This document shows, piece after piece, positions 1-64,000 of a DNA stretch of 64,000 bases. Each line of letters begins with the position of its first letter. Within the stretch, counting starts at the first letter, position 1. The stretch comes from Gaiellales bacterium (GTDB lineage Bacteria; Actinomycetota; Thermoleophilia; RBG-16-64-13): assembly GCA_012719395.1 (NCBI GenBank), contig JAAYAL010000031.1, positions 1-64,000 on the forward strand, in the 5' to 3' direction. Below the pieces are notes generated by a model that worked only from the letters and a program-made list of their open reading frames with translations, did no database searches and was not told the DNA's origin. A program made the position numbers and the translations under genes.

Positions 1-1
1 C

Positions 2-187
2 CGTTCTCTGCGCACTCTCGCTTTCCGCAGCGCCTACGGAGTGTCGGTGCTGGCCGTGGAGCGGCCGGACGGTGTGGTGGGGCCACCGGACGCGGACGAG
101 ACCCTGGGTCTGGGGTACAGGCTGCTCGTCTTGGGCGAACCTTCTGACCTGGCCAGGCTGACGGCCGCTTCCTCTGCAGTTACGTAG
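2..187 (+). CDS. C-terminal fragment of a TrkA-C (RCK_C)-like protein
   Basis: The window opens inside a plus-strand reading frame that runs to a TAG at 185-187, giving about 61 residues. The segment GVSVLAVERPDG, then P-x-ADETLGLGYRLLVLGE, then a short Asp-Leu-x-Arg-Leu helix, has the pattern of a TrkA-C/RCK_C domain. That domain is a regulatory ligand-binding module found at the C-terminus of K+ channel subunits and cation/proton antiporters. The N-terminal part lies outside the window, so the type of transporter cannot be determined. A strong inverted repeat follows the stop. The family call rests only on this short pattern. Confidence 0.5.
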   Translation, partial: RSLRTLAFRSAYGVSVLAVERPDGVVGPPDADETLGLGYRLLVLGEPSDLARLTAASSAVT

Positions 188-200
188 GAGGTCCCGATGC

Positions 201-239
201 GGGCGGGCGGAGGGATCCTGAGGATCCCTCCGCCCGCCC
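201..239. terminator. Perfect 19-bp inverted repeat between convergent genes
   Basis: Positions 201-219 and 221-239 are perfectly complementary around a single G. The repeat lies between the stop of the plus-strand TrkA-C-like gene (187) and the minus-strand clpB stop (269). Neither side has a T-run. It would therefore be a GC-rich bidirectional hairpin terminator or 3'-end stabiliser rather than a classical intrinsic terminator. As a perfect palindrome it could also be a protein-binding site, but its place between two gene ends favours termination. Confidence 0.6.
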
Positions 240-268
240 CACCCTCGCTGTAACTCTGGTGATCTACT

Positions 269-2866
269 TCAGTCGCTGATCGTCATAGATTCCGTCTTGC
301 GGAACACCAGCTCCAAGTCCTTTGCGTCCACCAGCACGGTGTCACCTTCCCGGAACTCCCCTTTGAGGAGAGAGAGCGCCAGCTTGTCCTGGATCTCGCG
401 CTGGATGAGCCGTTTGAGAGGCCGGGCGCCGTAGGCGGGATCGTAGCCCTGGTGTGCCACGTAATCCTTGGCCGCGTCCGTCAGTTCCAGTCTGATACCG
501 CGATCCGCCAGCCGTGAGCGCAGGTGGTGGAGCTGTATCTCGACGATGCTGCGGATATGCTCCAGGGTGAGGCGGTGGAAGAGCACGATGTCGTCCACCC
601 GGTTGAGGAACTCCGGCTTGAAGGCCATACGCATGGCTTCCATGACGCGGGACTCAATCTCCGCCTCGTTCATGTCGGGATCCAGGATCCACTGGCTGCC
701 GATGTTGGAGGTCATGATGACCACCGTGTTGTTGAAGTGGACGGTGCGCCCTTGTCCGTCAGTGAGGCGGCCTTCGTCCAAGATTTGCAGCAGCACGTTG
801 AAGACGTCGGGGTGTGCCTTCTCGATTTCGTCCAGCAGCAGCACGCTGTAGGGACGGCGCCGCACGGCCTCGGTGAGGTAGCCGCCTTCTTCGTAGCCTA
901 CATAGCCGGGCGGCGCCCCGATCAGTCGGGCTACGGAGTGCTTCTCCATGAACTCGCTCATGTCGATGCGCACCACGGCCTTCTCGTCGTCGAACATGAA
1001 CTCGGCCAGTGCCCGACCCAGTTCTGTCTTGCCCACGCCGGTGGGACCCAGGAAGATGAAGCTGCCGATGGGGCGATTGGGATCCTGCAGCCCGGAGCGG
1101 GCTCGACGCAGGGCATTCGACACCACCTCAAGTGCTTCGTCTTGGCCCACCACGCGGCGATGCAGCCGGTCCTCCATGTTGATGAGCTTCTCCACCTCGC
1201 CTTCCATGAGCTTGCTGACGGGAATACCTGTCCACTTGGCCACCACTTCGGCGATGTCCTCTTCCTCCACCTCTTCCTTCAGCATCTTCTGCGAGCTCTG
1301 CAGTTGAGCCAGGTTCGCGTTCTCGTCCTCCAGCTGTTTGTGCAGCGAGGGAATGGTGCCGTAGCGCAGTTCGGCCGCCTGTTGCAGGTTGGTCTCGCGT
1401 TCCGCCCGCTCGGCATGTGCTTTGGCTTCCTCAATCTGCTCTTTGAGCGCCCGAATGCGGGTGATGGCATCCTTCTCCGATTGCCAGTGGGCCTTCATGC
1501 CCGCCGCCTTCTCGCGGAGCTCGGCCAACTCCGCCTCTATGGCCTTGCGTCGCTCGATGGAGGCAGGATCCGTCTCCTTGCCCAGGGCGTGCAGCTCGAT
1601 CTCCAACTGCTTGGAGCGGCGCTCCACCTCATCGATCTCGATGGGCATGGAATCGATTTCGATGCGCAACCGCGAGGCCGCTTCGTCCACCAAGTCGATG
1701 GCCTTGTCCGGCAGGAAGCGGTCGGCGATGTAACGATGGGACAGCAGCGCTGCGGCCACCAAGGCCGAGTCCTGGATGCGGACGCCGTGGTGGACTTCGT
1801 AGCGCTCCTTGAGGCCACGAAGGATAGCAATGGTGTCCTGTACCGTGGGTTCTCCCACCAGCACCGGCTGGAAGCGCCGCTCCAGTGCAGCGTCCTTCTC
1901 CACGTGCTTGCGGTACTCGTCGAGGGTGGTTGCACCCACCACGCGCAGCTCGCCCCGGGCCAGCAGCGGCTTCAGCATGTTGGAGGCATCCATGGCACCC
2001 TCGGCGGCGCCGGCGCCAACCACAGTGTGAAGCTCGTCTATGAAGGTGATGATCTCCCCTTCCGAGCCGGCGATCTCCTTCAGCACCGCCTTCAGCCGCT
2101 CCTCGAATTCGCCGCGGTATTTCGCGCCTGCCACCATGGCGCCCATGTCGAGAGCGATGACCTTCTTGCTCTTCAGGCCCTCGGGCACATCACCGGTGAC
2201 TATGCGTTGCGCCAGTCCCTCCGCAATGGCCGTCTTTCCCACGCCGGGTTCTCCGATGAGCACCGGGTTGTTCTTGGTACGGCGGGAAAGGACCTGGATG
2301 ACGCGGCGTATCTCGTCGTCGCGGCCGATGACCGGGTCCAGCTTGCCGCGCTGTGCGGCTTCCGTGAGATCCCGTCCGTACTTCTTGAGCGCCTGGTACT
2401 TGTCTTCCGCATTGGCATCCTCCGCGCGCTGCGACCCGCGCAGGTCCTTGAGCACGGTGAAGATGGCATCCCTTGTCACGCCGTGGCGCTGCAGCGTCTC
2501 CGCCGTCCATCCGCGACCGGTTGCCAGCGACATGAGCACGTGCTCCGTGGAAACGTAGCTGTCCTTCATGTGGTCTGCTTCTGCCTGCGCTGCGTCCAGG
2601 GCGTCACGCAGCTCCACGCTGAGGCCCAGCTGACTGGCTCCGCCTATTGTGGCGAGCCGGGCGAGGCGGCTCCGCAGCTCGGACGCCACCATTTGTGGGT
2701 TGACACCGATCCTCTCCAGGATGGGTGTGGCCAGCCCGCCATCCTGCTCCAGCAGGGCCTCGAGCAGGTGCTCGGTTTCCACCTGGGCGTGGCCGCGGGC
2801 GGAGGCCGACTGGTGGGCGGCGGCCAGCGCCTCCTGCGCCTTCACTGTGAACCTGTCTATCTGCAT
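269..2866 (-). CDS. clpB: ATP-dependent disaggregase ClpB
   Basis: Hsp100 chaperone that works with DnaK/DnaJ/GrpE to extract polypeptides from aggregates, acting as a cytosolic hexamer. The 865-residue product has an N-terminal Clp repeat domain (about 1-145), a first AAA+ module with GEPGVGKT at 205-212 and FIDELH near 275-280, a charged coiled-coil M-domain (about 400-525), and a second AAA+ module with GPTGVGKT at 607-614. Length and order match ClpB rather than ClpC or ClpA. The ATG at 2864-2866 ([14 protein letters not shown]) is chosen because AAGGAG precedes it and family members begin this way; the frame is open for 32 codons further upstream. The gene stands alone, with its own putative promoter and palindrome upstream. 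Confidence 0.97.
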
Positions 2867-2921
2867 GGGGAGCATCTCCTTGGGGCTTGGCACTAACATA
2901 CGGTACAGCCGCGCATAAAAT

Positions 2922-2945
2922 CTTATACGATGAGACTCATAAAAG
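2922..2945 (-). promoter_or_regulatory. Putative clpB promoter with overlapping palindrome
   Basis: On the minus strand the hexamer TATAAG (2927-2922) resembles a -10 box about 55 bp upstream of the clpB start. TTGCTT lies 15 bp further upstream, a weak -35 with short spacing. A 24-bp imperfect palindrome (2922-2945, 7 of 12 pairs) overlaps the -10 and contains a perfect ATGAG-A-CTCAT core at 2930-2940. This suggests a repressor operator. It only partly resembles the HspR box (CTTGAGT-N7-ACTCAAG), so the regulator is not assigned. Confidence 0.4.
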
Positions 2946-3055
2946 CAAGCACGCACTACCACACCCCGTGCCCTTCCGGCAAGCGCTGCGGTCGCGGACG
3001 TGGGGCGGATGGTTGCCGCACTGTGGCGGGGGCGCCGCCGGCGGGAGACGGAGGG

Positions 3056-5161
3056 TTACCCCTCCACCGTGGTGGTGGTCTCCGTGGTCGGCGGGTGTGT
3101 GGAGGTTGTCTCGGTGGTGGGGGTGGTGGGTTCGGTGGAAGGAGGAAGCGTGGTGGAGGACGTGGACGTGGTGGTACTGGTGGAGGTGGTGGTGGTTGCC
3201 ACGGCGTGCGTACTCTTGAAGTCCCAGTTCCACTGCACCGGTTCATAGGCTGCATCGTCAAATGTCACGACAGCGTAGTCTTGGGACGCCTGGCTCATGA
3301 ACTCCTGCCAAATCATCGCCGGGAGACCCCCTCCGGTGACGCTTTGGCCGTGAACGTTGGTCATGGGAATCTGCTTATCCGGATGGCCTACCCAGACGGC
3401 GCAGGAGAGTTGGGGGATGTAGCCGCAGAACCATGCGTCGTGGAATTCCTCCGCGGTGCCAGTCTTGCCGGCTACCGGCCTCCCACTGATCCTCGCGGCC
3501 CTGCCGGTCCCGCTTTCTACGTTCGCCTCCAGGATCTTGTTCACCACGTGTGCTACGCCGCTGGAGATGGCCTGTACCTTGCGGTTGGCGGAGGCTTCCC
3601 AGATTATGGCGCCGGTGTTGTCCTTCACACGCAGGATGGCGGTGGGGAGGCGGTGCCAGCCGTTGCCGGCCAGCGTGCCGTACGCTGAGGCCATCTCCAG
3701 CGGCGAGACGCCGATCTCCAACGCACCCAGAATGATTGCGGGGTCCGGGTTGATGTAGCTGGTTATGCCCATGCGGTGGGCCACGTCCACCATGCGCTCG
3801 GCTCCCAGGTCAAGCGCCAGTTGGGCGTAGACGGTGTTGTCGCTGTGCAGCGTGGCCTCGGCCAGCGAGATCACTCCGTAGTAGGAGTTGCCGAAGGTCT
3901 TGACGTCCCACCGCTTCGTGGCGCCCGGGTAGTCCAGCGAGACCGGCTGCGAGGGGTACAGCGTGGAATAGGGGTTGATGCCCATCTCCACGGCGGCCAC
4001 CAGGCCGAAGGTCTTGAAGGCCGAGCCCGGTTGTCGCTTCCCTTGGGCCGCTAGGTCGAACTTGCTGCGGTCGTAGTCTGTACCGCCGACCATGGCCCTG
4101 ATGTAGCCGGTGTCCGGCTCTACTGCCACCAGGGCGGCCGAGGGATCCTCCGGATCGTACAGAATGGAGGAGATGGCCCGCTCCGCATGCCGTTGGTACG
4201 CGGGATTGATGGTGGTCTCCACGACCAGCCCTCCCTTGTATACGGCGTCTTCGCCGAACATGGAGATCAACTGCTGCCTCACATAGGCCACCACATAGGG
4301 TTCCTGCGTTTGCGTGAAAGGCGAGACGGGTGCCAGCTGCAACTCGGCATCGTGAGCCTCGCGGTACTGCGCCTCGTTGATCATGCCGTACTCGAGCATG
4401 TCGTCCAGGACGTGCCCCCTTCGCGCAACGGCCAGTTGTGGGTACTGTCGCGGGGAGTAATCGCTGGGGGCCTGCACCAGCCCAGCGAGCAGCGCTGCTT
4501 CAGGCAGCGTGAGTTCCGAGGGGGACTTGTCGAAGTAGGTGCGGGAGGCGGCATCGATTCCGTAAGCGTTGGAGCCGAAGTACACCGTGTTCAAGTACTG
4601 GTCCAGGATCTCGTCCTTGGTCATCCGCTCCTCGAGCTGCCAGGCCAGGGCCATTTCCTGGAATTTGCGGTCGATGGAGACATCGGAACGGTCCAGGTAG
4701 AGGTTGCCCACAAGCTGCTGGGTGATGCTGGAGAAGCCTTCAACTATCCTGCCGGACTCGATGTTGCGGAGAAGCGCTCTCACCATTGACTCGTAGTCGA
4801 CGCCGGTGTGCTGATAGAAGCGATGGTCCTCGATTGCCACTATGGCGTCTTTCATGACCTTGGGAATGCCTTCTCCGCCAACTATCGTCCGATTCTCCAC
4901 GCCGTGCAGGTAGGCGAGCAGGGTGCCGTCGGCCGCGTAGATGCGCGAGGTCTCCGCCAGAATCACCGTTCTCTGGTCGGACAGACGAGGAAGGTCCCGG
5001 CCGAAGGCGTTGAGGAAGCCGAGTCCCAACGAGAAGGCAACAGCCAGCAATGCCACGGCGACGAAAGGAGCCAGGGCCAGGGCTACCCACAGGGCCTGAC
5101 GGCGCGGTCTCCGCTTCTCCGCTCTCCGCCTGCGGCGCTCCGATATCTGGTACCGACTCAC
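3056..5161 (-). CDS. Class A penicillin-binding protein (transglycosylase/transpeptidase)
   Basis: Bifunctional peptidoglycan synthase anchored in the membrane. The 701-residue protein has a very basic cytoplasmic N-terminus (about 1-22) and one membrane segment (about 24-50). A GT51 glycosyltransferase domain follows, with the catalytic-Glu motif EDHRFYQHTG at 111-120. The transpeptidase domain has SAFK at 380-383, SDN at 440-442 and KTG at 566-568, so all catalytic motifs are intact. The last 45 residues are almost all Thr, Ser, Pro and Glu, a low-complexity extracellular tail. No PASTA repeats are visible. The gene lies upstream of clpB on the same strand; 189 bp separate its stop from the clpB start. 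Confidence 0.95.
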   Translation of the reverse strand: MSRYQISERRRRRAEKRRPRRQALWVALALAPFVAVALLAVAFSLGLGFLNAFGRDLPRLSDQRTVILAETSRIYAADGTLLAYLHGVENRTIVGGEGIPKVMKDAIVAIEDHRFYQHTGVDYESMVRALLRNIESGRIVEGFSSITQQLVGNLYLDRSDVSIDRKFQEMALAWQLEERMTKDEILDQYLNTVYFGSNAYGIDAASRTYFDKSPSELTLPEAALLAGLVQAPSDYSPRQYPQLAVARRGHVLDDMLEYGMINEAQYREAHDAELQLAPVSPFTQTQEPYVVAYVRQQLISMFGEDAVYKGGLVVETTINPAYQRHAERAISSILYDPEDPSAALVAVEPDTGYIRAMVGGTDYDRSKFDLAAQGKRQPGSAFKTFGLVAAVEMGINPYSTLYPSQPVSLDYPGATKRWDVKTFGNSYYGVISLAEATLHSDNTVYAQLALDLGAERMVDVAHRMGITSYINPDPAIILGALEIGVSPLEMASAYGTLAGNGWHRLPTAILRVKDNTGAIIWEASANRKVQAISSGVAHVVNKILEANVESGTGRAARISGRPVAGKTGTAEEFHDAWFCGYIPQLSCAVWVGHPDKQIPMTNVHGQSVTGGGLPAMIWQEFMSQASQDYAVVTFDDAAYEPVQWNWDFKSTHAVATTTTSTSTTTSTSSTTLPPSTEPTTPTTETTSTHPPTTETTTTVEG

Positions 5162-5294
5162 CCTCGCATCTCCGCAGTTGTCATGTGTGGGCGCTTAGAG
5201 GGAAGCTGCTGAATTCTACCTGACGGGACGCGATCTCACCGGACTGAGTTCCCGGGGGCTTCCAGGAGCAGCCTTCTCCAGCCTCTGCAGATAA

Positions 5295-5324
5295 CTTGAC
5301 ATATAGCGACTTAGATTTTATAAT
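5295..5324 (+). promoter_or_regulatory. Consensus sigma-70-type promoter of the dnaK operon with possible HspR box
   Basis: TTGACA at 5296-5301 and TATAAT at 5319-5324 are separated by exactly 17 bp, a perfect vegetative-type promoter 55 bp upstream of the dnaK ATG. The 21-bp stretch 5295-5315 reads CTTGACA-N7-ACTTAGA, matching the HspR inverted repeat (CTTGAGT-N7-ACTCAAG) at 9 of 14 half-site positions and overlapping the -35. Since hspR is the last chaperone-operon regulator gene, autorepression by HspR here is plausible. The box itself is degenerate. Confidence 0.75.
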
Positions 5325-5379
5325 CAGCATTGGCTAATGGACCGCACCGGTCTGAGTACACGGCTCTGGAGGAAAGAGC

Positions 5380-7305
5380 ATGGGCAAAATCATAGGCATC
5401 GACCTGGGCACCACCAACTCCGCCATGGCGGTTCTGGAGGGTGGGGAGCCGACCATCATCCCCAACTCGGAGGGCGGGCGGACCACGCCGTCCGTAGTCG
5501 CTTTCTCCAAGACGGGCGAGCAACTGGTGGGTACCGTGGCCAAGCGCCAGGCCGTGACCAACCCGGAGAACACCGTCTTCTCCATCAAGCGTTTCATGGG
5601 ACGCAAGTACCGGGACGTCTCTGAGGAGATGAAGATCGTCCCCTACAAGGTTGTCGAGGGTCCCAACAGCGACGTACGCGTGGGCATCAAGGGTCAGCAG
5701 TACAGCCCACCGGAAATATCCTCCCGCATCCTGCAGAAACTGAAAAGGGACGCTGAGGCGTTTCTTGGCACGGAGGTCACCGACGCCGTCATCACCATCC
5801 CGGCCTACTTCGACGACGCGCAGCGGCAGGCCACGAGGGATGCCGGGATCATCGCCGGGCTCAACGTGCGCCGCATCATCAACGAACCTACCGCGGCCTC
5901 GTTGGCCTACGGCATGGACAAAGAGCACGAGCAGACCATCCTGGTCTTCGACCTGGGCGGCGGTACCTTCGACGTCTCCATCCTGGAGATCGGTGAGGGC
6001 GTGTTCGAGGTCAAGGCCACCAACGGCGATACCCACCTGGGTGGTGACAACTTCGACAAGGCCATCGTGGATTGGATGGTGGCAGAGTTCCGGCGGGAGA
6101 AGGCTGTTGACCTTTCCCGCGATCGCTCGGCTCTGCAGCGCCTCTACGAGGCAGCGGAGAAGGCCAAGGTGGAATTGTCCAGCATGATGGAGACCACCAT
6201 CAACCAGCCCTTCATCAGCATGGATGACAGCGGCCCGCTGCACCTGGAGATGCAGCTCACGCGGGCCAAGCTTGAGGAATTGACCCGTGAACTGTTGGAG
6301 CGGGTGGTGGGTCCCACCAAGCAGGCCATCAAGGACGCCAACCTCACCCTGGACAAGATCGACCAGGTCATCCTGGTGGGCGGCATGACCCGCATGCCCA
6401 GCGTGCAGGCCAGAGTGCGCGAACTGACCGGCAAGGAGCCCCACAAGGGCATCAATCCGGATGAGGTCGTGGCTTTGGGTGCCGCCATCCAGGGTGGTGT
6501 GCTGGCGGGCGAGGTGAAGGATGTTCTGCTGCTGGACGTGACCCCGCTGTCGCTGGGGATCGAGACCAAGGGTGGCGTCTTCACTCGGCTCATTGACCGC
6601 AACACCACCATCCCCACCCGCAAGAGCGAGATCTTCTCCACGGCCGAGGATGGGCAGAACAGCGTGGAGATTCACGTGCTCCAGGGTGAGCGTGACTTGG
6701 CGGCCTACAACAAGACCCTGGGCAAGTTCCAGCTGACCGGCATCCCGCCCGCGCCGCGCGGCATTCCGCAAATCGAGGTCACCTTTGACATCGACGCCAA
6801 CGGCATCACCCATGTGTCGGCCAAGGACTTGGCCACGGGCAATGAGCAGAAGATTGTCATCAAGAGCTCCAGCGGCCTGGGTGACGACGAGATCAAACGC
6901 ATGGTGCGCGACGCCGAGACTCACGCGGATGATGACCGTCGCAAGAAGGAAGTGGTGGAGGCGCGCAACCAGGGTGAGAACCTGGTCTACTCCACCCGCA
7001 AGACGCTGAAGGACTTCGGCGACAAGGTGGACGGCTCCACTCGCGCTGGCATAGAGCAGGCTGCCAAAGACCTGGAAGACGCACTGAAGACGGACGATAT
7101 CAACGACATCCGTGCCAAGACCAACGCCCTGCAGGAAGCTGCCTACAAACTGTCCGAGGCCGCGTACCAGTCGGCGCAGGCCCAACATGGCGGTGCGCAG
7201 GGGGCCGGCGGGCAGAGCGGCGGCCAGGGAGACGACAGTCACAAGGCCGCGCAGGAAGAGGAAGTTGTGCAGGAAGCAGATTATGAAGTGATCGACGAGG
7301 ACTGA
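5380..7305 (+). CDS. dnaK: Chaperone DnaK (Hsp70)
   Basis: ATP-dependent Hsp70 that binds exposed hydrophobic peptide segments and hands substrates to ClpB or to refolding. The 641-residue product starts [14 protein letters not shown], the phosphate-1 loop of the actin-like ATPase. It keeps the [11 protein letters not shown] and VGGMTRMP signatures and the [11 protein letters not shown] linker into the substrate-binding domain, and ends with a Gly/Gln-rich stretch and the acidic YEVIDED tail. GGAGGAAAGAGC precedes the ATG. It is the first gene of the order dnaK-hsp20-grpE-dnaJ-hspR. Insertion of an hsp20 gene between dnaK and grpE is the only departure from the common actinobacterial arrangement. 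Confidence 0.98.
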
Positions 7306-7371
7306 ACCCGCGCACAACTGCGGGGAGTTTCGGGCAGGTAGGATTCGAGAGGGAGAAGGAGGAAGAGCGCC

Positions 7372-7881
7372 ATGGCAATCGTACGTTGGGATCCATTCCG
7401 TGAGCTCACTGCTCTTCAGAACGAAGTGAGCCGCCTGCTGGGCAGAGGGATTGGCGAAGCAGGTGAGCGCCAGTCGTGGATGCCGTCCATGGACGTCGTG
7501 GAGAGCGATGCCGACATCAAGTTCAAGGCCGAGCTTCCGGGGATGAAGCCGGAGGACATCAAGATCGAGATGGACGAGAACGTCCTCACCATCAGCGGTG
7601 AGCGGCGGTTCGAGGAGAAGGTGCAGGAAGACAAGTACTATCGTATTGAGCGCAGGTATGGTTCTTTCAACCGGTCCATTGCGTTGCCGCAGAACGTGCA
7701 GGCAGATCAGATTCGGGCCAACTACGAGAACGGCGTGCTGGAAGTGACCGTTCCCAAGATGGAAGAGGCCAAGCCCAAGAAGATTGAGGTCAAGGTCAGC
7801 GCCCAGGAAATGGGCGCCGGTGCGGCGACACCGCCGGCGGTGGAAGGTACCGCCACTGAGACCGGGTCGGCAGTCGCCTAA
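7372..7881 (+). CDS. Small heat-shock protein, Hsp20/alpha-crystallin family
   Basis: ATP-independent holdase that forms oligomers and keeps unfolding proteins refoldable. The 169-residue product begins MAIVRWDPFRELTALQNEV, a typical N-terminal arm. The alpha-crystallin domain spans about residues 40-135, with AELPGMKPEDIKIE and, near its end, YENGVLEVTVPK, the conserved G-V-L motif. The C-terminal tail is Ala/Thr-rich. GAAGGAGGAAGAG gives a strong ribosome-binding site. It lies 66 bp after dnaK and is followed by two strong hairpins, so it may be transcribed from the dnaK promoter with part of the message ending or being processed after it. Confidence 0.95.
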   Translation: MAIVRWDPFRELTALQNEVSRLLGRGIGEAGERQSWMPSMDVVESDADIKFKAELPGMKPEDIKIEMDENVLTISGERRFEEKVQEDKYYRIERRYGSFNRSIALPQNVQADQIRANYENGVLEVTVPKMEEAKPKKIEVKVSAQEMGAGAATPPAVEGTATETGSAVA

Positions 7882-7894
7882 GCTCACGTGAAGT

Positions 7895-7940
7895 GGTCAC
7901 GGAGGGGCGGGTGGCAAAGCAAGCCCGCCCCTCCGTGACC
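7895..7940 (+). terminator. 17-bp perfect stem-loop after hsp20 (attenuator or mRNA stabiliser)
   Basis: Positions 7895-7911 pair perfectly with 7924-7940 around a 12-nt loop. No T-run follows, and grpE continues on the same strand 56 bp later. The structure is more likely a partial terminator or an RNA-processing/stability element that sets the ratio of DnaK-Hsp20 to GrpE-DnaJ than a complete stop. Confidence 0.6.
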
Positions 7941-7950
7941 TCCCGTAACC

Positions 7951-7970
7951 CCGCACGGTTCGCCGTGCGG
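7951..7970 (+). other. 8-bp hairpin closed by a TTCG tetraloop
   Basis: CCGCACGG (7951-7958) pairs with CCGTGCGG (7963-7970) around TTCG, one of the most stable RNA tetraloops. It lies 10 nt after the preceding long hairpin and 26 nt before the grpE ATG, leaving the ribosome-binding site free. The tandem pair is an intercistronic structural element in the chaperone mRNA. Confidence 0.55.
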
Positions 7971-7996
7971 CTCACATCGAAGGAAGACGTTCAGAT

Positions 7997-8722
7997 ATGG
8001 CCGACAAGATTTGGATACCGGTCAGTGGGTCAAGCTCTCGGCTGTGGACCCCGGAAGAAGGTGGGCCGGGCGGAGGCGCTTCCGCGGCGGGAACGAGGCC
8101 GGCTGCGCCGCAGACTGCGGCCGAGCCCTCCGGTTCTTCGGACGAAACCTCAACCGCCCCCCAGGGCAACGCGCCGTCTGCGGATACGCCTGCGGGCACC
8201 GCTCAGACTGAGCCTGGGCCGGCCGCTGAGGCCGAAGCTGCTCGTGGACAGGAGGAACAGGGCCTGGCAGAGGTGCGGGCGCAGCGGGATGAGTACCTGG
8301 ACGGCCTCCAGCGGCTGAAGGCCGAGTTCGAGAACTACCGCAGGCGGACTCGCCAGGAAGCCCAGGAGGCGTCCGAGTATGCGAAGAAGGCGCTGCTGAC
8401 CGAGTTCCTTCCTGTGCTGGACAATCTGGAGCGTGCGCTGGCGGCAGCCGAGCATCACGAGGAGGGCAAAGTACTGGCCGGCGTGCGTATGACGCAGGGG
8501 CAGTTCCTGGATCTCCTCAAGAAACACGGTGTGGAGCCGATCGACCCGTTGGGCCAACCTTTCGACCCGGCCTTCCACGACGCTATGCTCTCCCAGCCCG
8601 CAGCCGAGCCGGAGGGAACGGTGTTCGCCGTCTTGGAGAAGGGCTATAGGCTTGGCGAGAGGATAGTCCGCCCAGCGCGCGTGGCAGTCTCCGCAGGCCC
8701 CGGTGGCGAGACGGAGGAGTAG
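7997..8722 (+). CDS. grpE: GrpE nucleotide-exchange factor
   Basis: Dimeric co-chaperone that releases ADP from DnaK. The 241-residue product is longer than typical GrpE because residues 20-85 form a low-complexity Ala/Pro/Gly/Glu-rich extension. The conserved part has the dimerising long helix (about 90-150) with [15 protein letters not shown] and [12 protein letters not shown]-like segments, and a C-terminal beta domain with DPxFHDAM and [18 protein letters not shown]. The ATG follows GAAGGAAGACG. It ends four bases before the chosen dnaJ start, implying coupled translation. Confidence 0.95.
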
Positions 8723-8726
8723 GACC

Positions 8727-9857
8727 GTGGCGGACGGCGGGAGAGACTACTACGAGGTTCTGGGCGTGGCCCGCGGCGCCACGCAGGACGAGATCAAGAA
8801 GGCGTACCGGAAGCTGGCGCGCAAGTACCATCCGGATGCGCACCCGGATGACCCCAGGGCCGAAGAGCGTTTCAAGGAAGTGTCCACCGCCTACGAAGTC
8901 CTTTCCAATCCGGAGAAGCGCAAGCAGTATGACGCTGGGCCGTCGGCCTTTTTCGGTCGGCAGGGACCCAGTGGTGCAGGGGCATACGGTTTTGACCCCC
9001 GGGCGTTTCGTGACGGTCAGGCCTTCACCGGGGATTTTGCCGACCTATTCAGCGGACTCTTCGGCGGCCGTTTCAGTGGAGGCGGTCCGCGAAGAAGGCA
9101 GGCGCAGAAGGGGCGGGATCTCAGCGTAGGGGTGACCATCTCCTTCGAGGATTCGCTCAAGGGTGTGACCACCCGGATCAGTGTCCCCAAAGCGGTTGAG
9201 TGCGCAGCATGCGGGGGGAGTGGCGCAGCTCCGGGCACCTCCCCCGTAGTGTGCCCAGAGTGCGGCGGTAGAGGCGTGACCGCTCAGAACCAGGGCTTCT
9301 TTGCTCTTTCCCAGCCCTGCCTGGCCTGCGCCGGTCAGGGAACGGTGATTCAGACGCCCTGCGCGGACTGCGGAGGGGAGGGCGTGCAGCAGGCCGTGAA
9401 GAAGTTCACGGTACCCATCCCGGCAGGAGTGAAGGACGGCACCAAGATCAGGCTCAAGGGCAAGGGAGAGCCTGGTCAGAAAGGTGGGCCACCCGGGGAC
9501 CTCTACGTGGTGGTGCGGGTGGAAGCGAGCGCGCTCTATGAGCGTCGCGGCTCTGATTTGTTGGTGGAAGTCCCGGTATCGTTTGTCGAGGCCGCACTGG
9601 GGGCAAGCATCGCCATTCCCACTCCCGACGGACGGGTGGCGCTCAAGGTACCGGCGGGAGTCAGGGATGCCACTCTGCTGAGGGTCAAAGGAAAGGGCGT
9701 CCCCGGTTTGGGCGGCAAGTCCCGTGGTGATCTCCTGGCCCGCATCAGGGTCGTCACGCCCTCGTCGCTGACCAATGAGGAACGGGAACTGTACTCCCGG
9801 CTCCGGGAAATGCAGAGGGGTACGCCCCGAGATGGCTTGCCCGGCTGGGTTGCGTAG
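8727..9857 (+). CDS. dnaJ: Chaperone DnaJ (Hsp40, type I)
   Basis: Co-chaperone that delivers substrates to DnaK and triggers its ATPase. The product (376 residues from GTG 8727) has a J-domain with the HPD tripeptide ([10 protein letters not shown]), a short Gly/Phe-rich region, and a zinc-binding domain with four C-x2-C-x-G-x-G repeats ([32 protein letters not shown]). The C-terminal peptide-binding domains follow. GTG 8727 is preferred because GGAGGAGTAGG precedes it and it follows the grpE stop directly; an in-frame GTG at 8703 would overlap grpE. The next gene, hspR, starts 9 bases after the stop. Confidence 0.96.
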
Positions 9858-9866
9858 GAGGTGATC

Positions 9867-10265
9867 ATGAACCAGGACGAGCGCAGCAGACCGCTCTTCA
9901 TGATCTCAGTCGCCTCTGAACTGGCCGAGATGCATCCGCAGACTCTGCGCATGTACGAAAGGCGGGGTCTCATCTGTCCCAGGAGGTCAGTCAAACAGAC
10001 TCGGCTGTATTCGCTGGAGGACGTGGAGCGTCTTCGCTACATTCAGAAGCTCACCAACGAATTGGGGCTCAATCTTGCCGGGGTGGAACGCGTGCTGGAG
10101 TTGGAGGCGCAGGTGCGCCGGCTTCAGCATGAGGTTGAGCGTATGGGCCGGCGCCTGGAAAAGGCTATCGACGAGGCGGCTCGTGAGGCGGAGGCCATCC
10201 ATCGTTCCTATCGAAGGGAACTGATAACAGTACGGCGTGGGGAATTGGTCCCTCGCAGGCGGTGA
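9867..10265 (+). CDS. hspR: HspR, MerR-family heat-shock repressor
   Basis: Repressor that binds HAIR inverted repeats at dnaK and clpB promoters and uses DnaK as co-repressor in actinobacteria. The 132-residue protein has the MerR-type winged helix at its N-terminus (ISVASELAEMHPQTLRMYERRG, then Tyr-Ser-x2-Asp-Val-x-Arg-Leu). A coiled-coil stretch (about 70-105) follows, with a basic C-terminus. The ATG at 9867 follows GGAGGTGATC; an in-frame GTG at 9861 overlaps that ribosome-binding site and is less likely. Its position at the end of the chaperone operon is the classic arrangement and implies autoregulation. Confidence 0.93.
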   Translation: MNQDERSRPLFMISVASELAEMHPQTLRMYERRGLICPRRSVKQTRLYSLEDVERLRYIQKLTNELGLNLAGVERVLELEAQVRRLQHEVERMGRRLEKAIDEAAREAEAIHRSYRRELITVRRGELVPRRR

Positions 10266-10453
10266 CGGTGGTGGGCGGTCCAAGCAGGGTGAAGAGCTTC
10301 CTTCTCGGGACGCTCTTCGGAGGCCTGATGGGCGTCTTTCTGAACGTGCGGCGGCGTCGTGCGGAGACGACGGGCCTGCTGCATCGCGCCGGCGACCCTC
10401 CGCGCGCTTTTGAAGATGCGGCCTGTCAGACGGCCAGAGACGGTTTCAGCTGA
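10262..10453 (+). CDS. Small putative membrane protein of unknown function
   Basis: A 63-codon frame starts at a GTG overlapping the hspR stop (GTGA), the arrangement expected of a coupled gene. The product has one hydrophobic glycine-rich segment (SFLLGTLFGGLMGVFL) followed by an Arg-rich stretch (RRRR), suggesting a single-pass inner-membrane peptide somewhat like YtxH-type proteins. I recognise no family. It could also be a chance frame, but the tight overlap and the hydrophobic segment followed by positive charge support it. Confidence 0.45.
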   Translation: MTVVGGPSRVKSFLLGTLFGGLMGVFLNVRRRRAETTGLLHRAGDPPRAFEDAACQTARDGFS

Positions 10454-10480
10454 TTGGCACTCCCATATCGAGAGTGCCAG
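10454..10480 (+). promoter_or_regulatory. CIRCE-like operator (HrcA box)
   Basis: TTGGCACTC (10454-10462), nine bases, then GAGTGCCAG (10472-10480). The CIRCE consensus is TTAGCACTC-N9-GAGTGCTAA, so the half-sites match at 8 of 9 and 7 of 9 positions with exact spacing. TTGGCA also serves as a good -35, with CAGAAT 18 bp downstream as a weak -10. A second possible -10 (TATACT, 10522-10527) lies nearer the FmdB-like gene. The site indicates HrcA control of the next gene although the adjacent operon encodes HspR. Confidence 0.75.
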
Positions 10481-10563
10481 AATCAGGTGCGTCGGCGCTT
10501 CCCATCGGTATGGGCACGCGCTATACTTGCCGTAATGTGTAACCAGCCATGGAGGTGGGAAAC

Positions 10564-10860
10564 TTGCCTACCTATGAATATCGTTGTATGGAATGCAGCC
10601 ACCAGTTCGAGCGCTTTCAGAAGATGTCGGATGAGCCGGTTTCGGAGTGTGAGCTCTGTGGTGGCAAAGTCAAACGACTGCTGTTCCCGGTTGCTGTTCA
10701 CTACAAAGGTAGCGGCTTCTACACCACTGACTACGCCCATCGGCACAGCGTGAGCCCACGCACCAACGCCCCCTGCTCCGCGTCGGAAGAGTGCGGTGCG
10801 TCCTCCCAGGGCGGATGCACTGGTGGCAAGGAAGCCTGCTGCACCACGTGTTCTGAATAA
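10564..10860 (+). CDS. FmdB-family zinc-ribbon protein
   Basis: The 98-residue product starts (M)PTYEYRCMECSHQFE, the signature of the FmdB regulatory/zinc-ribbon family, with C-x2-C pairs CMEC and CELC forming the ribbon. FmdB was named as a putative regulator in methylotrophs; the function of most members is unknown. The C-terminal 35 residues hold nine further cysteines, which could bind metal. TTG 10564 is chosen as start because GGAGGT lies 7 bases upstream and family members begin with Pro-Thr-Tyr-Glu-Tyr. A CIRCE-like operator lies 84 bp upstream, so it is probably heat- or stress-induced. Confidence 0.88.
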   Translation: MPTYEYRCMECSHQFERFQKMSDEPVSECELCGGKVKRLLFPVAVHYKGSGFYTTDYAHRHSVSPRTNAPCSASEECGASSQGGCTGGKEACCTTCSE

Positions 10861-10898
10861 CAGCGGTCCGCCTGGTTCCTTTCGGACCGGTTGGTCCA

Positions 10899-12281
10899 GT
10901 GAGTCAACAACAACAGTCCCCGTCGGAGCAGCCCTCGGCTTTGCCGGAGTTGGGTGGTGCCGTGTCTGGTGCCCACTGGGCGGCAGACTCCTTCGCCCAG
11001 CGTCTGCGCACCGTGGTGTATGACGCCCGGTCTGCGCTTCCTTCGCTGCTGGACGTGCTCGCGGAGCTTCGGCAGCAATTGGAGAAGGCGCCTGCTGTCG
11101 GCGTCCTCTTCGTCCGCGTCAACTACCCGAGTGAGGCTGTCGAGCATTTCAGTTGGGATCAGATCGTCGGGATATATGACGGCCTCGCTCTGACCGCCCG
11201 CAGCTTGGTAGGCGTCACCCTGCGGAGTGTGGATCTTCCTGCAGATCTGGGGCTGGCGCAGGAAGGCTTCGCCGTGCTGCTCTCGCGCCCTCGTGAAAAG
11301 GGAATCCTGCACAAGGCAGACACGCAGAAGGTGGCGGAACGCTACGCCAAGGTCGTTCAGGCCACGTTTCGCGACATGCTCTCTCCAGGGCTGGCGCAAC
11401 GCATCAGCGTGCAAGTGGGTTCCGGCCTTATCTGCCGCCCCCAGCCCTCCCAATCACTGGAGGACGTGTTGGCGGCCGGGCTGGCGGAGGCCCACGAGGA
11501 GGCTTCACGTCTGCACGAGCGCTACTTGAGCGACATGGCGCACTCCATCGCGAGCACCCTGGCCTCGAGTAACCTGGCCGTCAATTACCAGGTCATCGTG
11601 GATGCCGGCAACGGCTTGGCCGTGGGTTTCAGTGCCCATCTGGCACCGTCTTCCGAGTCACCCCTGGCCGCGGAGGAGGTGCTGATCGACGCGGCGCGAT
11701 GCTCGGGAGCATCAGCCGCGGTCTATCGTGCTTTCCATGCCCGGGCCATCGAGGGGGCCAAGGAGGACCTCCGGGAGGACGAGTGGCTGGTCCTTCCCGT
11801 GTGCGTGAATGACGTGATGGGCAACGCAGTCTTGGATGTGGCGGCGCTGTTCGACGAGGGGCAGGTGCGTGGCATCGGCCCCTCCAACTTGGTCTTCATG
11901 GCGGATGGCGTGGAGCTGTTCGCCGGTTTCCCGGCATCTCCCGCCGCTTTCAAAGCCGTGGCGGAGATCGGATTCAGATTGGGTGTGAGTGTGCTGGTGG
12001 ATTCGTTGCCTCCGCTGGATCATCTTCGCGCTCTGGGCCTGAGCGTCGTGCAGTTGGGCGGGCGCTTGGTGGAGTCCTTGCCGTCGGATCCGGATGCGTT
12101 CGAATTGGCTGCATTGCTGGCTCGCTTCTGCAGGCGTCACGGCATCAGACTGCTCGGCACGGATTGTCGGACGGCCGTGCAGTTCGAAGCTCTGCGTCGC
12201 GTGGGGGTGGACCTGGTCCAGGGCGCACACGTAGGCGCTCCCACACAGTCGCCCAGCCGCCGGTCTGTCCGAATCGGCTAG
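10899..12281 (+). CDS. Degenerate GGDEF-EAL tandem protein
   Basis: The 460-residue product has the layout of a c-di-GMP turnover protein but lacks both signature motifs. Around residues 45-205 the fold pattern of a GGDEF domain is visible, but the active-site loop reads AQEGF near residues 118-124. From about 215 an EAL-like domain follows (QVIVDAGNGLAVGFSAHL in place of QPIV-x-L-x-G-E-A-L, and DLVQGAHVGAP near the end), with the catalytic Glu-Ala-Leu replaced. It is therefore probably a c-di-GMP receptor or scaffold rather than an enzyme. Soluble, no membrane segment. The GTG start has only a weak ribosome-binding site, and a 7-bp hairpin (10864-10889) separates it from the FmdB-like gene. 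Confidence 0.6.
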   Translation: MSQQQQSPSEQPSALPELGGAVSGAHWAADSFAQRLRTVVYDARSALPSLLDVLAELRQQLEKAPAVGVLFVRVNYPSEAVEHFSWDQIVGIYDGLALTARSLVGVTLRSVDLPADLGLAQEGFAVLLSRPREKGILHKADTQKVAERYAKVVQATFRDMLSPGLAQRISVQVGSGLICRPQPSQSLEDVLAAGLAEAHEEASRLHERYLSDMAHSIASTLASSNLAVNYQVIVDAGNGLAVGFSAHLAPSSESPLAAEEVLIDAARCSGASAAVYRAFHARAIEGAKEDLREDEWLVLPVCVNDVMGNAVLDVAALFDEGQVRGIGPSNLVFMADGVELFAGFPASPAAFKAVAEIGFRLGVSVLVDSLPPLDHLRALGLSVVQLGGRLVESLPSDPDAFELAALLARFCRRHGIRLLGTDCRTAVQFEALRRVGVDLVQGAHVGAPTQSPSRRSVRIG

Positions 12282-12298
12282 AGGGCGGCTGGAGGGTT

Positions 12299-12346
12299 AT
12301 GATGGTGACAGACCCGGTAGTGGCGTCTCACCCCGGCCTGGCATGA
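12299..12346 (+). CDS. Possible 15-codon leader ORF upstream of surE-HAD
   Basis: An ATG at 12299, preceded by GGCTGGAGGGTT (a good ribosome-binding site), opens a frame of 15 codons. Its TGA overlaps the surE start in the sequence ATGATG. The main gene has no obvious ribosome-binding site of its own, so the short frame may exist to deliver ribosomes by termination-reinitiation. No biased amino-acid run suggesting attenuation is seen. Confidence 0.3.
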   Translation: MMVTDPVVASHPGLA

Positions 12347-13836
12347 TGGATCCGTCTCTTCTGATACTGGTCACCAATGACGACGGAGTCCAGTCCCCCG
12401 GCCTTCTGGCCTTGAAGCGCGCGCTGGAGCGTGTCGGTCGCGTAGAGGTCATCGCGCCGGATCGGAACCGCACGGGTGCGGCGCGCAGCATCACTATGAC
12501 CATCCCCTTGTGGGTAGAGGAAGTGGAACTGGCGGACGGCAGCATCGCGTACGCCACGGATGGGACGCCGGTGGACTGCGTGCGGACGGGCGCGCTGGGT
12601 TTTCTGGACCGGCCGCCGAACCTCATTGTCTCGGGGATCAACCTGAGCGGCAATCTCGGCGACGACATCACGTATTCGGGCACGGTGGCAGCGGCGCTCG
12701 AGGGCATCATGTTGGACATCCCGGCCGTATCCTTCTCGGCAGAGGCGTACCACCCCGGCTATGACTTGAGTGCCGCGGCGGACTTCGCAGCGGTGTTTGT
12801 GCAGATGGTGCTGGAGAGGGGATTACCGGAGAAGACGCTGCTCAACGTCAACTACCCTGATCCGGGGCGTCCCGGGGGGGTGAGAGGCGCCCGCATCACG
12901 CGGCTGGGCAAACGGGTCTACGGGGATCAGGTTCAGCTGCAGCGGGGTGAGGGCCGGCGCCGCTCTTACATCATCTACGGAGACGGTCTGGGCTATCGGC
13001 CCGAGGCGGGGACCGACTTCGATGCGGTCAATGATGGCTACGTCTCAGTGACGCCGCTGCATTTCGATCTGACGGCCCATCATCTGTTGGAACCTCTCCG
13101 CAGCTGGGATCTGGGCGGATTGTGTGGGCTGCCCCTTTCGCAGCCGTTGCCGACTTGGTCACCGCCGCTGGAGCCGCCGCCGAAGGCTGCCATCTTTGAC
13201 CTGGACGGGACGCTGGTGGATTCGGTGGAGCTCATTGTGGAGAGCTTTCGGTATGCCACCCGGGCCGTGCTTGGTGTCGAGCTGCCCTACGAGGAGATGA
13301 TCGCCCACGTGGGCAAGCCGCTGCGCGAACAGATGGACATCATCGATCCGGCGCGGGGCGAGGAGTTGGTGAGGGTGTATCGCGAGTTCAACCACCGTGA
13401 GCACGACCGGATGCTCAAGCTGTACGCGGGCGTGGCTGATCTGCTGGCGGAACTGCAGGCGAAAGGCGTGCGCGTGGGGTTGGTGACCTCGAAGTCGCGC
13501 GCCACCACCTGGATGGCCTTCAACACCACGGGCATCGAGCCTATGTTGGATGCGATTGTGTGCGCCGAGGACACGGACAGGAACAAGCCGTTCCCGGATC
13601 CCATCCTTCGCGTGCTGCAGGAGTTGGGAGTCCGTGCTGAGTCGGCCTGCTATGTGGGCGACAGTCCCTTTGACCTGCAGGCCGCGCACGCGGCGAACGT
13701 GCGCTCAGTAGCCGTGACCTGGGGAGTGTTTGAGGAGGCACGGCTGGCGGCGGAGCGGCCTGATAGGCTCGTGCGCAGCGTGGAGGAATTGGCCGCCGTG
13801 TTGGGTTTGGTTGCCGGCCAGACCGTCCGGCTCTGA
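12343..13836 (+). CDS. surE: SurE 5'-nucleotidase fused to HAD-family phosphatase
   Basis: A 497-residue fusion. Residues about 5-265 are SurE, a metal-dependent nucleoside monophosphate phosphatase, with VTNDDGVQSPGL and SGINLSGNLGDD-type metal-binding motifs and the SGTVAAALEG segment. Residues about 280-490 form a Gph/PpaX-like HAD phosphatase with motif I DLDGT (Asp286, Asp288), motif II LVTSKS, motif III Lys in NKPFPDP and motif IV YVGDSPFD, so both active sites look intact. SurE proteins are usually about 250 residues alone. A proline-rich linker joins the halves. There is no internal stop or frameshift. The HAD half could act on phosphoglycolate or another small phosphoester, perhaps a substrate related to that of SurE. 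ligA follows 9 bases downstream. Confidence 0.9.
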   Translation: MMDPSLLILVTNDDGVQSPGLLALKRALERVGRVEVIAPDRNRTGAARSITMTIPLWVEEVELADGSIAYATDGTPVDCVRTGALGFLDRPPNLIVSGINLSGNLGDDITYSGTVAAALEGIMLDIPAVSFSAEAYHPGYDLSAAADFAAVFVQMVLERGLPEKTLLNVNYPDPGRPGGVRGARITRLGKRVYGDQVQLQRGEGRRRSYIIYGDGLGYRPEAGTDFDAVNDGYVSVTPLHFDLTAHHLLEPLRSWDLGGLCGLPLSQPLPTWSPPLEPPPKAAIFDLDGTLVDSVELIVESFRYATRAVLGVELPYEEMIAHVGKPLREQMDIIDPARGEELVRVYREFNHREHDRMLKLYAGVADLLAELQAKGVRVGLVTSKSRATTWMAFNTTGIEPMLDAIVCAEDTDRNKPFPDPILRVLQELGVRAESACYVGDSPFDLQAAHAANVRSVAVTWGVFEEARLAAERPDRLVRSVEELAAVLGLVAGQTVRL

Positions 13837-16708
<2,872 letters not shown>

Positions 16709-16822
16709 GGCCTCCCCTCATCACCACGGATTGTAACGGCTGAGCGCCCCTCGGGTCACGATTCCGGGTCCTTCTTTGATACAATCCCGCGCGTCGGTCT
16801 CCGGCCCGGTGTAGAGGCAGGT

Positions 16823-16963
16823 GTGGTCCCCTCGTGCGTTGCGGTTGTCGACGCGGGGCGAGCGCCGAGGATGTCGGACAGGGCTGTCCTCCGTGGCCTT
16901 GGCGCTACTCGCCTCGCCGGTGGAATGGGAGAGCGGCCGTCTTGCGGTCCTGGCCGAGCTTGA
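16823..16963 (+). pseudogene. mobA: Possible mobA N-terminal remnant
   Basis: A 46-codon frame starting at GTG 16823 reads VAVVDAGRAPRMSDRAVL followed by RGLGATRLAGG. This resembles the nucleotide-binding start of MobA (V-V-L-A-G-G-x-S-x-R-M-G-x-D-K-A-L-L ... G-x-x-L-L), with several key glycine and lysine positions changed. It stops at TGA 16961, far short of the family's roughly 190 residues, and lies just before a broken mobB. The match is short, so this call is tentative. If correct, the molybdopterin nucleotide-transfer genes are decaying here. Confidence 0.35.
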
Positions 16964-17030
16964 ACCTGCCTCCGGTACCAGGGTGCCCGGATTCACGCAG
17001 GCGCATTCGGCGCCGCGTGATCGGCTCGGC

Positions 17031-17538
17031 ATGTTCGTGCAGAGATCTCCGGTTCCTGTTGTATCCTTCGTGGGCAAGAAGAGATCAGGCAAGACGAGTG
17101 TGGTCGGTCGTGTGGTGAGCTGTCTGTGTGAACGAGGGTACCGCGTGGCGGGGGCGATCGTAGCCGGTCTCTGCAGCCAGAGGGAGTACTCTCTGGTGGC
17201 GCGTTCGCCGCGCCGGCTCGATCTGGAGGGTGGAGGGCCATGTGCTGAGGATTCCCGAAGAGGTGGACGTGGTCATCACTGAAGAATTCGAGACGCAGTC
17301 GGCTCCCAAGATTGAGGTCTCGCGCAAGGCGCCATCCTCCTCGCCGGTGAGCGATGGCCAGGAACTGCTTGCCATAGCCAGCGATCAGCCGTTCCCTTCC
17401 TGCGCCGTTCCCCAGTTTGCACTGGATGACATCAGGGACATCGCGGAACTGGTGGAGAGGGAGGTCATCCGGGGCTGTGAGGCGGTGGTAGTCGTGCAGG
17501 AGCCGGCGGGCGCGGGCGGGCGAGGGCAGGACGCATGA
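17031..17538 (+). pseudogene. mobB: mobB (molybdopterin-guanine dinucleotide GTPase), frameshifted
   Basis: MobB is the P-loop GTP-binding partner of MobA. From ATG 17031 one frame encodes VPVVSFVGKKRSGKTSVV, then LCERGYRVAGAI, the MobB Walker A and strand 2, and runs out of register before stopping at 17282. The adjacent frame, open from 17164, encodes a WWRVRRAGS segment, then VDVVITEEFETQSAPKIEVSR and a C-terminal FALDDIRDIAELVEREV segment, the second half of MobB. The shift lies between about 17150 and 17185, and the family's Lys-His and Asp-x-Pro-Gly-Lys-Asp-Ser segments between the halves are missing. The downstream stop overlaps the moaA ATG. A sequencing error could explain the shift but not the missing segment. 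Confidence 0.6.
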
Positions 17539-18491
17539 CGCCCCGTGCTATCGACTATCTGCGTATCGCGGTGACGGATCGCTGCAACCTCCGGTGCGTG
17601 TACTGCATGCCCTGCGAGGGTGTCGCTTTCCGCGATCACGAAGAGATACTGACGTACGAGGAGATAGCGTTTCTGGTCTCGGTGGCGGCCGATATGGGCT
17701 TCTCCAAGATCAGGTTGACGGGTGGGGAACCGTTGGTTCGACGTGGGCTCCCGAATCTGGTGAGCATGATCAAGGCCGTCCCCGGTATTCGGGACGTGGC
17801 GCTTACCACCAACGGCATCCTCCTCCCGCAGTTTGCCGAAGATCTCAGGGCGGCGGGGTTGGATCGCGTCAACATCAGTGTGGACACCCTGGACTCGGAT
17901 CGTTATCGGCGGCTCACGCGGGGGGGAGACCTGCGCCGAGCTTTGGCGGGAGTGGAAGCGGCCTTCACGCATCATCTGGAGCCGGTGAAGATCAACGCGG
18001 TGCTCAACCGCGAGACCATGGCGGAGTTGCCGTCGTTCGCGGCCCTTACCCGCGATCGCCCCCTGCACGCGCGTTTCATCGAATGGATGCCGGTTGGCGG
18101 CTGCGGGCCCACTTCCGAAGCTCAGGCTCCGGTGCGGGACGAGGTGCTGGCTGCTCTGAGCCTGCTGGGTGATCTCCAACCGGCGGAATCACCTGGAGGC
18201 TGGGGACCGGCCCGTTACTTCCGGCTGCTGGGGCACCAGGGCACTATCGGCTTCATCAGCGCGGTTTCTGATCACTTCTGTGGTACGTGCAACCGGCTGA
18301 GACTGACGGCGGACGGGCGTCTCATGAGCTGCCTCTTCTCCAATGATGAGATCGGCATTCGTGCTGCCTTGGCTGCCCGCGATCACGAAGCCACGGCTGC
18401 TCTTGTCCGGGAGTCGCTGAGTCGCAAGACGTTCGATCGCCGGTGTGTGGAGCAGCCCAGCAGGCGCGGTATGTCCCAAATCGGAGGGTGA
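17535..18491 (+). CDS. moaA: GTP 3',8-cyclase MoaA (radical SAM)
   Basis: First enzyme of molybdenum-cofactor synthesis, converting GTP to 3',8-cyclo-dihydro-GTP. The 318-residue protein has the radical-SAM cluster C-x3-C-x2-C (Cys17, Cys21, Cys24 in CNLRCVYC), the [13 protein letters not shown]-binding segment, and the C-terminal second-cluster cysteines in CGTCNRLRL ... C. It ends in Arg/Gly residues rather than the usual Gly-Gly: ...RGMSQIGG, which does retain a terminal Gly-Gly. The ATG overlaps the stop of the broken mobB (ATGA). The next gene, moaC-MOSC, starts one base after its stop. Confidence 0.95.
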
Positions 18492-18492
18492 C

Positions 18493-19440
18493 GTGAAGGA
18501 TCCCGGTGAAGCTGCTGCCCGCCTGTCTCACGTGGACGACGCGGGCGAAGCCCATATGGTGGACGTGGGCGAGAAGGCCGTCACACGGCGGGTGGCAAGG
18601 GCGGGGGCCAAGGTGTGGATGGCGCCGGAGACCATGCGCCTGCTGGAAGCGCAGGCGCTTCCCAAGGGAGATGTGTTGGCCGTGGCCCGCGTGGCCGGCA
18701 TCATGGCCGCGAAGAAGACCTCAGAGTTGGTTCCACTGTGTCACCCACTGGCGTTGAACCAGGTAGAGGTCAGTTTCCATGTGCTCTCGGCCGAGGCGGT
18801 AGTTGAGGTGGAGTGCGTCGCCCGTACGGACGGCAAGACCGGCGTGGAGATGGAGGCCCTCACAGGAGCGGCCATGGCCGCCATTACCATTTACGACATG
18901 TGCAAGGCGGTTGACCGCGGCATGATCATGGGTGACCTACGTCTGCTGGAGAAGACCGGTGGGAAAGAGGACTACCGACGTGGAGCGGGATGGGGCCGGG
19001 TGATCTCAGTCAATGCCAGCGCGGCTAAAGGTGAGCGTAAGAAGCCCGCGGAAGTCATCGAGCTACAGGTGGAGCACGGGATAGTGGGCGATGGCCACGC
19101 CGGCCCCTGGCATCGACAGGTGAGTCTGTTGGCTTCGGAAGCCATTGCCAAGATGCAGGCGCGTGGCCTGGATGTGGGACCGGGGGCGTTTGCGGAGAAC
19201 ATCACCACCATGGGTGTGGACCTCGTTGGGCTGTCGGTGGGGACCAGGTTGGCCGTTGGCCCGGCTCTGTTGGAGATCGCGCAGATCGGCAAGGTGTGCC
19301 ACGAGAGGTGCGCCATCTACTATCAGGCGGGCGACTGCGTCATGCCTCGAGAGGGAATATTCACCCGTGTTCTGCGTGGAGGAAAAGTGCGGCCGGGTGA
19401 TCCCCTGAGGGTGATTGAAGGGGAGAGGGAGGAGGCATGA
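18493..19440 (+). CDS. moaC: MoaC fused to a MOSC sulfur-carrier domain
   Basis: Residues about 10-165 are MoaC, which converts the MoaA product to cyclic pyranopterin monophosphate. [24 protein letters not shown] and [11 protein letters not shown] are all intact, including both catalytic lysines. Residues about 175-310 form a MOSC domain ([25 protein letters not shown], then [19 protein letters not shown]) with the conserved cysteine-rich segment thought to carry sulfur or bind the cofactor. GTG 18493 is chosen because GGAGGGTGAC precedes it and it abuts moaA; the frame is open from 18445. The stop overlaps the mogA-like ATG, so moaA, this gene and the next one are tightly coupled. Confidence 0.92.
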
Positions 19441-19952
19441 CCTTGCAACTTCCAATCAGGGCGGCGGTGGTCACTGTGAGCGACAAAGGCTTCGCCGGCA
19501 CAAGGGTGGATGGGTCGGGGCCAACGCTGCAGGTATTGTTGAGAGAGATGGGCGCAGAGGTGGGTGAACCGTATCTGGTTCCGGACGAGCAGGAGCAGAT
19601 TGAGCGTCTCTTGAAGCAGATCAGCGATTCGGGCGATATCGACCTGATTCTCACCACCGGGGGGACGGGCTTGGCTCCGCGGGACCGCACGCCGGAAGCC
19701 ACCTTGGCCGTCGCGGACCGGTTGGTGCCGGGCTTCGCGGAGGCGATCCGCTCCTCCTCCCTGGCTGTCACGCCGCACGGGATGCTGACCCGGGGGGTCT
19801 CGGTGATCAGGGGGCGCACTCTCATCATCAACATGTCGGGTAGCCCCAAAGCCTGCAATGAGCAGTTCGCCACAGTGGCGCCGGCGCTGACACACGCGGT
19901 GGAAACGCTGCGCGGGCAGGCCTACGAGTGCGCCGGCCACGGCGCAGGTTGA
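19437..19952 (+). CDS. mog: Molybdopterin adenylyltransferase, MogA/MoaB family
   Basis: Activates molybdopterin as the AMP adduct before metal insertion. The 171-residue product has [19 protein letters not shown] at the N-terminus, the [17 protein letters not shown] nucleotide/pterin-binding motif, and INMSGSPKA near the C-terminus. The ATG overlaps the preceding stop (ATGA). A linear run moaA, moaC-MOSC, mog without moaD, moaE or moeA means those must be elsewhere. MogA and MoaB cannot be told apart firmly from this sequence. Confidence 0.92.
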
Positions 19953-19973
19953 GGAAGCGACGCTGCGACGCGT

Positions 19974-21056
19974 CTACGCGTTGGTAGAGGACTCGCTCGC
20001 CGGCAAATTGCCGCGACGCTTGTGTGCCTTCAGCCGATAGAGGCTGGCGTCTGCCTCCTGCAGCAGCAGCTCGGACTCGGTGCCATCCACGGGGCAGGAC
20101 GAACTCCCCACGCTGACCTCGAGTGTCAGCAGGCCGCTGTCCACTCTCAGCTTGGTGTTGCGCAGTGACTCGTCTATGCGGCCGGCGACAATCTCCACCA
20201 CACGTTTCTCGGTCTCCGGCATAAGGATCATGAACTCGTCGCCGCCCCAACGGCATGCGACATCCACATCTCGGGTGCTGGCTTTCATGACGGTCGCCAC
20301 GTGACGCAGGGCGGAATCGCCTGCCGCGTGGCCGTATGTGTCATTGAGCCCCTTCAGGTTGTCCAGGTCCAACATGATGAGCGAGAAGGGGTGATGGTAG
20401 CGCCTATATACCTCCGTGTTGCGCTCCAGCTCGCGCAGGAGGTGCCGGCGGTTGTAGAGCCCGGTCAAGACATCCGTGTACGCCATGCGATCAAGCTCGC
20501 CGTTGGCTCGTGCTTGGCACGCCTGGGTTGCAGCCATAGAGATGCCGTTCAGCCCTCGGCGTAGTCTCATGACCAGGCGCAGCACATTCTGGTCTTCGCG
20601 CCGAAGCGTATCGACCATCAACTCCCAGATGGCGCTCTCCAGAGAATGCATGTTGCGGCACACTGAAATGATGTCCGCGGCTGTACCACTGCCCACCAGC
20701 CCCATCGAAGCCGATTTCTCGTAGTACGCACCGCCAGGCTCAAATTCCTCCAGCACTCGATCATCATCCAGGGCCAGTGCCAAGCCTTCCAGGATGTCCA
20801 GCGAGGCCTTGATGCTCTCCTGGGCGGGGAAGGTCTCAAGCGTGTGCAGATCCTCAATCTCGGAGATCATGCGATTGAGCCAGTTCTTGGCGATTGTCAG
20901 CCTGTGCGACTCCAGAGCGACGCGTGCCTTGTGCTGCAGCGGGCCTGCCCCGGGGAGGATGGCTATCTGTGCGTGCTGGTCCACCATATCGAGCGGCTCC
21001 GTGTCGTAACGCGAAGTGCGGTGAAGGTCGGTGTCGGCGGGCTGTAGATCCATCAT
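19974..21056 (-). CDS. Diguanylate cyclase (GGDEF) with helical N-terminal sensor domain
   Basis: Makes c-di-GMP from two GTP. The 360-residue soluble protein carries an intact GGDEF domain (about 190-350) with GGDEF at 271-275 and the inhibitory-site RxxD (RDVD) at 262-265, so product feedback is expected. The N-terminal 165 residues are helical and contain IAKNWLNRMISEIEDL, resembling the four-helix RsbR-type N-terminal domain; this assignment is weak. No membrane segment. It is transcribed away from the glycosyltransferase gene and converges with the moa operon. It is the only GGDEF protein in the window with an intact active site. Confidence 0.9.
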   Translation of the reverse strand: MMDLQPADTDLHRTSRYDTEPLDMVDQHAQIAILPGAGPLQHKARVALESHRLTIAKNWLNRMISEIEDLHTLETFPAQESIKASLDILEGLALALDDDRVLEEFEPGGAYYEKSASMGLVGSGTAADIISVCRNMHSLESAIWELMVDTLRREDQNVLRLVMRLRRGLNGISMAATQACQARANGELDRMAYTDVLTGLYNRRHLLRELERNTEVYRRYHHPFSLIMLDLDNLKGLNDTYGHAAGDSALRHVATVMKASTRDVDVACRWGGDEFMILMPETEKRVVEIVAGRIDESLRNTKLRVDSGLLTLEVSVGSSSCPVDGTESELLLQEADASLYRLKAHKRRGNLPASESSTNA

Positions 21057-21150
21057 ACATGTCTATCGGCACAGCCGGTCCCGAGCATTAGCTTTGATAA
21101 AATCAAGCAGCAACGCCCGCTTCTGACAATCGGCGCTTTGGGGAGACGTT

Positions 21151-22257
21151 TTGCGCGTAGGGTTCGACGCACGCACCATCGACTGGACGGGTGTCGGCAC
21201 GTACTCGCGTAATCTCCTGCTCCAATTCAGCGATATGGGGTTGGATGTCACTGTGTTCTGCATGGATCACACGCAGGACCTCATCCCGGCCTCGCGGCGT
21301 CTTCGTCTCGTCCCCACGGATGCGCAGCCCGGTGTCCCCCGCCGCGACAGAGACATGTGCGCGCTGGTGGAGGCGGCCGCGGTGGATCTGCTGCATGTAC
21401 CGTGTCATCTGGCGCCGCAGGGTCTGCGGGTCCCACTGGTATGCACTATCCACGACGTCATCCCCCTGGTCTACCCTCGCAGCATCCGCAGTCCCTTCAA
21501 GCGCGCGAGCTACCGGAGGCAGTTGTTGCAGGTTCTCGCGGATGCGGCACGGATAGTGACCGTATCGCAGATCTCGCTGTCGGCACTGTCGGCCTACGCC
21601 AACGTGAGCCTGTCCAAGGTCCGGGTCATCCACAACGGGGTGTCCGAGCAGTTTCGCCCCGTGACTGATCGGGAGCAGCTGGCGGCAGTCCGTGACAGCT
21701 ACAATCTGCCTGGCCGTTTTGCCTTCTGGATAGGCGAGTTTCGTCCCAACAAGAACCTCGAATTCCTCCTGCGCTCGTGGGGCGCACTGCAGCAGCAGCT
21801 GGTGGAACCGCTGCCGCTTGTGCTCGCTGGTCCCCTGGACGCGGGCTTCCGTTCGCTCAAGAGCCTGGCTGCCAAGCGTGGTCTGGGGGCGTTGGTCCAC
21901 TTCCCGGGCTACATCCGGAGTGGAGAGCTCGCGGCCGTGTACTCGGCGGCTGCTGTGTTTGTCTTTCCCTCGCTCTACGAGGGGTTTGGTCTGCCTCCCC
22001 TCGAGGCCATGGCGTGCGGGACACCTTGCGTGGTGTCCAACTCCTCGTCACTGCCGGAGGTCACGGGCCGCGCGGCGCTCATGTTCAATCCCACATCTCC
22101 CGAGCAGCTGGCGGATTGTGTGGCGCGTGTGCTCCTGGATCCTGAGCTGGCGGGACGGCTTCGAGAGGAGGGGCTCCGGCAATCAGGGAGGTTCTCGTGG
22201 CGCAGCTCAGCCGAAGAGACGCTGCGCGTGTACGAAAGCGTTCTACGGCGGGAGTGA
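21151..22257 (+). CDS. Glycosyltransferase, GT4 family
   Basis: Retaining nucleotide-sugar-dependent glycosyltransferase with the GT-B fold. The 368-residue product begins MRVGFDARTIDWTGVGTYSRN, with the glycine-rich acceptor-side loop. It has FWIGEFRPNKNLEFLLRSW in the middle and the GT4 signature FPSLYEGFGLPPLEAMACG (E-x7-E) near residues 270-290. TTG 21151 is used as start, with GGGGAGACG upstream; no better ATG exists. No other polysaccharide or lipid genes are adjacent, so the acceptor cannot be inferred. Confidence 0.88.
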   Translation: MRVGFDARTIDWTGVGTYSRNLLLQFSDMGLDVTVFCMDHTQDLIPASRRLRLVPTDAQPGVPRRDRDMCALVEAAAVDLLHVPCHLAPQGLRVPLVCTIHDVIPLVYPRSIRSPFKRASYRRQLLQVLADAARIVTVSQISLSALSAYANVSLSKVRVIHNGVSEQFRPVTDREQLAAVRDSYNLPGRFAFWIGEFRPNKNLEFLLRSWGALQQQLVEPLPLVLAGPLDAGFRSLKSLAAKRGLGALVHFPGYIRSGELAAVYSAAAVFVFPSLYEGFGLPPLEAMACGTPCVVSNSSSLPEVTGRAALMFNPTSPEQLADCVARVLLDPELAGRLREEGLRQSGRFSWRSSAEETLRVYESVLRRE

Positions 22258-22276
22258 AGGGCCGGCGCCCGGCCGG

Positions 22277-23611
22277 CTACTCCACGTTGAGAGAAAGCAC
22301 AAGCAGCAGATCGGACGAGCGCGCCTGCTCGATGACCGCAGGTGTCACCACATCGCCCACGTTGGCGATGAGCCGGCCTCCGGCCGTCTCCAGCTTCTTC
22401 AGGACCCGTCGGCCCAGCAGATAGTGCTTCCCGGTGCAGCTTGGCGGTGTCTGCTGCCCCTCCACGATCCAACCCGGTGCAGGCACGTCAGCGGCCTCTG
22501 AGGAGGGCGCAACCGGAAGCTGAATGTGGTCTGCGCCGGGCGTGGGGGGAAGGTGGCCGACCTCTTCCTGGTTCACCGCAGCATGGGTGGCCGCCGGCGC
22601 TGAAGTGCCTTCCACGGGCCGCAACGTGGACGCGAAGTCATCCTCAACCACCACCAGGTCGCGGCCCATGCGGACGACCTTGGCCAGCGGGAGCAAGTAA
22701 CCCTCACCGGGCACGTGCGCTTGGGCCGTCCCCGGAAGGAACTGGAGCCCAACAATTGCGCCGTTGGCAGGGTTGACGTAGTACTGCAATACGAACCCTG
22801 CCGATTTGCCGGAGAGAGTCACCGCGCGCGAACCTTCCACCGACACCCGACGCTCGGCCAGTGCCTCCAAGTCGGGTTGGGCAGACAGGGTGGCGATGGC
22901 ATCTGTCCGGCCGGTGAGAACCGCGTCGGGGCCGATGACGCTCACGTCGGCGAACGACATGGCTTGCGGCTCATACAGACCAAGGTTGACCAAGAAACCT
23001 GCCAGTGCCTCGTGGGACTCCGTGAGGATCACATCGTCTATCTCGGCCAGGAAGCGGCCTTGATTGGTGCTGACGATGGGCAACCCTCGCAATTCGTCGG
23101 CGGCCAGGACCGTATCCGTGGCTTCAGAGCGCGGGCTGGTGACGATGACGACTTCAGATCCCACGGTGACGATACTGTCCGCCGGGATCAGAAGCGCTGC
23201 TTCCAAGTCCGGGGCTTCGGCGCTCTCCTCCTGAGTGACGGCAAGGCTTGTGATGACACCCGAAGTGGCGTCCACCAGAAACCCGCTGACCCTGCCCAGT
23301 AGCGTCCCGCCTTCGGTGAGCAGGTAAGCACCGGCCAGGGCGACGTTGCGTTCAACCAGCGCCTCAAGCTCGGGCGCTTCGCTGATCAGCTTCACGCCGT
23401 CCGCGGATTCGATCACCACGGCGTCCTCGCCCACGCTGCAGACCTGCGTGTACGGCAATACTCTCGAACGATAAGAGCCGGTGTTGACGATGAGCGCGGC
23501 TACCGTCTTGGCCCGATCATCAGCTATGAGGCCCTCCACTTCGCCCACGACCGAGGCATCCTGAAGGCTCACAACCTCGAGGCCAAGGAAATCCCTATCG
23601 TAGCGCTCCAT
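22277..23611 (-). CDS. PRC-barrel repeat protein
   Basis: A 444-residue soluble protein made of four or more PRC-barrel-like units of about 75-85 residues. The units share the pattern L-G-x-V-x2-L/F-x-V-D-x-x-x-G-x-I-x-x-L-x-V (for example GLEVVSLQDASVVGEVEGLI at 10-29, GRVSGFLVDATSGVITSLAV near 108-127 and GLPIVSTNQGRFLAEIDDVI near 179-198). PRC barrels occur in photosynthetic reaction-centre H subunits, RimM and many stress-related proteins as protein-interaction modules. The C-terminal 130 residues are partly low-complexity and end in a more structured segment (WIVEGQQTPPSCTGKHYLLG). No catalytic motif is seen; the role is unknown. Confidence 0.75.
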   Translation of the reverse strand: MERYDRDFLGLEVVSLQDASVVGEVEGLIADDRAKTVAALIVNTGSYRSRVLPYTQVCSVGEDAVVIESADGVKLISEAPELEALVERNVALAGAYLLTEGGTLLGRVSGFLVDATSGVITSLAVTQEESAEAPDLEAALLIPADSIVTVGSEVVIVTSPRSEATDTVLAADELRGLPIVSTNQGRFLAEIDDVILTESHEALAGFLVNLGLYEPQAMSFADVSVIGPDAVLTGRTDAIATLSAQPDLEALAERRVSVEGSRAVTLSGKSAGFVLQYYVNPANGAIVGLQFLPGTAQAHVPGEGYLLPLAKVVRMGRDLVVVEDDFASTLRPVEGTSAPAATHAAVNQEEVGHLPPTPGADHIQLPVAPSSEAADVPAPGWIVEGQQTPPSCTGKHYLLGRRVLKKLETAGGRLIANVGDVVTPAVIEQARSSDLLLVLSLNVE

Positions 23612-23694
23612 TCTGCTCCTGTCTCCACAGCTATGGTGTGTAGACAGGCATGTTAACAGAACGCCGCATGACCCTGTGCTAATCTCGAAGGGCC

Positions 23695-25131
23695 ATGCGG
23701 GACCTGCGTGATTTCATCCACATTCTTCGCGAAAGAGGAGAGCTTGCCGTCATCGAGCGCAGCGTGGATCCGGTGCTCGAGATCAGCGAGGTCACGGATC
23801 GTGTGAGCAAGAGAGGAGGCCCGGCGCTGCTCTTCACACACCCTCGCGGGTCCGGCTTCCCAGTCCTCACCAATCAGTTCGGCAGCGAGAAACGCATGGC
23901 ACTGGCGTTGCGCCAGGATTCCTTGGATGGACTGGGGGAGCGCGTCGCCGAGGTGATGGCATTCGAGTTCCCGCAGGGATGGGGAGACAAGATGCGGTCT
24001 CTCTTCCGCCTGCGTGAGTTGGCTGCGTTTGCCCCCAAGATGGTGAAGGAAGCACCTTGCCGCGACGTGGTGATGACCGGCAGCGATGTGGATCTGGGGA
24101 GACTGCCGATCCTGACCTGCTGGCCGCAGGACGGCGGGCCGTTCATCACTCTGCCCCTTGTCTTCACGCGGGACCCGTTGTCGGGGCGTCGTAATGCCGG
24201 CATGTACAGGCTTCAGGTCTATGACGCCGCCACCACGGGGATGCATTGGCACATCCACAAGGACGCGGCAGAGCATTTCCGGCGCGAAGCTTCGCGTCTG
24301 CAGGTGGCCGTGGCCATCGGCACAGACCCGGCTGTCACCTACGCGGCAACGGCACCGCTGCCGGCCTTTCTGGACGAGATGATGTTCGCGGGCTTCCTGC
24401 GTGGGCAGGCGGTGGAGATGGTGCGCTGCCTGACCGTGGACTTGGAGGTGCCGGCAGACGCGGAGTTTGTGCTGGAGGGCTATGTCGATGTGGGGGAAAG
24501 GCGCTTGGAGGGTCCTTTCGGGGACCACACCGGGTTCTACTCGGCGGCGGATCTGTATCCGATCTTCCACCTCACCGCGCTCACACATCGGCGAGACGCC
24601 ATATACGCCGCCACCGTGGTGGGCCCGCCTCCCATGGAGGATGCGTTTCTGGGGAAGGCCACTGAGCGTCTGTTCCTGCCCTTGCTTCGCATGCTGATGC
24701 CGGAAGTGGTGGACATGGACCTGCCGGTGGCGGGCGCGTTCCACAACTGCGCCATCATCTCTGTGCGCAAGGCCTACCCGTTGCACGCACGCAAGGTCAT
24801 GCATGCCGTCTGGGGCATGGGACAGATGCAGTTCTCCAAGTACGTGATCGTAGTGGACGCGGATGTTGACGTGCACGACTATCAGCGGGTGGCCTGGCTG
24901 GCCCTCGCCAACACAGACCCGCGGCGGGATGTGGTGGTGGTGGACGGTCCTCTCGACGTGCTGGATCATTCCTCGCCCACCGCCAACTGGGGTGCCAAGA
25001 TGGGCATCGATGCCACCCGCACGTGGCCGGAAGAGGGAGCGGGGCGCGAATGGCCGCAGGTGGCGGCCATGGATGCGGAGACGGTCCGTCGCGTGGACGC
25101 CATGTGGGCGGATCTCGGCCTGGGTGCGTGA
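23695..25131 (+). CDS. mqnL: UbiD-family decarboxylase, probable MqnL
   Basis: prFMN-dependent decarboxylase. In the futalosine pathway a UbiD homologue removes the carboxyl group from the prenylated naphthoate. The 478-residue protein has GMYRLQVYDAATTGMHW (prFMN/metal-binding region) and ERRLEGPFGDHTGFYS, which holds the two catalytic Glu positions of the E-R-E triad. It is followed 9 bases later by a UbiA-type prenyltransferase gene and by mqnE, mqnA and mqnC, so a menaquinone role is favoured over ubiquinone or aromatic-acid decarboxylation. UbiX (prFMN synthase) is not in the window. AAGGG precedes the ATG. Confidence 0.85.
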   Translation: MRDLRDFIHILRERGELAVIERSVDPVLEISEVTDRVSKRGGPALLFTHPRGSGFPVLTNQFGSEKRMALALRQDSLDGLGERVAEVMAFEFPQGWGDKMRSLFRLRELAAFAPKMVKEAPCRDVVMTGSDVDLGRLPILTCWPQDGGPFITLPLVFTRDPLSGRRNAGMYRLQVYDAATTGMHWHIHKDAAEHFRREASRLQVAVAIGTDPAVTYAATAPLPAFLDEMMFAGFLRGQAVEMVRCLTVDLEVPADAEFVLEGYVDVGERRLEGPFGDHTGFYSAADLYPIFHLTALTHRRDAIYAATVVGPPPMEDAFLGKATERLFLPLLRMLMPEVVDMDLPVAGAFHNCAIISVRKAYPLHARKVMHAVWGMGQMQFSKYVIVVDADVDVHDYQRVAWLALANTDPRRDVVVVDGPLDVLDHSSPTANWGAKMGIDATRTWPEEGAGREWPQVAAMDAETVRRVDAMWADLGLGA

Positions 25132-25140
25132 GCGCAGCCT

Positions 25141-26046
25141 GTGAAAGTCATCGCTCCTGACAGCCTGTGGCGGCGCTCAACGGCTCCGCTGCTGACGTAT
25201 GCCCGTCTCTTCGTTGGCCTGGTCAAGTTCGAGCACACCATCTTCGCTCTGCCCTTTGCCTACTCCGGCGCCCTTCTGGCGGAACAACGCATGCCGGCGT
25301 TCTGGCGCATGTTTTGGATCACGGTGGTCATGGTCGCGGCGCGCAGTCTGGCCATGGCTCTCAATCGCCTGCTGGATGCCCGGATTGACGCGCTGAATCC
25401 GCGAACCGCGGGGCGCGAGATCCCTTCGGGCAGGCTGCGGCGGGGAGAGGTGTGGCTGTTCTGTGCGGTGTCTCTGGGCGTGCTCATACTGGCCACGTTC
25501 CAACTGCCGCCCGTCACGCGCTACTTGTGGCCGTTGGTGGTGGCTCCCTTCGTGATCTACCCCTTCACCAAACGCTGGACCTGGCTGTGCCATATGGTGC
25601 TGGGATGCACTATCGGCTTGGGTCCCGTGGGGGCATGGGTGGCGGTAACCGGGCTTGTCGACTGGAGGCCGTTCTTCCTGGGCGGCGCAGTGGCCTTCTG
25701 GATAGCCGGTTTCGACATCATCTACGCGGCCCTTGACGTTGACTTTGATCGTCGCGAGGGCATCCACTCTATTCCTGCCGACCTGGGTCCCCGAGTGGCG
25801 GTATGGCTGACACGGTGCTTCCATCTTGTTGCTGCGGCTCTTCTGGTGGTCACCGGAGTTATCGCGGCAAGGGGCCCACTGTACTACACGGGTGTGGGAC
25901 TCTGTGTGGCGCTGCTGGCCATGGAGAACTACATTACGCGCAACCAGGATGTCAGTCGGGTCAATCTGGCATTCATGACGCTGAACAGCGTCCTGAGCAT
26001 CGTCTACTTCCTCTTCACTCTGCTCTCGATCCTGGTGGAGACATGA
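25141..26046 (+). CDS. mqnP: UbiA-family prenyltransferase, probable MqnP
   Basis: Integral membrane enzyme that attaches the polyprenyl tail to dihydroxynaphthoate. The 301-residue product has about eight membrane segments and the two Asp-rich motifs of the UbiA superfamily: NRLLDARIDALNPRTAGRE near residues 79-97 and ALDVDFDRREG near 196-206. GTG 25141 is used as start; ATG is absent nearby. It lies between the UbiD-like and MenG-like genes, with the stop overlapping the menG ATG (ATGA). Confidence 0.9.
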   Translation: MKVIAPDSLWRRSTAPLLTYARLFVGLVKFEHTIFALPFAYSGALLAEQRMPAFWRMFWITVVMVAARSLAMALNRLLDARIDALNPRTAGREIPSGRLRRGEVWLFCAVSLGVLILATFQLPPVTRYLWPLVVAPFVIYPFTKRWTWLCHMVLGCTIGLGPVGAWVAVTGLVDWRPFFLGGAVAFWIAGFDIIYAALDVDFDRREGIHSIPADLGPRVAVWLTRCFHLVAAALLVVTGVIAARGPLYYTGVGLCVALLAMENYITRNQDVSRVNLAFMTLNSVLSIVYFLFTLLSILVET

Positions 26047-26756
26047 GTCGTTCGGTCAATGCCGAACCGGAGCCGGGTGCGGTCCGGGCCATGTTCGACC
26101 GCATCGCGGGATCCTACGATCTCCTCAACTCGCTCATGACGGCGGGGCTCCACCACCGCTGGCGCGACCTGGCAGTGATGCTTGCCCGCGTCGGCCCCGG
26201 GGCTCGGGTGCTCGACGTCTGTTGTGGCACAGGTGACGTGGCCTTCGCACTCAAACGAGCGGTGGGGGAGGAGGGCAGAGTCATCGGGTTGGATTTCTCG
26301 GCTCACATGCTGGAAGTGGCGCGGGAGAAATGTGGGAAGAACCAGCTGTTCGTGGACTTCATGCTGGGAGACGCCCTTACCCTGCCCTTCGCGGATGGGT
26401 CGTTTGATGCCTGCACCGTGGGATTCGGCATACGGAACGTGCAGGACATCAGTGCCGCCTTTGCTGAGATGGGCCGAGTCTGTCGCCCTGGCGCCCGCGT
26501 GGTGTGTCTGGAGATCACGCATCCTCAGGTTCCCGGCTTCAGGCAGTTCTACGGGTTCTGGTTCGACCGGGTGGTACCATGGTTGGGTCGTTTGACCTCG
26601 CGGGATCTGAGCGCCTACAGCTACCTCCCGGCATCAGTCAAGCGTTTTCCCGGTCCGGATGCTCTGCTGGGTCTGATGGAGAAGGCCGGTCTGCGCCATG
26701 CGCGCTACGAGCTCTTGGCCGGCGGCATCATTGCCATCCATCATGCGTATGTCTGA
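26043..26756 (+). CDS. menG: Demethylmenaquinone methyltransferase MenG/UbiE
   Basis: Final SAM-dependent C-methylation of demethylmenaquinone. The 237-residue product has the UbiE/MenG family features: MFDRIAGSYDLLNSLMTAGLH, the SAM-binding VLDVCCGTGDVAFAL, VIGLDFSAHML, then FDACTVGFGIRNVQD and the C-terminal YLPASVKRFP segment. ATG 26043 overlaps the mqnP stop. The frame is open upstream, but family members start here. Confidence 0.95.
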   Translation: MSRSVNAEPEPGAVRAMFDRIAGSYDLLNSLMTAGLHHRWRDLAVMLARVGPGARVLDVCCGTGDVAFALKRAVGEEGRVIGLDFSAHMLEVAREKCGKNQLFVDFMLGDALTLPFADGSFDACTVGFGIRNVQDISAAFAEMGRVCRPGARVVCLEITHPQVPGFRQFYGFWFDRVVPWLGRLTSRDLSAYSYLPASVKRFPGPDALLGLMEKAGLRHARYELLAGGIIAIHHAYV

Positions 26757-26788
26757 GCACTGATCATTTCCCGCGGAGGTGCGGACCC

Positions 26789-27895
26789 ATGGCAGCTGAG
26801 GCCCAGGTTGACAGACTGGCTGCGGTGGAGGCCAAGGTTGCCCGGGGCGAACGGCTGGGCTTCGAGGACGGTGTGGCGCTCCTTGCCAGCCACGAGCTGT
26901 TGCGGGTGGGGCGCTTGGCAGACGCGGCCTGTCGGTCGAAGGTGGGGAGGAAGGTCTTCTTCGTCCGCAACCGGCATATCAACTACTCAAACGTGTGCGG
27001 CAATCGCTGCGCTTTCTGCGCCTTCTCGCGCAGCGAAGGAGAGGACGGCGCCTTCGTTCTCAGCCGGCAGGAGGTGCTGGACAAGGCGCGGTCGGCTTCA
27101 GCGGGCGGTGTGAGTGAGTTTCACATCGTGGGGGGAGAGGATCCCCATTTCACCTACGAACAAGCGCGTGCCATGCTGGCGGACCTGCGGACGGCGGCGC
27201 CGGGCGTTACGCTTACGGCGTTCACGGCTTCGGAGATCGCTCACTTCGCGGAGGCCGGCGGCTGCTCGGTGAGCGAGGTTCTTCAGGGCTTGAAGCATGC
27301 CGGCCTGGGCAGCTTGCCGGGAGGCGGAGCGGAGGTGTTTGCACAGCGGGTGAGAGACTTGGTCTGCCCGCGCAAAGTGACGGCGGAACGTTGGCTTGAC
27401 GTCCACAGGCAGGCCCACCGCTTGGGCATACCATCCAATGCCACCATGCTGTACGGGCACGTGGAGACGGTGGAAGAGCGCGTGGATCACCTCCTTCGCC
27501 TGCGGGAACTCCAGGACGAAACGGGTGGCTTCCAGGCTTTCATCCCCTTGGCCTTTCACCCCGCCAACACCAGGCTGGCTCACCTGCCCGGCCCCACGGG
27601 CACCGAGGACCTCAAGGTGGTGGCCACTGCCCGACTGCTGCTCGACAACTTCACGCACATCAAGGCCTACTGGGTCATGCTGGGTATCAAGCTCGCTCAG
27701 GTCGCGCTGTACTTTGGCGCGGATGATCTGGACGGGACCATCTTGGAGGAGGTCATAACCCACATGGCGGGCGGAACGACCCAGCAGGCGGTCAGTGTGG
27801 GCGAGATTGTGCGGCTCGTTCGCCAAGCCGGACGCATACCGGTGGAGCGCGACACCTTCTACCGCGAGCTTCACACCTACGCGGAGGCGGGATGA
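26789..27895 (+). CDS. mqnE: Aminodeoxyfutalosine synthase MqnE (radical SAM)
   Basis: Joins the enolpyruvyl product of MqnA to SAM, giving aminodeoxyfutalosine. The 368-residue protein carries the radical-SAM cluster C-x3-C-x2-C in NVCGNRCAFCAFSRSEGED (about residue 70). The segments FHIVGGEDPHFTYEQ, LPGGGAEVF, then QDETGGFQAFIPLAFHP are typical of MqnE. GGAGGTGCGG lies 9 bases before ATG 26789. It differs from its paralogue MqnC, two genes downstream, by the AFSR rather than AFYR cluster context. The stop overlaps the mqnA ATG. Confidence 0.93.
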   Translation: MAAEAQVDRLAAVEAKVARGERLGFEDGVALLASHELLRVGRLADAACRSKVGRKVFFVRNRHINYSNVCGNRCAFCAFSRSEGEDGAFVLSRQEVLDKARSASAGGVSEFHIVGGEDPHFTYEQARAMLADLRTAAPGVTLTAFTASEIAHFAEAGGCSVSEVLQGLKHAGLGSLPGGGAEVFAQRVRDLVCPRKVTAERWLDVHRQAHRLGIPSNATMLYGHVETVEERVDHLLRLRELQDETGGFQAFIPLAFHPANTRLAHLPGPTGTEDLKVVATARLLLDNFTHIKAYWVMLGIKLAQVALYFGADDLDGTILEEVITHMAGGTTQQAVSVGEIVRLVRQAGRIPVERDTFYRELHTYAEAG

Positions 27896-28746
27896 TGTCT
27901 GTGGGCGCGCGTGCGGTTCGCGTAGGTCATATCGAGTTCCTGAACTGCTATCCACTCTATTATGGTCTGGAGCGCGGCACGCATGAGCATGCCCTGTTCG
28001 AGCTGGTGCCGGGTGTTCCCACCGATCTGAACCGCATGCTGGCGGCGGGGACCGTGGACTTCGGGCCCATCAGCTCCATCGCCTACGCGCAGAACCACAG
28101 GTTGTTGGCGCTTTCCCGTCACCTTTCCATTTCCTCACGCGGCGCGGTGGACAGCATCCAGCTCATCTGCCGCCGTCCCATCGAGGAGTTGGAATCGGTG
28201 GCGCTGACGCCGCAGAGTGCAACCTCGGTGGTTTTGCTGAAGACTCTGCTGCGACTGCGCTATGGCCGTGAGGTGGACTTCGTGGAGCTCCGGCGGCCGG
28301 TGGAGGAGCAGCTGACGCTCTCCGACGCCGTGCTGCTCATCGGGGATCAGGGATTGGAGGCCATGTACTTCCCTCTGCGGGGCTTTCGGCTCTATGACCT
28401 GGGCACGTTGTGGCACGAGTGGACCGGCCTTCCCATGGTGTACGCGGTATGGGCCGCCCGTGTCGACTTCCTGCGCTCCCGCAGAAATGACATCCTGCGA
28501 GTGGAGTCCATTCTCCGTGGGGCCATGGACGTCAGTCTCACGGAGGAAGCGGCCCTGGTGCAGTCCGCCTTGGGCCGCTACCGTTTCGGGCGCTCGTGCA
28601 TGACCAGATACTTTCGACTGCTGCAGTATGATTTCACCCCGGATTTCCAGGCCGGTCTCCTTCGTTACTACCAGCTGGCCCACGAGGCAGGGGAGACACC
28701 GGAAGTACTGGATCTTCGGTTTCTGGACGAGGGGGACCTGGCGTGA
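27892..28746 (+). CDS. mqnA: Chorismate dehydratase MqnA
   Basis: First committed enzyme of the futalosine menaquinone pathway, converting chorismate to 3-[(1-carboxyvinyl)oxy]benzoate. The 284-residue product has a periplasmic-binding-protein-like fold and lacks a signal peptide. Features are VRVGHIEFLNCYPLYYGL at the start, DFGPISSIAYAQN (substrate-side Ser/Asn) and LIGDQGLEA. ATG 27892 overlaps the mqnE stop, and its own stop overlaps the mqnC GTG. MqnB and MqnD are not in the window and must lie elsewhere. Confidence 0.93.
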   Translation: MMSVGARAVRVGHIEFLNCYPLYYGLERGTHEHALFELVPGVPTDLNRMLAAGTVDFGPISSIAYAQNHRLLALSRHLSISSRGAVDSIQLICRRPIEELESVALTPQSATSVVLLKTLLRLRYGREVDFVELRRPVEEQLTLSDAVLLIGDQGLEAMYFPLRGFRLYDLGTLWHEWTGLPMVYAVWAARVDFLRSRRNDILRVESILRGAMDVSLTEEAALVQSALGRYRFGRSCMTRYFRLLQYDFTPDFQAGLLRYYQLAHEAGETPEVLDLRFLDEGDLA

Positions 28747-29870
28747 TCTGGGACGAGGCTGCAGGCGACGGCGCGCCGGGCGTGACCACGGGGACTCCTC
28801 TTTCCCCCTCGATTGTCTCCGATATCCGCGCGGGGCGTCGTGTGGGCCGTGAGGCGGCGATTGAGATGATGCGCAGCCGGGACTTGCTGACGCTGGGCGA
28901 CCTGGCCTCAGGGCGGAGGCTCCAGATGCTGCCCGATCCCCAGGTGACTTTCATCGTGGACCGGAATGTCAACTACACCAATGTGTGCGTGTCCGGCTGC
29001 CGCTTCTGCGCCTTCTACCGCTCGCCGGGTGCTCCGGATGCCTACCTACTCTCCACGGAGGAAATCTTGGAGAAGGCGCGGGAGACCGTGGCCCTGGGTG
29101 GGACCGGTCTCATGCTGCAGGGGGGGTTGCACCCCGAGTTGCCTATTGAATGGTTCGAGACCCTCTTCCGGGAACTCAAGCAGCGTTTCCCACAACTGGA
29201 CCTGCACTCGCTGTCACCGCCCGAGATCGTCTACGTGGCCCGTCTGAGCGGCCTGAGCGTGGCGGAAACGCTCTCTCGCCTGGGCAGAGCCGGATTGGAC
29301 TCTTTGCCGGGCGGTGGAGCCGAGATCCTGGTGGATGCCGTGCGGCGGGAATTGGCTCCGGGGAAGGCCACCACGGCCGAATGGCTGGAGGTGATGCGCG
29401 AGGCTCACCGGCAGGGGATGAAGACCACGGCCACCATGATGTTCGGAAGTATCGAGAGCGTGGAGGATCGCGTGGAGCATCTCCAACAGGTGCGGGCGCT
29501 TCAGGATGAGACCGGTGGTTTCCGGGCCTTCATTCCCTGGACCTTCCAGCAGGCCAATACTGCTTTGGCCGGTCGGGTGGCACCGGCAACTGCCGTAGAG
29601 TATCTGGTCACCCTTGCCGTCTCCAGGCTGTATCTGGACAACGTGCCCAGCATCCAGGCATCCTGGGTGACGCAGGGAATCAAGATTGGGCAGGTGGCGC
29701 TGCACTTCGGTGCCAACGATCTGGGAAGCACCATGATCGAAGAGAACGTGGTCGCTGCCGCCGGGGTGACGTTCGAGGCGGGGATAAAGGAATTGGTGCA
29801 CGCCATCCGCCGGGCCGGGTTCATCCCCGTGCAGCGTCGCAGCGACTACTCGCCGGTTCGTACATTCTGA
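28743..29870 (+). CDS. mqnC: Dehypoxanthine futalosine cyclase MqnC (radical SAM)
   Basis: Cyclises dehypoxanthine futalosine to the naphthoate ring. The 375-residue protein has the cluster C-x3-C-x2-C in NVCVSGCRFCAFYRSPGAPD (about 79-98), MLQGGLHPELPIEWFE, LPGGGAEIL and ETGGFRAFIPWTFQ. The alternative name as a second MqnE is excluded by the CAFYR and LQGGLHP motifs. GTG 28743 overlaps the mqnA stop. It is the last gene of the menaquinone cluster; the next gene starts after 211 bp with its own promoter-like elements. Confidence 0.93.
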   Translation: MIWDEAAGDGAPGVTTGTPLSPSIVSDIRAGRRVGREAAIEMMRSRDLLTLGDLASGRRLQMLPDPQVTFIVDRNVNYTNVCVSGCRFCAFYRSPGAPDAYLLSTEEILEKARETVALGGTGLMLQGGLHPELPIEWFETLFRELKQRFPQLDLHSLSPPEIVYVARLSGLSVAETLSRLGRAGLDSLPGGGAEILVDAVRRELAPGKATTAEWLEVMREAHRQGMKTTATMMFGSIESVEDRVEHLQQVRALQDETGGFRAFIPWTFQQANTALAGRVAPATAVEYLVTLAVSRLYLDNVPSIQASWVTQGIKIGQVALHFGANDLGSTMIEENVVAAAGVTFEAGIKELVHAIRRAGFIPVQRRSDYSPVRTF

Positions 29871-29961
29871 CCGGGTCGGACGCGGCGGAGCCTCGACCTG
29901 TTTTGCCTGGTGCAGGCGGTATACTCTGGCACCACATTGTGGCGGGATTGGCCGGTCGCTG

Positions 29962-30001
29962 TGTTATACTAAGCCATGTTTGTTGACTGGACGGTCAGTC
30001 A
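29962..30001 (+). promoter_or_regulatory. Extended -10 promoter with TetR-like inverted-repeat operator
   Basis: TGTTATACT (29962-29970) fits an extended -10 element; no good -35 is present. Fourteen bases downstream, TGACTG-GACGGT-CAGTCA (29984-30001) is a perfect 6-6-6 inverted repeat of the sort bound by TetR-family repressors. It would lie just after the transcription start, blocking elongation or initiation of the hdr-flx operon. No TetR gene is in the window. A second TATACT (29920-29925) upstream lacks a matching -35. Confidence 0.5.
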
Positions 30002-30081
30002 GTTCTGGCGGGGGACGGCGCGTTACGGCGCGCCGGTGGTACAGAAGTGGCTCATTGTCGCTCGCAAACCGGAGGATTAGC

Positions 30082-30642
30082 GTGATCCGATACGACTCGG
30101 AGGGGGCCGCGCAGCTTCGCGACCGCATGCTGAGCCGCGTGAAGGCGGACGTTGCCGCATGTTATCAGTGTGGCAACTGTTCGGCCGGGTGCCCCGCCGC
30201 GTTCACCTTCGACTACGCTCCCAATCAGATCATGCGCATGCTGCAGGTAGGCATGCTGGACGAGGTTCTGGCCTCCAGCGCCGTTCAGTTGTGCGTGCAG
30301 TGTCTCACCTGCACGTCCCGCTGTCCTCGCAACATAGACATTGCGGGTATCTTCGAAGATCTCAAGACTGTTGCTGTCGCCAAGGACGTGCGGGTGCCGG
30401 AGGATGCGGCAACTTTCAATCGCGTCTTCCTGGAGAATGTCGCCAAATACGGTCGGCTCACTGAAGCCATGATGTTGTTGCGCTACAACCTGATGTCCAA
30501 GCACCCACTCAATGATGCCGAGTTGGGCATTCCCATGCTGACGAAGGGCAAAGTGGAGGTTCTTCCCAAGAAAGCGGCCGGAGCGGATGAAGTGGGGCGC
30601 ATCTATCGCAAGTCGTTGGAGAAGGCGCGATGGGAAGGTTGA
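30082..30642 (+). CDS. hdrC: HdrC-like 4Fe-4S subunit
   Basis: Iron-sulfur subunit that passes electrons between HdrA and HdrB in heterodisulfide-reductase-type complexes. The 186-residue cytoplasmic protein has two [4Fe-4S] motifs, CYQCGNCSAGCP and CVQCLTCTSRCP, and the AFTFDYAPNQIMRMLQVG and MSKHPLNDAELG segments typical of HdrC. No membrane helix is present, as in soluble HdrABC. GTG 30082 follows GGAGGATTAGC; the frame is open upstream, but the ribosome-binding site and homologous starts favour this position. It overlaps hdrB by 13 bases. Confidence 0.93.
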   Translation: MIRYDSEGAAQLRDRMLSRVKADVAACYQCGNCSAGCPAAFTFDYAPNQIMRMLQVGMLDEVLASSAVQLCVQCLTCTSRCPRNIDIAGIFEDLKTVAVAKDVRVPEDAATFNRVFLENVAKYGRLTEAMMLLRYNLMSKHPLNDAELGIPMLTKGKVEVLPKKAAGADEVGRIYRKSLEKARWEG

Positions 30643-31697
30643 CGTACTACCCGGGCTGCTCGCTGCGGCATTCGGCGGCGGAGTTCGACATTTCCACGCG
30701 TCTCGTCCTGCACAAGCTGGGCGTGGACTTCGTCGAGGTCCCGGATTGGACCTGCTGCGGGTCCTCCCCTGCCCACATGACGGACCACCTGCTGGCGCAG
30801 GGCTTGGCGGCGCGCAATCTACGGCAGGCGGCCACGGTGGGTGACGAGATGGTCGCTCCCTGCCCCTCCTGTTACCAGCGCCAGAAGGACGCGGAGCTGG
30901 AGATAGAGGAGGACCCCGGTTTCCGGCAGACGGTGAACGAGGTACTGGATCTTCCCTACGAGGGATCGGTGCGGGTGTTGACTCTGCCGGAAGTGCTGCT
31001 GGAGAAGAGTGGCGTGGAAGCCATCCGGCGCCGGGTCACCACCGATCTGGTGAAGCTTAGAGTGGTTCCGTACTATGGGTGCCTCCTGGGTCGCCCATCG
31101 TCTCTCACCGGGGAAGCGGATGAAGAGCAGCCCACCAGCATGGACAGGCTGTTGGAGGCGGCGGGAGCCACCGTGCAGCGGTGGAACTACAAAACTGAAT
31201 GCTGCGGGGCCAGTGTCGGCATGCCCAAGGCCGAGATCCATCGTCGCCTGAGCCGCAAGGTCTTGGACCAGGCCTTGGAGGCCGGCGCGGACGCCGTGGC
31301 GGTAGCCTGCCCTCTGTGCCACCAGAACCTGGATCTGCGCCAAGTGCAGATCAATGCCGCCTTCGGGTCCTCCTACTCCGTGCCCATTCTCTACGTGACT
31401 CAGGTGCTGGGCCTTGCTTTCGGTTACAGCGACGAGGAAATGCTCTTACACAAGCACGCCGTGGATCCTCGTCCCCTCGTGGCCAAGGCCATCAAGGAAG
31501 CTGTGGCCTTCCGCGAGGAGGAAGCGCGGCTGGCGTCCGAGCACGAGGCCCGTCAGAAGATGAAGGAAGCTGCCAAGCAGGATAGGGCGCGCAGACGGGC
31601 GGGCAGAGTTCCCTCAACGGAGGAGGGCGGAGCCGCGCCGGAGGAGGCCGTGCCGGCCACATCCGCACATGACCGTGAGGAGGAGGCCGCAGGATGA
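30630..31697 (+). CDS. hdrB: HdrB-like subunit with two CCG domains
   Basis: Catalytic disulfide-reducing subunit, predicted to hold two noncubane [4Fe-4S] clusters. Both cysteine-rich CCG domains are present: YYPGCSLRHSA ... WTCCGSSP in the N-half and PYYGCLLGRPS ... TECCGASVGMP in the C-half, and CPLCHQN follows. The 355-residue product is about 60 residues longer than usual HdrB. The extra C-terminal stretch is highly charged (Lys/Arg/Glu/Ala) and probably disordered. The partner disulfide (such as a DsrC-like protein) is not encoded in the window. Confidence 0.93.
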   Translation: MGRLTYYPGCSLRHSAAEFDISTRLVLHKLGVDFVEVPDWTCCGSSPAHMTDHLLAQGLAARNLRQAATVGDEMVAPCPSCYQRQKDAELEIEEDPGFRQTVNEVLDLPYEGSVRVLTLPEVLLEKSGVEAIRRRVTTDLVKLRVVPYYGCLLGRPSSLTGEADEEQPTSMDRLLEAAGATVQRWNYKTECCGASVGMPKAEIHRRLSRKVLDQALEAGADAVAVACPLCHQNLDLRQVQINAAFGSSYSVPILYVTQVLGLAFGYSDEEMLLHKHAVDPRPLVAKAIKEAVAFREEEARLASEHEARQKMKEAAKQDRARRRAGRVPSTEEGGAAPEEAVPATSAHDREEEAAG

Positions 31698-33658
31698 GGA
31701 TAGGCGTTTTTGTCTGCCACTGCGGAAGCAACATCGCCGGAACGGTTGATTGCCATGCCATCGCCGAGCGTGCGGCTGAGCTCAAGGATGTTGTATACAC
31801 CGAGGACGTCATGTACACGTGCTCGGAGCCGGGCCAGGCAGGCATTCAGCGGGCAATCAAGGAGAAGGGGCTGACGCGTGTGGTGGTGGCTTCGTGCTCT
31901 CCGCAGATGCACGAGGTGACCTTTCGTCGCTGCGTGGAGGATGCTGGCCTCAACCCGCATCTGTTCGAGATGGCCAACATCCGCGAGCATTGCTCTTGGA
32001 TACATGATGATATGCCCCGAGCCACCGAGAAGGCCTACGACATCATCAAGATGGCCGTGGCCAAAGTGCGCACGGCTGAACCCCTTTTCCCCAATGAGGT
32101 GGATGTCAACAAAGACGTGCTCGTCATCGGAGGTGGAGTGGCGGGCATTCAGACCGCATTGGATCTGGCGGACGCCGGCCTCCAAGTCACCATCGTGGAG
32201 CGTGAGAGCACCATCGGCGGGACCATGGCTCGTCTGGACAAGACCTTCCCCACCATCGACTGCTCCGCCTGCATTCTCACGCCGCGCATGGTGGATGCCG
32301 CGCATCACCAGAACATCGCCATCATGGCCTACTCAGAGGTGGACCGCGTGCAGGGTTACGTGGGCAACTTCGTGGTAGACATCAAACGCAGGGCGGCCAT
32401 GGTGGACTGGACTCGCTGCATCGGCTGCGAGCTGTGCGTACAGAAATGCCCCGCCCACGCGCCTGATCGTTTCAATGTGGGGCTTGCGGAGTCCAAGGCC
32501 ATCTACATCCCCTTCCCGCAGGCCGTTCCCAAGCGCGCCGTCATCCAGACCGAGTACTGCCGTTGGTTCCAGCAGGGCAAATGCCGTGTCTGCTCGCGCG
32601 TCTGCCCGGCCGACGCCATCGACTACGAGCAGAAGGATACCTACATCCAGCGGAACTTCGGAGCCATTGTGGTGGCTACAGGCATGGATGTCTTTCCCTG
32701 GGAGGAGTACTACCCGCAGTATGGTGGCGGCTCTATCCCTGACGTGATCAGCGGCCTGCAGTACGAGCGGATGCTGAACGCCTCCGGGCCCACCGGAGGC
32801 CACGTGCACCGTATCTCCAACCACGAAGAGCCCAAGAACGTGGTCTTCATCCAGTGCGTGGGCTCGCGAGACGAGTCGGTGGGTCGTCCCTACTGCTCCA
32901 GCGTCTGTTGCATGTACACAGCCAAGCAGGCCATCCTCACCAGGAACCACTGCGGGCCGGAAACCAATATCTTCGTTTTCTACATAGATATTCGTGCCAC
33001 AGGCAAAGGCTACGAGGAGTTCATCAAGCGGGCCCAGACCGAGTTCAACGTCAACTACGTGCGGGGACGAGTCTCCAAGCTGTATGAGGAACACGGCAAG
33101 GTCATGGTGCGCGGCATGGACACCTTGTTGGGCCAACAGGTGGAGATCCCCGCAGACCTGGTTGTCCTGGCCACCGGCACCACGTCCGCGGAGGGAGCAC
33201 CGCAGCTTGCTCAGGCACTCAATATCTCGTATGACGAGTTTGGCTTCTTCAAGGAATCCCACCCCAAACTTCGTCCGGTGGAGACAAACACGGCAGGCGT
33301 GTTCCTGGCCGGAGCCTGCCAAGCGCCCAAGGACATTCCCACCTCCGTGGCTCAAGCCTCGGGGACGGCCTCCAAGGTGTTGGGCCTCTTGTCCAAGGAC
33401 AAGCTGAAGACCAGCCCACAGATTGCGGTGGTGGATCAGAGCCGTTGTGTGAGTTGCTGGAAGTGCACAGATGTGTGCCCGTTCAGCGCTCCAGAGAAGC
33501 AGAGCCAGCGGGACGGCAGTCAGAAGAGTCACATAATCGAGACGGTGTGCCAGGGATGCGGCATCTGCGTGGCCACCTGCCCCGTCAACTGCATCTCACT
33601 CAAGGGTTTCACCACGGATTCCATAATCGATCAGATCGAAGAAGCGCTGCTGGCGTAG
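31694..33658 (+). CDS. hdrA: HdrA-like flavin/iron-sulfur subunit
   Basis: FAD protein that would perform flavin-based electron bifurcation or confurcation in the Hdr complex. The 654-residue protein begins with the HdrA N-terminal segment (VFVCHCGSNI) and has the Rossmann motif VLVIGGGVAGIQ near 142-153. Its cluster motifs are CIGCELCVQKCP and CRWFQQGKCRVCSRVCP in the middle, and CVSCWKCTDVCPF and CQGCGICVATCPVNC at the end. Single-FAD HdrA architecture is apparent; no fused MvhD or selenocysteine is seen. ATG 31694 overlaps the hdrB stop. Confidence 0.95.
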   Translation: MRIGVFVCHCGSNIAGTVDCHAIAERAAELKDVVYTEDVMYTCSEPGQAGIQRAIKEKGLTRVVVASCSPQMHEVTFRRCVEDAGLNPHLFEMANIREHCSWIHDDMPRATEKAYDIIKMAVAKVRTAEPLFPNEVDVNKDVLVIGGGVAGIQTALDLADAGLQVTIVERESTIGGTMARLDKTFPTIDCSACILTPRMVDAAHHQNIAIMAYSEVDRVQGYVGNFVVDIKRRAAMVDWTRCIGCELCVQKCPAHAPDRFNVGLAESKAIYIPFPQAVPKRAVIQTEYCRWFQQGKCRVCSRVCPADAIDYEQKDTYIQRNFGAIVVATGMDVFPWEEYYPQYGGGSIPDVISGLQYERMLNASGPTGGHVHRISNHEEPKNVVFIQCVGSRDESVGRPYCSSVCCMYTAKQAILTRNHCGPETNIFVFYIDIRATGKGYEEFIKRAQTEFNVNYVRGRVSKLYEEHGKVMVRGMDTLLGQQVEIPADLVVLATGTTSAEGAPQLAQALNISYDEFGFFKESHPKLRPVETNTAGVFLAGACQAPKDIPTSVAQASGTASKVLGLLSKDKLKTSPQIAVVDQSRCVSCWKCTDVCPFSAPEKQSQRDGSQKSHIIETVCQGCGICVATCPVNCISLKGFTTDSIIDQIEEALLA

Positions 33659-33668
33659 GGAGGTGACG

Positions 33669-34100
33669 GTGACGGCTCAGACGGAGACCCGCACACGGCC
33701 GGTCAAGGTCATCGCCATAGTCTGCAACTGGTGTAGTTATGCGGGAGCGGACGGGGCGGGTACGGCTCGGCTCAAGCAGCCGTACAACTTCCGTGTGTTG
33801 CGGGTGCCCTGCACTGGGCGCATCGACCCCCTGCTGGCCCTCAAGGCGTTCCAGAAGGGGGCGGACGGTGTTCTCATCAGCGGCTGTCATCCGGGGGACT
33901 GCCATTACTCGGAGGGCAACTACTACGCTCGGCGCAAGTTCGAGCTCCTGGACCGCATGCTGCCTCACCTGGGAGTGGAGTCACAGCGGTTCAAGTACAC
34001 GTGGGTTTCGGCCTCAGAAGCTGCGCGGTGGCAGTCTGTCATCACCGAGTTTGTGGGCCATGTGCAAGAGCTTGGACCGCGTGAGGGGAGGGCTCTGTGA
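33669..34100 (+). CDS. flxD: MvhD/FlxD-like [2Fe-2S] subunit
   Basis: Small adapter that carries electrons from an electron-donating module (hydrogenase MvhAG or NAD(P)H-oxidising FlxABC) to HdrA. About 143 residues with the conserved cysteines in VCNWCSYAGAD, RVPCTGRID and SGCHPGDCHYSEGN. The start is taken as GTG 33669 because GGGAGGTGAC precedes it; GTG 33663 in the same frame would sit inside that ribosome-binding site. It lies between hdrA and the FlxC-like gene, and its stop overlaps the next ATG-class start (GTGA). Confidence 0.9.
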   Translation: MTAQTETRTRPVKVIAIVCNWCSYAGADGAGTARLKQPYNFRVLRVPCTGRIDPLLALKAFQKGADGVLISGCHPGDCHYSEGNYYARRKFELLDRMLPHLGVESQRFKYTWVSASEAARWQSVITEFVGHVQELGPREGRAL

Positions 34101-35059
34101 GCTCCACCCAAGATGCCATCCGAGAGGCGGCGAAAAACGCCTTGGCCTCCGGCCGTGTGGACTACTTCATCGGCTGGACGCAGGGACACACGCCCTCTGA
34201 GGCGATCCCCGCGTTCATTCGCCGGCCGGAGGAGGTTGACCGGCTCATATGGTCTCCTCTCTGCCACCACAATCTCGTTACTTTTCTCAAACGCAAGATG
34301 CCGGATCCTCCTGAATCCCGAATAGGCGTGTGCGTGAAGGGCTGTGACAGCCGTACGTTGGTGGCGCTGCTGCAAGAGGGCCTGGTGGACCGCGAGAGAC
34401 TCTACGTAGTGGGGATACCGTGCGCGGGAGTGATCGACAAACGCCTCGTGGATGCGTTGTTCACGGATGAGGTCACGGAAATAGATTTCGAGGGGGATCT
34501 CGTCACCGCTCGTACGCGGATGGGTGAATCCAAGGAATTTGCTCTGGCCGATGTTTTGCTGGACCAATGCGGCGGCTGCTATTCTCCCAACCCGCGTTAC
34601 GCGGACGAACTGGTGGGTGACACGCTGCCGGAGTCGCAGGGGAAGCCGCAGTTTCCCGGGCTGGAGGAATTCGAGGCCCTCGACTCGGCGGCGAAAGACG
34701 CGCTTCTGGCGGAGGCGTTCTCCACGTGTATTCGTTGCTTCGCCTGCATAAACGTCTGCCCGGTGTGCTATTGCTGGGACCAGTGCGTGAACCGCTCGCG
34801 CCGACCGGCGTTGGTGGGCCAGAAAGTGGACACCAAGGAGAACACACTCTTCCAGATGGTCCACATGTTCCATGTGGCCGGCCGTTGCCCTTCGTGTGGT
34901 GCATGTGATCGGGCGTGCCCGGTCCAGATTCCGCTGTACCTCCTGCACCGCAAGATGAACAAGGAGCTCTACGAGATGCTGGGATTCATGGCGGGGATGG
35001 ATGTGGACGAGAAGCCCGTCTTCCAGACCTTCAGGATCGATGATGTTTTGGGCGAGTAA
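34097..35059 (+). CDS. flxC: FlxC-like iron-sulfur subunit
   Basis: The 320-residue product has C-terminal cluster motifs CIRCFACINVCPVCYCWDQC and CPSCGACDRACPVQIP. Cysteines in VCVKGCDSRT, GIPCAGVID and DQCGGCYSP in the N-half resemble F420-hydrogenase beta-subunit-like proteins. In the FlxABCD-HdrABC complex described in Desulfovibrio, FlxB and FlxC are iron-sulfur proteins between the NAD(P)H-oxidising FlxA and FlxD/HdrA. Here the position between FlxD and the next iron-sulfur gene supports that role. Which of the two is FlxB and which FlxC is an inference. Confidence 0.7.
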   Translation: MSSTQDAIREAAKNALASGRVDYFIGWTQGHTPSEAIPAFIRRPEEVDRLIWSPLCHHNLVTFLKRKMPDPPESRIGVCVKGCDSRTLVALLQEGLVDRERLYVVGIPCAGVIDKRLVDALFTDEVTEIDFEGDLVTARTRMGESKEFALADVLLDQCGGCYSPNPRYADELVGDTLPESQGKPQFPGLEEFEALDSAAKDALLAEAFSTCIRCFACINVCPVCYCWDQCVNRSRRPALVGQKVDTKENTLFQMVHMFHVAGRCPSCGACDRACPVQIPLYLLHRKMNKELYEMLGFMAGMDVDEKPVFQTFRIDDVLGE

Positions 35060-35068
35060 GGTGAAACT

Positions 35069-36265
35069 GTGAGGTTTTTGCCGGAGGGCGAGTTGGCCGG
35101 CCTGTTGGCAGCCCTTTCGCAGGAAGCTGAAGTGTGGGCTCCTGCCAGGCGGCCCAACGGCGTGGTGGAGTTCCAGAAGTGGGAGCCGGGAACCGCAGTG
35201 GAGCTTGCCGTGCTGTTGGCGCGGCAAGCTCCCAAAGAAATGGTCTTCCCCCAGACCGAGACGTACTTGGGCTACCGTTACCTGATGGCCTGTCCCGCCG
35301 TGCGCCCTGAGACCCCAGAGGAAGCGAAGCTGGAGTTGGAGGGCGAGGGCGGCGAAGTGGTCGCCGTTTCACCCTCCGTTTCTCACCAGTTGCTGGTGGT
35401 GGAGGATGTGGGCGGGTCTTCCCCGACTCGGGCTGATGTCGCGGGCGTTGAGTTGCCGGGAACCGGAGCACGGGTGATCTTCGGCCTCCGGCCCTGTGAT
35501 GCGCGGGGCTTCGCGCAGATGGACAACGTCTTCGGCGGGTACGGCGGTTTCTACTTTGACCCCTACTACAATGCTCGACGGGAGGTCACCACGTTGGTGG
35601 CAGTGGCGTGCGCCAACCCGCGCAGCACGTGTTTCTGCCGAGCCGTGGGGGGTAGTCCCTCGGGGACGGAAGCCGTGGATCTTCTGCTCACCGAAGTGGA
35701 CGGTGGGTTCGGGGCTGAGGCCGTGAGTGAGCGCGGGCAGCGCATCCTTGATTACGCAGGCTTCAGGGAGGCACGTGCGGAGGAGGAGCAGGCGGTGGCC
35801 GCCGCCCATGCTCGGGCGGAAGAGGCAGTGGAAGCGCCATTCGAGTTGGAAGGGGTGCGAGAGAACCTGCGCGCCAACTTCGAGGACGCGCGCTGGCACG
35901 ATCTGGCTCTGCGCTGTATCTCCTGTGGTACCTGTACGTATGTCTGCCCCAGCTGCTACTGCTTCAACATCAACGACGAAATGGTTGAGGGCAGGGGGGA
36001 GCGCTTCCGCTGCTGGGACAACTGCTTCAATCCCGGCTACACACTGGAGACATCGGGGCACAACCCGCGGGATGCCAAGGCCGCGCGCTTTCGCAACCGT
36101 TTCAGCCACAAGTTCTGGTATTACCCCGAGAAGTACGACAGTCTGCTGTGCTCCGGCTGTGGCCGGTGCATCATGCACTGTCCCACCCGGATCGATATCC
36201 GCGAAGTGATTCGCACTATGGGCGCGCCGGCGGCGGAACTGCCGGCGCGCGCTGAGGAGGAGTGA
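35069..36265 (+). CDS. flxB: FlxB-like 4Fe-4S subunit (AsrA/HyhB-like)
   Basis: The 398-residue protein resembles anaerobic sulfite reductase A and sulfhydrogenase beta subunits. Its motifs are FGLRPCDARGFAQMD near the middle, VACANPRSTCFCRAVGG with extra cysteines, and C-terminal [4Fe-4S] motifs CISCGTCTYVCPSCYC and CSGCGRCIMHCPTRID. It would pass electrons from FlxA to FlxC/FlxD. A GTG start at 35069 follows TAAGGTGAAACT. The stop abuts the GTG of the FlxA-like gene. Confidence 0.8.
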   Translation: MRFLPEGELAGLLAALSQEAEVWAPARRPNGVVEFQKWEPGTAVELAVLLARQAPKEMVFPQTETYLGYRYLMACPAVRPETPEEAKLELEGEGGEVVAVSPSVSHQLLVVEDVGGSSPTRADVAGVELPGTGARVIFGLRPCDARGFAQMDNVFGGYGGFYFDPYYNARREVTTLVAVACANPRSTCFCRAVGGSPSGTEAVDLLLTEVDGGFGAEAVSERGQRILDYAGFREARAEEEQAVAAAHARAEEAVEAPFELEGVRENLRANFEDARWHDLALRCISCGTCTYVCPSCYCFNINDEMVEGRGERFRCWDNCFNPGYTLETSGHNPRDAKAARFRNRFSHKFWYYPEKYDSLLCSGCGRCIMHCPTRIDIREVIRTMGAPAAELPARAEEE

Positions 36266-37198
36266 GTGCCGAACACAGGGGACATGCCGGTTCCTGAGTC
36301 GCCGGCAAAGACACGCCTCACGTTCTCGGAGGTCCAGGTAGGAGCGGGGATACCTCGCGCCGGCAAGGCGGCGGGGAACCCATACCTGCCCGAAATCGCC
36401 ACCATTGTGGAAATCATTCAGGAAACGCCCAACATCAAGTCGTTTCGGGTGCGTTTCGATGACGATCTGCTGCAGGCTGCCTTTGCATTCAAGCCGGGAC
36501 AGGTGGGTCAGCTGGGCGTCCTGGGGATGGGAGAGGCTACTTTCGCCATCAACTCGAGCCCATCGGAGAGGTCCTACGTGCAGTTCTCAGTGATGCAGGC
36601 CGGTGAGGTTACCATAGGCCTTCATTGTCTGAACGAAGGGGACAAGGTGGGGGTGCGCGCGCCCATGGGCCGTGGATTCCCGGTGGAGGAGTGGAAAGGC
36701 CGGAATCTGGTCTACATCATGGGTGGGATCGGTGCGGCCGCGCTGCGTGCCACCATCCTCTACACCTTGGAGCACCGGGAGGATTACGGGAGTATCACCA
36801 TCCTGTACGGAGCGCGGACGCCGGTGGACCTCACGTACCAATACGATATCGCCGAGTGGGAGAGCCGGAGAGACATAGACGCCGTCATCACGGTGGATGC
36901 TCCTTTCCCCGGCTGGGAGGGTAGAGTGGGGATGGTGCCCATGGTGCTCGAAGAACTGGCGCCGAAGCCGGAGAACACCATCGCCGTCTGCTGCGGGCCT
37001 CCCATCATGATCAAGTTCACGCTCCAGGCACTGCAGCGCCTGGAGTTTCCCAATGAGCAGGTGTACACCACACTGGAAAAGCGGATGAAGTGCGGTATCG
37101 GTATATGCGGGCGCTGTAACGTGGGCTCGAAGTACGTCTGTGTGGACGGCCCCGTGTTCTCGTTGGCAGAACTCAAGGAACTGCCCGACGAGCTATAG
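36266..37198 (+). CDS. flxA: FlxA-like FAD/NAD(P)H-binding reductase (AsrB/HyhG-like)
   Basis: Ferredoxin-NADP reductase-fold protein expected to oxidise NADH (or NADPH) for the Hdr complex. The 310-residue protein has a flavin-binding barrel (FKPGQVGQLGVLGMGEATFAI, then the SPS-type segment), a nucleotide-binding domain starting YIMGGIGAAALRATI, and CCGPPIMIKFT. A C-terminal [2Fe-2S] motif C-x4-C-x2-C ... C lies in MKCGIGICGRCNVGSKYVC, as in PyrK, AsrB and HyhG. The GTG at 36266 directly follows the previous stop. It is the last gene of the seven-gene plus-strand operon. Confidence 0.88.
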   Translation: MPNTGDMPVPESPAKTRLTFSEVQVGAGIPRAGKAAGNPYLPEIATIVEIIQETPNIKSFRVRFDDDLLQAAFAFKPGQVGQLGVLGMGEATFAINSSPSERSYVQFSVMQAGEVTIGLHCLNEGDKVGVRAPMGRGFPVEEWKGRNLVYIMGGIGAAALRATILYTLEHREDYGSITILYGARTPVDLTYQYDIAEWESRRDIDAVITVDAPFPGWEGRVGMVPMVLEELAPKPENTIAVCCGPPIMIKFTLQALQRLEFPNEQVYTTLEKRMKCGIGICGRCNVGSKYVCVDGPVFSLAELKELPDEL

Positions 37199-37245
37199 CG
37201 CACATCGGGGGAGCGCTCCGTTGCCGGTCTGTTGCGGCCCTCCGG

Positions 37246-37779
37246 CTAGTCGCAGTTGAGGGAGGCGGTGGCCTCGCGCAGCAGGTTGCGGAACGTGGTC
37301 TGGGCCGGCGGGCCGGAGGCCACGCCGAAGCGGAAGCGCAGGGTCTCTCTGTCGTTCTCGCTCAGTTTCTCTGCCGACCTGGTCAACCTGGCGCACACCA
37401 ATCCTGCCGCCCGGGCGTCCGCTCGCGACAGCAGAAGACCGAACTGATGGTGGCTGAGGCGCGCGAGGAAGTCACGCTTCCTCACTGAAGCCTCGAAGAC
37501 CTGCGCAGTCCGCAGCAAACGCAGGTTGGCTTCGGCTTGGTCGGTGTCGGGTGTCGGCCCCACGCCTTCGACGCGAATGATGAGGAGCGTCATCATTCGG
37601 ATACCGGCATTGCAGAGGCGCTCCCACTCCACCTGGAAGCGGTCAAGGTTGAAGAGCCCCGAATCTCCTGGCTGAGGCAGCGCCTCCGCTGCCAGTGGAC
37701 CCGTCGTCTGCGAGTGCTGGATTGAGGGTGAGGTGCGTGTATCCACACTATTGTGTTCGGCACGATGGAGGGGGAACAT
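37246..37779 (-). CDS. Degenerate GGDEF-domain protein
   Basis: A 177-residue product with the fold pattern of a GGDEF domain: FNLDRFQVEWERLCNAG, then MMTLLIIRVEGVG, then DFLARLSHHQFGLLLSRAD, where canonical proteins have R-x-x-D-x5-GGDEF-x-x-x-L. The catalytic loop reads SHHQF, so no cyclase activity is expected. ATG 37779 is used; the frame is open much further upstream, into the nuo terminator and nuoN antisense, which is a shadow. It sits between the convergent hdr-flx operon and the nuo operon. Confidence 0.55.
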   Translation of the reverse strand: MFPLHRAEHNSVDTRTSPSIQHSQTTGPLAAEALPQPGDSGLFNLDRFQVEWERLCNAGIRMMTLLIIRVEGVGPTPDTDQAEANLRLLRTAQVFEASVRKRDFLARLSHHQFGLLLSRADARAAGLVCARLTRSAEKLSENDRETLRFRFGVASGPPAQTTFRNLLREATASLNCD

Positions 37780-37808
37780 TAGCCGAATTGTGCGTGGGAG
37801 CCCCGTTT

Positions 37809-37851
37809 CCCGGAAAGAAAAGGGCGCCGGCTCCTGGGGGAGCCGGCGCCC
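37809..37851 (-). terminator. Intrinsic terminator of the nuo operon
   Basis: On the minus strand a 12-bp stem (37851-37840 with 37833-37822) and a 6-nt loop are followed by CTTTTCTTT, a clear T-rich tail. It lies 27 bp after the nuoN stop and upstream of the degenerate GGDEF gene, so it separates the two transcription units. Confidence 0.8.
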
Positions 37852-37877
37852 TGGTAGGCTTGGAATGCCGACCGGCT

Positions 37878-39335
37878 CTAGCCGAAGAGGTTGGAGAAAG
37901 CTTTCAGGGCGTGGTCCCAGATCCACTGCGGGAAGAGCCCCAGGAAGAGGACGCCGGCGGCACTGAGAGCGACGGCGGCAGCAAGAGTACCCTCGATGGG
38001 TTCCTTGACCGTCAATTCGGTTTCGGGTTCGCGGAAGAACATGTAGATCATCAGGCGTAGGTAGTAGTAGGCGGAGATGGCGCTGAAGAGGACTCCCAGC
38101 ACCGCCAACCACACCAAGTCCCCCCGGACGACGGAGGTGAAGAGGTAGAACTTGCCGATGAAGCCCGCCGTCCCCGGAATGCCCGTGAGAGAGAAGAGGA
38201 ACAAGGTGAGCAGTATTGCGGCCCAGGGAGAACGTCTGCCCAGCCCGGCGAAGCTCTTCAAGGAGTAGTCGAACCCTTCCGGCTGCTGAGTCTTCAGGTA
38301 GGTGAGTATGCCGAAGGCGCCTAGGTTCATCACGGTATAGGCAGCCAGGTACAGGATGATGGACTCCCCAGCCTTGGTGTCCAAGCCGCGACCCAATGCG
38401 GCGAGCCCGGCCAGCAGGTATCCCACATGCGTGATGGAGGAGTATGCCAGCATCCGTTTCATGTTGGACTGCACGATGGCCATCACTGAGCCCACGAACA
38501 TGGTGAGAACCGAGAGGACCATGAAGAGGACGCTCCAGAACTCGCTGGAGCTCTCGAAGACGGTGGTGAAGATGATCAGGATGGCCGAGAAGCCGGCGGC
38601 CTTGGGGCCCACGGAGAAAAAGGCCGCGACCGTGGTGGGAGCTCCCTGGTAGACATCGGGTGTCCACATGTGGAAGGGGGCCATGCTGACCTTGAATCCG
38701 AGACCTGCGACCACCAGAGCGGTGGCGAAGGCCACACCCGTGGCATTGCCGGTGCTGCCCAGATTGCTACTGATGATCTCGTAGTTGGTGGTGCCGGTGA
38801 AGCCGAACACCAGTGAGATGCCGAAGAGGGTGAAGGCAGAAGCGAAGACCCCGGTCACGAAGTACTTGAGGGCGGCTTCATTCGATCGGATGCGGTACCG
38901 GAAGAAGCCGGCCAGGATGTAGCTGCACATGGCCATGAGCTCGAGGCCCACGTAGAAGGCGATGAAGTCGCGGGCGGCGGCCATGACGTCCATACCGATA
39001 ACCGCGAGCAGGATGAGCGCGTAGTACTCGCCCAAGTGACGCTTGCTGGCCTCCAAGTACCGGGGCGACATCAGGATGCTGATGAAGGCCGCGAGGGCGA
39101 ACAGTACTTTGAAGAAGAGCGCATACGAGTTGAGCACGATGGTGCCGGAGAAAGCGGCTCGGCTATTCCCGCCCAAGGCCACCGCCACCACGGCTGAAGC
39201 GAGGAGACCGATGAGGGCGAGCGCTATGACCGCCGTCTTGTCCTTCTTGAGGAAAGGCTCCACCAAGAGGACCAGAAGAGCGGCCACCGCCAGGATGACC
39301 TCCGGAAGGATGCTGGTGATGTCAGGCCATTCCAT
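37878..39335 (-). CDS. nuoN: Complex I subunit NuoN
   Basis: One of three antiporter-like proton-pumping membrane subunits. The 485-residue protein has about 14 membrane segments, with the conserved Lys/Glu pattern of the family (for example MLAYSSITHVGY and YFVTGVFASAFTLFG). It is the last gene of nuoABCDHIJKLMN and starts one base after the nuoM stop. An intrinsic terminator follows. Confidence 0.95.
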   Translation of the reverse strand: MEWPDITSILPEVILAVAALLVLLVEPFLKKDKTAVIALALIGLLASAVVAVALGGNSRAAFSGTIVLNSYALFFKVLFALAAFISILMSPRYLEASKRHLGEYYALILLAVIGMDVMAAARDFIAFYVGLELMAMCSYILAGFFRYRIRSNEAALKYFVTGVFASAFTLFGISLVFGFTGTTNYEIISSNLGSTGNATGVAFATALVVAGLGFKVSMAPFHMWTPDVYQGAPTTVAAFFSVGPKAAGFSAILIIFTTVFESSSEFWSVLFMVLSVLTMFVGSVMAIVQSNMKRMLAYSSITHVGYLLAGLAALGRGLDTKAGESIILYLAAYTVMNLGAFGILTYLKTQQPEGFDYSLKSFAGLGRRSPWAAILLTLFLFSLTGIPGTAGFIGKFYLFTSVVRGDLVWLAVLGVLFSAISAYYYLRLMIYMFFREPETELTVKEPIEGTLAAAVALSAAGVLFLGLFPQWIWDHALKAFSNLFG

Positions 39336-40901
39336 CTAGTTCCCTCCGAAGAGCGAGCTTGCCAGTTTCAACAGGCTGCTGCCGTGTTCCGCCAGGTAGG
39401 GCTGCACCTGCGCCACGATGGTCTGCGCAGGAGCCGAGAGAAGGTTGAGGACCGGAGCCGGGTAGATGCCGATGAAGAGCGCGGCGGCCACCAACGGCAC
39501 CAAGGTGATGATCTCACGGGCGTTGAGGTCGCTGACCTTCAGCCACTTCTTGTTGCGGAGCTCTTGGAACATTGTGCGCTGATACATCCAGAGGAGGTAC
39601 GCGGCGCCCAGGATGAGGCCGACTGAGGCCAGGACGGCGAACACGATCTTGTACTGGAAGATGCCGACCAGGATGAGGAACTCACCTACGAAACCATTCA
39701 GTCCCGGTAGGCCGAGGCTACCCAGCACGAAGAAGCTGAAGAGGGCCGCAGCCACGGGCATAGGCTGTGCCACCCCACCGTAGTCCTTGATGAGCCTGGT
39801 GTGGCTTCGTTCGTAGAAGAAGCCGACCATCTGGAACAGGGCGCCGGTGAGAATGCCGTGGTTGATCATCTGCAGCACAGATCCCTGTATGCCCTGTAGG
39901 TTGAAGGCAAATAGGCCGGCAGTCACGTATCCCATGTGGCTCACCGAGGAATAGGCCACCAGCTTCTTCATGTCTGCCTGAATGAGGGACATGGCCGCCC
40001 CGTAGATGATGCCTATCACGGAAAGGATCATCACCCAAGGCACTGCCTTCACCGAGACCTCCGGGAAGAAGCCGATGCAGAAGCGGATCATGCCGTAGAC
40101 GCCCATCTTCAGAAGGACGCCTGCCAGGAGCACAGAGCCGGCGGTGGGCGCTTCCACGTGGGCGTCGGGGAGCCAGGTGTGGAACGGGAACATGGGCACC
40201 TTGATGGCGAAGGCCAGGAAGAAGCCCACGAAGGCCAAGGCTTGGACGCCGTACGGGAATCCTGCCTGCTGGAGGGTTTGTATGTCGAAGGTGGTGACGC
40301 CGGAGTCCTTTGTATACCACCAGACTATGCCGATGATGGCCACCAGCATGAGCACGGACCCGGCGAAAGTGTAGAGGAAGAACTTGATGGCTGCGTAGAT
40401 GCGTCGTGCTCCACCCCAGATGCCGATGAGGAAGTACATGGGGATGAGCTGAACTTCCCAGAACACGTAGAACAGGAACAGGTCCATGGCGGCGAAGACG
40501 CCGATCATGCCTGTCTCCAGCACCAGCAGGCACACGAAGAAGGCCAGTTGGCGGTCTGTCACGTAATTCCAGGAACCGAGGATGGCTATGACGGACAGAA
40601 ACGCAGTGAGGAGGATGAGCAGCATGGAGATGCCGTCCACCCCCAGGTGGAAGGTGATACCGAAGCTATCGATCCACCGGTAGTCCTCCTGAAACTGAAA
40701 CTCTGCTGTTCCTGTCTGGAACTGGGTCATCATGTAGACGGCCAGTGCCAGGGTGACCAGGGCCGTGACCAAGGCCGTGGTCTTGTATGCGTTGGGTCGC
40801 TTCCTCATGAAAAGAAGCATGATCAGGGCTCCCACCGAAGGCAGGAAGGTGAGAACGGTCAATGCCCTGAAGCCAATCTGCTCAGCGAAACCGTATTCCA
40901 C
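39336..40901 (-). CDS. nuoM: Complex I subunit NuoM
   Basis: Antiporter-like membrane subunit of complex I. The 521-residue protein has about 14 membrane segments. LVAYSSVSHMGYVTAGLF and FHTWLPDAHVEAPTAGSVLLAGVLLKMG are the family signatures with the key lysine. It is 25 bases after nuoL and adjacent to nuoN. Confidence 0.96.
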   Translation of the reverse strand: MEYGFAEQIGFRALTVLTFLPSVGALIMLLFMRKRPNAYKTTALVTALVTLALAVYMMTQFQTGTAEFQFQEDYRWIDSFGITFHLGVDGISMLLILLTAFLSVIAILGSWNYVTDRQLAFFVCLLVLETGMIGVFAAMDLFLFYVFWEVQLIPMYFLIGIWGGARRIYAAIKFFLYTFAGSVLMLVAIIGIVWWYTKDSGVTTFDIQTLQQAGFPYGVQALAFVGFFLAFAIKVPMFPFHTWLPDAHVEAPTAGSVLLAGVLLKMGVYGMIRFCIGFFPEVSVKAVPWVMILSVIGIIYGAAMSLIQADMKKLVAYSSVSHMGYVTAGLFAFNLQGIQGSVLQMINHGILTGALFQMVGFFYERSHTRLIKDYGGVAQPMPVAAALFSFFVLGSLGLPGLNGFVGEFLILVGIFQYKIVFAVLASVGLILGAAYLLWMYQRTMFQELRNKKWLKVSDLNAREIITLVPLVAAALFIGIYPAPVLNLLSAPAQTIVAQVQPYLAEHGSSLLKLASSLFGGN

Positions 40902-40926
40902 TCTCTCACGACCTCCTACGGGTGCC

Positions 40927-42825
40927 CTAGAGGACGACCACGGCGACGATAACGACGACCGCCAGGAACATGATCAGGGCATAGTTCTCGACGCGCCCGG
41001 TCTGGAAGGGCCGAGCCATCTTGCCGAACCCTCCCCAAATCCTCCCGGCCAGGTTGACCAAGCCATCGATGACGGCCACGTCAAACCATTTGTAGATGAC
41101 ACGTGACCCCTCCACCAGCGGTGTGATGATGGCCACGTTGTAAATCTCATCCATGTACCATTTGTTGGCGATTCCCTTGTAGAGCCAGCCGGCCTTCTTC
41201 CCTGCCTTCTGCGGCAACTCGTCCGGGCGCCTGATGTAGAAGAGATACGCCAAGGCGATACCGGAGAGCGCTACCAGCACCGAGACAATCATGAGGACCA
41301 CGTCCAAGGCGCCGAAGCCGTGATGCTCCACGCCCAAGATCTCGTTGGCGTGCTGGAACACCGGCTCCAGGAAGCGATGCAGGAGGCCGCCCTCGGGGGG
41401 CAACCCAATGACCAAACCGGCTATCACGGAGAGGACGGCGAGAATCCCAAGCGGGATGATCATGGACTTGGGGCTCTCGTGGATGTGCTTACCGACCTCC
41501 GGATCCGTGCGGTCGTTACCCCAGAAGGTCATGAACACCGCCCGGAAGGTGTAGAAGGCGGTGATGAACGCGGCGATGAGGCCGACAATCCAGATGATGT
41601 ATCCGCCGCCCTTGAACTGCATGCCAAGGATCTCGTCCTTCGACCAGAAGCCGGCGAAGGGGAAGATGCCGGACAGGGCTAGGGCGCCCATCAAGAACGT
41701 CCAGTAAGTTGTCTTGATCTTCCCCCGCAGAGCCCCCATGCGTCTCATGTCCTGTTCGCCGGACATGGCGTGGATCACCGAGCCGGAGCCCAGGAAGAGC
41801 AGAGCCTTGAAGAACGCGTGCGTCACAAGGTGGAAGACGGCTGCCACCCAGGCTCCCACGCCGAGCGCCATGAACATGTAGCCGAGCTGAGAGACGGTGG
41901 AGTAGGCGAGTACGCGTTTGATGTCATTCTGGGCGATACCGATGCTGGCGGCGTAGATGGCGGTGAAGGTACCGATGATGCCCACCACGATCAGGGCCGG
42001 CCGTGCGCTGGCGAAGATCACCGAGCTACGGGCAACCATATAGACGCCGGCCGTCACCATGGTGGCGGCGTGGATGAGGGCGCTGACCGGTGTGGGGCCC
42101 TCCATGGCATCAGGGAGCCATACATGCAGCGGGAACTGGGCAGACTTGCCCATGGCCCCCACGAACAGGAGGAGTGCGATGGCCACAAGTGCCGAGTCGC
42201 TCACTTCACCCGCACCCACGGCATCAAAGACACCGCTGTAGCTCAGGGTGCCCACCAGCGTCCAGATGAGCATGACGCCGAGGCCGAAGCCAAAGTCGCC
42301 CACCCGGTTGGTGAGGAAAGCCTTCTTGCCTGCGGCGGCCGCGGAGGGCTTGTGGTAGTAGAAGCCGATCAGGTAGTAGGAGCAGAGGCCGACCGCTTCC
42401 CAGCCGAAGTACAGCAGCAGGTAGTTCTCTGCCAGCACCAGCATCAGCATGCTGAAGGCGAAGAGCGACATGTAGGCAAAGAAGCGATAGTAGCCGGGGT
42501 CGCCGTGCATGTAGCCCTTGGAGTAAATGAAGATCAGGAGCCCCACGCCAGTGACCGTGGTGCACATGACCGCGGACAGCTGATCGAGCTGGAGTGCCAG
42601 CGGGATCTGGAAGTCACCGGAGGTGAACCATTGCCACAGGTTCAGTACGTACGGTTCCTCGGCGCCCCAGCTCTGGATCAGAGCGGCCACGGAGAGGCCG
42701 AAGGCGCCGGCCATGGCCAGGATCGGCAGCCAGTGGGCCGAGTCCTTGATGAACCACTTGCCAAAGAGAATGGTGATGAGGAAGGCGGCAAGCGGTAATG
42801 CTGGTATGAGCCAGATGTATCCCAT
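40927..42825 (-). CDS. nuoL: Complex I subunit NuoL
   Basis: Largest antiporter-like subunit, with the long lateral helix that runs along the membrane arm. The 632-residue protein has FPLHVWLPDAMEGPTPVSALIHAATMVTAGVY and VLAYSTVSQLGYMF split across the core, and a C-terminal extension with the lateral helix and a final membrane anchor. It follows nuoK directly (8-bp gap). Confidence 0.96.
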   Translation of the reverse strand: MGYIWLIPALPLAAFLITILFGKWFIKDSAHWLPILAMAGAFGLSVAALIQSWGAEEPYVLNLWQWFTSGDFQIPLALQLDQLSAVMCTTVTGVGLLIFIYSKGYMHGDPGYYRFFAYMSLFAFSMLMLVLAENYLLLYFGWEAVGLCSYYLIGFYYHKPSAAAAGKKAFLTNRVGDFGFGLGVMLIWTLVGTLSYSGVFDAVGAGEVSDSALVAIALLLFVGAMGKSAQFPLHVWLPDAMEGPTPVSALIHAATMVTAGVYMVARSSVIFASARPALIVVGIIGTFTAIYAASIGIAQNDIKRVLAYSTVSQLGYMFMALGVGAWVAAVFHLVTHAFFKALLFLGSGSVIHAMSGEQDMRRMGALRGKIKTTYWTFLMGALALSGIFPFAGFWSKDEILGMQFKGGGYIIWIVGLIAAFITAFYTFRAVFMTFWGNDRTDPEVGKHIHESPKSMIIPLGILAVLSVIAGLVIGLPPEGGLLHRFLEPVFQHANEILGVEHHGFGALDVVLMIVSVLVALSGIALAYLFYIRRPDELPQKAGKKAGWLYKGIANKWYMDEIYNVAIITPLVEGSRVIYKWFDVAVIDGLVNLAGRIWGGFGKMARPFQTGRVENYALIMFLAVVVIVAVVVL

Positions 42826-42833
42826 AGCCTCGC

Positions 42834-43139
42834 CTAACCCTTCATCGTGTTGAACAGGTCAATCATCAGCGTCCGCTTGTTGCGGTAGAGCGCAGTCACG
42901 ATCGCCAAGCCCACGGCGGCCTCGGCTGCCGCCACGGCCATGGTGAACAGCACGAAGTTCTGCCCGATGAGGGTCTCGTGAAAGCGGCTGAAGCCGACCA
43001 GGTTGATGTTCACGGCGTTCATCATCAGTTCGACAGACAGCAGGATGATGAACAGGTTCCGCCGAAGGAGCACACCTGCGGCTCCGATGATGAAGAGCGC
43101 TGAAGACAGGATCAGGTACCACTCGATCGGTATCTGCAC
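42834..43139 (-). CDS. nuoK: Complex I subunit NuoK
   Basis: Three-helix membrane subunit of 101 residues with the conserved membrane glutamates in LLSVELMMNAVNINLVGFSR and AVAAAEAAVGLAIVTALYR. GTG 43139 is chosen because GGAGGTGTAGC precedes it and it gives the usual NuoK length. The frame continues upstream, but that overlaps nuoJ. Confidence 0.95.
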   Translation of the reverse strand: MQIPIEWYLILSSALFIIGAAGVLLRRNLFIILLSVELMMNAVNINLVGFSRFHETLIGQNFVLFTMAVAAAEAAVGLAIVTALYRNKRTLMIDLFNTMKG

Positions 43140-43141
43140 CG

Positions 43142-43729
43142 CTACACCTCCTGCTCCAGCTGTCCTGGTTGTGGGCCATCCGCCGGGGCCCATGCGCGGA
43201 GGGCCACGTTCGGCGTGGTCTCTTTGCGGGCCATGATCACGGCGCCCACCATGGCCGCGACCAGGATCAGGGAGGCTACCTCGAAGGGCAGTAGCATGTT
43301 CTCAAAGAGGGAGACGCCGACGCCCCACGTGTTGCCACCGATCTCTGCCAGCATCTCCGGAGTGATGCCCTGCTGAGTGGGGATCCAGCTGGCGGTGACC
43401 ACCACGGCGATGAACTCGGCCAGGGCGATGGGGGCGAGGATTGCCACCAAGTACTTCTGCCACGGATAGAACTGCTCCATCTCCCGGAACTCGCGCAGGT
43501 CCAGGAACATGATGACGAACGTGAACAGCACCAGGATGGCACCGGCATAGACCAAGATCTGAGCGACGGCCAGGAAGTAGGCCTGCGTCACGAGATAGAT
43601 CATGGCCACGTTGATGAACGTGAAGACCAAGGCTATCAGGCCGTGTATCACGTTCTTGCGCGTGATGGTCATCAGGGCTCCGCCGATAGCGAGAACCCCG
43701 AAGATGATGAAGAGAATCTTCTCTGCCAC
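43142..43729 (-). CDS. nuoJ: Complex I subunit NuoJ
   Basis: Five-helix membrane subunit of 195 residues. VIHGLIALVFTFINVAMIYL and QILVYAGAILVLFTFVIMFL carry the features of NuoJ, including the pi-bulge region in helix 3. It is placed between nuoI and nuoK. Confidence 0.94.
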   Translation of the reverse strand: MAEKILFIIFGVLAIGGALMTITRKNVIHGLIALVFTFINVAMIYLVTQAYFLAVAQILVYAGAILVLFTFVIMFLDLREFREMEQFYPWQKYLVAILAPIALAEFIAVVVTASWIPTQQGITPEMLAEIGGNTWGVGVSLFENMLLPFEVASLILVAAMVGAVIMARKETTPNVALRAWAPADGPQPGQLEQEV

Positions 43730-43738
43730 GGGGCCTCC

Positions 43739-44203
43739 TTAGCGTCCCTTGAGCTCTTTATGGGCGTGGACCGCATTGGCGATGAGCCACTCCTTGGTGA
43801 GGATGAAGTCCCGCTTGTCGTAGCTGGCGAGCTCGTAGTTGGCCGTCATGACGATGGCCGCCCGCGGGCAGACCTCTTCGCAGAAGCCGCAGAACACGCA
43901 GCGGGAGAGGTCAATGGTGAACTCGTCCAGTGATTTCTTGCCGTCCGGCGTTTCTGAGCTCTCGATGGTGATGCACTGCGAGGGACAGATGGTTTCACAG
44001 AGGTGGCAGGCGTCACAGTTGAGCTCACCGGTCACCGGATCCGCGAGGAGAGCTTGTGATCCACGGAACCGGGGGTAGGGGATGGACTTTTCTTTGGGGT
44101 ATTCAATGGTGAACTTCTTGGACGCCGCGTACTTGCCCGTGACGGACATGCCTTGCAGGATCTCGAAGAAGGTCGCCTTCTTGATGATGTCTATCAAGCC
44201 CAT
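43739..44203 (-). CDS. nuoI: Complex I subunit NuoI (two 4Fe-4S clusters)
   Basis: Ferredoxin-like subunit at the base of the peripheral arm. The 154-residue product has CDACHLCETICPSQC and CVFCGFCEEVCPRAAI, the two cluster motifs that bind N6a and N6b. In complexes lacking NuoEFG this is a candidate docking point for an external donor such as ferredoxin. Confidence 0.96.
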   Translation of the reverse strand: MGLIDIIKKATFFEILQGMSVTGKYAASKKFTIEYPKEKSIPYPRFRGSQALLADPVTGELNCDACHLCETICPSQCITIESSETPDGKKSLDEFTIDLSRCVFCGFCEEVCPRAAIVMTANYELASYDKRDFILTKEWLIANAVHAHKELKGR

Positions 44204-44204
44204 G

Positions 44205-45209
44205 TCACTTCACCGTCACCACGAGGGCCGTCACGGCCAGATTTGCGAGCGCCAGAGGGAACAGGATCTTCCACCCGAGAGACATGAGTTGGTTGTAGCG
44301 GTAGCGCGGGACGCTCCAGCGCACCCACATGTACAGGATGATGAAGCCCATCATCTTCGCGATCAGCCATAAGAAGCCGGGAATGACATTCCAGGATTCG
44401 AACGGCGCGCGCCAGCCGCCGAAGAACAGGGTGGCCATGATGGCGGACATGACTATCATGTTCACGTACTCCGAGAACATGAAGATGCCCCAGCGCATGC
44501 CCGTGTACTCGTTCATGTACCCTGCCACCAACTCCTGCTCGGCCTCGGGGAGGTCGAAGGGCGTGCGGTTCAGTTCAGCGATACTGGCGATGAAGAAGAT
44601 CACGAATCCCACCAGCTGCGGGATGAAGTTCCAGTGCCAGAAGGCGCCGGACTGGTAGTCAACGATCTGCACCAGGTTCATGCTCCCGGCCAGGATCATG
44701 ACGCCCACCAGCGACAGGCCCATGGACAGCTCGTAGGAGATCATCTGCGCGCCGGAGCGAAGGGCACCAATGAGCGCCCACCGGCTGTTGGATGACCAGC
44801 CGGCGAACACGACGCCGTAGACGGCCAAGGAGCCCATGGCCAGGAACAGCACGATACCCGCGTCGAAGTTGGCGATCACCAAGTCCGTGCGCCAGCCGAA
44901 AATCTTGGCGTCCATGCCACCAAACGGTATGACGGCCATGGTCAGTGCGGCGGGTACCCAGAGGAGATAGGGGGCGGCGCGGAACACCGGTTTGTCGACG
45001 GTGTCAGGGATAACGTCCTCTTTCCGCAGCAGTTTGGCCAAGTCCCCGAAGGTCTGCAGCACACCCATGGGCCCCGCGTAGTTGGGGCCGAGACGGCTCT
45101 GCATCCAACCCGCGTACTTGCGCTCGCCCCAGATGAGCATGGCGGCCAAGCCCACGCAGAAGAAGAAAACAATAGCCGCCTTAATGATGAGGAAAATGAA
45201 CTGTGTCAT
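44205..45209 (-). CDS. nuoH: Complex I subunit NuoH
   Basis: Membrane subunit that forms the quinone-entry chamber with NuoB and NuoD. The 334-residue protein has eight or nine membrane segments, with RLGPNYAGPMGVLQTFGDLAK and AELNRTPFDLPEAEQELVAGY split across it; both are hallmark acidic-loop motifs. The ATG overlaps the nuoD stop (ATGA). Confidence 0.96.
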   Translation of the reverse strand: MTQFIFLIIKAAIVFFFCVGLAAMLIWGERKYAGWMQSRLGPNYAGPMGVLQTFGDLAKLLRKEDVIPDTVDKPVFRAAPYLLWVPAALTMAVIPFGGMDAKIFGWRTDLVIANFDAGIVLFLAMGSLAVYGVVFAGWSSNSRWALIGALRSGAQMISYELSMGLSLVGVMILAGSMNLVQIVDYQSGAFWHWNFIPQLVGFVIFFIASIAELNRTPFDLPEAEQELVAGYMNEYTGMRWGIFMFSEYVNMIVMSAIMATLFFGGWRAPFESWNVIPGFLWLIAKMMGFIILYMWVRWSVPRYRYNQLMSLGWKILFPLALANLAVTALVVTVK

Positions 45210-46471
45210 CGATCGCAGCTCCCCAGGCAGACGTCCACACCGCAGAAGATGCCCACTATGTCAGCCAGCATCTCGCCCTGGAGCAGGGGTTGCATGGCCT
45301 GGCAGTGGTAGAAGCAGGGGGTGGTGATGCGGAGCCGCTGTGGCTTCGGGCTGCCGTCCGACACGATGTAGAAGGCCAACTCCCCTTGGGAGGTCTCGAC
45401 GGCCTTGTAGACTTCGCCCTTGGGCACCTGTGGCCCGCGGAACACCTGGACGAAGTCTTGGATCATGGCGGCGGAACTCCGCAACACGTCCTTCTTGGGC
45501 GGGATCACGTGGAAGGCGTCCTCGGCGATAACCGGCCCATCCGGCATCTCGTCAAGGCACTGCTTGATGATCTTGATGGATTCGTAGATCTCGTTCATGC
45601 GGAGGACGTAGCGTGCGATGACATCCGCCTCGTATTCCACGCACACGTTGAAGTCCAGTTGGTCATACGCGGCGAAAGGCTCGTCCTTGCGTAGGTCACG
45701 TGGGCAACCGGCCGCCCGCAGCGTGGGGCCGGTGACCCGCCAGGCCGCGCAGTCCTCACTGGTGAAGATGCCGACGTCCTTGCCGCGGGCGAGGAAGATC
45801 CGGTTGTTGCGGATGAGGCGGTCGTATTCCGCCATCCTCTTGGGGATGACCTCAAGTGCTGCCGCCATCTTCTCGCGGAAGCCGTCCGGGATGTCTTTGG
45901 CCACACCTCCGATGCGGGCGAAGGAGTGTGTGAGCCGCGCTCCGGTGAGCATCTCCCACAGATCCATGATGTACTCCCGTTCCCGGAAGGTGATCTGTTG
46001 GAAGGTGATGGCGCCCAGGTCCATGACCAGGAAGCCGAGCCAAATGATGTGGTTGGCGATGCGGCACATCTCATGGCACATGGAGCGGATGTACTTGGCC
46101 CGCTCTGGCACCTCGATGCCCATCAGCTTCTCCACCGCTTCGCAGTAGCCCTCGTTCTGGCTGAAGCTGACCACGTAGTGGAGCCGGTCAGTCAAGGGGA
46201 TGATCTGGTGGTAGGTCTTGGACTCCGCCAGCTTCTCCATGCCGCGGTGCAGATTGCCCACCTCCGGGCGGACATCCACGATCACCTCGCCGTCCAGGTC
46301 CAGATCCATGCGAAACACGCCGTGCGTAGAGGGATGGTGGGGACCCATGCTGATGGTCATCACCTCGGCGTTATCGCTGACCCGCTGACGGTTGCGCGCC
46401 TTGCGCTCCTTGAGCTCCTCGAGCGTGGGACGCGTGCGCTGTTCGACCTTTTCTTCCAGGGGCGCACTCAT
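45206..46471 (-). CDS. nuoD: Complex I subunit NuoD (49-kDa type)
   Basis: Subunit that forms the quinone site, derived from the [NiFe]-hydrogenase large subunit. The 421-residue protein has MGPHHPSTHGVFRMDLDLDGE near residue 42, with the loop His that contacts quinone, and GNLHRGMEKLAE. The hydrogenase metal cysteines are lost, as in all complex I. NuoC and NuoD are separate genes. Confidence 0.96.
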   Translation of the reverse strand: MSAPLEEKVEQRTRPTLEELKERKARNRQRVSDNAEVMTISMGPHHPSTHGVFRMDLDLDGEVIVDVRPEVGNLHRGMEKLAESKTYHQIIPLTDRLHYVVSFSQNEGYCEAVEKLMGIEVPERAKYIRSMCHEMCRIANHIIWLGFLVMDLGAITFQQITFREREYIMDLWEMLTGARLTHSFARIGGVAKDIPDGFREKMAAALEVIPKRMAEYDRLIRNNRIFLARGKDVGIFTSEDCAAWRVTGPTLRAAGCPRDLRKDEPFAAYDQLDFNVCVEYEADVIARYVLRMNEIYESIKIIKQCLDEMPDGPVIAEDAFHVIPPKKDVLRSSAAMIQDFVQVFRGPQVPKGEVYKAVETSQGELAFYIVSDGSPKPQRLRITTPCFYHCQAMQPLLQGEMLADIVGIFCGVDVCLGSCDR

Positions 46472-47002
46472 CTAGATCTCTCCCTTGAAGTTCCAGCGGA
46501 TGCGCCCGCCCACTCTGCCTTGCAGCGGGAAGTCCTTGCGCAGGGGGTAGCCGTCGAAGTCGGGGACGGTGAGAAGGCGCGTGAGGTTGGGATGACCCTC
46601 AAAGACCACGCCGAACATCTCCCACGTCTCCCTCTCATCGAAGGACGCCGAGGGCCAGACCCCTGTCACCGTGGGGAGGGTTTCTCCCTCCGCCAGGCGC
46701 GTCTTGATGCGTATCCGCGTAGTGTGGGGGATGGATACGAGATGGGCGATGACCTCGAAGGGTTGGTCTTCGCGTTCCGGAAAATGGTTGCCCAGCAGGG
46801 AATCGAGCCGATCGAACCTCAGCTCCTCCGCGTCACGGCAGTACGTCAGCACCTCGAGCCAGTCCTGGGGGGATACCACATAGGTGAGGTCCCCGCGAAA
46901 ACTCGAGGTCTCGAGTAGTCTCTTCCCGAACTTGCCCTGAAGATGGGAGGCAACCTGCTTGTGAGCCGGGCTCAGCTCATCGATGTTCTTGGCGGCAGCC
47001 AT
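46472..47002 (-). CDS. nuoC: Complex I subunit NuoC (30-kDa type)
   Basis: Peripheral-arm scaffold subunit. The 176-residue product has VTGVWPSASFDERETWEMFGVVFEGHPNL and the C-terminal DGYPLRKDFPLQG signature, the typical 30-kDa-subunit motif (split here). ATG 47002 is chosen because GGGAGAGTGAG lies before it and it follows the nuoB stop; the frame is open seven codons further upstream. Confidence 0.94.
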   Translation of the reverse strand: MAAAKNIDELSPAHKQVASHLQGKFGKRLLETSSFRGDLTYVVSPQDWLEVLTYCRDAEELRFDRLDSLLGNHFPEREDQPFEVIAHLVSIPHTTRIRIKTRLAEGETLPTVTGVWPSASFDERETWEMFGVVFEGHPNLTRLLTVPDFDGYPLRKDFPLQGRVGGRIRWNFKGEI

Positions 47003-47003
47003 C

Positions 47004-47609
47004 TCACTCTCCCAAAGCCGCACGGACGGGGATGGTCCGCATGTTGTCGTAGCCGTGCCTGCCTTCGCGGATGCGCCGCCTGATCATCTCCAAGCCCTGC
47101 CAGAGGGCTTCGGGCCGCGGGGGGCAACCGGGAATGTACACATCCACTGGAAGAAGTGCATCGATACCCTGCACGACGTTGTACGTGTTCCAGATGTTGC
47201 CCGAGGTGGCGCAGGAACCCATCACCACCACCCACTTGGGATCCGGTATCTGCTCGTAGAGGCGGATGACGCGGGGCGCCATCTTGATGGAGACCCAGCC
47301 CGAAATGATCATGCCATCCGCCTGGCGGGGTGAAGCGCGCATGGCTTCCATCCCGAAGCGGGAGATGTCCCACCGGGGACCCGCCATTGCCATCATCTCG
47401 AACGCGCAGCAGGCCAGGCCGAACAACAGAGGCCAGTAGGACACGGTGGAGCCGAAGTTGAGGACCTTGTCCAGCGTGGTGACGGTCACCCCGGGGATGT
47501 GGTCCTCCTCGGCCTCCAGCGCCTTCTGCACCTCCACGTTGGAGGGGGTCCTGAGCGCTGAGGTGAGATCGCGGATCTGGCGGGGGTCCCTCGGATCAGC
47601 TATTCCCAC
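47004..47609 (-). CDS. nuoB: Complex I subunit NuoB (20-kDa type, cluster N2)
   Basis: Holds cluster N2, the last iron-sulfur centre before quinone. The ligands are the CC pair in GLACCAFEMM, Cys in GSCATSGN and Cys in PGCPPRPEAL, all present. GTG 47609 (MGIADPRD) is preferred because AAGGGAG precedes it; GTG 47630 in the same frame would overlap nuoA by 31 bases. An N-terminal extension of about 45 residues precedes the conserved core. Confidence 0.95.
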   Translation of the reverse strand: MGIADPRDPRQIRDLTSALRTPSNVEVQKALEAEEDHIPGVTVTTLDKVLNFGSTVSYWPLLFGLACCAFEMMAMAGPRWDISRFGMEAMRASPRQADGMIISGWVSIKMAPRVIRLYEQIPDPKWVVVMGSCATSGNIWNTYNVVQGIDALLPVDVYIPGCPPRPEALWQGLEMIRRRIREGRHGYDNMRTIPVRAALGE

Positions 47610-47968
47610 GAAAGAACTCCCTTCTTCCACGCGTACACGAAGCCGACAAGCAGGATGGCGATGAACACCAACATGTCGACAAAGGCCACGGTACCCAGCG
47701 TCCGCAACGTCACCGCCCAGGGATACATGAAGACTGCTTCAAGATCGAAGAGCACGAAGAGGACGGCCACCAAGTAGTAGTGGACGTTGTAGGGGACGCG
47801 GGCGTCACCAGTTGGCCGCACGCCACATTCGTAGGGAATCCCCTTGTTGGGGTTTCGGCTGGTGGGCATGAGACGGTGCACGATCCAGAGCATCGCCACG
47901 AACATACCGGCGGCCAGCACAATCATTAGGAAGAATTGGATGAAGATATCGACGGTAGCATTGACCAC
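47600..47968 (-). CDS. nuoA: Complex I subunit NuoA
   Basis: Three-helix membrane subunit of 122 residues. KGIPYECGVRPTGDARVPYN is the family loop with the conserved Cys that senses quinone-site state, and FDLEAVFMYPWAV follows. GTG start with AGAGGTG before it. It is the first gene of the operon; the 3' end overlaps nuoB by 10 bases. Confidence 0.95.
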   Translation of the reverse strand: MVNATVDIFIQFFLMIVLAAGMFVAMLWIVHRLMPTSRNPNKGIPYECGVRPTGDARVPYNVHYYLVAVLFVLFDLEAVFMYPWAVTLRTLGTVAFVDMLVFIAILLVGFVYAWKKGVLSWE

Positions 47969-48025
47969 GGGCGCACCTCTGGGCTCGTTTGGCAGGACCG
48001 CGAAGACGCCTATTCAGCGTTGGCC

Positions 48026-48055
48026 ACAATACCAAGGAAAGGGTCCTTCGCGCAA
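48026..48055 (-). promoter_or_regulatory. Putative nuo operon promoter
   Basis: On the minus strand TTGCGC (48055-48050) and TATTGT (48031-48026) are separated by 18 bp, about 58 bp upstream of the nuoA start. Both boxes match the sigma-70 consensus at four positions or more. The rest of the gap 47969-48205 shows no gene. Confidence 0.45.
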
Positions 48056-48205
48056 CTTGGTTGGGGCGGCACTGCAGCGGATTCCCCGCTTTCCATACGC
48101 CTTTTCCTCCGGTCGGCCGGAGTCGGCGGACTCGGTGCCCGGCAGGGGGCCGCTGACTGGCCGGACAGTAAGCGCTCTTGCCGGTCCCGCAAAGGGTTGG
48201 GACCC

Positions 48206-48244
48206 GGGAAGAAGGGCGGCGGCGCCCCTGAGGGCGCCGCCGCC
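48206..48244 (-). terminator. GC-rich hairpin terminator after etfA
   Basis: On the minus strand a 13-bp perfect stem (48244-48232 with 48227-48215) and 4-nt loop is followed by CTTCTTCCC, a weak pyrimidine tail. It lies 45 bp after the etfA stop and probably ends the acyl-CoA dehydrogenase/fix/etf operon. Confidence 0.65.
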
Positions 48245-48288
48245 ACAAGAACTTCTGCTGCCCGCGCAGCGGGAGGACGATGGCCGAT

Positions 48289-49239
48289 CTACTTCTTCTT
48301 CAGAGCTTCGGTGAGGGCGGGGACAACGGCGTAAATGTCGCCAACGAGCCCATAGTCCGCGAAAGCGAAGATGGGGGCCTTATCATCCTTGTTGATGGCC
48401 ACGATGATCTTGGAGGTGCCGATACCCACCGTGTGTTGCACCTGACCGGAGATGCCACAGCTCAGGTAGAGGGTAGGCTTGGCCTTGGTGCCGGAGAGGC
48501 CGACCAAGCGGTTCTCGGAGAGCCACTCCCAATCGCAGAGGCTCTTGGTGCAGCCCATCTCGGCGCCGAGAGCGGCGCAGAGGGACTCGACCATGGGCAG
48601 GTCTTCCTTCTTGGCCAAACCGCGGCCGATGCAAACCAGGCGATCGGCGGCGTCCAGATTGACGGCCGCTCCCTCCTTCGGCTTGGTCTCCACCAGCTTG
48701 ACGGCGGAGGGGGTGAGGCTGAGGGACGGTGTGACCACGGTGCCGGCTCCTGCCACCACATCGCCGACTTCGAAAGTCTTGGGCATGACCGCAAAGACCT
48801 TGATGGGGGTGTTGACCTTCTCCTTGGCCACGGTAGCGCCGCCGTAGGAGAAGTGGGACGCCACTAGGTCCGAGCCTTCCACGACCACGGAGCCTGCGTC
48901 GGTGACCGCGGCGGCGCCGAGCTTCTGCGCCAGCCGGCCGGCCAGCTCTTTGCCGCGGCGGGTGGAGCCGATGATGACGTATTCGGCGCCGGCTTCCTTG
49001 GCGATCTGAGCCAGGGCTTCGGCCACGACGTCAGTCTGCAGACCTTCAAGGGCCGGGTCCTTGCCGACAAAGACGCGATCTGCGCCGTAGGCGCCAAGTT
49101 CGGCAGCATCGGCGTCCGCATTGGGGCCAAGGGCGGCTGCGGAGATGCCCATGCCCAACGCGGCGGCGAAGCCCTTGCCCGCGTACGCCAGTTCCTTGGC
49201 GTTGGTGAGCAGGTCGCTGTAAACGAGGATGTCTGCCAT
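48289..49239 (-). CDS. etfA: Electron-transfer flavoprotein alpha subunit (EtfA/FixB)
   Basis: FAD-binding subunit of an Etf pair. The 316-residue protein has GRGLAKKEDLPMVESLCAALG, SGTKAKPTLYLSCGISGQVQH and AINKDDKAPIFAFADYGLVGD (each a part of the FAD-binding domain signature). It lies downstream of etfB and of fixX- and fixC-like genes, the order of an EtfABCX system in which NADH electrons are split between ferredoxin and quinone. Bifurcation itself is not proven by the sequence. Confidence 0.94.
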   Translation of the reverse strand: MADILVYSDLLTNAKELAYAGKGFAAALGMGISAAALGPNADADAAELGAYGADRVFVGKDPALEGLQTDVVAEALAQIAKEAGAEYVIIGSTRRGKELAGRLAQKLGAAAVTDAGSVVVEGSDLVASHFSYGGATVAKEKVNTPIKVFAVMPKTFEVGDVVAGAGTVVTPSLSLTPSAVKLVETKPKEGAAVNLDAADRLVCIGRGLAKKEDLPMVESLCAALGAEMGCTKSLCDWEWLSENRLVGLSGTKAKPTLYLSCGISGQVQHTVGIGTSKIIVAINKDDKAPIFAFADYGLVGDIYAVVPALTEALKKK

Positions 49240-49240
49240 G

Positions 49241-50023
49241 TTACGCCTCCAGGACCCCGTCTTTGATAAGGGCGTCGATCAGGGCCGCGCACTGCTCTTC
49301 CGCGCTGCCTTCGATCATGACGTTCTTCCGCTGCTGCTCCTCCGCCAGGTTGGAGAGCACGGCCTTCTGCGGGGCGACCGCTGCGGCGTCCAGCCCCACG
49401 TCGCCCAGGGTCCACTCAGTAGTGGGCTTCTTGCCGGCCTTCATGATGTTCATGAGGGTCGGGATACGGGGCTCATTGATCTCGCTGGTGACAGTGACGA
49501 CGGCCGGCAGACTGGATTCAAGCACCTCAATGAGGTCGCCCATGCCACGTTCCGCCGTGAGCTTGCCGTCGGCAACGGTCAGCTTCTTGGCGTAGCCTAT
49601 CTCCGGGAGGGCAAGCAACTCTGCCACCCGGGGGCCCATCTGGCCGCTGTAGTTGTCCGTGGAGCCTTCAGCGAACACGATCAGATCTGCGCCGCCGATC
49701 TTCTCGATGGCTTTGGCCAGAGCCAGGGCCTTGCCGGCTTGGTCCGCGGCTGTCAGCGCGTCGTCGGACAGGATGTAGGCTTCGTCCGCGCCCATGGCGA
49801 GGACTTCCTTCATGGTGTCTTTGATCTTGCGGTTGCCTTCGGCGATGGTCAACGCCACGACTTGGGTGTCGCCGACGGCCGCCTGCAGCTGCAGGGCAGC
49901 TTCAACCGAGTTCTTGTCCAGATCCCCGACTTTGTAGGGGACTGCCTCCAGGATGGGCTCACGATTCTTGATGCGAATCATCTGGAGATCTGGGTTTGTC
50001 TTGACTGGAACAATAATCTTCAA
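49241..50023 (-). CDS. etfB: Electron-transfer flavoprotein beta subunit (EtfB/FixA)
   Basis: The 260-residue protein is a typical Etf beta chain: MKIIVPVKTNPD, then ALAMGADEAYILSD-like segments (here VLAMGADEAYIL) and the loop VFAEGSTDNYSGQMGPRVAELL, which in FixA-type proteins contacts the NADH-site FAD. It starts twelve bases after the fixX stop; etfA starts one base after its stop. Confidence 0.94.
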   Translation of the reverse strand: MKIIVPVKTNPDLQMIRIKNREPILEAVPYKVGDLDKNSVEAALQLQAAVGDTQVVALTIAEGNRKIKDTMKEVLAMGADEAYILSDDALTAADQAGKALALAKAIEKIGGADLIVFAEGSTDNYSGQMGPRVAELLALPEIGYAKKLTVADGKLTAERGMGDLIEVLESSLPAVVTVTSEINEPRIPTLMNIMKAGKKPTTEWTLGDVGLDAAAVAPQKAVLSNLAEEQQRKNVMIEGSAEEQCAALIDALIKDGVLEA

Positions 50024-50035
50024 GGGTCCGCTCCT

Positions 50036-50317
50036 CTAAGCACTCCTGTACTGGATGCCGTTTTCGCCGCGTGGATACTCCCACTCCAGGGCATCTTCCA
50101 AGCAGCAGAGCAGGCAGGTTCCGCACTCCAAGCAACCTTCCCAGTCAACGGTGACGTTGCCCTGGTCGTCCAGCTTGTAGAGGAAAGCCGGGCAGATGTA
50201 GAGGCAGACCTTGTCCTTGCACTTGGTGTTGCATATTTCCGTGTTGACGGTGATGTGACGCTCTTTGCCGATCTTGAATACGTTGTGGCCGAGCTTCCCT
50301 TCAACGGTGGTTCCCAT
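50036..50317 (-). CDS. fixX: FixX-like ferredoxin
   Basis: Ferredoxin-like partner of FixC. The 93-residue protein has cysteines in CNTKCKDKVCLYICP and CLECGTCLLCCLEDALEWEYPRG, the split pattern of FixX (cluster ligands spread over both segments). It would carry electrons from FixC to quinone or within the EtfABCX complex. The ATG follows a stretch with GGCGGCTAC and lies 14 bases after the fixC stop. Confidence 0.92.
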   Translation of the reverse strand: MGTTVEGKLGHNVFKIGKERHITVNTEICNTKCKDKVCLYICPAFLYKLDDQGNVTVDWEGCLECGTCLLCCLEDALEWEYPRGENGIQYRSA

Positions 50318-50331
50318 GTAGCCGCCTTACC

Positions 50332-51618
50332 TCAGATCTTGCGCACGCCCATGAGTTCCTTGACGGTCTTAGCGTTCACGAAATCCTGCTTCACGCTGCC
50401 CATGACCTTGTGGTAGATGCCCTCCGTGGGGTCAGAAGTGAGTGTAAAGAGGCGCTCGAAGATCCGCCCGACCGACTGAGGATAATGGGTGAAGATGCGC
50501 GGGTTTTCTATGAAATGCGGGATGTGCTGGGCGGTCTCCAAGTCCTTGATCACCCAAGTGTCACGCATCATTTTCTCGTACATGGGGCCCGCCGCCGACA
50601 GGTCTCCCTGCTGCTTGGCTTCCAGCGTGGCCTTGGCGGCGTAGTAGCCGGACGCCACCGCGAAGTCCATGCCGCGGACGGTGTACAACTGGTTCAGTGC
50701 CAAGCCGGCGGTGTCACCCGCCAGCAGATAGCCGTCACCGTACAGTTGCGGGATGCCGGCATAGCCTGCTTCAGAGATGACATGGGCCGAGTACTCCAGC
50801 AACTCGCCACCGGCGACCAGGGGCGCAACATGCGGGTGGGCCTTGAAGTCGTCCAGCAGGGTGTAGACATCGATCTTGTCCGCGCGCTCTTTGGCATCCT
50901 TCATGCCCAGCACGATGCCGAATGAGATTGAGCTCTTGTTGGTGTAAAGGAATCCGCCACCCAGCATGCCCTTGGTGACTTCGCCCATGAAAAGATGGGC
51001 TGCGCCTTGGCCGGGGCTCAGATGCCAGCGGCTCTCGATGACTTCCTGGGGAAGCTCAATGGTTTCCTTGAAACCGACGGCGTGATCCTTCCACGACGGC
51101 TTCTGGCGGAGGCCGGCCTTGGTGGACACCAAGCCCAGCACGCCTTCGGCCACAATGGTCATGTCGGCGCCGATCTCGTCCTCGCCGGCGCGGATGCCGA
51201 TGACCTTGCCGTCTTCCATGAGCAGTTCGTCAACACGCTGGTTGGTGATGACCATGCCGCCCTTTTCCATGACCTGCTCAGACAACCACAGGTCCAGCGT
51301 AGCCCGGAGCACGGTGTAGGACTGGTACGGCTGGGCTGCGAACTTATCCGAAGCGAATTCGATAGTGGTGGCGTTGCCACTGTTCAGCAGAGTGATGAAC
51401 TCCCTGGTCACCGGCCGCTCGAAGGGGGCGGCTTCCCACAGCTCGGGATACATGTCACGAATGGGGCTGACGTACAGACGGCCGCCGGTGACGTTCTTGG
51501 CCCCAGCATAGTCGCCCCGCTCAATGAGGATGACCTCCAGGCCCTCTGAAGCCAAACCATAGGCAGCCGAGAGCCCTGCCAGGCCACCGCCCACGACGAT
51601 GCAATCGACCTTTTCCAT
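50332..51618 (-). CDS. fixC: FixC-like Etf:quinone oxidoreductase
   Basis: FAD protein homologous to Etf-quinone oxidoreductase. The 428-residue protein has the Rossmann motif VVGGGLAGLSAAYGLASEG near 8-26, YTVLRATLDLWLSEQ, GDTAGLALNQLYTVRGMD and the C-terminal Thr-x3-Asp-Pro-Thr-Glu segment. The separate FixX provides the iron-sulfur cluster that is fused in mitochondrial ETF-QO. It would reduce menaquinone, whose synthesis genes are in this window. GGAAGGGCTT precedes the ATG. Confidence 0.93.
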   Translation of the reverse strand: MEKVDCIVVGGGLAGLSAAYGLASEGLEVILIERGDYAGAKNVTGGRLYVSPIRDMYPELWEAAPFERPVTREFITLLNSGNATTIEFASDKFAAQPYQSYTVLRATLDLWLSEQVMEKGGMVITNQRVDELLMEDGKVIGIRAGEDEIGADMTIVAEGVLGLVSTKAGLRQKPSWKDHAVGFKETIELPQEVIESRWHLSPGQGAAHLFMGEVTKGMLGGGFLYTNKSSISFGIVLGMKDAKERADKIDVYTLLDDFKAHPHVAPLVAGGELLEYSAHVISEAGYAGIPQLYGDGYLLAGDTAGLALNQLYTVRGMDFAVASGYYAAKATLEAKQQGDLSAAGPMYEKMMRDTWVIKDLETAQHIPHFIENPRIFTHYPQSVGRIFERLFTLTSDPTEGIYHKVMGSVKQDFVNAKTVKELMGVRKI

Positions 51619-51630
51619 AAGCCCTTCCTT

Positions 51631-51683
51631 GCCCGACCGGCGCCGATCCCCGGGTGGGGGACGCGGCGCCGGTTTGTTCGGGC
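51631..51683 (-). other. Intercistronic hairpin between acyl-CoA dehydrogenase and fixC
   Basis: CCGGCGCCG (51637-51645) pairs with CGGCGCCGG (51664-51672). Nested C/G-rich pairs lie inside, and GCCCGA (51631-51636) with TCGGGC (51678-51683) lies outside. It is 13 nt upstream of the fixC ATG on the transcribed strand and lacks a T-run. A stability or processing element, or a partial terminator, would explain it. Confidence 0.5.
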
Positions 51684-51708
51684 TACCCTATTGTGAGTGG
51701 TGCCGAGA

Positions 51709-52935
51709 TCAGTCCTTGAACGGGTTGTACTCGTCGCCGAACTCGTCGCGGCAGATGATGCCGCGCATGATGTTGAGGCCGCCTTCGGCACCAACCTCGT
51801 AGGACATGACGCCGCGGAGCATCATCTCGAGCGGGGTGTCCTTGGTGTAGCCGAAGCCGCCGTGGTAGATCATGCCGTGGCGGGCGATGTCATGACCCAG
51901 GGTCGGGGAGAGGCACTTGCAGGTGCTGACGACCTTGTTGAGCTCAGCCCGGGAGAAGGTGCCGGGATTGACATCATTGTAACCATACATCCAAGCCGCG
52001 CGGGTCAGGTTCAGCTTGAGCATGTCGAGCTGCATCCAGTCGTCCGCCATCTCGAAGGAGATGCGCTCGGCCTTGGAGATGGGCTTGCCGAACAGCACGC
52101 GCTGCTTGCAGTAGTCGCGGGAGAGCTCAAGCGACTTCTCGGCGCCGCCAAGGCAGGCAGCGGCGACGATAATACGAGCGGCGTTGAAGCCGTCCATGTT
52201 CACGTAGAAGCCCTTGCCCTCTTCACCCAGCAGGCACCACTTCGGAACCTTGGCGCCCTTGTAGATGAAGCCACCCGTGGAGAGACCCATCCGGCCCATG
52301 TCCTTGTACACATGGTCGGTGATGCCCTCGGTGTCACGCGGCACGTAGATGAAGCTCATGCCCTTGTAGCCGGCGTTCGGGTCGGTCTTGGCCAGGGTGC
52401 AGTGACCCGACGGGTAACCCCACTTGGCACATTCCTTCGGGCCAGAGATGTAGGCCTTCTCGCCGCTGAAGACGTAGTAGTCGCCTTCCGGGGGGGCAAT
52501 GGTGGTGATGTTGGCCAGGTCGGAACCGCCACCGGGCTCGGTGGTGTTGATACCGCAGAAGCACTTGCCTTCCGCGACCTTCGGGAGAACCAGTTCCTTC
52601 AGTTGTTGGGTGCCGTACTTGTTGATGATGTACGCCCAGCCGATGGTCAGAAGGGTGTAAACCGGAGTGGACATGGACATGTCAGCGCGGGCGATCTCGA
52701 AGATCGTGATCATGGCGTAGACCATGCGTTCTTCGTCCGGGATATCCAGGCCACCAAAGCGCTCCGGGATGGTGGTCCCGAACATGCCCATGCTGGCCAT
52801 GCCTTCGGTGATATCGGTGGGGATACCGTCTTCGGCTTCATCGATGCCGCGGGCGCGCGGCCAGAGGTTGGTCTCAAGCCACTGGCGGATGGACTGGCGA
52901 TACAGTTCCTGTTCGGGGGTGAACCTAAAATCCAT
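51709..52935 (-). CDS. Acyl-CoA dehydrogenase
   Basis: FAD enzyme that oxidises an acyl-CoA to the enoyl-CoA and passes electrons to Etf. The 408-residue protein has FSGEKAYISGPKECA, GFGYTKDTPLEMMLRGVMSYEVG split near the C-terminus, and NTTEPGGGSDLANITT in the middle, matching the family (T-x-P-x-x-G-S-D). The predicted catalytic-base region carries Glu within EVGAEGGLNIMRG. GTAGGAGGAGTAG is an excellent ribosome-binding site. As the first gene of the unit before fixC, fixX, etfB and etfA it supplies or receives electrons for that module; a CaiA-like role is possible, but no other carnitine genes are present. Confidence 0.93.
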   Translation of the reverse strand: MDFRFTPEQELYRQSIRQWLETNLWPRARGIDEAEDGIPTDITEGMASMGMFGTTIPERFGGLDIPDEERMVYAMITIFEIARADMSMSTPVYTLLTIGWAYIINKYGTQQLKELVLPKVAEGKCFCGINTTEPGGGSDLANITTIAPPEGDYYVFSGEKAYISGPKECAKWGYPSGHCTLAKTDPNAGYKGMSFIYVPRDTEGITDHVYKDMGRMGLSTGGFIYKGAKVPKWCLLGEEGKGFYVNMDGFNAARIIVAAACLGGAEKSLELSRDYCKQRVLFGKPISKAERISFEMADDWMQLDMLKLNLTRAAWMYGYNDVNPGTFSRAELNKVVSTCKCLSPTLGHDIARHGMIYHGGFGYTKDTPLEMMLRGVMSYEVGAEGGLNIMRGIICRDEFGDEYNPFKD

Positions 52936-53425
52936 CTACTCCTCCTACACGTTGTGCTTTTCCGGCTCCTGGCACCTCGTGCGCCGAGAGCCGGTTGTTG
53001 CCTGTGACATGTTCCTTCGCACCAGACTGCCCAGTTTCCTAGATCACCCCCTCTGAACGCAAGACCTTGTTGCGTTCGGTTGATGGCCTAGCTCAGCACA
53101 CAAACCGCCTTGCAGCGGCCCCGGGAGGAGACGCCGCCGACGATGGCTGACAAGAAAGCCGTCCATGATGGTGACGCTGTCGCTGAGACGTCCGATGGTT
53201 CTTCCGCACATGGATTCACCAACCACCTGCGTTGGATCGAGGCCCTTGATTTCCTCGAATGCTCCCGGCATCTCCTGCTCTCCACGTGGGATAAGGATGC
53301 AAAGTGATGAAACCGCCTCGCTTATGGCGCGAGAATCACCTTCATTGCTGGGAGCCCATAGCCGTGAGAAGACGGCAGGCCAATGCCGTCCGACGTCTAC
53401 GTGTGCAGCCACCCTATGATGACAC
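52936..53425. other. 490-bp region without a confident gene; leader of the acyl-CoA dehydrogenase operon
   Basis: No frame here shows a recognisable family. The best plus-strand frame (53142-53307, start MADKKAVHDGD) and minus-strand frames up to 150 codons lack convincing composition. On the minus strand the leader of the acyl-CoA dehydrogenase gene contains a hairpin (CCGGCTC/GAGCCGG, with an inner GCAC/GTGC pair, at about 52961-52993) just upstream of the ribosome-binding site, and a perfect 8-7-8 inverted repeat at 53055-53077. A promoter for the operon should lie here, but none was pinned down. Confidence 0.5.
53055..53077. promoter_or_regulatory. Perfect 8-7-8 inverted repeat, candidate operator
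   Basis: GAACGCAA (53055-53062), seven bases, TTGCGTTC (53070-53077). It lies about 120 bp upstream of the acyl-CoA dehydrogenase start on the minus strand. There is no T-run and no adjacent gene end, so an operator is more likely than a terminator. The binding protein is unknown. Confidence 0.45.
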
Positions 53426-53770
53426 CTACGGGGACTTCGCGCAAGCGGATGCCAACGGCGACTGGTCAATGGCCTCGAAGGCGCGGCGGAGGGCAAAGAT
53501 GAGGGCTCCCTGAGAGTGACCTCTGTAGCGGTAGCGCACGATGGTCTCGATCGCCTGCCTGTCCGTGAGGACCGAGCGGCCCTTCAAGAGTCGACAGAAG
53601 TAGTCTCTGGCCAGAGCAGTCAAGAGCGTTGACGACACATCAAGGATGATTCCGTCTTCTCCCACCTCCAGGATGACTCCCACTCGTGCCTGGACGGGCT
53701 GGTGCGAGACCTCGTGAGGCAGTCGGGCGTAGCCGGAGAAGAGGAAGGTTTGGGGCTCAATTGGTTGCAT
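53426..53770 (-). CDS. DUF3870-like protein
   Basis: The 114-residue product has FLFSGYARLPHEVSHQPVQA, then GVILEVGEDGIILDVSSTLLTALARDYF, a G-x-S-L segment and YRGHSQGALIFALRRAFE near the end. This matches my memory of the DUF3870 family pattern (sGyarlP ... G-x-I-x-d ... tlvt-x-la-x-ef ... rYhG-x-x-qkAi-x-Al). The function is unknown. It lies upstream of the acyl-CoA dehydrogenase/fix operon on the same strand. TACAAT lies so close to the ATG that the mRNA may be nearly leaderless. Confidence 0.65.
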   Translation of the reverse strand: MQPIEPQTFLFSGYARLPHEVSHQPVQARVGVILEVGEDGIILDVSSTLLTALARDYFCRLLKGRSVLTDRQAIETIVRYRYRGHSQGALIFALRRAFEAIDQSPLASACAKSP

Positions 53771-53877
53771 GGTGACCGCTATTGTACAGGTGTTTGGCTG
53801 AACGGTATCATCCTTACACGGTCAGAGCCCCACCATGGCCGCCGTGTTGGCGTCATTATTGCGGGGAGGTCAGCTCG

Positions 53878-54942
53878 TTGTCCCTGTCTGTCGGAATCGT
53901 GGGGCTGCCGAATGTCGGCAAATCCACGCTGTTTCACGCCTTGACGCGGCAGCAGGTCGCTGCCTCCAACTACCCCTTCTGCACTATTGACCCCAACGTG
54001 GGTGTGGTGCCTGTCCCTGACGAGCGGCTGGAGCGTATCAGCGAGATCGTGCGCCCGGAGAGGCTCATCCCCGCCACGGTGGAGTTCGTGGATATCGCCG
54101 GGCTGGTTCGGGGGGCCAGTCAGGGGGAGGGACTGGGCAACCAATTCCTGGCGCATATCCGGGAATGCGATGCTGTATGCGAGGTGCTGCGCGCCTTCGA
54201 GGCGCCGGATGTCATCCATGTGGAGGGGCGGATAGACCCATCATCTGACGCGGACACCGTGCTCACCGAGCTCATCCTGGCTGATATGGCCACGGTGGAG
54301 AAGGTGCTGGGCCGCCTCCGGAAACAGGCGCAGTCGGACAAGGGCATGAGGCCCAAACTGGAGGCCGTGGAACGGGTGGACGCGGTCCTGGGTCAGGGTC
54401 GTGCGGCCAGAGAAGCCGGTTTGGAGCACGAGCAGCTGGCCTTGCTGCACGATCTGCATCTTCTGACCCTCAAGCCACTCATCTACGTGCTGAATGTGAG
54501 TGAAGATGCCGTGGGTCGGGAAGCGGCGCCGATCGGTGGCATAGAAGCAGTGCCCATCTGCGCCAAGCTGGAGGCTGAACTGGCGGACTTGGAGCCGGAG
54601 GACCGGGTCGAATTCCTGGCGGATCTGGGAGTGGAGAGGTCGGGGTTGGATCGGCTGGTGCGTACCTGCTACCGTCTGCTGGGGCTCATAACCTTCTTCA
54701 CGGCGCAACCGAACGAGGCGCGGGCCTGGACGGTGGCGGCGGGCAGCAAGGCTCCGCATGCCGCCGGTCAGATCCACAGCGATTTTGAGCGCGGCTTCAT
54801 CAAAGCCGAGGTAGTGGGCTTTTCTGTCTTGGACGAGCTGGGGTCGGAAGCGGCTGTCAAGGCCGCGGGCCGCATGCGCATCGAAGGCAAGGAGTATGTG
54901 GTGCAAGACGGTGACGTGATCCATTTCCGCTTCAATGTCTGA
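53878..54942 (+). CDS. ychF: Ribosome-associated ATPase YchF
   Basis: Obg-family P-loop protein that binds ATP in preference to GTP and associates with ribosomes; linked to stress responses. The 354-residue protein has [14 protein letters not shown] at 6-19, [33 protein letters not shown] and the C-terminal TGS domain (about 270-354) with [13 protein letters not shown] and [21 protein letters not shown] 53878 is preferred because GGGGAGGTCAG precedes it and it gives the normal N-terminus. Its stop overlaps the next gene by 8 bases. Confidence 0.95.
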
Positions 54943-56539
54943 GCAGGCGGGAAAGCCGGCGCGGCGCAGCAAGGGCGCTCGGCCGGGGGAGCAGCACTTC
55001 CCCGTGAAACCTGTGGTCACTGAGACCGTGTGCGACCAGGTGGCGCGGCAACTCAAGGAGCTGCTGAACTCGGGCGAGCTGAGGGCCGGAGAGCGCATTC
55101 CGTCGGAGAGGGAGTTGGCGGCCCGCTTCGGTGTGGGTCGGCCTGCCGTGCGCGAAGCCCTGCGTGGGTTGAAGGCCCAGGGACTGCTCATCACGGGACG
55201 GGGTTCGCGAGGCACCGCGGTGACCGCACGGCCCGGCATCGATCTGGGTTTCCCGCTGGGCGAACTGGTGGGCAGTGGTGCCGAGCGGCTTCTGGAGCTG
55301 ATGGAACTGCGCGTGGCAATAGAGGTGCAGGCCGCGGGCCTGGCTGCTCGGCGTGCCACGTTGAGCGACCTGCGGCGTCTGGCCTCCATCGACGTCAACC
55401 CACGGGGCCCGCAGCTTGCGGAGAGTGATGTTGCCTACCATCGCGCCATCTCCGAGGCGTCGCACAACACGCTGCTGCGGCGTCTCTCCAACGATCTGGT
55501 CGACCTGTTGCACGAGCACATGCCCATGATCCTTGACGTGCTCTACACGCAGCCCGGTGGTGCAGGAGCGGTGCAGCGTCAGCACGAAGTGGTGCTGGAG
55601 GCCATCCGCCGCGGAGACGAGGCCGGGGCGCGGCGCTCAATGCGGCAGCATCTGGATTACGTGACCACGGGCCTCGCGCAGTTGGCGGGGAGCTTCCCAC
55701 CCGTACGGCTGGTCATAGCCAACTTGGGGGGCACGCTGCTGGCAGGGTCGCGGCACCTCTCTGAACGCACTCGACAGGTGGTGGCCACGGTACGGGAGGC
55801 GGGAACCGAAGTGGTGCTGGCTTCCTCACGGCCGCCACGGCTGATGCGCCGTTATCACGAGGAACTGCAGTTGACCACCCCGGTCATCGCCTGCAACGGC
55901 GCGCTCTTATGGGACATGATGGCCAACGTGCCCTTGGCCCGCGCGCCGCTCACTCCCACGCTGGCCAGGGAATCTGTGGCTATCGCCAGGGATTTCGGAG
56001 CCATCCCCAACCTGGAATGCGACGATGAGTGGTTTGCGGATCGCATGACGGAAAGGGTATCGGAGAACATCCTACGCACCGGCATGCTGCCGCCGCACAA
56101 GGTGGGCGGGCTGGAGGAAGAGCTTCAAGGGGATCGCATGGTTGCGAAGGTCTTCATCGACGTGCGCGACCTGACGGTGGAGACGGTGCAGGAGCTGCGG
56201 TTGGCGCTGCACCGCTCGCTGGCCGCTCATGTGGGCATCAGTGAGAGCAGCGCGGGGATAATCGATATAGCCAACAGCGAGGCCTCCAAGGCCTCCATGG
56301 CTCAGCAACTGGCCCGCTCACAGGGCATTCCTGCCGAACAGGTGCTGGCGCTGGCGGACAACGATGCGGACGTCACGCTCCTGCGGTGGGCGGGGATCGG
56401 CATAGCCATGGGCAACGCTAGCCCCGCGGCCAAGGCCGCCGCGGACGGCATCACTTCGTCCAACCTGCGCGACGGGGCGGCGGAGGCCTTGGAGCGCTGG
56501 GTCCTGGAGCGTCCAACGGGCGGGCTGAGGCGGCGTTGA
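54935..56539 (+). CDS. GntR/FCD transcription regulator fused to a motif-deficient Cof-type HAD domain
   Basis: A 534-residue fusion. Residues about 28-98 are a GntR winged helix (ERIPSERELAARFGVGRPAVREALRGL). Residues about 112-250 form an FCD ligand-binding domain with metal-type residues Asp165, His169, His217 and His239. Residues 257-530 form a Cof/HAD-IIB domain, but motif I reads NLGGTL at 263-268 where catalytic HADs have D-x-D-G-T, so the nucleophile and acid/base Asp are both gone. Motif IV (ADNDADVTLL, 474-483) is partly kept. The HAD part is probably a sugar-phosphate sensor or dimerisation module. No target operator was identified; it is co-transcribed with ychF. Confidence 0.9.
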   Translation: MSEQAGKPARRSKGARPGEQHFPVKPVVTETVCDQVARQLKELLNSGELRAGERIPSERELAARFGVGRPAVREALRGLKAQGLLITGRGSRGTAVTARPGIDLGFPLGELVGSGAERLLELMELRVAIEVQAAGLAARRATLSDLRRLASIDVNPRGPQLAESDVAYHRAISEASHNTLLRRLSNDLVDLLHEHMPMILDVLYTQPGGAGAVQRQHEVVLEAIRRGDEAGARRSMRQHLDYVTTGLAQLAGSFPPVRLVIANLGGTLLAGSRHLSERTRQVVATVREAGTEVVLASSRPPRLMRRYHEELQLTTPVIACNGALLWDMMANVPLARAPLTPTLARESVAIARDFGAIPNLECDDEWFADRMTERVSENILRTGMLPPHKVGGLEEELQGDRMVAKVFIDVRDLTVETVQELRLALHRSLAAHVGISESSAGIIDIANSEASKASMAQQLARSQGIPAEQVLALADNDADVTLLRWAGIGIAMGNASPAAKAAADGITSSNLRDGAAEALERWVLERPTGGLRRR

Positions 56540-56570
56540 GCGGCTCCAGCCCGCCTTGCTCCTTGCATGT

Positions 56571-56595
56571 CCTCCCCTCCCCTGGAGAGGGGAGG
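56571..56595. terminator. Bidirectional hairpin between gntR-HAD and ABC transporter genes
   Basis: A 9-bp stem (56571-56579 with 56587-56595) and 7-nt loop lie exactly between the plus-strand gntR-HAD stop (56539) and the minus-strand ATPase stop (56596). No strong T-run is present on either side. The position suggests a shared terminator. Confidence 0.5.
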
Positions 56596-57471
56596 CTACA
56601 TCACCAGATCTGACTCGTCACAGATGACGCTGCCCTCACAGGTCTCGCCGGCCGGCCCCGTGCCGGGGCCACCCTCCTCGTATGTGAGGCCTTCGCTCTG
56701 CTTTGCCTTCCACACCTCTTCCCGGAGGATGTTCCACAGTTCCATGAAGAGCGTGTTGAACTTCTCCTTGCCTCTCAACGTGGAGATGGTGCGCGGTCGC
56801 GGCAGGTCCACGTCCACCGTGGCCTTGAAGGTGCCCGGGTGCGACGTCATGATGATGACGCGGTCCGCGAGGATCAGGGCCTCGTCGATGGAGTGGGTGA
56901 TGAACACCACTGTCTTGTTGGAGCCTTCCCAGATCCGCAGCAGTTCCTCCTGCAGCATGATCTTGTTCTGCTCGTCCAAAGCGGCAAAAGGCTCGTCCAT
57001 GAGCAGGATCTCAGGGTCATTGGCGAACGCGCGCGCCACGGAGACCCGCTGCTTCATGCCGCCGGAAAGCTGGTAGGGGTAGGCGTCCGCGAACTTGGCA
57101 AGCCCCACCATCTTGATGTAGCGGGCGGTCACCTCGTCAATCTCCTTCTGGTCCACGTTGCGACACTTCAGGCCGAAGCCGATGTTGTGTCTGACCGTGA
57201 GCCACGGGAAGACTGATTGGTCCTGAAACACCATGGAGTTCAGCGGCTTGTTGCGATCGCTGTGCACCATCTCGATCCGGCCTGACGTCATGGTCTCCAA
57301 CCCCGCCAGGATACGCAGGAGAGTGGTCTTGCCGCAGCCGCTGGGGCCGACGATACAGACAAACTCCCCTTCGTGGACCGTCATGCTCACGTCCTTGAGG
57401 GCGGTGACGATGCTGTGCTTGACGATGAACTGCTTTGTGACGTCTTTGATGGTGATCTTGTCGTGCGTCAT
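56596..57471 (-). CDS. ABC transporter ATPase, nitrate/sulfonate/taurine type
   Basis: Nucleotide-binding subunit of an importer. The 291-residue protein has Walker A GPSGCGKT at 42-49, Q-loop in VFQDQSVFPW, signature LSGGMKQR at 135-142, Walker B ILLMDE at 155-160 and the switch His in FITHSIDEA. The sequence is closest in pattern to SsuB/TauB/NrtD. The C-terminus has an extra 35 residues that end in Asp-Leu-Val-Met. ATG 57471 overlaps the permease stop (ATGA). Confidence 0.93.
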   Translation of the reverse strand: MTHDKITIKDVTKQFIVKHSIVTALKDVSMTVHEGEFVCIVGPSGCGKTTLLRILAGLETMTSGRIEMVHSDRNKPLNSMVFQDQSVFPWLTVRHNIGFGLKCRNVDQKEIDEVTARYIKMVGLAKFADAYPYQLSGGMKQRVSVARAFANDPEILLMDEPFAALDEQNKIMLQEELLRIWEGSNKTVVFITHSIDEALILADRVIIMTSHPGTFKATVDVDLPRPRTISTLRGKEKFNTLFMELWNILREEVWKAKQSEGLTYEEGGPGTGPAGETCEGSVICDESDLVM

Positions 57472-58403
57472 TGCGGCTTCCAGGGGACGACTTTGCGCTC
57501 CAGCGCGGCGAGACCCTCGGCAAAGAGGTAGCCGAGGGCCGCGATAAGGATGAAGGCCACATACATCTCTCTGAGGTTGTATATGGCGTACGACATCCAG
57601 ACGCGGGCGCCGATACCCTCCGCGGCCCCGTTCATCTCCGCGGCCACGATGAGAAGGAGCGCCATGCCCATGCCCAACTCCAGCCCGGTGAAGATCAGGG
57701 GCATGGCGCCGGGGAAGGCCACTCGGGTGTAGAAGTCCGTGCGGCTGGCGCCAAAGTTCTTGGCCACATCCAGGTAGATCTTCTCCAGGTTGAGCACGCC
57801 GGCCATGGTGTTGATAAGCACCATGAAGAAGGTTCCCAGAGCGATGATCACGTACTTGGACGTCTCGCCCAGCCCAAAAAGGACCATCACCAGAGGGAGG
57901 AGGGCCAGTTTGGGGATGGGGTAGGTGGCGGAGACGATGGGCCGCAAGAGGAGCCGGACTGGCCGGAACAGTCCCATGGAGAGACCGATGATGAGTCCGG
58001 GCACTGCCCCAAGGAAGAATCCCACGATGATCCTGCTCAGGCTGACCCACAGGTCCTTCATCAGGACGCTCTCGGTGAGCATGTTCAGGAAGGGAAGCGG
58101 CGTGCCTTGAGCGTCATGGGTCAACATGTGCCAGAAGGTCTCGGCGATTTCGGTGGGCGGCGGAAAGAACCGCGCATCTACTACCCCCGTCTGGGAGGCC
58201 GTCTCCCAGAGCGCGACGATGAGCAGAGGTGACAGCAACCCCAGGACGCGGTTGGCCCGCGGCCCGAGGCTGAACCGGCCCTTGACCTTGCCGGAAGCGT
58301 CGATAGGCCGTTCTGCCGTGGCCACGAATGTGGTGCCCGCGCTCAACTCTCCCACCTGTGACCCGGTCAGGACCTTCGACCGAAGAGGGTCTTCCGTCGC
58401 CAT
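57468..58403 (-). CDS. ABC transporter permease, nitrate/sulfonate/taurine type
   Basis: The 311-residue integral membrane subunit has about six membrane segments after a 45-residue hydrophilic N-terminus. The EAA loop that contacts the ATPase is LDVAKNFGASRTDFYTRVAFPGAMPLIFTGL (about 214-244). PIPKLALLPLVMVLFGLGETSK is a family signature (split here: PIPKLALLPL, then GLGETSK). AGGGAGGTACGTC precedes the ATG. It lies 18 bases after the substrate-binding gene and overlaps the ATPase gene. Confidence 0.93.
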   Translation of the reverse strand: MATEDPLRSKVLTGSQVGELSAGTTFVATAERPIDASGKVKGRFSLGPRANRVLGLLSPLLIVALWETASQTGVVDARFFPPPTEIAETFWHMLTHDAQGTPLPFLNMLTESVLMKDLWVSLSRIIVGFFLGAVPGLIIGLSMGLFRPVRLLLRPIVSATYPIPKLALLPLVMVLFGLGETSKYVIIALGTFFMVLINTMAGVLNLEKIYLDVAKNFGASRTDFYTRVAFPGAMPLIFTGLELGMGMALLLIVAAEMNGAAEGIGARVWMSYAIYNLREMYVAFILIAALGYLFAEGLAALERKVVPWKPQ

Positions 58404-58421
58404 GACGTACCTCCCTACGGT

Positions 58422-59525
58422 CTACTCCGGCGGTTCGTAGGGGCCGAGCGCCGCCGCCGCGGCTTTGGCGAAGGACATGTCGATGACGTCCTTCATATTC
58501 ACCTTGGTCGGCACCTGCCCGATTCCGGCGTAGAAATCCTGATCAGCGGCAACCGCGTCTTCCAGAACCGAACCGTCGACGTTAAGGCCGGTGGGGTTCA
58601 TCTTCTTCCACATCTCCGGATCCTGCACGAAGGTGTTCTTGACCAGCACGTCGATGATCTGGTCCATGTCCGCGCCCTTCTGGTAGATGACCGCGTCGTT
58701 GTACTTGCGGACGCCTTTGAGGTGGGCGTACATGAAGGCGTTGGCCACGTCTGTCTTCTTGGCGAAGGAGTCGCTGTACAGCAGCACGGCCACCTGCTGG
58801 CCGGCCGCATAGTCCGAAGCGTCCTTGGCAAAGGGCACGAGGATGCCGTTGTCGACTCCGCTGGTGATGAGCGGCTCGATCTGGACGGCCACGTCGGCCG
58901 CCTTGTTGCCCAGCGCGGTGTTCAGATCGGGGAAGGAGTCGATGATGGTCACTTTCACGTCATCCACCGTGAGATTGCCCTTGGCCAACGCCAAGCGGAG
59001 GAAACGCTCGTTGATGGAACCCTTGGACACGATGAGGCAGTTGCGCCCTTTGAGATCCGCGTAATCCTTGATCTCGTTCTCGAGGTCTTTGCGCACGACT
59101 ACGCCGAAGTAGTTGTTTCTGCCCTCAACGTTGGTGCCGCTGTCCGCCACCACCCACACTCGGATACCTTGGGCGGTGCCATTGTAGAGCGAGGCGGTGG
59201 TGATGCCGCGGCCCACGTCGACCTTGTCGGCCGCCAGCGCCGTGTACATGTCGGCGCCGGTGTTGAACTTCTTCCACTCGATCTCGATCCCCATGTCTTT
59301 GAAGTAGCCGAGCTGATCGGCAAGTATGAGGCCGGCCGTTCCCGGCGCGTCGTCAAAGGCCACGGTGACCTTCACCAGCGGGTCGAGCGGTTTGATCCCG
59401 GTGGAGGCGGCCGTGGTGGTTGTGGGGGCCGCGGTTGTGGTGGTGGATTCGCCGCATCCGGCGATGATGAAGGTGCCGAGAATCATCAGGGCGATAACCG
59501 AGAACACGATGATGGCTTTTCGCAT
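58422..59525 (-). CDS. ABC transporter substrate-binding lipoprotein, NMT1/SsuA-like
   Basis: A 367-residue periplasmic or cell-surface solute-binding protein. The N-terminus is a lipoprotein signal with the lipobox around Cys24 (TFIIAGC), followed by a Thr/Ala-rich spacer. The body has the SsuA/NMT1 pattern: LILADQLGYFKDMGIEIEW, VDVGRGITTASLYNG, LKGRNCLIVSKGSINERFLR split in the middle. The substrate is not evident; members bind sulfonates, nitrate, thiamine precursors or aromatic acids. GGGAGGGGGAAGC precedes the ATG. Confidence 0.9.
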   Translation of the reverse strand: MRKAIIVFSVIALMILGTFIIAGCGESTTTTAAPTTTTAASTGIKPLDPLVKVTVAFDDAPGTAGLILADQLGYFKDMGIEIEWKKFNTGADMYTALAADKVDVGRGITTASLYNGTAQGIRVWVVADSGTNVEGRNNYFGVVVRKDLENEIKDYADLKGRNCLIVSKGSINERFLRLALAKGNLTVDDVKVTIIDSFPDLNTALGNKAADVAVQIEPLITSGVDNGILVPFAKDASDYAAGQQVAVLLYSDSFAKKTDVANAFMYAHLKGVRKYNDAVIYQKGADMDQIIDVLVKNTFVQDPEMWKKMNPTGLNVDGSVLEDAVAADQDFYAGIGQVPTKVNMKDVIDMSFAKAAAAALGPYEPPE

Positions 59526-59608
59526 GCTTCCCCCTCCCAGTTGCCCACATGTACGGAATCGGGCGGTCCTGCCTGGTTGGGCGCTCGATTTCCGCTACAA
59601 CCCCCGCA

Positions 59609-60883
59609 TCAGCCGAAGGCTCCCAAGAGGCCCACCTCTTGGACCCTGCGACGTATGGCCTCAACGTCAAGAGTGTATAGACCGTTCTTCCTCATGCGTT
59701 CGAAGTATGTGGCGCCGGAGAAGGTGAGCTTGGTGGAGAGGTCCCCTTGGCCCATTACCTCGCCGCCGGCCGCGATCAGATCGCCCAGAGCCAGGGAGGT
59801 TGGCACAGACAAGAGCGCCTGTCCGGCCGCTCTGCGGGCGGCGTTGTGCCCGGCCAGAGAGCCGGTCATCATGGCCTCGGTGTGGCCGACCAGCGGGCCC
59901 GACTTCTCCCCCCCGCAGAACAGGTTGTCCAACCCCTCCACCTGGAGCTGGTTGGAACGGGGGGACATGGCAAGGTATCGGATGGAGTTGCCGATGCCTC
60001 CGGCATAGGGATCTTCAAACCGGGCTTTCTCCAACCCGCGCACGGTGCGTAGTTGATCCAGCGGGAAATAGGGGCTCATGAGCTTCACGTGGCCCGTATC
60101 CAGCAGGACCACGTTCTCCGCAAACTCGGGGAGAGCATACTGCTGGCAGGCCTTGGTGCCCAGCAGTTTGGCCTTGGCGCCTCCGGCTTTCAGGTGGCCG
60201 GGCAGCGGAACCACCGCGACGCCGGTGGCCTTCAGCTGCTCCTGGATATGCGGGGAGACGGAGTCGAAGTGCAGCTTGCAGGAGCCGCTCATCACGCCCT
60301 CCGAGCCGTCCATGCAGCGGGCGCGCTTTTCCGGGATACCCAGCTTGGCTGCAATGCTCACCCGGCCGCCGAAGGATGGGCAGCGCATGATGCACATGGC
60401 ACAACCGTTGCCGAACTTGGTGCAGTTGTTCTGCGGGCCGGCCGAGCCGGTGGTCTCCACGAACGCGTCGGCTTCGAAGGTCTCCTGGTCAGTTGCCACC
60501 CAGGTGACGCGATCCCCGTTGCGCGAGGCGTGGGTGACCCGAGCACGGGTGATGATCTCTACACCCTTGCCGGCAAGGAGCGCTCGTATGGCGGGCTCCA
60601 TGACGGACACGTCATAGAGGTCGGCATGGGCGTGACCGGGAAACTCCACATTCGTGTGTCGCAGGTTCTGGTCGATGGTGCCCCATAGCTCTCCCATGCC
60701 AAGGGCCACGTGCTCGGCGGCGGCGGTCCAGCGACCGTTGTTGCGAATGATGCCCCCCACCAGCCCCGTGCCCAGCAGCATGTCCGTCCGCTCCAGCACG
60801 ATGACTTCCGCCCCTGCGTTATGGGCGGCCAGGGCGGCGCCCGCACCGGCCCAGCCACCTCCGATCACGATCACGCGCCCCAT
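59609..60883 (-). CDS. FAD-dependent oxidoreductase with inserted cysteine cluster
   Basis: The 424-residue protein has an N-terminal FAD motif VIGGGWAGAGAALAAHNAGAE at 6-26 (split by convention) and a C-terminal segment NLFCGGEKSGPLVGHTEAM similar in layout to GidA/TrmFO proteins. Residues 154-168 contain C-x6-C-x2-C-x3-C (CTKFGNGCAMCIMRC), a probable iron-sulfur site inserted after the first flavin subdomain. It is 83 bp upstream of the substrate-binding lipoprotein gene on the same strand, so it may act on the imported compound or on a cofactor needed for it. The closest named family is not certain. AAGGAGGGGGGAAG precedes the ATG. Confidence 0.75.
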   Translation of the reverse strand: MGRVIVIGGGWAGAGAALAAHNAGAEVIVLERTDMLLGTGLVGGIIRNNGRWTAAAEHVALGMGELWGTIDQNLRHTNVEFPGHAHADLYDVSVMEPAIRALLAGKGVEIITRARVTHASRNGDRVTWVATDQETFEADAFVETTGSAGPQNNCTKFGNGCAMCIMRCPSFGGRVSIAAKLGIPEKRARCMDGSEGVMSGSCKLHFDSVSPHIQEQLKATGVAVVPLPGHLKAGGAKAKLLGTKACQQYALPEFAENVVLLDTGHVKLMSPYFPLDQLRTVRGLEKARFEDPYAGGIGNSIRYLAMSPRSNQLQVEGLDNLFCGGEKSGPLVGHTEAMMTGSLAGHNAARRAAGQALLSVPTSLALGDLIAAGGEVMGQGDLSTKLTFSGATYFERMRKNGLYTLDVEAIRRRVQEVGLLGAFG

Positions 60884-60901
60884 CTTCCCCCCTCCTTCCG
60901 C

Positions 60902-60940
60902 GGGCAGCTACCCACTCATCCACCAGGGCAGCCACCCACT
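60902..60940. repeat. Two 15-bp direct repeats, 24-bp period
   Basis: GGGCAGCTACCCACT (60902-60916) is repeated as GGGCAGCCACCCACT (60926-60940), one mismatch, in the divergent intergenic region between the FAD oxidoreductase and MoxR genes. The 24-bp period is close to two helical turns. A short palindrome TTCTA-CTA-TAGAA (60942-60954) follows, which provides -10-like hexamers in both directions. These features suggest a shared regulatory site. Confidence 0.5.
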
Positions 60941-61116
60941 TTTCTACTATAGAACGAGAGGGCGTGTCCCGCAGCGTGGGTGCCACCAGGCCCGGGCGGG
61001 CCGCAAGTGGTAGACTGCACGGGGTGGATAGGCCTGCCCGCCGCTCCGGTGGGCGCTCCCATAGGCCGCGTCCGCCTTCCACCACGGAGAACCAGCCTCA
61101 GCAGGAGTTCGCTCAC

Positions 61117-61962
61117 ATGACCGCAGCCCCGGCTTACAGCGGAACCCGCGACTACATCGCCTCTCCAGAGCTTATGCAGACGGTCAACGTGGCCGTCACT
61201 CTGTCCCGGCCTCTGCTCATCAAGGGCGAACCGGGTACGGGCAAGACCATGTTGGCACTCAGCATTGCGCGGGGCCTGAACCTGGACCTCATTGTCTGGA
61301 ACATCAAGTCCACCACCAAGGCTCAGGACGGCCTGTACGTCTACGACACGGTGCAGCGTTTGTATGACAGCCAGTTCGGCGACCACAACGTGGCGGACAT
61401 CACGCAGTACATCAAGCTTGGCAAGCTGGGTGAGGCGTTCATGGCCGAGAAGCGAGTGGTCCTGCTCATCGACGAGATTGACAAGGCCGACCTGGAGTTC
61501 CCCAATGACCTGCTCTGGGAACTGGACCAGATGGAGTTCTACATCCCGGAGACCAAAGAGACCGTGCGCGCCAAACAACGCCCTATCGTCATCATCACCA
61601 GCAACGCGGAGAAGGAACTGCCGGACGCTTTCCTGCGGCGCTGTGTCTTCCACTACATTGAGTTCCCGGACGAAGAGATGATGAAGCGCATCGTCACGGT
61701 GCACCAGCCGGACCTGGAGGAGCGGCTCCTGGAGTACGCCGTGCAGGCTTTCTACTGGCTGCGGGGCGTTCGGGGTCTGCAGAAGAAGCCCTCCACCAGT
61801 GAGCTGATCGACTGGGTGCAGGCGCTGGCTCTGAATGGGCTGGATCGAGAGAGCATCATCAATCGCCTGCCCTTCCTGGGCGTGCTTCTGAAGAAGGATC
61901 AGGATGTGGGCACGGCCGCGCGGGCGCTCAAAAGCCGTCTCATGGGGTCGGGCAGTAAGTAG
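61117..61962 (+). CDS. MoxR-family AAA+ ATPase
   Basis: Chaperone-like ATPase that works with a VWA-domain partner to mature or insert metal centres. The 281-residue protein has Walker A GEPGTGKT near 40-47, Walker B VLLIDEIDKAD near 118-128, sensor 1 VIITSNAEKELPDAFLRRC and an arginine finger in the same segment. ATG 61117 is chosen because GCAGGAG lies upstream; the frame is open further upstream. The next gene encodes its VWA partner. Confidence 0.93.
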   Translation: MTAAPAYSGTRDYIASPELMQTVNVAVTLSRPLLIKGEPGTGKTMLALSIARGLNLDLIVWNIKSTTKAQDGLYVYDTVQRLYDSQFGDHNVADITQYIKLGKLGEAFMAEKRVVLLIDEIDKADLEFPNDLLWELDQMEFYIPETKETVRAKQRPIVIITSNAEKELPDAFLRRCVFHYIEFPDEEMMKRIVTVHQPDLEERLLEYAVQAFYWLRGVRGLQKKPSTSELIDWVQALALNGLDRESIINRLPFLGVLLKKDQDVGTAARALKSRLMGSGSK

Positions 61963-61999
61963 AACCGGCTCGGAGTCGGGGAAACGGGGTTCAACCTTC

Positions 62000-63208
62000 G
62001 TGTTCACTGCCTTCTTCTTCCTTCTGCGTGGCTACGGAGTGCCGGTGACGCTCACCGAGTGGCTCCTCTTCGTCCAAGCCCTCTCGCGGGGACTGGCCTT
62101 CTCCAGCCTCAGCGACTTCTACGCTCTGGCGCGGGCGGTTCTGGTCAAGTCAGAGGCCTATTTCGACCACTACGACCAGGCTTTCCAAGCGGCGTTTCAC
62201 GGGATTGAGACACCGCCGGAGATCGCGGAGGAAGTGTGGGATTGGCTATCGGACCCTCTGGCGATGCCTGGGCTCAGCACCGAGGAGCGCCGGGTTCTGC
62301 TGGATTGGCTGGAGGATGTGGACCTGGACGAGTTGCAGCGCATGTTCCAGGAACGGTTGGAAGAGCAGACTGAGGCGCACCGTGGGGGCAACTACTGGGT
62401 GGGGACGGGAGGGACCTCGGCGTTTGGTCATTCCGGCAGGCACCCCGGCGGGATCCGTGTGGGTGGCCAGAGCCGGAGTCGGTCGGCGGTGAAGGTGGCC
62501 GGAGAGCGACGCTATCGTTCTTATCGGACCGACGCCACCGTGGGGGTGAGGCAGTTCGAGATGGCGCTGCGCCGTCTTCGCCAACTCTCCTCCAAGAACG
62601 AATCTCTACCGGATGAACTGGACCTGGATGGCACCATCCAGGACACGGCGGACAACGCCGGGCTGCTGAGTCTTCGCTGGCAGAGGAGTCGCAAGAACAG
62701 CGTCAAGGTGATTCTGCTCATGGATGTGGGCGGCTCGATGCACCCGTACATCCAAGTGTGCAGCCAGCTGTTCAGCGCCGTGAACAAGTCCTCCCATTTC
62801 AAGGACCTGCGTTTCTACTACTTCCACAACTGTGTGTACGACAACCTCTTCCACGACGAGTCGTGCAGCTTCGACCATTCCTCCTCGACGCTGCACGTCC
62901 TGTACGACCTGTCGCCGGAGTACAAGCTGATCATCGTGGGAGATGCAGCTATGGCGCCCAGCGAGCTCATGTCCAAGGGCGGCATCATTTGGTGGGGTCA
63001 CTACAACGAGCAGCCGGGCATTGAGTGGCTGAGACGCCTGACACGCCATTTCGATCATGCGGTCTGGCTCACTCCTGTGCCGCAGCAGGAGTGGGGCTAC
63101 GTTTGGGGTCGCTACACCATGGAGCAGGTGCAGAAGGTCTTCCCCATGTACGAGCTGACGGTGGACGGTCTCACGGCGGCGGTGCGGAAACTCATGGTGC
63201 GCAGATAG
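62000..63208 (+). CDS. VWA-domain protein, CoxE-like
   Basis: Partner of the upstream MoxR ATPase. The approximately 402-residue product has an N-terminal helical domain (RGYGVPVTLTEWLLFVQAL) common to CoxE/YehP-type proteins, a Gly/Arg-rich linker (about 125-170), and a C-terminal VWA domain with the MIDAS-like motif DVGGSMHPY near residue 245. The usual D-x-S-x-S is D-V-G-G-S here, which may weaken metal binding. The true start is uncertain: GTG 62000 is favoured by homologous length, without a clear ribosome-binding site. CoxD/CoxE pairs assemble the Mo-Cu site of CO dehydrogenase; no cox genes are visible here. Confidence 0.8.
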   Translation: MFTAFFFLLRGYGVPVTLTEWLLFVQALSRGLAFSSLSDFYALARAVLVKSEAYFDHYDQAFQAAFHGIETPPEIAEEVWDWLSDPLAMPGLSTEERRVLLDWLEDVDLDELQRMFQERLEEQTEAHRGGNYWVGTGGTSAFGHSGRHPGGIRVGGQSRSRSAVKVAGERRYRSYRTDATVGVRQFEMALRRLRQLSSKNESLPDELDLDGTIQDTADNAGLLSLRWQRSRKNSVKVILLMDVGGSMHPYIQVCSQLFSAVNKSSHFKDLRFYYFHNCVYDNLFHDESCSFDHSSSTLHVLYDLSPEYKLIIVGDAAMAPSELMSKGGIIWWGHYNEQPGIEWLRRLTRHFDHAVWLTPVPQQEWGYVWGRYTMEQVQKVFPMYELTVDGLTAAVRKLMVRR

Positions 63209-63216
63209 CAGAGAAA

Positions 63217-63256
63217 GGGCCGAGTTGGGAGGAGAGATGAGGTCCCGGCTCGGCCC
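63217..63256. terminator. Possible bidirectional terminator hairpin
   Basis: GGGCCGAG (63217-63224) pairs with CTCGGCCC (63249-63256) around a 24-nt loop, between the VWA gene stop (63208) and the convergent minus-strand gene stop (63292). No T-run follows. Confidence 0.35.
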
Positions 63257-63291
63257 GGACGTAGGGTGGCGCTGCATTGACGTTGTCACTC

Positions 63292-63960
63292 CTACGGTGA
63301 CGGGTCCGTCTCCTGGGAAGGTCCCGGATTTGCGGGGCCCTCTTCCGAGGGGGCGTGAACGGTGCTGGTGGTGGTAGTGGGTGGCCCCGTGGTGGGCGTC
63401 TCCGTGGTGGTGGACGTGGAGGGGTCTTGGGCAGTGGTGGTAGAGGAGGAGGTCTCGGTTGTGTAGCTACCAGACGTGGGCTGTGGTGCCGCTCCGAGGC
63501 TCACGGGCCCGGCATCAGGCGTGACCGTGACTGTCTGCACCACAATCTTTTCCTTGACCACGGGCTGCTCCACGATGCGTTCGCGAATCAGGGTGGAGCC
63601 GTCATCGTCTGTCACGGCCCAGACGCTGACCAAGAGCGCGACGGCTCCCAGGGCCATCGGCAGCCACCGGGTTGGTCCCGACCTGGTGGCGGCGGCCCGC
63701 TGCGGCGGCGGAGACTCCTGTGTTGAAGGCCCCTGGTCATTGCCTCGCTCCACCGGCTCCGACTGGGGCCCCCGGGCTTTGAGGACACGGCCTGTCTTGC
63801 TCAGGCCCTGGTTGAGGCTGAGGGAAGTCACGTTGTACACCGCGCCGGATACCAGCGCACCCACCAGGGTGCCGGCCAGGCCGGAGCGCGTGATGATGTA
63901 GAAGGAGGCGGCCGAGGAAAGGCCGGCAATTATGATGGTGGCGACGCGCGAGATACTCAT
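63292..63960 (-). CDS. Membrane protein with Thr/Ser-rich extracellular tail, function unknown
   Basis: The 222-residue product has a hydrophobic region at about 4-45 (glycine-rich, perhaps two short helices), a polar cytoplasmic-type stretch, a membrane helix at about 99-116, and a VxVTV-type beta segment near 140-148. The last 60 residues are almost entirely Thr, Ser, Pro and Glu, like the tail of the penicillin-binding protein at the other end of the window. I recognise no conserved domain. ATG 63960 is the only start given the window edge. Confidence 0.6.
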   Translation of the reverse strand: MSISRVATIIIAGLSSAASFYIITRSGLAGTLVGALVSGAVYNVTSLSLNQGLSKTGRVLKARGPQSEPVERGNDQGPSTQESPPPQRAAATRSGPTRWLPMALGAVALLVSVWAVTDDDGSTLIRERIVEQPVVKEKIVVQTVTVTPDAGPVSLGAAPQPTSGSYTTETSSSTTTAQDPSTSTTTETPTTGPPTTTTSTVHAPSEEGPANPGPSQETDPSP

Positions 63961-64000
63961 GGTCCTCTCCGTTGGATGGCCCTGTCGGGTAGACGTCCGG

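What the first reader, a model, noticed from the sequence alone, without database searches (positions are those of the whole stretch)
10454..10860. CIRCE-like operator in front of an FmdB zinc-ribbon gene
A near-consensus HrcA box with exact N9 spacing lies upstream of an FmdB-type gene, right after an operon whose repressor is HspR. Classical CIRCE targets are groESL and dnaK, so a zinc-ribbon protein with an extra cysteine-rich tail would be an unusual HrcA regulon member, perhaps a redox- or metal-sensitive chaperone partner.
Basis: partly seen in the sequence, partly recalled or inferred. Interest (0 to 1): 0.6.

Follow-up and report, generated by a model that had tools for sequence, protein, structure and literature searches.

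The report
HrcA operator on a Ruc-like chaperone gene
A small zinc-ribbon gene next to the main heat-shock operon carries the same repressor-binding DNA box as the groESL chaperonin genes; this pairing is conserved in the bacterium's relatives and matches a known redox-activated chaperone of Mycobacterium tuberculosis (Ruc), so it is real but has a precedent.

Summary
The box at 10454-10480 (TTGGCACTC-N9-GAGTGCCAG) is real. It is the only CIRCE in the window (0.02 expected) and one of two in the genome; the other, perfect, precedes groESL. The genome has hrcA (hrcA-dnaJ operon). The FmdB gene really starts at TTG 10564, giving 98 aa with Cys8, 11, 29 and 32, the zinc-cysteine positions of M. 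tuberculosis Ruc (Rv0991c). Ruc is a heat-induced, redox-activated chaperone that HrcA represses directly. So an HrcA-controlled zinc-ribbon chaperone is known, not unusual.

The link is conserved: a box of at most 3 mismatches precedes fmdB in 17/17 readable genomes of the same family and 15/15 of another Thermoleophilia family, 40/90 promoters overall (0.04 expected), and exact boxes occur across Actinomycetota. The cysteine-rich tail is not general (3 of 18 family members).

Two features go beyond the precedent. In this family the box lies wholly upstream of the predicted fmdB core promoter at fixed spacing (28-31 or 41-42 bp to the -10), while at groESL it lies just past the start site. 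In one sister family the zinc cysteines are mostly gone, yet some members keep the box. Best reading: a Ruc-type HrcA regulon member. Heat induction and HrcA binding are untested here.

The parts
10454..10480 (.). CIRCE / HrcA box TTGGCACTC-CCATATCGA-GAGTGCCAG
   Evidence: one of two in the genome; arms near-invariant in 17 relatives while the spacer and flanks vary
10499..10504 (+). weak -35-like hexamer TTCCCA (4/6), 17 bp from the -10
   Evidence: prediction only
10522..10527 (+). predicted -10 TATACT, 41 bp downstream of the box
   Evidence: a hexamer of at least 5/6 in 17 of 17 family members (3.1 expected) at a fixed gap of 28-31 or 41-42 bp
10550..10556 (+). Shine-Dalgarno for the TTG start (GGAGGTG begins at 10551 or just before)
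10564..10860 (+). fmdB / ruc-like gene, 98 aa, TTG start, stop included
10564..10698 (+). zinc ribbon, residues 1-45, Cys8 Cys11 Cys29 Cys32
   Evidence: residues 1-40 pLDDT about 95
10735..10857 (+). low-confidence, probably disordered C-terminal tail with six cysteines, lineage-specific
   Evidence: pLDDT about 50
9867..10265 (+). hspR, last gene of the dnaK-hsp20-grpE-dnaJ-hspR cluster (dnaK 5380-7305)

Best explanation
The gene at 10564-10860 is a member of the Ruc/FmdB family, probably a Ruc orthologue, and belongs to a two-target HrcA regulon (groESL and fmdB) in this Thermoleophilia bacterium. In unstressed cells HrcA binds the box and keeps the downstream promoter (-10 at 10522) low; on heat or other proteotoxic stress HrcA is lost from DNA and the small protein is made together with GroESL. 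By analogy with M. tuberculosis Ruc, the four-cysteine zinc ribbon holds the protein inactive while reduced; oxidation releases zinc and lets the flexible tail hold unfolded proteins and pass them to DnaK/DnaJ/GrpE, whose genes lie next door. Shown here: the box, its conservation, hrcA, the ribbon and its conserved cysteines, the low-confidence tail, absence of Hsp33. Inferred: HrcA binding, repression, heat induction, chaperone activity. Unresolved: how HrcA would act from upstream of the -35 in this family.
For: One box in the window versus 0.02 expected; only one other in the genome, before groES; hrcA followed by dnaJ in the genome. A box with at most 3 mismatches lies within 300 bp of the fmdB start in 17/17 readable family members and 15/15 of family f2; 40/90 promoters overall against 0.04 from shuffling and 0 in downstream controls. 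Arms carry about 1.9 bits per column against 0.2-0.4 in spacer and flanks. An exact box plus an FmdB start occurs in 26/396 Actinomycetota genomes, reversed-pattern control 0, and the downstream proteins are FmdB/Ruc-like. M. tuberculosis HrcA directly represses ruc with groES/groEL1/groEL2, and Ruc is heat-induced, zinc-binding and chaperone-active when oxidised. Hsp33 is absent from all 119 genomes searched, as expected if Ruc fills that role.
Against: No expression or binding data. Families f3, f4 and f6 of the same class have hrcA and fmdB without a box, so the link is dispensable. In this family the box lies upstream of the predicted core promoter, not the usual repressor position. Mycobacterial ruc also uses SigH; no such site was sought here. 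Some sister-family proteins have lost the zinc cysteines, so a redox switch is not universal.
Confidence: 0.8

Rival explanations
1. The inverted repeat is a transcription terminator or mRNA hairpin at the end of the hspR operon, not an operator.
For: It is a perfect 8-bp inverted repeat (TGGCACTC/GAGTGCCA) in the interval after hspR.
Against: No T-run follows. The arm sequence itself is fixed in relatives, not just the pairing, and it stays before fmdB where hspR is not upstream. The same word sits at groESL.
Confidence: 0.03
2. HrcA binds the box but acts from an upstream, activator-like position (predicted centre near -55 or -67) and does not repress fmdB as it does groESL; the gene could be activated or only weakly modulated.
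For: In all 17 family members with a readable promoter the best -10 lies 28-31 or 41-42 bp past the box with poor -35 elements, whereas the 11 groESL promoters examined have TTGACA-17-TAnnAT and the box 9-10 bp after the -10.
Against: The promoter is predicted, not mapped. In families f7 and f9 the box overlaps the predicted promoter and in other Actinomycetota it lies close to the start codon, as expected for repression. No HrcA activator is known to me.
Confidence: 0.15
3. The box is inherited DNA without function, conserved only because the genomes are close relatives.
For: Most of the densest evidence comes from one class, and three families of that class lack the box.
Against: Spacer and flanks have drifted to 0.2-0.4 bits while the arms hold about 1.9 bits; DNA between box and -10 is only 36-40% identical yet of near-constant length.
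Confidence: 0.02

Closest known systems
M. tuberculosis Ruc (Rv0991c), PMC7448276
   Same: FmdB-type ribbon with zinc cysteines at positions 8, 11, 29 and 32, variable disordered C terminus, gene under HrcA with groES/groEL, linked to chaperone genes
   Different: Six-cysteine tail in this genome; box predicted to lie upstream of the core promoter; no SigH evidence here; function not assayed
Classical CIRCE/HrcA regulon (groESL, dnaK)
   Same: TTGGCACTC-N9-GAGTGCCAR operator, hrcA present, groESL also a target
   Different: The dnaK operon here carries HspR and has no CIRCE; the second target is fmdB
Hsp33 redox chaperone
   Same: Four zinc cysteines as a redox switch (by analogy through Ruc)
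   Different: No sequence relation; Hsp33 is absent from this genome and its 118 relatives

Membership tests
CIRCE / HrcA operator | TTAGCACTC-N9-GAGTGCTAA-type inverted repeat | tested here: met
   3 mismatches of 18; GC-rich variant identical at 17 of 18 arm positions to TTGGCACTC-N9-GAGTGCCAA
CIRCE / HrcA operator | hrcA in the same genome | tested here: met
   PF01628 E 1.5e-46, hrcA-dnaJ operon
CIRCE / HrcA operator | conserved in orthologous promoters | tested here: met
   17/17 readable same family, 15/15 f2, sporadic elsewhere, none in f3, f4, f6
CIRCE / HrcA operator | overlaps the promoter or transcription start | tested here: inconclusive
   The predicted -10 is 41 bp downstream of the box; the start site is not mapped
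CIRCE / HrcA operator | HrcA binding and heat induction | not testable with these tools
   needs experiment
Ruc/FmdB redox chaperone | FmdB-type ribbon with CxxC-N17-CxxC | tested here: met
   Cys8, 11, 29, 32; TIGR02605 above cut-off
Ruc/FmdB redox chaperone | disordered hydrophilic C terminus | tested here: met
   residues after about 50 have pLDDT near 50 and no secondary structure; low pLDDT is a proxy for disorder
Ruc/FmdB redox chaperone | zinc release and holdase activity on oxidation | not testable with these tools
   needs protein biochemistry

The most novel reading that the evidence does not exclude
In this Thermoleophilia family HrcA controls fmdB from a fixed site wholly upstream of the core promoter (predicted centre near -55 or -67), unlike its start-site position at groESL in the same genomes. 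The HrcA-fmdB link has also outlived the zinc site in a sister family, where cysteine-free Ruc homologues under CIRCE would be natural always-on chaperones.
Probability: 0.3. Interest if true: 0.6.

Novelty: new member of a known kind. Interest (0 to 1): 0.42.

Why it matters
It extends the HrcA-Ruc link, shown by experiment only in M. tuberculosis as far as the searches here go, to uncultured Thermoleophilia and, by sequence, across Actinomycetota. That supports Ruc as a core heat-shock protein where Hsp33 is missing. The cysteine-free homologues that keep the operator offer a natural test of whether the redox switch is needed for the regulated function.

Tried and rejected
Terminator or hairpin reading: rejected, no T-run, and the arms (not just the pairing) are fixed whatever gene lies upstream. 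Start at ATG 10549: rejected, it overlaps the Shine-Dalgarno. Cysteine-rich tail as a defining part: rejected, 3 of 18 family members. HspR as the regulator of fmdB: no consensus HAIR site anywhere in the window at up to 3 mismatches. The other FmdB paralogue as an HrcA target: no box there. PDB sequence and fold searches gave only weak zinc-ribbon hits such as MCM N-terminal domains and RbpA, no functional lead. One literature query was rejected for syntax.

Full report
Observation. The box TTGGCACTC-CCATATCGA-GAGTGCCAG lies at 10454-10480 and is the only match in the window with up to 3 mismatches to the CIRCE consensus (0.02 expected from shuffles). The genome (2.43 Mb, 98% complete) has two matches in all: this one and a perfect TTGGCACTC-N9-GAGTGCCAA before groES. 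hrcA is present (E 1.5e-46) and is followed by a dnaJ and a prmA-like gene. The neighbouring operon is dnaK-hsp20-grpE-dnaJ-hspR. The downstream gene is an FmdB zinc-ribbon gene. Its start is most likely TTG 10564 behind a Shine-Dalgarno GGAGGTG; the ATG at 10549 overlaps that site, and the relatives align from the TTG position.

Precedent. Becker et al. 2020 (PMC7448276) describe M. tuberculosis Ruc (Rv0991c). HrcA directly represses four genes there, three of the Hsp60/Hsp10 family and ruc. Ruc is heat-induced, coordinates zinc through four cysteines, has a disordered C terminus, gains holdase activity on oxidation and helps DnaKJE refold clients. Cys-to-Ser variants are active without oxidation. 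The cysteines mutated in that work (8, 11, 29, 32) are at the same positions in the window protein. The target is therefore known, not unusual. The paper's main text uses neither the name FmdB nor CIRCE, which may be why the link is easy to miss.

Conservation. Of 119 genomes searched (own plus relatives; the class is Thermoleophilia by the titles of matching records), 116 have an fmdB homologue and 114 hrcA, including all 98 that are at least 90% complete and at most 5% contaminated. A box with at most 3 mismatches lies within 300 bp upstream of the fmdB start in 17 of 17 readable members of the same family (an 18th is masked) and 15 of 15 of f2. It is also in f8 (1/1), f9 (2/2), f7 (4/13, one more at 4 mismatches) and f5 (1/6); f3 (0/8), f4 (0/12) and f6 (0/15) have none. 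Overall 40 of 90 promoters, against 0.04 expected after shuffling, and none of the downstream controls. In the family the arms hold about 1.9 bits per column, the N9 spacer 0.4 and the flanks 0.2-0.3. About 34 of 79 named GTDB loci show it too, including Solirubrobacterales, Thermoleophilaceae and Gaiellales records (partly the same genomes). Across Actinomycetota an exact box plus an FmdB start within 28-88 nt occurs in 26 of 396 genomes from about a dozen families, reversed control 0, and the encoded proteins are Ruc-like. This is a lower bound because the pattern is strict.

Operator geometry. In all 17 family members the best -10 hexamer between box and start scores at least 5/6 (3.1 expected by shuffling) and lies 28-31 bp after the box in 8 genomes or 41-42 bp in 9, although the intervening DNA is only 36-40% identical on average. 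The two classes follow gene order: the longer gap goes with an EAL-domain gene after fmdB (not tested statistically). This puts the box at about -80 to -54 or -68 to -42. The 11 groESL promoters examined in this family have TTGACA-17-TAnnAT with the box 9-10 bp after the -10, at about +4. In f7 the box overlaps the -35, in f9 the -10 TATACT lies inside the N9 spacer before a leaderless ATG, and in other Actinomycetota the box sits 25-85 nt before the start codon. The operator-gene pairing is thus kept while its position relative to the promoter moves. All promoter calls are predictions.

Protein. AlphaFold gives a confident three-stranded ribbon (residues 1-40, pLDDT about 95) and a low-confidence tail (about 50). 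The tail has six cysteines here and in G002, three in G011, and none or one in the other 15. In f7, 10 of 13 homologues have no cysteine at all: RRPDGT and DPETG replace the zinc ligands, but the PxYEYR and HFKGxGFxNTDY core is kept, the predicted ribbon strands remain, and three carry a box with at most 2 mismatches. Since Ruc cysteine mutants are active without oxidation, these may be always-on forms; that is inference. Hsp33 is absent from all 119 genomes, in line with the proposal that Ruc replaces it.

Conclusion. The finding is a sound Ruc-type HrcA regulon member in a new lineage. Binding, repression, heat induction and chaperone activity are inferred. The upstream operator position and the cysteine-free homologues are the parts that go beyond what the papers found here describe.

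Noticed in passing
L083, L095, L115, L126 and other f7 loci: FmdB/Ruc homologues that have lost all four zinc-site cysteines while keeping the core motif; three keep a CIRCE with at most 2 mismatches.
   Followed up: partly
f2 loci L070, L075, L093, L099 and others: Most fmdB boxes of family f2 share a left-arm variant (CTC changed to CAC, GAC or CCC) with a mostly intact right arm; an asymmetric operator, reason unknown.
   Followed up: no
L008:480-700 (G000:C33): A second FmdB paralogue with a cysteine-rich tail, no CIRCE, followed by an ORF that reads like a uracil-DNA glycosylase, about 4 kb from groESL.
   Followed up: partly
window 5290-5330: The dnaK promoter looks like TTGACA-N17-TATAAT with only a poor HAIR-like overlap; no consensus HspR site was found in the window although hspR closes the operon.
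   Followed up: partly
window 10262-10453: A 63-codon ORF with a membrane-like stretch between hspR and the box, no family match and no tblastn hit in the other family loci.
   Followed up: partly
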